38,466 nt of DNA from Methylococcales bacterium (GTDB lineage: Bacteria > Pseudomonadota > Gammaproteobacteria > Methylococcales > Methylomonadaceae). The stretch is taken from contig QVQF01000163.1 in assembly GCA_003584895.1 (NCBI GenBank), positions 1 through 38,466 on the forward strand. The letters run 5' to 3'. A program made the translations under genes and the position numbers. The notes beneath the pieces were generated by a model that was not told where the DNA came from, searched no databases, and saw only the letters and a program-made list of their open reading frames with translations. Numbering within the stretch: the stretch's first letter is position 1; every line of letters starts with the position of its first letter. Positions 1 to 38,466 of this stretch are shown here, one piece after another.

Positions 1-2826
1 AGCGACTTGCTTGATCGCCGAACGCATAGAGTCGCCGTTGGCTAAGGGTTTGAAGCGTTCAGGAAGTTCGCCGCCTTCTCCGGTATTAGATTTTCCGCCA
101 ATACGGTTCATAGCGATAGCTAGATTGGTATGCGCTTCATAAGAAATTGAACCAAAAGACATAGCACCAGTGGCAAAACGCTTAACGATATCCGCTGCAG
201 ATTCTACTTCCTCTAAGGGCACAGGATCGGCATCTTCTTTAAAGGTCATTAATCCGCGCAAGGTAAGCAATGATTCGTTTTGCTCATCGATTAAACGGCA
301 AAAATCAGCATACAGATCAGGGTTGTTGGTGCGAGTAGCATGTTGCAAAGTGCTAATGGTCGCTGGCGTCCAAGTATGGGCTTCGCCACGTATGCGGTAA
401 GCATATTCACCGCCTATATCTAAGGCATTGCGGTATAAAGGTGCGTTACCGAAAGCAAGACGATGACGACGGATAGTTTCTTCGCTGACTTCTGCTAAAC
501 CTGCACCTTCAGTCGTACTAGTGGTGCCTGTGAAATAGCGATCTAGGAACGGTTCAGACAAGCCTATAGCATTGAAAATTTGTGCGCCACAATAAGATTG
601 ATAAGTTGAAATGCCCATTTTAGACATGACTTTTAGCAAGCCTTTAGAAACCGCCTTGACATAATGTTTATGCGCTTCATATTCTGTTAAATCAGCAATA
701 TCTGTGCACAATCCGCTTAATGTGTCTAATGCTAGATAAGGGTTTATGGCTTCAGCACCATAAGCGGCTAATAAAGCAAAATGATGAACTTCGCGAGCTT
801 CACCTGTTTCGATGACTAAGCCTACTCTAGTTCTTAGGCCTTCTAAGGTTAAATAGTGATGTACTGCTGAGGTTGCTAATAATGCTGGAATCGCGACATG
901 GGCAGCATCTAGGTCTCTATCAGAAAGTGCCAGAATGTTGTTACCATCAATAACCGCTTGTTTGGCCGCAGAACAAAGTTTGTCCAGTGCGCCTTCCATA
1001 CCCTGACTGCCCATGTCTGATGGATAACAAAGCGTTAAAGTTTTGGTTTTAAATACGCCACCTGTCTTCGCTTCAATACGGCGAATTTTCTCTAAGTCTT
1101 GATTGGTTAGAATAGGTTGGTCGACTTCAAGACGCATGTGCGTGCCGCCTTCATCCAAGCCTAGTAAATTTGGACGTGGACCAATCAGTGAAACCAATGA
1201 CATCACCAATTCTTCACGAATTGGATCTATCGCTGGGTTGGTCACTTGGGCAAAACCTTGTTTGAAGTAATCGTACAACATGCGAGGGCGTTCTGATAAT
1301 ACCGCAAGCGCTGCATCGATACCCATAGAGCTAATCGCTTCTAGCCCAGTTAATGCCATAGGCTTTAGGATGAATTCTATATCTTCCCGCGTATAGCCAA
1401 AAGCTTGCTGCCTGTCCATTAGCGTATTGGCATCTGGCGCCATCGCTGATACTTCATTAGGTAGTTTGGATAGTAAGATTTGCGTCTTGTCTAGCCAGTC
1501 TGAGTAAGGGTGTAAGTTAGCTAATTCAGATTTTAATTCAGCATCATCAATGATACGTCCTTGAACAGTATCAATCATCAGCATTTTGCCTGGCTGTAAA
1601 CGCCATTTTTTGATGATTTTATGTTGAGGTATGTCTAATACCCCCATTTCTGATGCCATGATAACGAAATCGTCATCTGTGACTAAATAGCGGGCAGGGC
1701 GCAGACCATTACGATCTAATGTGGCGCCGATTTGACGGCCATCAGTGAAAGCGATGGCGGCAGGGCCGTCCCATGGTTCCATTAAGGCTGCATTATATTC
1801 ATAAAATGCCCGTAGTTTTTCATCCATCAGCACATTGCCTGCCCAAGCTTCTGGGATTAGCAACATCATGGCATGAGCGAGTGTATAACCACCGGCGACC
1901 AAAAGTTCTAGCGCATTGTCAAAGCAAGCAGAGTCAGATTGGCCTTCAGCAATGAGCGGCCATAATTTGTGTACATCTTCGCCTAAGACTTTTGAAGCGA
2001 TAGAGTGACGGCGTGCCGCCATACCATTGATATTGCCACGCAAGGTGTTGATTTCGCCATTATGCGCAATCATACGGAAAGGGTGAGCTCTATCCCAGGT
2101 TGGGAAAGTGTTAGTAGAAAAGCGTTGATGAACTAGGGCCATTGAGCTATCTAGGCGTTCATCAAGTAAGTCAGGGTAGTATGAGCCTACTTGGTTTGCT
2201 AATAACATGCCTTTATAAACTAAAGTGCGTGTTGATAGCGAGGGTATATAAAATGCATGGCCATGATCAAGGTTTAAATCGAGGACAGCATTTTCAACTT
2301 GTTTGCGTATAACAAATAGTTTGCGTTCGAAAGCGTCTTGATTAATACAGTCATCACCGTATCCGATGAAGATTTGCTTAATATTAGGTTCAACTTGTTT
2401 GGCTGTTTCACCCAGGCCATCATTATTAACTGGTACATCGCGCCAGCCCAGTAAGACAGCTTTTTCTTGCTTAATAATGTTGGTAAGTAGAGTGACGCAG
2501 GTGTCATGATTTGATGCGTCGCTAGGTAAAAAAACCATACCTACGGCGTATTTGCCTTCAAGAGGTAGAGTTAAATTTTGTTTAGCACATTCGGCGCGTA
2601 AAAAAGCATCTGGCATTTGAATCAATATGCCTGCACCATCGCCAGCGTAAGGATCAGCACCAACGGCACCGCGATGGGTCAGGTTCTTAAGTAGTTCTAG
2701 GCCTTGACTAACTATCGCATGGCTTTTATGGCCTTTTATATGAACAATGAAACCCACGCCGCATGCGTCATGTTCATTGCGCGGATCATATAAACCTTGT
2801 CTGGTTGGTAGCATACTTTGACTCAT
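1..2826 (-). CDS. gltB: glutamate synthase (NADPH) large subunit, truncated at the left window edge
   Basis: Open minus frame from ATG (cat at 2824-2826) to the window edge: MSQSMLPTRQGLYDPRNEHDACGVGFIVHIKGHKSHAIVSQGLELLKNLTHRGAVGADPYAGDGAGI... and ...RFSTNTFPTWDRAHPFRMIAHNGEINTLRGN..., typical GltB class II amidotransferase. Absent from the ORF track because it is open at the edge. Confidence 0.96.
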   Translation of the reverse strand, partial: MSQSMLPTRQGLYDPRNEHDACGVGFIVHIKGHKSHAIVSQGLELLKNLTHRGAVGADPYAGDGAGILIQMPDAFLRAECAKQNLTLPLEGKYAVGMVFLPSDASNHDTCVTLLTNIIKQEKAVLLGWRDVPVNNDGLGETAKQVEPNIKQIFIGYGDDCINQDAFERKLFVIRKQVENAVLDLNLDHGHAFYIPSLSTRTLVYKGMLLANQVGSYYPDLLDERLDSSMALVHQRFSTNTFPTWDRAHPFRMIAHNGEINTLRGNINGMAARRHSIASKVLGEDVHKLWPLIAEGQSDSACFDNALELLVAGGYTLAHAMMLLIPEAWAGNVLMDEKLRAFYEYNAALMEPWDGPAAIAFTDGRQIGATLDRNGLRPARYLVTDDDFVIMASEMGVLDIPQHKIIKKWRLQPGKMLMIDTVQGRIIDDAELKSELANLHPYSDWLDKTQILLSKLPNEVSAMAPDANTLMDRQQAFGYTREDIEFILKPMALTGLEAISSMGIDAALAVLSERPRMLYDYFKQGFAQVTNPAIDPIREELVMSLVSLIGPRPNLLGLDEGGTHMRLEVDQPILTNQDLEKIRRIEAKTGGVFKTKTLTLCYPSDMGSQGMEGALDKLCSAAKQAVIDGNNILALSDRDLDAAHVAIPALLATSAVHHYLTLEGLRTRVGLVIETGEAREVHHFALLAAYGAEAINPYLALDTLSGLCTDIADLTEYEAHKHYVKAVSKGLLKVMSKMGISTYQSYCGAQIFNAIGLSEPFLDRYFTGTTSTTEGAGLAEVSEETIRRHRLAFGNAPLYRNALDIGGEYAYRIRGEAHTWTPATISTLQHATRTNNPDLYADFCRLIDEQNESLLTLRGLMTFKEDADPVPLEEVESAADIVKRFATGAMSFGSISYEAHTNLAIAMNRIGGKSNTGEGGELPERFKPLANGDSMRSAIKQVA

Positions 2827-2936
2827 GGTCACCTCTGAAAGAATATTACAAAAGGGTTATTGATTCCCTTTAAAACCCTAGTTCTGCTCACACGTAGCGC
2901 TTTCAATTAAAGCTGAGACGGAGCAAAACCGCTAAA

Positions 2937-2964
2937 TTATACGGATGCTAGGTAGACCTGTCAC
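2937..2964 (-). promoter_or_regulatory. candidate sigma70-type promoter of gltB
   Basis: Minus strand GTGACA (2959-2964), 16 nt spacer, TATAAT (2937-2942), about 110 bp upstream of the gltB ATG. Confidence 0.4.
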
Positions 2965-3244
2965 GTAGTCTTTTATTTCATAAGCCAAACATTCTCATGT
3001 CTTTATAAAATAAAAGGTAATTGATAGTAAAAAATGGATTAAAAAAACCGCTGAATTTTTCTCAATCATAGGTCAAATTAATAGCTTTTAATAGAGCGTA
3101 TTACTATAGCTTTGCATAATGTGTTTTATTGGGATAATTTTGATTAGAGATTCATATCTATTAGGTAGTTAAATTAATTATCTTGTGTACATGGTTTTAT
3201 AAGCTAGATGCAATTGTCTTTTAAAGTAAGGTAGTATGTGAACT

Positions 3245-5182
3245 ATGTTAATAGCCTTGACCAGATATACCTGTATGAAAATTAAATGCCAATTAATATG
3301 TCTAGTATTAGGCGTATTTTGTTTTTGTAGTGTTGCGTTTAGTGATGTGATTGATCAGCAGAGACAAAATTTTTTAATGGCTGAAAAAATGTTAGCGCAA
3401 GGCAATGAGCCCGCATTTTTAGCTCTTAGTAGTAACTTAGTGAGCTATCCCTTATACCCTTATTTACAATATCAATGGCTAAAAACTAATTTATCTCAAA
3501 CTGATCGTATTAAAGATTTTTTAGTAACTTATAAACATACACGTTATGCTGATTTGTTGCGAAGTCAGTGGCTAAGCCATCTTGCCGATAATAAGCGTTG
3601 GCAGGAATATGTTCAATTCTATCGAGTTGCAGATACTATTGCTCACGAATGCCAGTATTATTGGGCAAACTATAGCTTAGGCCATCAAGAGGAACCCTTG
3701 GCTGATGCTATACGACTATGGCTTACTGGAGATAATTTACCTAATGAGTGTAATGAATTAATATCTTTGTTGCAGTTGTCGCCTTTACTAACCCCTGAGT
3801 TAATTTGGCAGCGTTTTGAATTAGCCTTAAAAAATAACAACAAATCCTTGATGAATACTTTAGGGTATTTGCTTGACGATTCCAGTAGAAAGTCCGCTGA
3901 TTTATGGTTACAAATACAGAAAAAGCCAATCATAATCCAATATGATCAATTTCTAGTTGATAGTAATTTACAATTGCGTATTTTTGCTTATGGCTTGGAA
4001 AGATTGGCGCAGTCAGATTTGGAATTAGCCCTAGTGATATGGGGTAGTAAAAAATCACTAGGCAATTTTAACAGCCAATCCATTCAAAAAATTGAGCGTA
4101 GCTTAGGGCTTGCTTTGGCTCATAAACGAGATAATAGAGCTTTTGATAGGTTGAATAAGATCTCTGAGCCTGATGCAGAAGTTAGAGAGTGGAAAATCAG
4201 GTCAGCGCTGTTTGAATTAAATTGGCAGCGTGTTAATCAAGCCTTAGCTGCTTTAAGTTCGGAAGAAAAACAAACGCCTCAATGGCAATATTGGCAAGCA
4301 AGAGCTCTTATAGAAACGGGTGATGTGCAGCAAGGACAAGCTCTATATCAAACACTTGCTAATGATAGAAGTTATTATGGCTTTATGGCGGCTGATGCAG
4401 TTAATAAACCCTATGTGTTTTCAGATCACCCCGTTAATCTGTTAGGAGATGAATTGACAGTATTAGCCGCACAGGTTGATTTTCAAGTGGCTAATGAATT
4501 TATTGCATTAAATCGTGATCTTGATGCAAAGCGGCAATGGTGGTTTTCCGTCAATAAGTTATCCAAGGAGCAACTTAAGGTCGCGGCTAAGTTGGCTCAA
4601 CAGTGGCAATGGGATCAAGTGGCAATTATGACTTTAGTTAAAGCTGATTATTGGGATGATTTGGCTTTGCGCTTTCCTCTTCAATATTCTAATCAAATTC
4701 AAAGTAATGCTAATAGTATGAGTCTTGAGCCTGCGCTAGTTTTTGGCTTAATGCGCCAAGAAAGTATGCTGGATTCGAAGGCAATGTCTGCGGTGGGTGC
4801 GCGTGGATTAATGCAGATTATGCCAGAAACAGGAAAGGAGATTGCGCGCGAATTAAATGACTCGTGGCAAACAGCCAATAGCTTGTTTATACCTGATATT
4901 AATATTAGATATGGCACTTTTTATTTCAAGCGTTTATTGAATCAGTTTGTCGGTCATTTTGCTTTAGCAACAGCGGCTTATAACGCAGGACCTAGTCGAG
5001 TCAATAAATGGCTGTCCACCAAAAGGTCATTGCCAGCAGATGTTTGGGTAGAAACTATACCCTTTAAAGAAACAAGGAAATATGTAAGCTCAGTACTTGC
5101 ATACACTATTATTTATCAACAACGACTACAAGGTAAGGCATTAAAAATGCATGAATTGTTGCCAGATATGACTCAGCATTAA
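3245..5182 (+). CDS. slt: soluble lytic murein transglycosylase (Slt70-like)
   Basis: 645 aa; C-terminal SLT domain (LMRQESMLDSKAMSAVGARGLMQIMPETG, AYNAGPSRVNKW). Signal-peptide-like MKIKCQLICLVLGVFCFCSVAFS suggests a possible start at 3275. Confidence 0.92.
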   Translation: MLIALTRYTCMKIKCQLICLVLGVFCFCSVAFSDVIDQQRQNFLMAEKMLAQGNEPAFLALSSNLVSYPLYPYLQYQWLKTNLSQTDRIKDFLVTYKHTRYADLLRSQWLSHLADNKRWQEYVQFYRVADTIAHECQYYWANYSLGHQEEPLADAIRLWLTGDNLPNECNELISLLQLSPLLTPELIWQRFELALKNNNKSLMNTLGYLLDDSSRKSADLWLQIQKKPIIIQYDQFLVDSNLQLRIFAYGLERLAQSDLELALVIWGSKKSLGNFNSQSIQKIERSLGLALAHKRDNRAFDRLNKISEPDAEVREWKIRSALFELNWQRVNQALAALSSEEKQTPQWQYWQARALIETGDVQQGQALYQTLANDRSYYGFMAADAVNKPYVFSDHPVNLLGDELTVLAAQVDFQVANEFIALNRDLDAKRQWWFSVNKLSKEQLKVAAKLAQQWQWDQVAIMTLVKADYWDDLALRFPLQYSNQIQSNANSMSLEPALVFGLMRQESMLDSKAMSAVGARGLMQIMPETGKEIARELNDSWQTANSLFIPDINIRYGTFYFKRLLNQFVGHFALATAAYNAGPSRVNKWLSTKRSLPADVWVETIPFKETRKYVSSVLAYTIIYQQRLQGKALKMHELLPDMTQH

Positions 5183-5254
5183 AAATTGAGCTGATTTTTT
5201 TGAGTGACTGTTAGATAATGTGCCACTTACTTTATAAGAATAATTAAAAGGTAC

Positions 5255-5779
5255 ATGAACGGTATGGAAAAGCAGCATAGTTTTACGCGCGAAGAATTAT
5301 TAAAGTCCGGTAGGGGAGAGTTATACGGGCCTAGCAATGCGCAATTACCATTACCCAATATGCTGATGATGGATCGTATCACTTATATTTCTGATGAAGG
5401 CGGCACCTATGGTAAAGGTGAGATTGTCGCTGAATTAGATATTACTCCCGATTTATGGTTTTTTGCCTGTCATTTTCAAGGTGATCCAGTGATGCCAGGT
5501 TGTTTAGGCCTCGATGCAATGTGGCAACTCGTCGGTTTTTATTTATGCTGGATGGGTGGGCCTGGTAAAGGTCGTGCATTAGGCGTAGGCGAAGTGAAAT
5601 TTACCGGGCAAGTGTTGCCTACCGCCAAAAAAGTAACCTATCGCATTAATTTAAAACGACTCATCATGCGCAAACTAGTGATGGGTATAGCTGATGCGAC
5701 TATGGAAGTCGATGGCAAAGTTATTTATGAAGCGACTGATCTACGCGTCGGTTTATTTACTTCTACAGCAGATTTTTAA
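5255..5779 (+). CDS. fabA: 3-hydroxydecanoyl-ACP dehydratase/isomerase
   Basis: 174 aa with [30 protein letters not shown], adjacent to fabB. Confidence 0.96.
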
Positions 5780-5793
5780 AGGTTAATAGTCAA

Positions 5794-7014
5794 ATGAAAA
5801 GAGTCGTAGTCACCGGATTAGGTATTGTTTCTAGCATAGGCAATAATCGGAATGAGGTTGTTGATTCCCTAAAGCAAGGAAAATCAGGAATTACATTTGC
5901 TAGTGTGTACGAAGAAATGGGCTTTCGTAGTCATGTGCACGGGGCTATTAATATAGATTTAGATTCACTTATAGACCGTAAAATTAAACGCTTTATGGGT
6001 GATGGTGCCGCATTCAATTATGTTGCCATGCAACAAGCCATTGATGACTCTGGTTTATCAGAAACTGAAATCTCCAACTTTAGAACCGGTTTAGTCATGG
6101 GGTCTGGTGGGCCATCTACGTCAAACTTAGTTGAAGCCGCTGATATCTTACGAACTAAAGGCGTAAAGAAAGTAGGTCCTTATATGGTGCCTAGAACCAT
6201 GTCGAGTACCAATACCGCTTGCCTTGCAACACCTTTTAAAATTAAAGGCGTTAACTATTCTATTAGCTCAGCTTGTGCAACGAGTGCTCATTGTATTGGT
6301 CATGCTATGGAACTGATCCAGATGGGCAAGCAAGATGTTGTTTTTGCCGGTGGTGGTGAAGAAGAGCATTGGAGTATGTCCGTGTTATTCGATGCTATGG
6401 GCGCCTTATCTTCTAAATATAATGACGCGCCTGCTACAGCTTCAAGACCTTATGATGAAACCCGTGATGGTTTCGTTATATCCGGTGGTGGTGGCGTATT
6501 AGTCATAGAAGAGCTAGAGCATGCTAAAGCTCGTGGTGCCAAAATATATGCTGAATTAACTGGTTATGGTGCAACGTCTGATGGTTATGACATGGTGCAG
6601 CCTTCAGGTGAAGGCGCAATACGTTGTATGCAACAAGCCATGGCTACCGTAGATGGCACGATTGATTATATCAACGCTCACGGTACTAGTACGCCAGTCG
6701 GGGATACTAAAGAATTAGAAGCTTTGCGTGCCGTGTTTGGTGAAGGGCAAGTGCCTTGGGTTAGCTCTACAAAATCTTTAACCGGCCATGCCTTAGGCGC
6801 AGCCGGTGTTAATGAAGCTATTTATTCATTATTGATGATGGAAGAGAACTTCTTAAGTGCTTCAGCGAACATTACTCAACTTGATCCTGGTGCTGAGGGC
6901 ATTCCGATTGTTCGTGAACGTCAAGACAATGTCACCTTAAATACCATCATGTCCAATAGCTTTGGCTTTGGTGGCACTAACGCAACCTTAATTTTTCAGC
7001 GTTATAACGGCTAA
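5794..7014 (+). CDS. fabB: beta-ketoacyl-ACP synthase I
   Basis: 406 aa; [12 protein letters not shown] active-site Cys, [11 protein letters not shown] and [12 protein letters not shown] His motifs. Confidence 0.96.
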
Positions 7015-7024
7015 AACCGCTCTT

Positions 7025-7054
7025 ATTGAGACTCTTCATTTGAAGGGTCTCAAT
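7025..7054 (+). terminator. hairpin downstream of fabB
   Basis: ATTGAGAC...GTCTCAAT inverted repeat with inner CTTC/GAAG, followed by gtccttt; weak T tract. Confidence 0.5.
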
Positions 7055-7092
7055 GTCCTTTCCCTGCATAATTACTCTATATAATTCTGACC

Positions 7093-7947
7093 ATGTCAGA
7101 TCTACAGCAAAAAGATAAATTCGAGTTTAACAAACTACAAAAACGTTTAAGACATCATGTTGGCGATGCCATTGTTGACTATAACATGATCGAAGATGGC
7201 GATAAGGTCATGGTGTGTCTATCAGGCGGTAAAGATTCTTTTACTATGTTAGACGTACTGATGAATTTGCAGAAAACGGCCCCTATCAAATTTGAGTTAA
7301 TTGCCGTTAACTTGGATCAAAAGCAGCCTGATTTTCCTGAGCATGTCTTGCCTGCTTACCTTGAATCACTAGGCGTGCCTTATCATATTATTGAAAAAGA
7401 TACGTATAGCATTGTTAAGCGCGTAATACCTGAAGGTAATACCACTTGCGGGCTTTGTTCGCGTTTACGACGTGGAACTTTATATGGTTATGCAGAAGCG
7501 AATGGTATTACCAAAATTGCCTTAGGCCATCATCGTGACGATATACTAGAAACTTTTTTCCTGAATATTTTTTATGGAGGCAAGCTCAAAGCCATGCCGC
7601 CTAAACTATTAAGTGATGATAAAAAGAATATCGTTATTCGTCCCTTAGCCTATATGCGTGAAAAAGATATAGAGCGTTACGCTGCTTTTAGAGATTACCC
7701 CATTATTCCTTGTAACTTATGTGGCTCTCAGATTAACTTGCAACGACAAGCCATGAAAGTGATGTTAAACATGTGGGATAAACAGTTTCCTGGGCGCTTA
7801 GAAACGATCTTTACCAGCTTGCAAAATGTTTCGCCTTCACAGTTGGCAGATAGGCAGTTATTTGATTTCGCGGGCTTACTGCGAGGTGAATCTATACCAG
7901 AAACACTCATTGAAGAACATGCGGGTTTAGATGTATTAGCCATGTAA
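7093..7947 (+). CDS. ttcA: tRNA 2-thiocytidine(32) synthetase
   Basis: 284 aa; PP-loop [18 protein letters not shown] and PCNLCGSQ. Confidence 0.94.
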
Positions 7948-8007
7948 TTCATGCATGAACAATGCTTCTCTTAATGTCCGGCTATAATACTACCTGCTTC
8001 TAAATTT

Positions 8008-9171
8008 ATGACACCCATCCAATATATAGATACGCCTGAACAACTTGTTACACTTTGTGCTCAGATTAGAAAAGAATCTTGGTTAGCGCTGGATACCGAG
8101 TTTTTACGAGAAAAAACCTATTACCCCAAGTTCTGCTTACTGCAAATTGCTACGCCTGAATGGGTGGCTTGTATAGATCCTATTGCTTTGTCTGATATGA
8201 GTGAACTCTATGAAGCTTTGGAAAATCCGGCTATTGTCAAAGTCTTTCATTCTTGCCGTCAAGATTTAGAAATCTTTCATCAAGCCACCGGTAAATTACC
8301 AGGCCCCATTTTTGATACTCAAATAGCAGCGCCTTTATTAGGTTTTCAAGATAATCCTGGTTATGCCATGCTGGTGTCTAGCTTATTAAGTATTAATTTA
8401 AATAAGGCCCACACTCGAGCCGATTGGAGTAAGCGACCGTTAACCGAAGCAGAAATTGAATATGCGGCGGATGATGTGATTTATCTGTGTCAGATTTATC
8501 AAATCATGTTGAAAAAATTAACCGAATTAGGCCGTGTCGATTGGTTAAAACAAGATTTTGCCGAACTGAGTAACCCTGCTCATTATGTGGTTGAGCCTGA
8601 AAAAGCTTGGCTTAGAATTAAGGGTAAAAACAAACTGACGGGCAAACAGCTATCGATCATTCAAACCATAGCGCAATGGCGAGAGAAAACGGCTCAAGCT
8701 GAAGACAGGCCGAAAAGTTGGCTATTACGTGATGAGATATTATTTGATTTAGCCAAATTACAGCCCGAAACCGTTGAAGACTTAGCCAATGTACGTGGTC
8801 TTAATGAGCGTGCGCTGCATCGTTATGGCAAAGAGCTATGTACATTAATTAGCGCCGCAAAGCAGCGTCCGCCGCTACCTTTAAATGAAAAAGATAGGCC
8901 GGCAAAAAAAACGCAACAACAAGAAGCGATTTTAGACATTTTAACCGCCTTGGTACGCATACGAGCCGAAGAAAATGCGCTTAATCCCACCATACTGGCT
9001 ACGCGTAAAGATTTGGAAGTCTTGATGTTTAATGACGACGAAGAATGCCTGTTATTACACGGATGGCGCTATAGCATGGCCGGCAAAGAATTGCTAGGTC
9101 TATTAAAAGGCGAGTTTCTGTTGGGCATTGAAGCAGAACGCTTGGCTATTATTGAAAATAAAGCGCTGTAG
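8008..9171 (+). CDS. rnd: ribonuclease D
   Basis: 387 aa; DEDD exonuclease motifs (LALDTEFLREKTYYPKFCLLQIA, FHSCRQDLEIF, YAADDVIYL) plus HRDC-like C-terminus. Confidence 0.95.
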   Translation: MTPIQYIDTPEQLVTLCAQIRKESWLALDTEFLREKTYYPKFCLLQIATPEWVACIDPIALSDMSELYEALENPAIVKVFHSCRQDLEIFHQATGKLPGPIFDTQIAAPLLGFQDNPGYAMLVSSLLSINLNKAHTRADWSKRPLTEAEIEYAADDVIYLCQIYQIMLKKLTELGRVDWLKQDFAELSNPAHYVVEPEKAWLRIKGKNKLTGKQLSIIQTIAQWREKTAQAEDRPKSWLLRDEILFDLAKLQPETVEDLANVRGLNERALHRYGKELCTLISAAKQRPPLPLNEKDRPAKKTQQQEAILDILTALVRIRAEENALNPTILATRKDLEVLMFNDDEECLLLHGWRYSMAGKELLGLLKGEFLLGIEAERLAIIENKAL

Positions 9172-9205
9172 GGACGGACAGATCGCTACCTGTCCGTCCC
9201 TACAG
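9166..9205. repeat. REP-like hairpin overlapping the rnd stop codon
   Basis: CTGTAGGGACGGACAG (9166-9181) / 8 nt / CTGTCCGTCCCTACAG (9190-9205), perfect 16-nt inverted repeat with GTAG at each outer end. Confidence 0.75.
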
Positions 9206-9291
9206 TGTTTCAAAGCAATGATTGTTTATAGAGAGTGTTAAAGATAAATGAGTGTAACCAACGTTATACCTAATCATGCTCTTTCGTCATT

Positions 9292-9345
9292 GCCATTAAA
9301 TTAAGCAAAAACAGTCATGTGGAGTGCAATAGCTTCAGCTATTGC
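9292..9345 (+). repeat. copy 1 of a dispersed repeat flanking topB
   Basis: GCCATTAAATTAAG (9292-9305), 20 nt, then GCAATAGCT-TC-AGCTATTGC dyad (9326-9345). A related arrangement occurs at 11763-11810. Confidence 0.6.
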
Positions 9346-9415
9346 GCTTTATAAAACAGCTAAAGCAGTTTTACTCCAAGAACCCATTATCTCGCCGCTG
9401 TTTATTGAACGCTTC

Positions 9416-11755
9416 ATGAAAGTCATACTCACCGAAAAACCTTCAGTCGCTAGAGACATAGCCCAATGCCTCAATATTAATCAGAAATGTGATGGTTATT
9501 TTGAAGGTAATGGCTATCAAATTACTTGGGCTTTTGGGCATTTGGTAGAGCTCAAAGAGCCTGATGAATATCATCCCGAATGGAAGCGTTGGTCCTTAGA
9601 CGCCTTGCCGATGATTCCCGAGTCGTTTGGTTTGAAAGCACGCGGTGACGAATCCGCGCAAAAACAACTCAATATCATTAAGCGCTTATTTTTGCCTGCC
9701 GATGAAATCATCTGTGCGACCGATGCCGGTAGAGAAGGGGAGTTAATTTTTCGCTATATTTTGTCTTGGGCTGAATGCTTAGAAAAACCCATTAAACGTT
9801 TATGGATTAGTTCCTTAACCGATGAAGCTATTCAAAAAGGCTTTAGTCAACTGCAACTGGGTAGTGCCTATGAAGGCCTTTACCGTGCCGCAAAATGTCG
9901 CAGTGAATCCGATTGGATCGTCGGATTAAATGCCACGCGTTTGTATACGCTTAAGTTTGGTCAATATGGAAGTCTTTGGACCATAGGCCGCGTACAAACA
10001 CCGGTGCTAGCTCTGATAGTGCAAAAAGATTTAGAGATAGCTCAGTTTGTACCTAAAGATTTCTGGGATTTATATACGCTGTATCGAGCCGTTGATTTCC
10101 AGTATGTCGGTGGCCGTTTTGAGCAACAAGCAGAGGCTGATAGTTTATTAAAGCAAATAGAACCAAATCCGCTTGAAATTACCTCGGTTAAAGGTAAGCG
10201 CGAGACAGTTCATCCGCCCTTGCTCTACGATTTAACCGAATTACAAAAAGATCTGAATATTCGCTATGGTTTGACAGCTGATCAAACCTTAACACTCACC
10301 CAGCAGTTATACGAAAAAAAGCATGTCACTTATCCCCGTACCGATAGTCGCTGCTTAACGCTAGACATGAAGCCCAGCATCAAACCTTTGCTGGAGAAAT
10401 TGCGTCATAATTTTAGTGAGCAGATAGCGCCATTAAATCTGGATACCTTAGACCTCAGCAAACGCTATTTTAATGATGCCAAGGTCACCGATCACCATGC
10501 CATCATACCAACCACCATGCTGCCTAGTAACTTGACCGCTGATGAAGCGAAAGTCTATGACGCTATCGTCTTAAGATTTATCGCAGCCTTTTATCCTCCT
10601 TGTTTAAAGCAGATCACCACGGTATTAGCCGCAGTACAGAAAACTAAATTTAAGGCCTCAGGCACCGTCATCGAAGCCGAAGGTTGGCAGGTCTTATATA
10701 AAAACACAGCACCTAGCCAATCCTCTAAAACTGATGAGCTTAAGTTATTGCCGGTGTTTACGGTAGGCGAAACCGGTCCTCATCAACCTCATATTACTCA
10801 AGGTAAAACCACCGCCCCTAAAGCTTATAACGAAGCGAGTTTATTGGGTATTATGGAGTCTGCTGGAAAAACCTGTGATGATGAGCAGCTTAAAGAAGCG
10901 CTAAAAGAAAAAGGCTTAGGAACTCCAGCCACACGCGCCTCTATTATCGAAGGCCTGATTAAACGAAACTATATTCAACGCCAAAAAAAGTTAATCTTGT
11001 CTACGGAATCAGGTCGGCACTTGATAGCCATTATCGCTGATGACCGTTTAAAGTCTGCGGCTATGACCGGTGAATGGGAAGCTAAGCTAAAGAAAATAGA
11101 ACAGAATACTTATGATCCTGATCAATTTATGGCGGATATTATTCAGTTTACCCATCAATTAAAAGACGCCTCTGAAAAATTGCTTTATGACGACACTCAG
11201 TTAGGCGCCTGTCCACGTTGTCAGCAGCCGATAATTGAAGGTCGACAAGCTTATGGCTGTAGTCAATGGAAATCCGGTTGCCAGTATGTGTTATCAAAAC
11301 AACACTATGGTGTGACTATTACTCGTGACATGGCCAGCCAACTTCTACAAATGGGTCGCACCTTAAAGGCTTATCTACTCAAAGTTGATAAAGACAGCTT
11401 TGCCGCGCAACTTATTTTGCAGCGTACAGGAGAGCTTAGTTATAACAAATTACAAAATCAGCCGGTGCAAACTCAAGGTTTGGTATTAGCCGATTGCCCC
11501 TTGTGCAACGGTAAAATCATTGAAACCAGCAAAGCTTATAGTTGCAGCGAATGGCGCAATGGTTGTAAAGCGGTGATCTGGAAAGTCATTGCCCATAAAG
11601 TCATCACAGAAGAATTAGCGCTGAAATTACTTAATGAGGGGGAGACAGGGCTATTAAAAGGTTTTAAATCCACTAAAGATACTGAGTTTGATGCCAACTT
11701 AAAGCTCGTTAATGGTAAGGTTGAAATGGATTTTAATTTGTCAGCAGGGTCATGA
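9416..11755 (+). CDS. topB: DNA topoisomerase III
   Basis: Toprim start MKVILTEKPSVARDIAQCL, DAGREGELIFRYI, TYPRTDSRCL; two C-terminal Cys4-like zinc repeats (CPRCQQPI...CSQWKSGCQ, CPLCNGKI...CSEWRNGCK). The track start 9317 lies in upstream repeat sequence; ATG at 9416 preferred. Confidence 0.94.
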   Translation: MKVILTEKPSVARDIAQCLNINQKCDGYFEGNGYQITWAFGHLVELKEPDEYHPEWKRWSLDALPMIPESFGLKARGDESAQKQLNIIKRLFLPADEIICATDAGREGELIFRYILSWAECLEKPIKRLWISSLTDEAIQKGFSQLQLGSAYEGLYRAAKCRSESDWIVGLNATRLYTLKFGQYGSLWTIGRVQTPVLALIVQKDLEIAQFVPKDFWDLYTLYRAVDFQYVGGRFEQQAEADSLLKQIEPNPLEITSVKGKRETVHPPLLYDLTELQKDLNIRYGLTADQTLTLTQQLYEKKHVTYPRTDSRCLTLDMKPSIKPLLEKLRHNFSEQIAPLNLDTLDLSKRYFNDAKVTDHHAIIPTTMLPSNLTADEAKVYDAIVLRFIAAFYPPCLKQITTVLAAVQKTKFKASGTVIEAEGWQVLYKNTAPSQSSKTDELKLLPVFTVGETGPHQPHITQGKTTAPKAYNEASLLGIMESAGKTCDDEQLKEALKEKGLGTPATRASIIEGLIKRNYIQRQKKLILSTESGRHLIAIIADDRLKSAAMTGEWEAKLKKIEQNTYDPDQFMADIIQFTHQLKDASEKLLYDDTQLGACPRCQQPIIEGRQAYGCSQWKSGCQYVLSKQHYGVTITRDMASQLLQMGRTLKAYLLKVDKDSFAAQLILQRTGELSYNKLQNQPVQTQGLVLADCPLCNGKIIETSKAYSCSEWRNGCKAVIWKVIAHKVITEELALKLLNEGETGLLKGFKSTKDTEFDANLKLVNGKVEMDFNLSAGS

Positions 11756-11762
11756 GCTCATC

Positions 11763-11810
11763 GCCATTAAGTTAAGTCATCCTGTGTTTGGGTCAACAGC
11801 TTCAGCTGTT
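11763..11810 (+). repeat. copy 2 of the dispersed repeat flanking topB
   Basis: GCCATTAAGTTAAG (11763-11776), 18 nt, then AACAGCT-TC-AGCTGTT dyad (11795-11810). Confidence 0.6.
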
Positions 11811-11832
11811 TTAAAATGCACCGAAGCGGGAA

Positions 11833-12003
11833 GGGGTTTTTAACCCCGTACATAATATTTCGATAGTAATTGAACTCAAACGATTCGCTCGGGGTTGCAA
11901 ACTCCCGACCGGAATCGAAATGCCAGCAGGCCATGCAGGGATTACGTTCGTTTAACTTTTGTGATTAACGATAATAGCTGAAGTTTGAGAAAACTTCAGC
12001 TGT
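11833..12003. repeat. intergenic hairpin cluster between topB and fghA
   Basis: GGGGTT-TTT-AACCCC (11833-11847); CGATTC-gct-CGGG...CCCG-accg-GAATCG (11881-11917); AGCTGAAGTTT-gaga-AAACTTCAGCT (11976-12001). Confidence 0.6.
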
Positions 12004-12017
12004 CGTATGATGACTAT

Positions 12018-12875
12018 TTAATCACGACAAATATGGCTCGCATGAAAGTCCATGTGATCTTTAATAAAACTAGTGATGAAGAAATAACTGTGATCATAGC
12101 CTTCTTGCATACGGATAGTGCAATGGTCACTAAAACCTTTATCTTTGATTTTGTTGGCAAAGACCTCGGTTTTTAACTGTTCTGCTAGAAAGTCATCGGC
12201 CAGCCCTTGATCAATGAACATGGGCGGAATGGACTCTGATTTTTCAACTAGCATCAAGCTATCGTACTGCTCCCAATCCGCTTTGTTTTCGCCCAAATAA
12301 AGAGAAAACGCTTTTTGTCCCCAAGGACAGTTCATTGGATTAACAATCGGTGAGAAGGCAGAAACTGATTTGAATTTATCTCTGTTTTTCAAGGCCATGA
12401 TTAAGGCACCATGTCCACCCATGGAATGACCAGAAATAGCTAGATTAGCTTTCGATATTGAAAAGTTGCTATAGAGAATGTCTGTGATTTCATTCACCAC
12501 ATAATCATACATATGGTAATTTTCTGACCAAGGTTGTGCTGTGGCATTTAGGTAAAAGCCAGCGCCAGAACCAAAGTCGTAACTGTCATGTTCACCCGGT
12601 AAATCAGTGCCTCGTGGTGAGGTATCGGGGCATATGACCGTAATGCCATGTTCGCTAGCCCAAGGAAATACGCCTGCTTTAGTGATGAAGTTTTCTTCGG
12701 TGCAGGTCAAGCCTGAAAGCCAGATCATAGCGGGTTTATGTGCTTTTGTTGCGGCACTTTCAGGGATAAAAACTGAAAAAGTCATCGGAGTTTTGGTCGC
12801 GACCGAGGCATGAGTATAGTATTCAACTCGTCCGCCAAAACATTTTGCTTTTTTTGTTAATTCAATAGTAGCCAT
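12018..12875 (-). CDS. fghA: S-formylglutathione hydrolase
   Basis: 285 aa esterase; WLSGLTCTEENFI, SGHSMGGHGAL; adjacent to the class III alcohol dehydrogenase gene. Confidence 0.95.
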   Translation of the reverse strand: MATIELTKKAKCFGGRVEYYTHASVATKTPMTFSVFIPESAATKAHKPAMIWLSGLTCTEENFITKAGVFPWASEHGITVICPDTSPRGTDLPGEHDSYDFGSGAGFYLNATAQPWSENYHMYDYVVNEITDILYSNFSISKANLAISGHSMGGHGALIMALKNRDKFKSVSAFSPIVNPMNCPWGQKAFSLYLGENKADWEQYDSLMLVEKSESIPPMFIDQGLADDFLAEQLKTEVFANKIKDKGFSDHCTIRMQEGYDHSYFFITSFIKDHMDFHASHICRD

Positions 12876-12887
12876 GGTATTTATATC

Positions 12888-14000
<1,113 letters not shown>

Positions 14001-14108
14001 TTATCCTGTTAATAAGTTAGGGTGAATAAGGTGAGATATGAAAAGTGATTTATATCCGTTAAGTTAATATTTTGATGGGGCAGTTTTATCGAATAGGATC
14101 ATACCTTA

Positions 14109-14723
14109 TTACATTAAAACCTCATGCAATATCTCAGGATGCTTAGCAACAATTTTTAGTAATGTTTCAGCAGCACCCGATGGATGACGGCGACCTTGTT
14201 CCCATTGTTGCAATGTACGTGATGATATATGTAAGGCTTTTGCGAACTGAGTTTGAGATAAACCGCATTTAAGTCGTGTAGCCGTTATTTCATTAGGCTC
14301 AGCCGTATAGCTTGCTCCGTGATGACCTGAGTTAATATCTTGAATTGCTTGAAGCAATTCTTCACCAATATTTCGTTTAGCATCTCGTTCTAATAGTTCA
14401 GTTTCGTTAAGTAGCATGACCCAATCCTCAGCAATTTGTTTAAGAATGTGTGCTGGAATATTTTCTGTAGCACTTTTGGAATAAATAACCAATAAGACCA
14501 AAGCACCATTTTTGATGCGAGTCGTATAGATAACTCTAACACCACCCCGTTTACCAGCGCCGTGACGTGTCCAGCGAATTTTACGACAACCGCTAGAACC
14601 AGGAACTACATCCCCTGTTTCTGGATTTGCTGCAAGAAAAGACGCAAATTCGGCTCGGTCTTCTTCAGTCCAATAGTCAGGATAAAGTTTGGTAAATAAG
14701 GGAGATTCAATGATTGTCAGCAT
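14109..14723 (-). CDS. fused HigB2/RelE-like toxin plus HigA2-like Xre antitoxin in one ORF
   Basis: N-terminal toxin-like MLTIIESPLFTKLYPDYWTEEDRAEFASFLAANPETGDVVPGSSGCRKIRWTRHGAGKRGGVRVIYTT; C-terminal NIGEELLQAIQDI...LSQTQFAKALHISSRTLQQWEQGRRHPSGAAETLLKIVAKHPEIL. The track start at 14741 is TTG; ATG at 14723 matches the usual toxin start. Confidence 0.85.
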   Translation of the reverse strand: MLTIIESPLFTKLYPDYWTEEDRAEFASFLAANPETGDVVPGSSGCRKIRWTRHGAGKRGGVRVIYTTRIKNGALVLLVIYSKSATENIPAHILKQIAEDWVMLLNETELLERDAKRNIGEELLQAIQDINSGHHGASYTAEPNEITATRLKCGLSQTQFAKALHISSRTLQQWEQGRRHPSGAAETLLKIVAKHPEILHEVLM

Positions 14724-14849
14724 AGTCGTATCGTACGCCAATGGCGCATGAAAGACAAATGTCTAATAGAAAAGTAACAAAGGTAATCCTATAGCTGACT
14801 ACGAATACATATTTCCATCTTGCATCAACAGAGCGCTGGGTTTTCAAGG

Positions 14850-15548
14850 TTAAATCTTAAGCCGGTAACCAACGCCTGATTCTGTCAATAAATACAGGGG
14901 TTGCGTGGGATCAGTTTCCAGCTTTTGCCGTAGTTGGCTCATGTAAATGCGGAGATAATGTGAGTTGTCGATATTTGATGGTCCCCAGATTTCTTTAAGC
15001 AGATATTGATGCGTTGAGACTTTTCCGGCATTTTTAATGAGTAATGATAATAAGCGAAATTGAATCGGTGTTAGATGAACTTCTCTGTCGCCGATAGTAA
15101 CCTCACGCTTGGGTATGTCGACTTTCAATTCGCCTGTGCTAAAAATACCCTGTTGATCTTGTTCAGGGCTGTTAGTTGAATGCCGCATGGCTACACGGAT
15201 ACGAGCGAGTAACTCCCCTAAACCAAAAGGTTTGGTTAGATAATCATCGGCACCTGCATCTAAAGCCTCAATTTTATGCTGTTCGCTGCTACGTGCCGAT
15301 AAGATAATAATCGGCAGCGTTGACCATGCTCGTATGGCTTTGATCACCTCAACGCCGTCTATGTCGGGTAAGGCCAAATCTAGGATAATGAGATCAGGTT
15401 TACGCACGCCCGCTTCGATAATGCCTTGTTTCCCTCGTTCTGCTTCAAATACTTTAAAGCCATGCGCGCCCAGACCTTTACGCAAAAAAAGGCGTATAGC
15501 AGGATCGTCTTCTATGACGACAACAACGAGATTGCTAACAGACCTCAT
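14850..15548 (-). CDS. kdpE: Kdp two-component response regulator
   Basis: 232 aa OmpR-type: receiver (VVVIEDDPAIRLFLRKGL, DLIILDLALPDIDG, TKPFGLGELLARI) plus winged helix; overlaps kdpD by 4 nt. Confidence 0.95.
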   Translation of the reverse strand: MRSVSNLVVVVIEDDPAIRLFLRKGLGAHGFKVFEAERGKQGIIEAGVRKPDLIILDLALPDIDGVEVIKAIRAWSTLPIIILSARSSEQHKIEALDAGADDYLTKPFGLGELLARIRVAMRHSTNSPEQDQQGIFSTGELKVDIPKREVTIGDREVHLTPIQFRLLSLLIKNAGKVSTHQYLLKEIWGPSNIDNSHYLRIYMSQLRQKLETDPTQPLYLLTESGVGYRLKI

Positions 15549-18280
15549 AGTGTTTGTTCCAATACTTGAGGTCTATGTTCTTGAGGAAGGGTGAATGAAA
15601 ATATCGCACCTCCCGTAGATCGGTTTTGCGCGTGGATACTGCCACCATGTGCGGTAATAATAGCCTTGCAGATGGATAAACCTAGACCTACGCCACTTTG
15701 TGCGGCCTCGTGGTGTACGCGGTAAAACTTCTCAAAGAGTTTATCTTCTAAGCCAGCAGGAATGCCGGGGCCTTGATCGGCTACCGCAATGTCTACGGTA
15801 GTCTCAGTCGTTTTTGCTCTAATTTCTATAGGACTTTGTTCTGGCGTATAACGCAGCACATTTTCTAATAGATTGCTTAACACTTGTTCGATCATCAGGG
15901 CGTCGGCATAAAGCATCGGCATGCCCGGTGGTAATTTAACGATCACTTGCCGACCAGTTAAACGTTTTTGTAAGCGTGTTAATACCGTGCCTATAATTTC
16001 CTCCAGCGGATAGTCTTGTTTATTGAGTTGTACAGCGCCAGCATCTAATCTAGCCATATCTAGGATATTATTGACTAAACTGGCCATGCGTAAACCCTCG
16101 TCATAAATGGCACGACAGAGTTCTAGTTTATCTTCGGGCTGTAAAGCTTGGTCTTCTTCGACTAAAGTGCTAGCTGAACCTACGATGGTGGTCAGCGGTG
16201 TACGCAAATCATGAGAAATAGAACTCAGTAGTGAATTACGTAAACGTTCGGCTGCCATTTCTACTTGGGTAGCTCTTGCTTGCTCGGTCAGACGTACACG
16301 CATAATCGCCTGAGCAATCTGTCTTATGAAGGTTTCTAATAATTTTTGTTGTTCGGGTAGGAACACGCGGCGTAAATTAATAGGCAATAGCACTAAAACA
16401 CCCATTACCGAGGTTTTGATACTGAGTGGTAAATACACCGCCTCTGCACCGGGGAGGGTATGCGTGCCTTGACCAGCAATTTCATTATGGTCCATCACCC
16501 ATTGCGCTACGCTCAGGTCTGCGGCATGTAAAGATTCAGGCAAGGCAGGGCCGCTAGGGTAAATAATACGACCATTGCTATCAGGAAAGAGTATGACATT
16601 TTGGCTACTGAATTCAGTGTAAAGGTGATGCACCGCTGAACGCAGGATTTCCTCTTCGCTTTGGCCGGCGGTCATATCTCTGCTCATGGCATAGAGTACC
16701 AAGGCGCGGCGTTCTCGGTGTGAGGCTACTTTGGCTTGGGAGCGTACATTGGCCATCAAATTACTGATTATTATACCCACGGCCAGCATGGCCATAAAAG
16801 TGATCAAATACTGACTGTCAGAAACCGAAAAACTGAAGTAAGGCTGAACAAAAAAGAAATCGAATACGGCAACACCTAGAAAAGAGGCAAAGATGGAAGG
16901 ACCGCGACCGAAACGGGTGGCAATAAACACCACGCCCAACAAATACACCATAATGAGATTAGCTAGCTCAAATCGACCAAACATTAGATAAGCCAGAAGA
17001 GTGCTAGTAAGCGTTACGCCAAAAGCGCCGACATAAGCCCAGATTTTATTCTTTCGAGAGCTTAGTCTACTGCTAAGGCCCGGTAAGGGATTTTTGCGGT
17101 ACAGTAGACTTTCTTTTTTATCTTTATCTAATCTTACTGGCCTAGGGCTGCCTAGTAGATAAAGATTAATGTTGTGCGCATCGCTAATGAGGCTATCGAC
17201 CAAGGAACCCAGCAGCAAACGTTTCCATCCCCGTCGTGTCGGTTTGCCTATGACAATTTTGGTTACATTTCTTTCATTGGACAGCTTGATAATGGCGGCG
17301 CTCATGTCGAGTGCGCTCATAGCTACGGTCTCAGCACCTAATTGTTCGGCAAAACGTAAAATGCTCAACACGCCATCGCGTTGCTCAGCTGACATGCGTT
17401 GCAATTCGGGCGTTTCGACATAGACAACCAGCCATTCGGCTCTTAAGCTGGTGGCGAAACGCTTGCCAGCGCGTACTAGACGTTCCGCTAAGGCGTTAGG
17501 GCCTATACAAACCATAATGCGTTCACTGACTTGCCACACTTCTGAGATAGCATTATTTTCGCGATAATCTTGCATCTGAGCATCGACTCGGCTGGCCGTT
17601 TGTCGCAGCGCCAGTTCCCTTAAGGCGATCAGATTACCTTTACGGAAAAAATGTTTGATAGCTACTTGAGCTTGTTGTGGTAAATAAACTTTGCCGTCTT
17701 TAAGTCGATCCAGCAGTTCGTCAGGAGGCAGGTCAACCAATTCAATTTCATTTGCATTTTCAAATACAGTGTCGGGTACTGTTTCCCAGACGCGTATGCC
17801 GGAAATTTGGCCTATATCATCATTCAGACTTTCTAAGTGCTGTACATTGAGGGCGGTATAGACATCAATGCCAGCATTTAATAGTTCTTCAATATCTTGC
17901 CAACGTTTGGGATGCCGGCAGCCTTCTACATTGCTATGTGCGAGTTCATCAACCAAAATGATAGAGGGTTTACGTTTTAAGGCAGCATCTAAGTCAAATT
18001 CTTTAAAGAGAGTTCTGCGGTAGTTAATAAGTTTGGGCGGCAATAATTCTAAGCCTTCCATTAAAGCTGCCGTTTCTTTGCGACCATGCGTTTCTACTAA
18101 ACCGACGATGATGTCACAGTTTTCTGCGCGTCTTTCTTTGGCGGCTAGTAACATCGCATAAGTTTTACCCACACCTGCGGCGGCACCAAAAAAAATCTTC
18201 AAGCGGCCACGATGGGCTTTGGCTTGTTCTCGATTGACGCGAGCGAGTAATTCATCAGGATCGGGGCGGGGTATATTCAT
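15545..18280 (-). CDS. kdpD: Kdp sensor histidine kinase
   Basis: 911 aa; N-terminal KdpD domain (GRLKIFFGAAAGVGKTYAML), Usp region, TM segments, GAF, HisKA SSISHDLRTPLTTIVG, HATPase. Confidence 0.97.
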   Translation of the reverse strand: MNIPRPDPDELLARVNREQAKAHRGRLKIFFGAAAGVGKTYAMLLAAKERRAENCDIIVGLVETHGRKETAALMEGLELLPPKLINYRRTLFKEFDLDAALKRKPSIILVDELAHSNVEGCRHPKRWQDIEELLNAGIDVYTALNVQHLESLNDDIGQISGIRVWETVPDTVFENANEIELVDLPPDELLDRLKDGKVYLPQQAQVAIKHFFRKGNLIALRELALRQTASRVDAQMQDYRENNAISEVWQVSERIMVCIGPNALAERLVRAGKRFATSLRAEWLVVYVETPELQRMSAEQRDGVLSILRFAEQLGAETVAMSALDMSAAIIKLSNERNVTKIVIGKPTRRGWKRLLLGSLVDSLISDAHNINLYLLGSPRPVRLDKDKKESLLYRKNPLPGLSSRLSSRKNKIWAYVGAFGVTLTSTLLAYLMFGRFELANLIMVYLLGVVFIATRFGRGPSIFASFLGVAVFDFFFVQPYFSFSVSDSQYLITFMAMLAVGIIISNLMANVRSQAKVASHRERRALVLYAMSRDMTAGQSEEEILRSAVHHLYTEFSSQNVILFPDSNGRIIYPSGPALPESLHAADLSVAQWVMDHNEIAGQGTHTLPGAEAVYLPLSIKTSVMGVLVLLPINLRRVFLPEQQKLLETFIRQIAQAIMRVRLTEQARATQVEMAAERLRNSLLSSISHDLRTPLTTIVGSASTLVEEDQALQPEDKLELCRAIYDEGLRMASLVNNILDMARLDAGAVQLNKQDYPLEEIIGTVLTRLQKRLTGRQVIVKLPPGMPMLYADALMIEQVLSNLLENVLRYTPEQSPIEIRAKTTETTVDIAVADQGPGIPAGLEDKLFEKFYRVHHEAAQSGVGLGLSICKAIITAHGGSIHAQNRSTGGAIFSFTLPQEHRPQVLEQTL

Positions 18281-18318
18281 GGCTTCATATTATTGATTCT
18301 ATGTGATTCGGCTGATTG

Positions 18319-18373
18319 GGAACGCTGAGCCCCAGCTTGGCATTTGTTCCGCCGAGCAGGGGCTCAGCGTTCC
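18319..18373. repeat. REP/MITE-like 55-bp hairpin between kdpD and kdpC
   Basis: GGAACGCTGAGCCCCAGCTTGGC (18319-18341) / atttgttcc / GCCGAGCAGGGGCTCAGCGTTCC (18351-18373): near-perfect 23-nt arms (one A-A mismatch, one wobble). Its end forms the G of the kdpC TAG stop. Confidence 0.8.
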
Positions 18374-18954
18374 TATTTAGCGGTAATAGTATCTAAGGTT
18401 AAATTCAAAGTGAGTACATTGACACTCGCTTCTCCTAGAAATCCCCATTGACGAGATTGGGTGTTCGCGGCAATCAAGGCGCGAAGTTTTTCTGGCTGCA
18501 TATTGCGCGCCTTAGCCACGCGATTAATTTGATAATCCGCAGCCGCAGGACTGATATGCGGATCTAAACCACTGGCTGAGGACGTAATAAGATCGACCGG
18601 AACTAGGTGTTTATTATCAGGATCAGCGTCTTTTAAACTCTGGAGTCGGGCTTTAACGGCATTTATTAACGCTGGATTGGTGGGGCCTAGGTTGGAACCG
18701 CTGGAAGCACCTGCATTATAAGGGAATGGCGCGGTGGCGGAGGGCCGTCCCCAAAAATGCTTAGGATCATTAAAAGCTTGGCCTATCAGAGCAGAGCCTT
18801 GCACTTTGCCCTGAACATCCGTCATCAGACTACCATTCGCTTGAATCGGAAATAGCCATTGCGCGAGCCCTGTCACTAGTAGCGGATAAATCACGCCAGT
18901 TAGTAAGCTTAATAATACAAACAAAATAATGGCCGGTTTTAAATGCTTAATCAT
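18373..18954 (-). CDS. kdpC: K+-transporting ATPase subunit C
   Basis: 193 aa; KPAIILFVLLSLLTGVIYPLLVTGLAQWLFP, GRPSATAPFPYNAGASSGSNLGPTNPAL. Confidence 0.96.
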   Translation of the reverse strand: MIKHLKPAIILFVLLSLLTGVIYPLLVTGLAQWLFPIQANGSLMTDVQGKVQGSALIGQAFNDPKHFWGRPSATAPFPYNAGASSGSNLGPTNPALINAVKARLQSLKDADPDNKHLVPVDLITSSASGLDPHISPAAADYQINRVAKARNMQPEKLRALIAANTQSRQWGFLGEASVNVLTLNLTLDTITAK

Positions 18955-18965
18955 ACTTAACTCCT

Positions 18966-21035
18966 TTAAACTAAACCTAGTGTGACCAGAAATAAGTCTA
19001 TCGCCTTAATGCCTATAAATGGCACTATCAATCCACCTAGACCATAAACCAGTAAGTTATTTTGTAGCAGCTTGGCCGCACCGACGGGCTTGTACTTGAT
19101 ACCCTTTAAAGCCAGAGGAATGAGCGCTATGATGATCAAGGCATTGAAAATCACTGCTGATAAAATAGCACTAGCCGGTGTCGCTAGTTTCATTACATTC
19201 AACACATCTAGTACCGGATAGGTGCTTGCAAACGCCGCTGGAATAATCGCAAAATATTTGGCTACATCATTGGCGATACTGAACGTCGTCAAGGCACCAC
19301 GAGTCATCAGCATTTGTTTACCTGTTTCAACGATTTCGATGAGTTTAGTCGGGTTAGAATCAAGATCAACCATATTGCCGGCTTCTTTAGCGGCTTGAGT
19401 GCCGCTGTTCATAGCGACGGCGACATCAGCCTGTGCCAAAGCCGGAGCATCGTTAGTGCCGTCTCCTGTCATCGCGACTAATCGACCTTCGGCTTGATAT
19501 TGTCTGATGAGATTTAGTTTCATTTCCGGTGTCGCTTCGGCTAGAAAATCATCAACACCGGCTTCAGCAGCAATAGCGGCAGCGGTTAGGCGATTATCGC
19601 CAGTAATCATTATGGTTTTAATGCCCATTTGTCTTAATTCTGCAAAGCGCTCTTTGATGCCGCCCTTGACGATATCTTTGAGTTCTATTACGCCGAGTAC
19701 TCTAGCATTTTCAGCAACCACCAACGGAGTGCTGCCGCGACGAGCCACATCATCAACCAATTTTCGAAACTCCGGTGGGAATTGTCCACCTTGTTCTTCA
19801 ACATAACTGCGTATGGCATCGGCTGCGCCTTTGCGAATTTGCCGGCCTTGAATGTTAACGCCGCTCATTCGAGTTTGAGCAGAAAAATGCACAAACGTTG
19901 CCCCTAAAGCATTCACATCGCGTTCTCGTATGCCGTATTTTTGTTTAGCTAACACGACTACACTCCGACCTTCGGGGGTTTCGTCAGTCAGTGAGGCTAA
20001 TTGGGCGGCATCGGCTAGTTCCTTATCTGTTACGCCTTTAACCGCTATAAAAGCAGAGGCTTGTCGATTGCCTAAGGTAATAGTGCCAGTTTTATCTAAG
20101 AGTAAGACATCAATATCGCCAGCAGCTTCAACTGCTCTACCGGAGGTGGCAATCACATTTTTTTGCATCATTCGGCCTATGCCGGCAATGCCGATGGCGG
20201 ACAACAATCCGCCGATAGTGGTTGGAATTAAGCAAACCAACAAGGCCACTAATACTGTAATGGTGATGGGTTGTCCAGAACCAGAGGTTTCTACCGCGTA
20301 TAAAGAAAACGGCAATAACGTCACAGTGGCCATCAAAAAGATTAAGGTTAAGGCAACCAGCAATATCGTTAAAGCAATTTCATTAGGGGTTTTTTGGCGT
20401 TTGGCGCTTTCCACCATAGCAATCATTCTATCTAAGAAGGCTTCGCCTGGATTGGCGGTAATACGCACTACTAGCCAATCCGACAACACCCTTGTGCCAC
20501 CGGTCACCGAACTGAAATCGCCGCCAGATTCGCGAATCACTGGCGCGCTTTCACCGGTGATAGCGCTTTCATCCACCGAGGCCACACCTTCTATTACTTC
20601 TCCATCACCCGGTACAAAATCACCGGCTTCTATTAATACCACATCACCGCAGCGTAATAAGGAGCCAGAGACTAGGCTTATATTGGCACCATAATGATCT
20701 GCATCGAGCTTTTTGGCGCTGATATCACGCTTGGCGGTACGTAAAAATGCGGCTTGTGCTTTACTGCGACCTTCGGCCACTGCTTCGGCAAAGTTGGCAA
20801 ATAAGACCGTGACCCATAACCACAGGCTGATGGTTAAAATAAACGGCGCAGGATCATTACCTAGGCCGTTTAGTGCTAATAGCCATAGCAGTGTTGTTAA
20901 TAGGCTGCCGATATATACGACAAACATCACTGGATTTTTCCATTGCTGTTGCGGTGTTAATTTAGCAAAGGCCGCGATGAAGGCCGCACTGAGTATTTGT
21001 CGGTCGAATAATGACTGTGACGCTAACTGATTCAT
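18966..21035 (-). CDS. kdpB: K+-transporting ATPase subunit B
   Basis: 689 aa P-type ATPase; [42 protein letters not shown]. Confidence 0.97.
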
Positions 21036-22801
21036 TAGTTAAACCCCTGCATTTGAAGATGCTCAACTATCGGCCCTAAAGCCAACGCGGGAATGAAGGT
21101 GAGTGCACCGACTAATAGGATGATGATAATCAATAAAGCGATGAACAAGGGTGTATGAGTCGGTAAAGTACCAGGACCTACCGGCACGATTTTTTTTGCC
21201 GCTAAGGAGCCTGCGATAGCGAGTATCGGTATGGCCAACCAATAACGAGAAATCAACATTGTTAAGCCGAGTAAGGCATTATAGTAGGGTGTATTAGCAG
21301 AAAGCCCTGCAAAGGCACTGCCATTATTATTACCGGCTGAAGATAAGCCATATAATATTTCGCTAAAACCATGAGCGCTAGGATTGAGTATGCCTGCCTT
21401 ACCTTGGTCTAGCATCACGCTAAACGCTGTACCTCCTAAGATCATTAAGGGAGGAATCAAGATCACTAGCGCAGCCATTTTTACTTCAAAAGCTTCAATC
21501 TTTTTGCCTAGATATTCAGGTGTGCGGCCTATCATAAGCCCTGATACAAAGACGGCAATAATGGCAAAGATAATCATGCCATACAAGCCTGAGCCTACGC
21601 CCCCGAACACTACTTCACCCAGCTGCATTAATAATAAAGGCATCATGCCACCTAAGGGTGTAAAGGAATCATGCATGGCATTCACCGAGCCATTAGACGC
21701 TGCGGTAGTTGCAACCGCCCATAGCGCCGAATTGGTGATGCCAAAGCGTGTTTCTTTACCTTCCATGTTGCCGCCAGTTTGGTCTATATTTAAAGCAGCT
21801 AGGGCAGGGTTGCCACTTTGTTCCGCCGACAGGGTAACAACGGTGAATGTGATAAATAGGATGCTCATCACGGCTAATAGTGCCCAACCTTGCCGGGTAT
21901 CTCCGATCATCTTGCCAAAGGTATAACAGAGTGCGGCGGGTATCAGTAAAATCGCTAGTAGTTCTAAGAAGTTGCTTAAGGGCGTTGGGTTTTCTAAGGG
22001 ATGGGCTGAATTGACATTGAAAAAGCCACCGCCATTAGTGCCCAGTTGTTTAATGGCGACTTGAGATGCTGCAGGCCCTACCGCAATTGTTTGTAGCTTT
22101 GTAACTTCGGATGTTAAGCTGGCTTTACCTTCAGTGTTCAGTGACGAGGTTTCATAATGGACGGCTTCAACTAAGGGGATGCTTTGATAAGCACTGAATG
22201 TTTGCACCACACCTTGTCCTACTAGGGCTAAAGCCAGCAATAGAGATAAGGGCATCAATATATATAAGGTGCTACGCGTTAGATCAACCCAGAAATTACC
22301 AATTAAGTCTGTATTGCGTCTAGCAAAACCTCGGATTAAGGCGACTAGAGTAGCCATGCCGGTTGCTGCAGAAAGGAAATTCTGTACTGTTAAGCCTAGC
22401 ATCTGCGTGAAATAACATAGGGTGGTTTCACCACTATAGCCTTGCCAGTCGGTATTGGTAGCAAAACTAACGGCAGTGTTGAAGGCAGAGTCAGGACTTA
22501 CATTAGCTAAATGTTGTGGATTGAAGGGTAATGAAGCTTGCAGACTTTGCAAAGCGAAGACAGTAAGTGCTCCTAACAAGTTAAATATCAGCATGGCGAT
22601 GGCGTAATCGGTCCACGGCATTTCTTGTTTAGGCTGTACGCCACTTAAGCGGTAGAGCCAAGTTTCAGCAGGCGCTAATAATCTGTTCAAGCCTGCGGGT
22701 TCATTTTCATAAATGCTGGCCATATAGCTACCTAATGGTTTAGCCAAGATCAGTACTGTGCCTATATATACGATAATCTGTAGCGCACTATTCGCGTTCA
22801 T
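21035..22801 (-). CDS. kdpA: K+-transporting ATPase subunit A
   Basis: Starts [49 protein letters not shown] selectivity motif. The 22942 start in the track reads through kdpF out of frame; ATG at 22801 overlaps the kdpF stop (TAATG). Confidence 0.96.
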
Positions 22802-22890
22802 TAAAACTTCTCCGGATAAAATAATACGGCAAGCAGGTAGATAAAAATCAGTAGCGCTAATCCTGTGCTTAAAAGATAAAGCCAATTCAT
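22801..22890 (-). CDS. kdpF: K+-transporting ATPase subunit F, 29 aa
   Basis: MNWLYLLSTGLALLIFIYLLAVLFYPEKF*, single TM with KdpF-like tail (LFYPEKF), GGAGA ribosome site at 5-nt spacing, stop overlaps kdpA ATG. Below the ORF-track size cutoff. Confidence 0.93.
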   Translation of the reverse strand: MNWLYLLSTGLALLIFIYLLAVLFYPEKF

Positions 22891-22979
22891 GATGGTCTCC
22901 TAAGTTTTTCAAAAATATAAACGAGTGCCACAGTGATGGCAAAGAAAGCTAATATTAATAGTAGATAGTAAGCGGTCAT
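22887..22979 (-). CDS. candidate 30-aa single-TM peptide preceding kdpF
   Basis: MTAYYLLLILAFFAITVALVYIFEKLRRPS*; stop overlaps the kdpF ATG (ATGA). Hydrophobic helix plus basic tail. Weak ribosome site. Confidence 0.65.
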   Translation of the reverse strand: MTAYYLLLILAFFAITVALVYIFEKLRRPS

Positions 22980-23072
22980 AACGGGTTCTTATTTAAATGA
23001 TGATAGCTGATTGAGTGTAGATACAAGCTTATAAGATTTCAGGCTCAGTCTACTCGTTTACTAAGTAAAAAA

Positions 23073-23090
23073 ACCGTAAAATTATACGGT
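23073..23090 (-). promoter_or_regulatory. candidate -10/operator dyad upstream of kdp
   Basis: Minus strand ACCGTATAATTTTACGGT: perfect 6-nt arms around N6, containing TATAAT, about 95 bp upstream of the first kdp ORF. Confidence 0.4.
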
Positions 23091-23222
23091 GAATTTGCGG
23101 CTATACCTTAGGCAGCACAAAAGCATTGAAAATTAGTTTAAAGCTGTTAAAGTCAGCTGGCGTGGTAGGTTGATCTAGCCAATTAAGAGCTGGTTTTTTA
23201 ATATTAATGAATGAGAATGAAG

Positions 23223-23393
23223 ATGTCTGATTATAAAAAATACGTATGTGATGTGTGTGGTCATATTTATGACGAAGCTGAAGGTGATGTCGATAGCGGT
23301 CTTGCCCCTGGTACTTTATGGGCAGATATTCCCGAAGATTGGACGTGTCCTGAATGTGGCGTAGATAAAGATGATTTTAGTTTGTTAGATTAA
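23223..23393 (+). CDS. rubredoxin
   Basis: [56 protein letters not shown]; two CxxCG knuckles. Confidence 0.97.
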
Positions 23394-23626
23394 TATGTCG
23401 CTGTAGTTTGCCGAGTAATTTATAAGCTTAGGGGATCTACTTTATTTTTTATCTAATGCTGTGCGCCTGAGGTGTTAAGTCGTTTATTCGATAGCGCTCA
23501 TCATGCGCCCAGTGTCGGTTTTATGTAGTTGCTGTAACTATTTATTTGGATCTGCTGTTCAAATTGCGCTTGGATATTCTTACCTTGTTGGAGTAAGTGA
23601 ACATCCAAATCACCAAGTTTTTTGAG

Positions 23627-23806
23627 TTAGTTGGTATGGTCTTGATCAGAAGCTTCAGGTATTAGCTGATCTTCATTTAATAATTGAAAAATACTTTTAC
23701 AGCCTTCGCAGCAAAACGATTTAAGGCCTTCTTTTGTTTTCAATGTAAAGCCAGAGACTTCTACGATTAAACCACAAAGATCACATACTTTATTGGTATC
23801 AGTCAT
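23627..23806 (-). CDS. small metal-binding-domain protein (like the N-terminal domain of Cu-type P-ATPases), 59 aa
   Basis: MTDTNKVCDLCGLIVEVSGFTLKTKEGLKSFCCEGCKSIFQLLNEDQLIPEASDQDHTN*; CxxCG...FCCxGC pattern. Below the track cutoff. Confidence 0.7.
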   Translation of the reverse strand: MTDTNKVCDLCGLIVEVSGFTLKTKEGLKSFCCEGCKSIFQLLNEDQLIPEASDQDHTN

Positions 23807-23995
23807 TATAATTAGCTGTTGTTTTAAATATGATGTGCCATGCTAGCAAAATATGAATATCATCACAATAGTTGAGACTGTCTGTTTTTATAAAGCTGAA
23901 GGTAAAGTCATAGGGTATGCTTTCTAAAGCACGAGAATTATAACGGTTTAGTATGACGTATCGTCTACGCTTATTTCGCTTAACTTTTAGAGACT

Positions 23996-25297
23996 ATGAC
24001 AGAATCACAGGCAATGACAGCAAAGGTTTGTAAGTTGAGTGCCGAGCAGCTTAATCTACAATGTCAATGTACAGTACAGTATCATCAGGTCTTGCGTGAA
24101 CTACTAAGTCAGCAGGGCGATGATGGCAGTATCTATGGCATGATCATTAATGAACGCCCCAATTTGTTGGCAAAATCTAGGGTGTTTGTCAGTGAGCACT
24201 GTCTACAAAAACAGCGTGACATCATAACGGCAATAGAAACAGTGATAGCCATGCCAGCCTATCAACAACGTGTTTTAGCCTATGCGCCAGAAGTAGCCCA
24301 TTATCAACCCAAAGCGCAGGGTGTATTTTTTGGTTACGATTTTCATTTAGAGGGTGAAGAACCTAAGTTGATAGAAATTAATAGCAATGCGGGAGGTGCA
24401 TTAATCAATGCTCTGTTAGTGCGCAGTCAACAACAGTGCTGTGAACGCTTTAACCCTATGTTGATTACTATTGAACATACGGGTGATATGTTTGAGCAGA
24501 CTTTTTTGAACATGTTCCTAGAGGAATGGAAGGCTGAACGTGGCACGGAAGTATTGAAGACTATCGCTATTGTTGATGAAAATCCTGTTAGTCAATACAT
24601 GCTGCCCGAGTTTTTGTTATTTAAAAAATTGTTTGAACAACACGCTATACACACCGTTATTTGTGACCCATCCGAGCTGACTTATCATGATGGCGCGCTG
24701 TGGCATGACTTAAAACGTATTGATCTGGTCTATAATCGCTTGACCGATTTTGCTTTAGATGTACCCACTCAACAAGCCTTATTGGCAGCTTATTTAGCGG
24801 CTGTTGTGGTAGTTACTCCTCATCCTAGGGCTCATGCTTTATATGCCGATAAACGCAATTTGGTGATATTGACTGATGAAACCGAATTAATCGCGTTGGG
24901 TGTAGAGGCTAAAACTAGAGAGTTATTATTAGCAGGTATTGCTCATACCACAGAGGTAAAGACTGGTGATGCGGATACTTTATGGGCGACTCGCAAGCAC
25001 TTGTTTTTTAAACCCGCAAAGGGTTATGGCAGTAAAGCGGCTTATCGTGGTGACAAATTAACCAAGCGGGTGTTTAGCGAAATCATAAACAGCGATTATG
25101 TCGCTCAAACCCTAGTACAACCCAGTCAGCGCAGGGTAGAGATTGATAATGAGTTTGTGGAATTCAAATTAGATCTACGACATTATGTTTATAAAGCTCA
25201 TACGCAATTAGTCAGTGCTAGACTTTATCAAGGACAGACTACTAATTTCCGTACGCCTAGCGGCGGCTTTGCTGTAGTCAGCGTGGTTGCGGATTAA
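23996..25297 (+). CDS. uncharacterised ATP-grasp-like protein
   Basis: 433 aa; EPKLIEINSNAGGALIN, HLFFKPAKGYGSKAAYRGDKL and VEFKLDLRHYVY look ATP-grasp-like; no specific substrate can be assigned. Confidence 0.65.
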   Translation: MTESQAMTAKVCKLSAEQLNLQCQCTVQYHQVLRELLSQQGDDGSIYGMIINERPNLLAKSRVFVSEHCLQKQRDIITAIETVIAMPAYQQRVLAYAPEVAHYQPKAQGVFFGYDFHLEGEEPKLIEINSNAGGALINALLVRSQQQCCERFNPMLITIEHTGDMFEQTFLNMFLEEWKAERGTEVLKTIAIVDENPVSQYMLPEFLLFKKLFEQHAIHTVICDPSELTYHDGALWHDLKRIDLVYNRLTDFALDVPTQQALLAAYLAAVVVVTPHPRAHALYADKRNLVILTDETELIALGVEAKTRELLLAGIAHTTEVKTGDADTLWATRKHLFFKPAKGYGSKAAYRGDKLTKRVFSEIINSDYVAQTLVQPSQRRVEIDNEFVEFKLDLRHYVYKAHTQLVSARLYQGQTTNFRTPSGGFAVVSVVAD

Positions 25298-25411
25298 TGA
25301 TTTACTTCAGATCTACAATATGTTGAGTAAGGCCGTACGCCCTTTTGAATCGCGCACAGATTTATGCGTCTCCTGAGTCGGGCATTATGCTCGTGACCAA
25401 CTTTGTTATAC

Positions 25412-25447
25412 AAAAAAAACAGGCCGCATTATTAAAACGGCCCGTTT
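25412..25447 (-). terminator. intrinsic terminator downstream of the smbP-like gene
   Basis: Minus strand AAACGGGCCGTTTTAATAATGCGGCCTGTTTTTTTTG: GC stem plus T8. Confidence 0.75.
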
Positions 25448-25465
25448 GATTAAGCAGTTAACAAC

Positions 25466-25804
25466 TTATTTTTTAGGAATAGCGTTAAGATGAACAATTG
25501 CTTCATTAACTAGTTTTGTAGCTGCGGGTGCATGGCTTAAATTACCTTCATGAACCGCTTTTTGTAATAATTCACCGGCTTCATCTATATGATTTTTAGC
25601 AATACTTTTTGATACTAAAGAAGCGCTTGCCGCTTCATCTAAGGCCATTTTAGCGTGATCGACTAATCCGCCAGCATTACCTGCTTTACCTTGTGCTGCA
25701 GCTGCAGTTGCATGCTCTAGTGCGGCATCGGCATGTTTTTCAGCAAATACGTTGGTGCTTAGGCATAAAAGTAAACCTGCCAATACTGTAGTTAATTTTT
25801 TCAT
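25466..25804 (-). CDS. smbP: SmbP-like small metal-binding periplasmic protein
   Basis: 112 aa; signal peptide MKKLTTVLAGLLLCLSTNVFA then helical repeats (HADAALEHATAAAAQGKAGNAGGLVDHAKMALDEA...NHIDEAGELLQKAVHEGNLSHAPAATKLVNEAIVHL). Confidence 0.75.
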   Translation of the reverse strand: MKKLTTVLAGLLLCLSTNVFAEKHADAALEHATAAAAQGKAGNAGGLVDHAKMALDEAASASLVSKSIAKNHIDEAGELLQKAVHEGNLSHAPAATKLVNEAIVHLNAIPKK

Positions 25805-26074
25805 TATGACTCCTCATTTTTTATATTATTGTTTTTATTGCTGATATCCAGATATTTATTATTAGATTAGTTATCAACGATGCTAACACTAACACCATAA
25901 TTTGTTGAATACAACTAAATGTAAGTGTGAGTTGTACTTGGATATAGCACATTTAGACGGTATGACTACAGTAGTGCCATGAAGGGTGATGAGGAGCGTT
26001 TGTTATGAAAGATATCTTGTGGCTTTGTTGAGTGAATTGCAGACAAGGCATTGTGACAACAAAATAAAAAGACT

Positions 26075-26113
26075 ATCAATGCCCTAGCATCTTAAAGTTA
26101 CTAGGGCATTGAT
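26075..26113 (-). terminator. intrinsic terminator downstream of glgC
   Basis: ATCAATGCCCTAG (26075-26087) / 13 nt / CTAGGGCATTGAT (26101-26113); followed on the minus strand by AGTCTTTTTATTTTG. Confidence 0.8.
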
Positions 26114-26124
26114 ATTTGAGTTAA

Positions 26125-27405
26125 CTAACGTACATAGTGTAACTTTTGTCCGAGCATGTCCGGTGTGACTAAGACTACGCCACCATGACTGACATGAAAA
26201 CGTCTTTCATCTTCAGCTCTATCTTCGCCAATAATAGTCCCTTCTGGAATATCACAACCTTTTTCTATAATGGCTTTGGTAATACGGCAATGCCTACCGA
26301 TATTAACCTGAGGCAATATTATAGAATCTTGTACGTTGGTATAAGAATTAACACGGACATTAGAAAATAATAATGAATGTTTGACTTGCGCGCCAGATAT
26401 CACACAACCTCCAGATACCATGGAATCTACGGCTAAGCCTCGTCTATCATCATCATCAAAAACAAATTTAGCTGGTGGTGTTTGTTCTTGATGTGTCCAG
26501 ATAGGCCAAGTATTGTCATATAAGTTCATGCCAGGATTAACGCCGATAAGCTCCATATTAGCTGACCAGTAAGCATCAATGGTACCTACATCGCGCCAAT
26601 AGCTTTGTTCACCGCTTTGTAGATCTAAGAAGGGGTAGGCATTGACGATATATTTGTCGATAACGGCAGGAATAATATCTTTACCGAAATCATTAGTAGA
26701 GCCTACTGTATCAGCATCTTTTTGTAACTGTTCAAACAAGAAGTCGGCATTAAAAATATAAATGCCCATAGACGCTAAGGCCGTATCGGTTCTGCCGGGC
26801 ATCACAGGGGGATGTTCTGGTTTTTCAATGAAGGCTTTAACTCGACGGTTGCTATCAACATCCATTACCCCAAAAGCCGTGGCTTCTTCTAGAGATACTT
26901 CTAAGCAGCCGATAGTCAGGTCAGCATTTTTTTCTATATGATCGGCCAGCATTGCGCCATAATCCATTTTGTAGATATGATCGCCGGCTAGAATTAAAAT
27001 ATGTTTAGGCTTACGTGTGCGCAATATATCAATGTTTTGATATATTGCATCAGCCGTACCTTTGTACCAAGAGTCTTCGCCATGGCGTTGTTGAGCAGGC
27101 ATTAAATCTACATATTCACCAAATTCACCGCGCATAAAGCCCCAACCTTGTTGGATATGACGTATTAATGAATCAGCTTTGTATTGCGTTAAAATACCTA
27201 TTTTTCGGATACCTGAGTTGACACAATTAGATAAAGGAAAGTCTATAATACGAAATTTACCTCCAAAGGGTACTGCAGGTTTAGCGCGCCAGTCGGTCAT
27301 GTTGACGAGTCTTGAGCCGCGCCCCCCAGCCAATATTAAGGCAATGGTGTTACGGGTTAGATGACCGATGTTTTGTTCCTGTTTATGATGATTAGACCCT
27401 GACAT
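26125..27405 (-). CDS. glgC: glucose-1-phosphate adenylyltransferase
   Basis: 426 aa; [45 protein letters not shown]. Confidence 0.96.
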
Positions 27406-27499
27406 TTTTCATCCTATGTTGATATAGATATTACAACGGTTAGTTATTTGGTAAGATTTACTAGACATTTATTCTACTACTACACCGAGGCCATTCAAA

Positions 27500-29956
27500 G
27501 TGATAAAGGATTCTAATAACACACTTGATTCTGAAGTGACTGAGTTGCTTACCGAAAAGCCGGTAGCGAGTACACCTAAACCTAAAGCCACTAAAGCGAA
27601 GGTAACTAAGACTTCAGTGCCTAAGGTTGAGGTTTCAGCAAAAAATAACGTAAAAACTAAGCCAGTTTCTAAAGCTAAAAGTGCTGTGCTTATAAAATCA
27701 GAAGCTATGACTAAAACCAGAAATGTTGAGGTCGTAGAGTCAAAAACTACAATTAAGAAAGCTGCTATAGAGACGCCCATGATCAAAACAGTCAAAAATA
27801 AGCTGCTAAATAACGATATGTTAAAAATCATGGATGCAAGACATCATGATCCATTCTCTGTGCTCGGGCGTCATGCAAAGAAAGATTTAATACAGATCAC
27901 TATTTATCTCCCTTATGCTGAATCAGTCAGTTTTAGTCATGAGGGCTCTGATTTTGAGAGAATTACAGGGAGTGACTTTTTTCAAGCGAATATTCAGTCA
28001 GAAACTTTGCCGACGCACTATCAATTAGTTTGGTTAGATAAAAGTGGTTACCGTCATGAAACCTATGATCCCTATGATTTTGGTACGCAATTACCCGAAT
28101 TTGATCAATATTTATTCGCTGAAGGTAAGCATTGGCATGTCTATCAAAAGTTGGGTGCCCATATACATAGCGTTGATGGTATAGCCGGCGTATTGTTTAC
28201 TGTTTGGGCACCCAGTGCCGGTCGAGTCAGCGTGGTCGGTGATTTTAATCAATGGGATGGCCGTTGTAACCCGATGCGCAGTTTGGGTGGTAGTGGTATT
28301 TGGGAGATTTTCATACCTGGATTAAAAGAGGGTTGTTACTATAAATTTGAAATACTAAACCGATTTAGTAATGAAATATTACTTAAAACTGATCCTTATG
28401 GTCAACAGTTTGAGTTTAGACCTAATACGTCTTCTATCGTGGTTAAGCCCGATAATTATATCTGGCAAGATGAATCATGGCTGTCTGCGCGCACTAAACA
28501 CGATTGGCTACATCAACCTATGTCTATCTATGAGGTGCATTTAGGTTCTTGGCGTCGAGATAGTCAGGGTAATTTTTTGACTTACCTAGAGCTTGCTGTC
28601 GAATTGGTTGATTATGTCAAGCAGATGGGATTTACTCATATTGAGTTATTACCGATTACTGAACATCCATTTGATGGTTCTTGGGGTTATCAAACGACGG
28701 GTTATTTTGCACCGACTAGTCGACATGGTTCACCTGATGATTTCCGCTATTTTATTGATACCTGTCATCAAAATGGTCTTGGCGTTATTCTTGATTGGGT
28801 ACCGGCACATTTTCCTAAAGATGCCTTTGCCTTAGCTCGCTTTGACGGTAGTGCTTTGTATGAACATGAAGACCCTCGCAAAGGAGAGCACCGTGATTGG
28901 GGGACTTTGATCTACAACTACGGTCGTAATGAAGTTAAAAACTTTTTATTGGCCAGTGCAAACTTTTGGTTAGAAGAGTTTCACTTAGATGGTTTAAGAG
29001 TCGATGCTGTCGCTTCTATGTTGTATTTAGATTATTCCCGTGAAGAACATGATTGGGTAGCCAATAAATATGGCGGCAATGAAAATCTGGAAGCTATCGA
29101 CTTTTTTAGAGAGCTGAATGCCGTGACTCATGATTTACATCCCGGCACGGTGATGATGGCTGAAGAGTCTACCTCTTGGCCACAAGTGACTCGTCCGACA
29201 TGGACTGGTGGTTTAGGTTTCTCTATGAAGTGGAACATGGGTTGGATGCATGATGTGCTCTCTTATATGAGTGAGGAGCCTGTGCATCGTAAATATCATC
29301 ATGATAGCCTAACCTTCGGTATGCTCTATGCGTTTACTGAGAACTTCGCTTTGCCATTTTCTCATGACGAAGTTGTGCATGGTAAAGGTTCGTTAGTCAA
29401 TAAAATGCCTGGAGATGAGTGGCAACGTTTTGCTAATCTGCGATTGTTATATACATTTATGTATACTTATCCAGGTAAAAAGTTGTTATTTATGGGTTGT
29501 GAGTTCGGACAAGGTACCGAATGGAATGCCAATAAAGAGTTAGATTGGTATGTGCTAGATTATCCGCACCATAAAGGCACGCAAACCTTGGTTAAGGATT
29601 TAAATCATCTTTATAAAACGCATCCAGCTTTGTTTACTCATGACTTTGATCATCAAGGTTTTGAATGGATTGATTGTCATGACGTTGAGCAATCTATTAT
29701 TAGTTACCGACGTAAAAGTGCTTTTGAAGAGTTAATAATCATTCTTAATTTTACACCAGTGCCTAGAATGAATTATCGCTTGGGAGTGCCTGAAGCAGGC
29801 GTTTATGCTGAAATTTTCAACTCAGACTCTCATTATTACAATGGTAGTAATACCGGTAATGGTGTAGTGGTATCAGAGCCTACTAAATGGATGAATTTAC
29901 CTCATTCCATTAGTCTTAACTTGCCTCCGTTGGGCGCTTTAATTTTAAAGTTATAA
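27500..29956 (+). CDS. glgB: 1,4-alpha-glucan branching enzyme with a Lys/Thr/Ala/Val-rich N-terminal extension
   Basis: 818 aa; GH13 motifs [51 protein letters not shown]. Conserved body starts near [17 protein letters not shown], about 106 residues in. Confidence 0.95.
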
Positions 29957-29968
29957 GCTGAAGGCGAA

Positions 29969-30006
29969 AGGCTAAGGGTGATATTTCACCTTTAGCCTGT
30001 TTTTAC
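29969..30006 (+). terminator. hairpin plus T tract between glgB and glgA
   Basis: AGGCTAAGGGTG (29969-29980) / atattt / CACCTTTAGCCT (29987-29998), then GTTTTTT. Confidence 0.8.
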
Positions 30007-30025
30007 TAACTTAAGCATAGAAACG

Positions 30026-31459
30026 ATGAAAAAAATTCTTTTTGTAACGAGTGAAGCACATCCTTTAATTAAGACAGGTGGGCTTGCTGATGTATGTGGT
30101 AGTTTACCTAAAGCCTTGTCTGAATTATCTCAAGATATCAAACTGATACTGCCTAGATATCAGGCGTTGAAAATCACTGAGGATATCCGTTTTCTGTGTT
30201 CGGTCAGGGTTGATAATCGGAATGTTAATATTTTGGAAACTCGTTTGCCTGATAGTCAGGTCACCGTGTTGCTGGTAGATTATCCAACTTATTTTAATTT
30301 TCCGGGTAATCCATATGTTGATGAATTGGGTGAGCCTTGGCTTAATAATGCTGAACGCTTTGGTTTGTTTTGTAAAATTGCCGTGGAAGTGGCGATGGAT
30401 AGAGCTCATTTAAATTGGCAGCCAGATATTGTTCATTGTAATGATTGGCAGTCGGGTTTGGTTCCGGCTTTATTGTCTTTAGAATACGAACCTCCAAAGA
30501 CAGTCTTTACTATACACAATATGGCTTATCAGGGCTTGTTCCCCAAGACAGCGGTTTATGATTTAAATATACCCGGACGCTTATGGCATATCGCAGGCTT
30601 GGAATTTTATGACATGCTGTCTTTTATTAAAGGCGGTTTGGTCTACGCTGATTTCATAACTACGGTCAGCCCTAGTTATGCACTAGAAATTCAAACAACT
30701 GAATTTGGATATGGTCTTGAAGGCTTGTTGGCTACTCGTAACGCTTCATTAGGCGGCATTATTAATGGCATTGATACAGAGTACTGGAATCCTGAAACGG
30801 ACACTTATATTGCCCAGACTTATAGTGCTGCTACGCTTAATAAAAAACGACTTAATAAAGCAGATGTGCAACTAAAATTTGGTTTGCCAGTTAATGATAA
30901 AGTGCCCTTGTTTTCATTGATCGGTCGCTTAGTCGAACAAAAAGGTATTGATTTGTTAGTCGAGTGCCTCCCTGAAATGATGACCATGAATTTACAATTT
31001 GTGTTGTTAGGTAGTGGCGATAAAGTGTTTGAAAAACAATTACAAGTCTTGGCTGATCTGTATCCTGAAAAGATGGCGATTAGACTAGGCTATGATGAAG
31101 CTTTGGCGCATGTTATAGAGGCAGGAGCAGATGTTTTCCTAATGCCTTCTAAATTTGAGCCTTGTGGTTTGAATCAAATGTATAGCCAGCGTTATGGCAC
31201 GATTCCTATCGTTAGAAAAACCGGAGGTCTGGCTGATACAGTCACAGATACCTTGCCAGAAACGCTAGTTATAGGCAGTGCTAGCGGTCTTGTATTTAAT
31301 GAAGCCAGTGCTGGTGCTTTATTAGAAGCGATAAAGCGCGCTTTGATTTTATATAGTGTTCCAAATATCTGGAAGAAAATGCAAGTGAATGCGATGAGTC
31401 AAGACTTTTCATGGCAACGCTCCGCTGAACAGTATTTGGCTTTATATGAGAATCTGTAA
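30026..31459 (+). CDS. glgA: glycogen synthase (ADP-glucose type, GT5)
   Basis: 477 aa; MKKILFVTSEAHPLIKTGGLADVCGSLPKAL, PSKFEPCGLNQMYSQRYGTIPIVRKTGGLADTV. Confidence 0.96.
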   Translation: MKKILFVTSEAHPLIKTGGLADVCGSLPKALSELSQDIKLILPRYQALKITEDIRFLCSVRVDNRNVNILETRLPDSQVTVLLVDYPTYFNFPGNPYVDELGEPWLNNAERFGLFCKIAVEVAMDRAHLNWQPDIVHCNDWQSGLVPALLSLEYEPPKTVFTIHNMAYQGLFPKTAVYDLNIPGRLWHIAGLEFYDMLSFIKGGLVYADFITTVSPSYALEIQTTEFGYGLEGLLATRNASLGGIINGIDTEYWNPETDTYIAQTYSAATLNKKRLNKADVQLKFGLPVNDKVPLFSLIGRLVEQKGIDLLVECLPEMMTMNLQFVLLGSGDKVFEKQLQVLADLYPEKMAIRLGYDEALAHVIEAGADVFLMPSKFEPCGLNQMYSQRYGTIPIVRKTGGLADTVTDTLPETLVIGSASGLVFNEASAGALLEAIKRALILYSVPNIWKKMQVNAMSQDFSWQRSAEQYLALYENL

Positions 31460-31489
31460 TCTTTAGATTGTATCAATGTCTTCATCAGT

Positions 31490-32788
31490 ATGAAAAATTT
31501 ACTAAAGACTATATTCGTAATTGATGACGATGTGTGTCAGCACAAAATCATCAAGCATTTACTGCAACACGATAAATATAACTTGGTTTTTATTTCTGGT
31601 GAAGAAGCTACAACTATTTTGTTACGCACCAGACCCGATCTGATTTTGTTGGATATCAATATGCCAGACTTCGATGGACTGGATGTTTTACAAAAGATAA
31701 AACATTACCGCCATATTTCTGGAGTGCCGATTATTATGATCTCGGGAATGTGCGAAAAAAGAATCGTGATGCAAAGCATGTCGCATGGAGCTATTGATTT
31801 TATTGTCAAGCCATTCAATGGCGATTTTCTATTGAAGAAGATAAGGGATTTATTGATAGATGCTCACGAAGTTCCAAAAAAAGTTAGTGCTGCTCCTCAC
31901 TTACACTCCCTTCTTAAACCAACAACTATCTCAGCTACGTTACCAATTATTCCAATAATTCCTACGTTGCTACGCAACCTCTCATTTTTCTTTGATATGA
32001 GTGAAAAAGATGATGATTCAATTAAAAATCATCATCAAGAAATAGTCCGATTGATAGAATCAGATACGGAGATATCTTCCGTTATATTAAAAATCATTAA
32101 CTCGCCTCTTTATGGGTCTACTCAGAGGGCGCAAACTATAAGTGATACATTAAACGCAATAGGTTTCGTTAATATCTATGAATTGATCACGAGTATATCC
32201 TTACGTAATGCGATAAATAGCGAGAAACAACAGGCTGAATTAAATTTATTCTGGGAGCAAAGTGCCAGAACAGGATTGGTTCTTTCTTATTTAGCCACAC
32301 GTATCGCAAATGTGGATAAAAATATAGCTTTTCATTTTGGTATATTTCACGATTCAGGAAGAGCGCTAATGATGCGACATTTTCCATCCTACATTGAAAC
32401 ATTAAGGTTATCATCAATCACATTTGACCAAAATGTAACAACCATTGAAGATAATAGGCACAATTGCAATCATGCACAGTGTGGAGCGATGTTGGCAATG
32501 GCATGGGGATTGTCTGAAACTATCGTTACTGCTATTCGTTATCACCATAATATTAAAGTGATCAAGGAACATCACGCTTCAGAATTAATATTAAGCTTAA
32601 TTGCTATGGCTAATTTAGCGGAATATATTGAAAGTAATGATTCGTATTTAAGCGATAATCAATGGACTAAATATAAAGAAGAGTACATGGCAAGTTTGAA
32701 AATAAATGATCAACAAGTGAATGAATTAATAATGGAGACCAAGCAAATACTTATTAATGAATTCAATAATAATTATTGTATATTTTGA
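31490..32788 (+). CDS. response regulator with REC and HDOD domains
   Basis: 432 aa; IFVIDDDVCQHKI, DLILLDINMPDFDGLDVL, MISGM, IVKPFNGDFL; then HDOD-like IPTLLRNLSFFF...ILKIINSPLYGSTQRAQTISDTLNAIGFVNI and FHFGIFHDSGRALMM. Confidence 0.88.
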   Translation: MKNLLKTIFVIDDDVCQHKIIKHLLQHDKYNLVFISGEEATTILLRTRPDLILLDINMPDFDGLDVLQKIKHYRHISGVPIIMISGMCEKRIVMQSMSHGAIDFIVKPFNGDFLLKKIRDLLIDAHEVPKKVSAAPHLHSLLKPTTISATLPIIPIIPTLLRNLSFFFDMSEKDDDSIKNHHQEIVRLIESDTEISSVILKIINSPLYGSTQRAQTISDTLNAIGFVNIYELITSISLRNAINSEKQQAELNLFWEQSARTGLVLSYLATRIANVDKNIAFHFGIFHDSGRALMMRHFPSYIETLRLSSITFDQNVTTIEDNRHNCNHAQCGAMLAMAWGLSETIVTAIRYHHNIKVIKEHHASELILSLIAMANLAEYIESNDSYLSDNQWTKYKEEYMASLKINDQQVNELIMETKQILINEFNNNYCIF

Positions 32789-32893
32789 AACAGAATGTCG
32801 TGTAATAGTTTTATCGTTGCTGAGACACTATTGAGTTGTGAAAAGATGCAGCTCAAACCACATCGCCAGTAAGTTTATTTTGAGAGTAGACGG

Positions 32894-34399
32894 ATGCATG
32901 AAATTCAACTGCTGTATGTAGAAAATATCATCACCAGAAAGAAAAGTACCCCACAACAAGAATTGATCTTTGTTATGCGGGTGGCAAATTTAAGCCATGA
33001 CAAAAAAGTAGAAGTGTTATGGGCGGGTGAGCAAGGTGAATGGCAGGTCTTATCGGCTAGCTATCAGTATCAACTAAACGCAGATGAAGAATGCTGGAAA
33101 GCGAGGGTCATTATTAAAGCGCAGGGGCATACTAGTTTGCCCGGTAATATCAACTTTGCCTTGCACTACCAATGTTTAGGCCAAGAGTATTGGGATAATC
33201 AAGCAGGTAGCAATTATGCTAGCCAAGCAGACTCAGGCATACAATTAACAGCTAGCCAAAACCTGCAACAACTAGGTTTTGAATCTAAGTTGAAAGCAGG
33301 GCAACAACTTCTACCTATTACCGTCTCGGTTAATCAGGCTTTACAAGTCAAAGCGGTTATTCTTCATTGGACGACTGATAACTGGCTGACGAGTCATACA
33401 ACCCCTTGCCATTTTAATCGCCATTATTGGCATGAGCATGCGCAAAGTAATGCTAGAAACCCTAATCAATATGGCTCGCAGATATGGCAGGGTTTACTTA
33501 AAATCAATGATGCTTATCGTGTGGAGTATTCGATATCTTATGACACGGCTGTTGGGGTGTTATGGGATAACAATGACGGCAATAATTATAAACTCAGTCA
33601 TGAGCCGTTAAAGCTGATGATTCTTAATTTACATTGTTATCAGGAAGCACAGCAAGATGAAAAGTTTACTCAAATAGCCAAAGCCATTGATGACTTGGAC
33701 GTGGATATTGTTTGTTTTCAAGAAGTCGCTGAGCTTTGGAATGAAGGGTTTGGTGATTGGAAGACTCATTCTGCTAACATTATTAATAATAGACTTAAAC
33801 ACGCTTTCCATCTTTATAGCGATTGGTCGCATTTAGGCTTTGACAAATATCGTGAGGGCGTGGCTATTTTAAGTCGATATCCACTCCATAATCAGTCCGC
33901 CCGCTATGTTTCTGATAGCGATAGTATCTTCAGTATTCATGCTCGAAAAGTTATCATGGCCCAAGTTAATGTCCCCACTATGGGTTTAATTAATGTGTTT
34001 TCAGCACATTTAAGCTGGTGGGAAGATGGTTTTTCTCAGCAATTTAAAAAGTTGAGTTCATGGGCTAGTGAGCTTCAAGATCAATCAGTATCCGCTACCT
34101 TACTATGTGGTGATTTTAATATTACCAGCGGATCAGAGGGCTATCAGTTAATCGTCAATGCTAATGAATATGAAGATCAATTTCTGGCCATACAAGATCA
34201 GTGTGCCTTTGAAAAAATACTCAAGGTGAATGATGCTTATTGGAGTAACTCTCATGCTGAAGATTATCGTATTGATTATATCTTTATGAATAAAGTTAGT
34301 GACTTAAAAGTGCATTCAGGAAGAGTTTTATTTACCGATGATGATTATGGCAGAGTGTCAGATCATTGTGGCTATCTAATGAGCTTTGAACCTAAGTAA
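32894..34399 (+). CDS. two CBM21-like carbohydrate-binding modules plus endonuclease/exonuclease/phosphatase (EEP) domain
   Basis: 501 aa. CBM21-type signatures GQEYWDNQAGSNY and VGVLWDNNDGNNY; EEP motifs ILNLHCYQE, DIVCFQEVAELW, LLCGDFNIT, YRIDYIFM, VSDHCGYLM. Confidence 0.8.
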   Translation: MHEIQLLYVENIITRKKSTPQQELIFVMRVANLSHDKKVEVLWAGEQGEWQVLSASYQYQLNADEECWKARVIIKAQGHTSLPGNINFALHYQCLGQEYWDNQAGSNYASQADSGIQLTASQNLQQLGFESKLKAGQQLLPITVSVNQALQVKAVILHWTTDNWLTSHTTPCHFNRHYWHEHAQSNARNPNQYGSQIWQGLLKINDAYRVEYSISYDTAVGVLWDNNDGNNYKLSHEPLKLMILNLHCYQEAQQDEKFTQIAKAIDDLDVDIVCFQEVAELWNEGFGDWKTHSANIINNRLKHAFHLYSDWSHLGFDKYREGVAILSRYPLHNQSARYVSDSDSIFSIHARKVIMAQVNVPTMGLINVFSAHLSWWEDGFSQQFKKLSSWASELQDQSVSATLLCGDFNITSGSEGYQLIVNANEYEDQFLAIQDQCAFEKILKVNDAYWSNSHAEDYRIDYIFMNKVSDLKVHSGRVLFTDDDYGRVSDHCGYLMSFEPK

Positions 34400-34421
34400 T
34401 CTAGCAATGAAAGGAGATCAT

Positions 34422-36017
34422 ATGCCCTACGCAGAACATTATGCCAAGCCTGTGCATGGGCATTTAGGTGGCTATTTTCAAAGAGTGAATGATTTTAATC
34501 ATACCTTTGATATACGCTGGGGAAAAATAGAGTTTGATGTGAATTTTGGTGTGCAACTTAACATCAAAGTAGTCCTTAAAGTCTATAGAGAGCAGGGCAT
34601 TTGTGAAACTTATCTGATTGATACCGATGCTTATGATATTCAATGGGATAGACATAAACGCAAAACACGAGACTTTTATGTCTTACCATTCTCCAATCAT
34701 TTCGGCCCTATTACCTGTGTTAAGTTTGCTTATTTAGTGCATTTGCATGAGCATTCTTTGGCTTCTGAGTTTGATTATCTATTTATGGATAGCCAGCAAG
34801 TACAAAATGGTCATGATCAAAATCGCGTAATCACTAATGAAGGGCGTGCGGCTAATAGTTATCGTACTTATGAATTGAATGCCGTTGAATTACAGTGTGA
34901 TGCTGATTGGTATAATCATCATATTGATGATTTAAAACTAACGCCCAAGTTTACTAAAGGTCAGCAATATCATCCTTATCATCCTAAACGATATATACAT
35001 GATCATATTGACAAAGTAATACACTGTCGTAGGCAAAACCCACAGCGACTTTGTACCATTAAAGTCAGTGTCGATTGTATAGACGACACTGATTTTATTA
35101 ATCATTTGATCTATGCCAGTCAAGAAGGTGTTTTAGTTCAGTGTATCGTTGATTGGCGAAAAATGACGCTCACTAACAGTGATAATTACGCCCGTTTAAA
35201 ATGTGCCAGAGTTGAATTAATCGGTGTGTTTTGTACACCTCAACATCACCTGATCGAAGTTGAACCCGATATGCACACCAAATTCGTGATATTCAACGAT
35301 GAGGACTGCATCTTAGGGTCTTTTAATATCACTTTTGATCGCTGGTGGGCAAACTGGGAATCGGGTATGACTTTCCAGTCCAAAGGTGTTTGTAGATTGT
35401 TGGATAATATATTTCAAAGTCAGCGCGGCGGTGTTAATCAGCGCTATGGAATAGATCCTTTAAGTCATTTTAATCTGCTCTATACCTTTGGCAGGCAAGT
35501 CATGCAAAATGGTCAGCTCTATCGTCCGCATCATGCCATTTTGGCTGAGATTCATAGAGCCAAGCATTCTATTAAGCTGTGTTTGTTTCTAATGGGTGAT
35601 TTATTAGGTGATTATCATGATAGCGTGGTTGATGCGTTAATACAGGCCCATCATCGGGGTGTTTATGTCCATATTTTATTTAATGGCCATTTGGCCAGAC
35701 AAGGACGCATAGGCTTAGAGCGTTCAATGTATGATGAGCTTAATCGAGCATTACTACCGGCAGTGCAGCGTTTAAGAAATGCTGGTATTGTGGTGGGTTT
35801 GGTTTATGGTCTAGATGATCACCCTGTGCCTTATTCACCGATACATTCTAAGTATTGTATTATTGACGACTCTATTGTTATAGAAGGTAGCTTTAACTGG
35901 TATAACACCTCGGTATTTTCACACGATCTATTGGTAGTGGTTAATAATTATGGGGTAGCCGAACCTTATCGCTATGAGTTTGAACAAATACAGCATTCAT
36001 TTAGAGTGTATTATTAA
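34422..36017 (+). CDS. phospholipase-D-like (HKD) family protein with a novel N-terminal domain
   Basis: HTKFVIFNDEDCILGSFN and HSKYCIIDDSIVIEGSFNW. AAGGAG at 34411-34416 supports ATG at 34422 rather than 34386. Confidence 0.85.
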   Translation: MPYAEHYAKPVHGHLGGYFQRVNDFNHTFDIRWGKIEFDVNFGVQLNIKVVLKVYREQGICETYLIDTDAYDIQWDRHKRKTRDFYVLPFSNHFGPITCVKFAYLVHLHEHSLASEFDYLFMDSQQVQNGHDQNRVITNEGRAANSYRTYELNAVELQCDADWYNHHIDDLKLTPKFTKGQQYHPYHPKRYIHDHIDKVIHCRRQNPQRLCTIKVSVDCIDDTDFINHLIYASQEGVLVQCIVDWRKMTLTNSDNYARLKCARVELIGVFCTPQHHLIEVEPDMHTKFVIFNDEDCILGSFNITFDRWWANWESGMTFQSKGVCRLLDNIFQSQRGGVNQRYGIDPLSHFNLLYTFGRQVMQNGQLYRPHHAILAEIHRAKHSIKLCLFLMGDLLGDYHDSVVDALIQAHHRGVYVHILFNGHLARQGRIGLERSMYDELNRALLPAVQRLRNAGIVVGLVYGLDDHPVPYSPIHSKYCIIDDSIVIEGSFNWYNTSVFSHDLLVVVNNYGVAEPYRYEFEQIQHSFRVYY

Positions 36018-36034
36018 GGATCAGTTCGTAGACC

Positions 36035-36084
36035 CGATAAGTAACCTGCATCAGGCATCAACGGTGGATGAGCGTTGCTTATCG
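36035..36084. repeat. degenerate REP-like hairpin
   Basis: CGATAAGTAAC (36035-36045) / 28 nt / GTTGCTTATCG (36074-36084), one wobble; GTAG just outside the left arm. Confidence 0.55.
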
Positions 36085-36111
36085 ATCATAACTTGAATTT
36101 AAAGCAGACTA

Positions 36112-37080
36112 ATGACAGCTCATCACAAACATCATCATACTCACGCTCATAGTGGGCACGCACATACTCACGACCATTACAGTCATCATGATCAAAACAA
36201 ACAAGGGTTAGCATTCGTCTGTGCTATCGTTTTAAATGCTGCGTTTGTTATCGTCGAATTTAGCTATGGTTTTATGGCTAATTCCACCGCGCTCATGGCC
36301 GATGCTGGACATAATTTATCTGATGTATTGGGATTGTTTTTAGCTTGGGGTGCTGCAATTCTGTCTCGTAAAGTACCGAATGAACGCTATACCTACGGTT
36401 TACGCAGTACCTCGATTATGGCGGCGCTAATAAATGCTATGTTTTTATTGATAGCTTGCGGAGCTATAGCTTGGGAGGCTATTCATAGGTTTTCACAACC
36501 CCCTTTAGTAGGTGGTTTAACGGTCACGGTGGTGGCAGCTATTGGTATCGTCATTAACGGGCTATCAGCATGGCTGTTCGTCAAAGGAAGTAAGGCCGAT
36601 TTAAATATTCGTGGCGCTTATCTCCATATGGCTGCCGATGCAGGAGTATCGCTAGGTGTGGCATTGGCTGGTATAGCTATGATATACACCAACTGGTACT
36701 GGTTAGATCCGGTGATTAGTTTGCTGATTGTGCTAGTGATTGTCATTAGTACGTGGTGTTTGTTATGTGAAGCTATGCAATTAGCGTTAGTTGCTGTTCC
36801 TGCACATATTGATGTATTAGAAGTCACGACTTATTTACGTCAATGCCAGGGAGTGACAGACATACACGATCTACATATTTGGGGCTTGAGTACCACTGAA
36901 AGCGCTTTAACGAGCCATCTAGTTATGCCAGCAGGATATCCCGGTGATGCCTTTATGGATACTGTCGTGGAAACGCTTAAAGAACGTTTCTCTATACAGC
37001 ACAGTACCATACAGGTAGAACAAGGAACGACAAATCATGCATGCGCACTGCATCCTAATAATACGGTACACAATCACTGA
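36112..37080 (+). CDS. cation diffusion facilitator (CzcD/ZitB-like) with His-rich N-terminus
   Basis: 322 aa; HHKHHHTHAHSGHAHTHDHYSHH, ALMADAGHNLSDVLGLFLAWGA, AYLHMAADAGVSLGV. Confidence 0.93.
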   Translation: MTAHHKHHHTHAHSGHAHTHDHYSHHDQNKQGLAFVCAIVLNAAFVIVEFSYGFMANSTALMADAGHNLSDVLGLFLAWGAAILSRKVPNERYTYGLRSTSIMAALINAMFLLIACGAIAWEAIHRFSQPPLVGGLTVTVVAAIGIVINGLSAWLFVKGSKADLNIRGAYLHMAADAGVSLGVALAGIAMIYTNWYWLDPVISLLIVLVIVISTWCLLCEAMQLALVAVPAHIDVLEVTTYLRQCQGVTDIHDLHIWGLSTTESALTSHLVMPAGYPGDAFMDTVVETLKERFSIQHSTIQVEQGTTNHACALHPNNTVHNH

Positions 37081-37082
37081 AA

Positions 37083-38279
37083 TTGATGATGACAATAAGC
37101 ACTAAAAGCACTTTAAATCAGATTCCCTCTAGCATCTGGATACTAGGTTTCGTTAGCCTGTTGATGGATATTTCCTCCGAAATGATTCACAGCTTACTGC
37201 CGATGTTTATGGTGACCACATTAGGTGCCAGCGCCTTTACAGTCGGAGTGATTGAGGGGCTTGCCGAATCTACGGCCCTGATGATTAAGGTGTTTTCAGG
37301 TGTTTTGAGCGACTATTTGGGCAAACGCAAAGGGCTTGCACTGTTTGGCTATGCTTTGAGTGCTTTGACTAAACCTTTGTTTGCAATCGCACCTAGTCTA
37401 GGGCTAGTGCTTAGCGCTAGATTATTGGATCGCATAGGTAAGGGTGTGCGAGGTGCGCCGCGCGATGCTTTGATAGCAGATATAGCGCCACTACATCTGC
37501 GGGGTGCTGCATTTGGATTGCGACAATCCTTAGACACGGTTGGTGCATTTCTTGGTCCTTTGTTAGCCGTCGGTTTGATGCTGCTGTGGGCTAATGATTT
37601 TCGCGCGATATTTTGGGTGTCGGTGATTCCTGCTCTGTTGGCGGTGGCACTTTTGTTGTTCGGCGTTCATGAGCCCATTATTCATAAGGCTGTTAAGCGT
37701 TCAAATCCGATTAGCAAACAAAATCTTAAGCGATTGGGTGTTGCTTATTGGTGGGTGGTCGCTATAGGCGCAGTGTTTACCTTAGCACGCTTTAGTGAGG
37801 CTTTCTTAGTGCTGCGTGCTCAGCAAGGCGGCATTCCGATGGCACTAGTGCCGTTGGTTATGGTGGCTATGAATCTGATTTATGCGCTGTCCGCCTATCC
37901 CTTCGGCAAACTTTCTGATCGCATTAGTCATACTAAATTGCTAGCCCTCGGCTTAGTGATCCTTATTGCTGCTGATTTGATATTGGCTATTAACGATCAT
38001 TGGCTCGTTGTAGTCGCTGGAGTTGTTTTATGGGGTATACACCTAGGAATCACGCAAGGGTTGCTGGCGAGAATGGTGGCTGATAGCGCACCTGCTGATT
38101 TACGTGGTACGGCTTATGGATTTTTTAACTTAATGAGTGGCGTTGCACTATTGATTGCTAGTGTTATTGCCGGGCTATGTTGGGATCAATTTGGCCCGGA
38201 ATTTACATTTTATGCAGGTGCAGGGTTTTGTGTTATTACGCTGGTTGGTCTAGTTTTTCAGCCAAGTCATATACGATAA
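37083..38279 (+). CDS. MFS transporter
   Basis: 398 aa, 12-TM-like; SLLMDISSEMIHSLLPMFMVTTLGAS, GVLSDYLGKRKGLALFGY, RIGKGVRGAPRDALIAD. Confidence 0.9.
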   Translation: MMMTISTKSTLNQIPSSIWILGFVSLLMDISSEMIHSLLPMFMVTTLGASAFTVGVIEGLAESTALMIKVFSGVLSDYLGKRKGLALFGYALSALTKPLFAIAPSLGLVLSARLLDRIGKGVRGAPRDALIADIAPLHLRGAAFGLRQSLDTVGAFLGPLLAVGLMLLWANDFRAIFWVSVIPALLAVALLLFGVHEPIIHKAVKRSNPISKQNLKRLGVAYWWVVAIGAVFTLARFSEAFLVLRAQQGGIPMALVPLVMVAMNLIYALSAYPFGKLSDRISHTKLLALGLVILIAADLILAINDHWLVVVAGVVLWGIHLGITQGLLARMVADSAPADLRGTAYGFFNLMSGVALLIASVIAGLCWDQFGPEFTFYAGAGFCVITLVGLVFQPSHIR

Positions 38280-38306
38280 AGACTATAGCTAATAGGTCTT
38301 TTGGAA
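38278..38306 (+). terminator. possible terminator of the MFS gene
   Basis: AAAGACTAT / ATAGGTCTTT hairpin with one bulge, then TTGG; short. Confidence 0.35.
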
Positions 38307-38466
38307 CCCTGCTTCTGAAGTAGAAACGAGAGTCTCTTCTAACGAGATTTGTCTGAAATTGCATCAATTAACAGCCTGTGTGTAGCAGTTATGTGTAGCA
38401 ATTGACTAAATTAAGAGATGTTTTGATCTTTAGGTATTAAAAATCAATGTGTTGGGTGTAAGTGGC

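Follow-up and report, generated by a model that had tools for sequence, protein, structure and literature searches.

Here, we present an analysis of a gene from a bacterium of the order Methylococcales that encodes two CBM21 modules followed by an EEP domain ([CBM21]2-EEP). The gene lies in a window of 38,466 nucleotides, i.e., the whole stretch of DNA that was analyzed (contig QVQF01000163.1; Table 1). The fusion of a CBM21 tandem to an EEP domain is real and far beyond chance: in Pfam, the whole protein matched CBM_21 in two stretches (PF03370, E-value of 3.1e-20) and Exo_endo_phos (PF03372, E-value of 3.5e-18), and AlphaFold2 returned a confident model (mean pLDDT of 89, pTM of 0.81). NCBIfam holds no family matching this protein. 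The preliminary description, made by inspection of the DNA, had placed tandem CBM21-like modules at the N-terminus and the full set of EEP motifs in the C-terminal half; the Pfam, AlphaFold, and Foldseek checks it proposed were run and bore out both assignments, with PF03370 covering the N-terminal half, PF03372 the C-terminal half, and solved EEP structures matching the EEP half of the model. Judging from its sequence, we consider it reasonably probable that the [CBM21]2-EEP protein is a glycogen-bound phosphatase, analogous to laforin and SEX4 and built on an unrelated fold. The known kind is a carbohydrate-binding module joined to a phosphatase, and CBM21-EEP would be a new variation on that plan.

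Table 1. Positions of the features in the window, in order along the forward strand
Feature	Position	Strand	Remarks
glgC, ADP-glucose pyrophosphorylase, divergent	26125..27405	-	TIGR02091, 519 bits
glgB, GH13 branching enzyme	27500..29956	+	NF003811, 1023 bits
glgA, ADP-glucose glycogen synthase	30026..31459	+	TIGR02095, 580 bits
[CBM21]2-EEP gene, predicted glycogen-bound sugar phosphatase	32894..34399	+	ORF, ATG start, 501 aa
CBM21 module 1 (residues 9-109)	32918..33220	+	PF03370, 37.9 bits; aligns with 2djm, the starch-binding domain of R. oryzae
CBM21 signature 1, GQEYWDNQAGSNY (residues 96-108)	33179..33217	+	G105 and N107 at least 90% conserved
CBM21 module 2 (residues 136-234)	33299..33595	+	PF03370, 47.3 bits; aligns with the glycogen-targeting subunits 3B and 3C of PP1
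CBM21 signature 2, VGVLWDNNDGNNY (residues 220-232)	33551..33589	+	W224-N227, N231, and Y232 at least 90% conserved
EEP catalytic domain, MapP/RgfB-like (residues 238-499)	33605..34390	+	PF03372; 3teb; MapP-group profile
GDFN catalytic motif (residues 406-409)	34109..34120	+	G406, D407, and N409 invariant from the [CBM21]2-EEP protein to MapP
RIDYIF catalytic motif (residues 459-464)	34268..34285	+	R459, I460, and D461 invariant
SDH catalytic motif (residues 489-491)	34358..34366	+	D490 and H491 invariant
Two-HKD PLD-superfamily protein, 531 aa	34422..36017	+	PLDc_2 twice; ATG at 34422, AAAGGAG at 34410

The most familiar CBM21 proteins are the PP1 targeting subunits and fungal glucoamylases. 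Both copies in the [CBM21]2-EEP protein independently pass the curated Pfam cut-off of 28.9 bits in the genome profile search, and profile-profile comparison shows that the two are homologous (probability of 96.7%, P of 4e-10). Using a profile of 37 homologues, the CBM21 region matched the solved PP1 targeting subunits 3A, 3B, and 3C as well as the starch-binding domain of the Rhizopus oryzae glucoamylase. The two related signatures noted earlier are both present, as W100-DNQAGSN-Y108 and W224-DNNDGNN-Y232, and PPP1R3A/B/C and the R. oryzae glucoamylase have the same W-D-N-N-x-G-x-N-Y type of site; however, these proteins are eukaryotic, carry a single module, and either recruit a separate protein phosphatase or place the module ahead of a glycosidase. 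In the R. oryzae CBM21 (RoSBD), the glucan contacts of sites I and II are N29, Y32, K34, W47, F58, E68, Y94, N96, and N101 (PMC3398936). In the alignment to this domain, module 1 retains the contacts N32, K37, W50, Y57, E66, W100, N102, and N107 and has H35 at the position of a RoSBD Tyr, where the family consensus is Tyr; module 2 retains W164 and W224-DNNxGxNY. Thus, based on the conserved residues, the glucan-binding sites of both modules look intact. In the AlphaFold2 model, the CBM21 region consists of beta strands, mostly with a pLDDT of 83-94, and the whole-model fold matches listed all fall on the EEP half. A methanotroph genome also encodes a stand-alone protein of 223 aa (L071:601-1272) that comprises two CBM21 modules (PF03370, 6.8e-19) and no EEP domain.

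By its fold matches, the EEP domain has the four-layer fold of the superfamily; its N, E, H, DxN, D, DH catalytic set is complete, and N245, Q276, E277, H372, D407, N409, D461, D490, and H491 are invariant among the 37 homologues, down to 49% identity. The nearest solved structure by sequence is 3TEB, an EEP protein of Leptotrichia buccalis from structural genomics (3.9e-31 with the EEP region of the 37-homologue profile), and 3TEB was also the first Foldseek match of the AlphaFold2 model (2.4e-18), followed by neutral sphingomyelinase, a Beutenbergia EEP protein, and TDP2. 3TEB is likewise closest to MapP; however, it consists of the EEP domain alone and its title gives no function. Lower among the EEP fold matches is BT3783 of Bacteroides thetaiotaomicron (4c1r), another EEP protein, whose PDB title, mannosyl-6-phosphatase, counts in favor of a sugar-phosphatase reading.

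When plasmids were searched by tblastn with the protein, the matches were EEP-only proteins from Enterococcus, Lactococcus, Leclercia, Cetobacterium, and a few others, one of which is annotated as maltose 6'-phosphate phosphatase. In all five of the matching regions examined, a PTS IIBC gene lies immediately upstream of the EEP gene, and the neighbors are genes for a GH65 phosphorylase and a beta-phosphoglucomutase, or for an alpha-glucosidase; the operons with MapP-group genes in these four genera are of the alpha-glucoside type. MapP of Enterococcus faecalis is described as a phosphatase of maltose-6-phosphate that belongs to an EEP family formerly without known function (PMC3737437). A MapP-group profile, built from only four MapP-group proteins, scored the EEP domain of the [CBM21]2-EEP protein at 138 bits (E-value of 2.5e-41) versus 14.6, 14.5, and 3.9 bits for YbhP, XthA, and YafD of E. 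coli. Beyond the general EEP residues, H247, H313, E321, G322, R351, W375, and R459 are common to 11 of 11 compared proteins. By sequence comparison, the domain is therefore assigned to the MapP/RgfB-like subfamily rather than to generic nucleases. In an EEP tree with E. coli outgroups, the branches to the outgroups were 8-10 changes per site long, which made their placement meaningless, and profile scores were used instead. MapP resembles the [CBM21]2-EEP protein in its EEP subfamily and acts on a phosphorylated alpha-1,4-glucoside; by contrast, it lacks CBM21, belongs to a PTS operon, and has just 28% identity to it, so the specificity of the two may differ. We found no PTS gene beside the [CBM21]2-EEP gene in the loci examined, where the neighbors are glycogen genes. 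Among the abstracts listed for papers on RgfB, none gave biochemistry. Searches for viral relatives of the CBM21-EEP architecture found none, and the viral fold library gave generic EEPs. Many genomes of the family also encode an EEP-only paralogue of about 280 aa (35-37% identity; e.g., L057:3995-4834 and L058-L068); its contexts are scattered and without obvious glycogen genes, which counts against the glycogen-phosphatase reading, and in one locus (L061), it directly adjoins the CBM21-EEP gene.

A link to glycogen, proposed from the binding modules in the preliminary description, is supported by gene context and co-occurrence. Two arrangements recur: in Crenothrix/Methylobacter-type loci, glgC is divergent from glgB-glgA-EEP-PLD, while Methylomonas- and Methyloprofundus-type loci have the order DUF4912-GH57 branching enzyme-EEP-PLD, often with a divergent isoamylase/GlgX-type gene. 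Of the 40 informative loci, 29 have a glycogen gene at most three genes from the CBM21-EEP gene, by manual count of glgA/B/C, GH57 branching enzyme, isoamylase/GlgX, and DUF4912 genes in the flanks; the remaining 11 have none nearby, a point against the glycogen-phosphatase reading. Within the host family, the GH57 branching enzyme is encoded by 88/94 genomes with CBM21-EEP and by 6/33 without it, a comparison that ignores kinship, the Fisher test included; glgA is nearly universal in both sets. In the window, a response regulator-HDOD gene (31490-32788) lies between glgA and the EEP gene and is missing there in related loci of the same arrangement.

The survey of this architecture, also suggested previously, showed that it is largely confined to one methanotroph family. 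A homologue scan of genome contigs gave 49 related loci, nearly all from gammaproteobacterial methanotrophs of the order Methylococcales. The CBM21-EEP protein is encoded in 94 of the 201 sampled Methylococcales genomes, and all 94 belong to the host family, from which 127 were sampled; no full-length copy was found among the sampled genomes of the other families of the order, and CBM21 was absent from the 398 other genomes among 399 sampled across the phylum. Single CBM21-EEP copies are present in MAGs labeled Brocadiia, Methylobacillus, and Piscirickettsiaceae and could be gene transfers or binning errors. The Brocadiia-labeled MAG (L045:8001-11107) has the EEP-PLD pair (49% and 55% identity, respectively), away from glycogen genes. 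A literature search joining CBM21 and methanotrophs found nothing relevant.

The [CBM21]2-EEP gene is closely associated with a gene for a protein of the PLD superfamily. The two genes are adjacent and co-oriented in 81 of 94 genomes (15-717 bp apart), and the PLD gene is present in all 94 genomes with CBM21-EEP, even if unlinked; one further genome has the PLD gene alone. When the two are split, the EEP gene keeps GH57, DUF4912, or GlgX as a neighbor in the loci retrieved, whereas the genes around PLD are unrelated. Because the PLD gene is retained even when unlinked, these data argue for the EEP and PLD proteins forming a functional pair. The PLD protein shows higher conservation than the EEP protein and has HxKx4N in its first motif, with Asn for Asp (N292), and HxKx4D in its second. 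A fold search with its whole model had PLD-superfamily and PPK proteins among the matches listed. Its N-terminal domain (about residues 1-125) is beta-rich, with an AlphaFold2 pLDDT mostly in the high 80s; we rejected this domain as a third CBM21 because it had no profile-profile match to CBM21 (P of 0.08 and 0.5).

We suggest that two CBM21 modules would hold the [CBM21]2-EEP protein on alpha-1,4-glucan chains, and that its metal-dependent EEP domain of the MapP subfamily would hydrolyze phosphate monoesters, the likeliest target being C6 of glucose units, either in glycogen or in phospho-dextrins released from glycogen. Glycogen phosphate would thereby be kept low, such that branching and debranching enzymes are able to work. 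Branching enzymes, including one from a bacterium, have a lower affinity for their substrate when the glucan carries phosphate (PMC13011383), and the association with branching-enzyme genes fits a glycogen phosphatase. Our search for phosphate on methanotroph glycogen found no evidence of it, and glycogen phosphorylation in such microbes was left as speculation in 2025 (PMC13011383). Laforin, the human enzyme for dephosphorylating glycogen (CBM20 and a dual-specificity phosphatase [DSP] domain), and plant SEX4 (DSP and CBM48) similarly fuse a glucan-binding module to a phosphatase-type domain, and the job predicted is the same; they differ in the CBM family and in an unrelated catalytic fold. 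According to PMC12834914, laforin is "the only known glycogen phosphatase," and a DSP domain is common to all glucan phosphatases. Pfam detected no DSP (PTP-fold) domain in the CBM21-EEP protein at E-values up to 1, the catalytic half being EEP; therefore, the protein is not a member of a laforin-type family, though it may work like one. Among the substrates originally offered, namely, glycogen phosphate, lipid, RNA, or glycogen as a scaffold, the first is favored and the others less so, since the EEP domain falls in the MapP subfamily and not with nucleases.

The tight partnership with PLD is a point against a phosphatase acting alone, and we considered whether the EEP and PLD proteins could jointly handle phosphate on bacterial glycogen as a two-enzyme system, an idea that draws on analogy and that we hold only tentatively. 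The PLD-superfamily enzyme ClsB makes 6-phosphatidyltrehalose (PMC9241728), and therefore a PLD enzyme can put a phosphodiester on glucose C6. By this scheme, the PLD protein would install a phosphodiester, as ClsB does on trehalose C6, or open one, which would leave a C6 phosphate monoester for the glycogen-tethered EEP domain to remove; under this scheme, phosphate or phospholipid would be a modification of bacterial glycogen that the cell manages. In E. coli (L102:1-1998) and Salmonella, the EEP gene ybhP likewise shares an operon with clsB, the PLD-superfamily gene next to it; however, YbhP is not MapP-like, as its profile score given above shows, and has no CBM21, and ClsB is a cardiolipin synthase. 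With ybhP-clsB as another pair, the EEP and PLD families may pair more often. We find it doubtful that the substrate is instead soluble, with the enzyme acting on phospho-maltodextrins or a small sugar phosphate near the granule and CBM21 serving only for localization. The substrate of MapP is itself a disaccharide phosphate, and in one locus (L043), the gene adjoins a gene for a GlgX-type debranching enzyme with no PLD gene; however, two conserved binding modules are a costly means to reach a soluble substrate, and no PTS or maltose-phosphate source lies beside the gene in the loci examined. Similarly unlikely, and slightly more so, is a pair of glycogen-associated phosphodiesterases whose substrate would be nucleic acid or phospholipid on the surface of the particle. 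The invariable presence of PLD, linked or not, the match of the PLD profile to MitoPLD, Nuc, and NucT, and the presence of TDP2 and sphingomyelinases among the EEP fold matches all speak for it, but those fold matches are generic to the EEP superfamily, and the EEP sequence is MapP-like, with nuclease EEPs near background in the MapP profile.

Two further explanations appear far less probable. The protein could mainly be a scaffold or organizer of the glycogen particle, with the EEP domain as a reader of phospho-glucan and not an enzyme. Laforin without catalytic activity reportedly prevents Lafora bodies from forming (PMC12834914), so binding can matter by itself; however, all EEP catalytic residues are invariant in the homologues, and therefore we argue for selection on catalysis, which makes a pure scaffold very improbable. 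Least probable of all, in our judgment, is a granule-bound ADP-glucose hydrolase that restrains glycogen synthesis, although the gene adjoins glgC/B/A in Crenothrix/Methylobacter-type loci and ADP-glucose build-up has been proposed to harm growth of Methylomonas DH-1 (PMC11934524). The affinity to MapP points to phosphomonoesters, and across genomes the gene goes with the GH57 enzyme more closely than with glgA. Also counting against such a hydrolase, we know of no EEP sugar-nucleotide pyrophosphatase.

If the protein is a glycogen phosphatase, a bacterial family would have independently invented the function of laforin with a CBM21-tethered MapP-like enzyme, and some bacterial glycogen would carry phosphate, as speculated previously (PMC13011383). 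Our findings place CBM21 in a bacterial glycogen system, and the gene offers a knock-out route via Methylomonas strains that are amenable to genetics, such as DH-1 (PMC11934524). The enzyme could also be a tool for removing phosphate from starch. Elsewhere in the window, a 433-aa ORF (23996-25297) has no Pfam match at 1e-6, and positions 14850-22942 on the minus strand hold an ordinary kdp potassium-transport cluster encoding KdpA, an E1-E2 ATPase, KdpD, and a response regulator.
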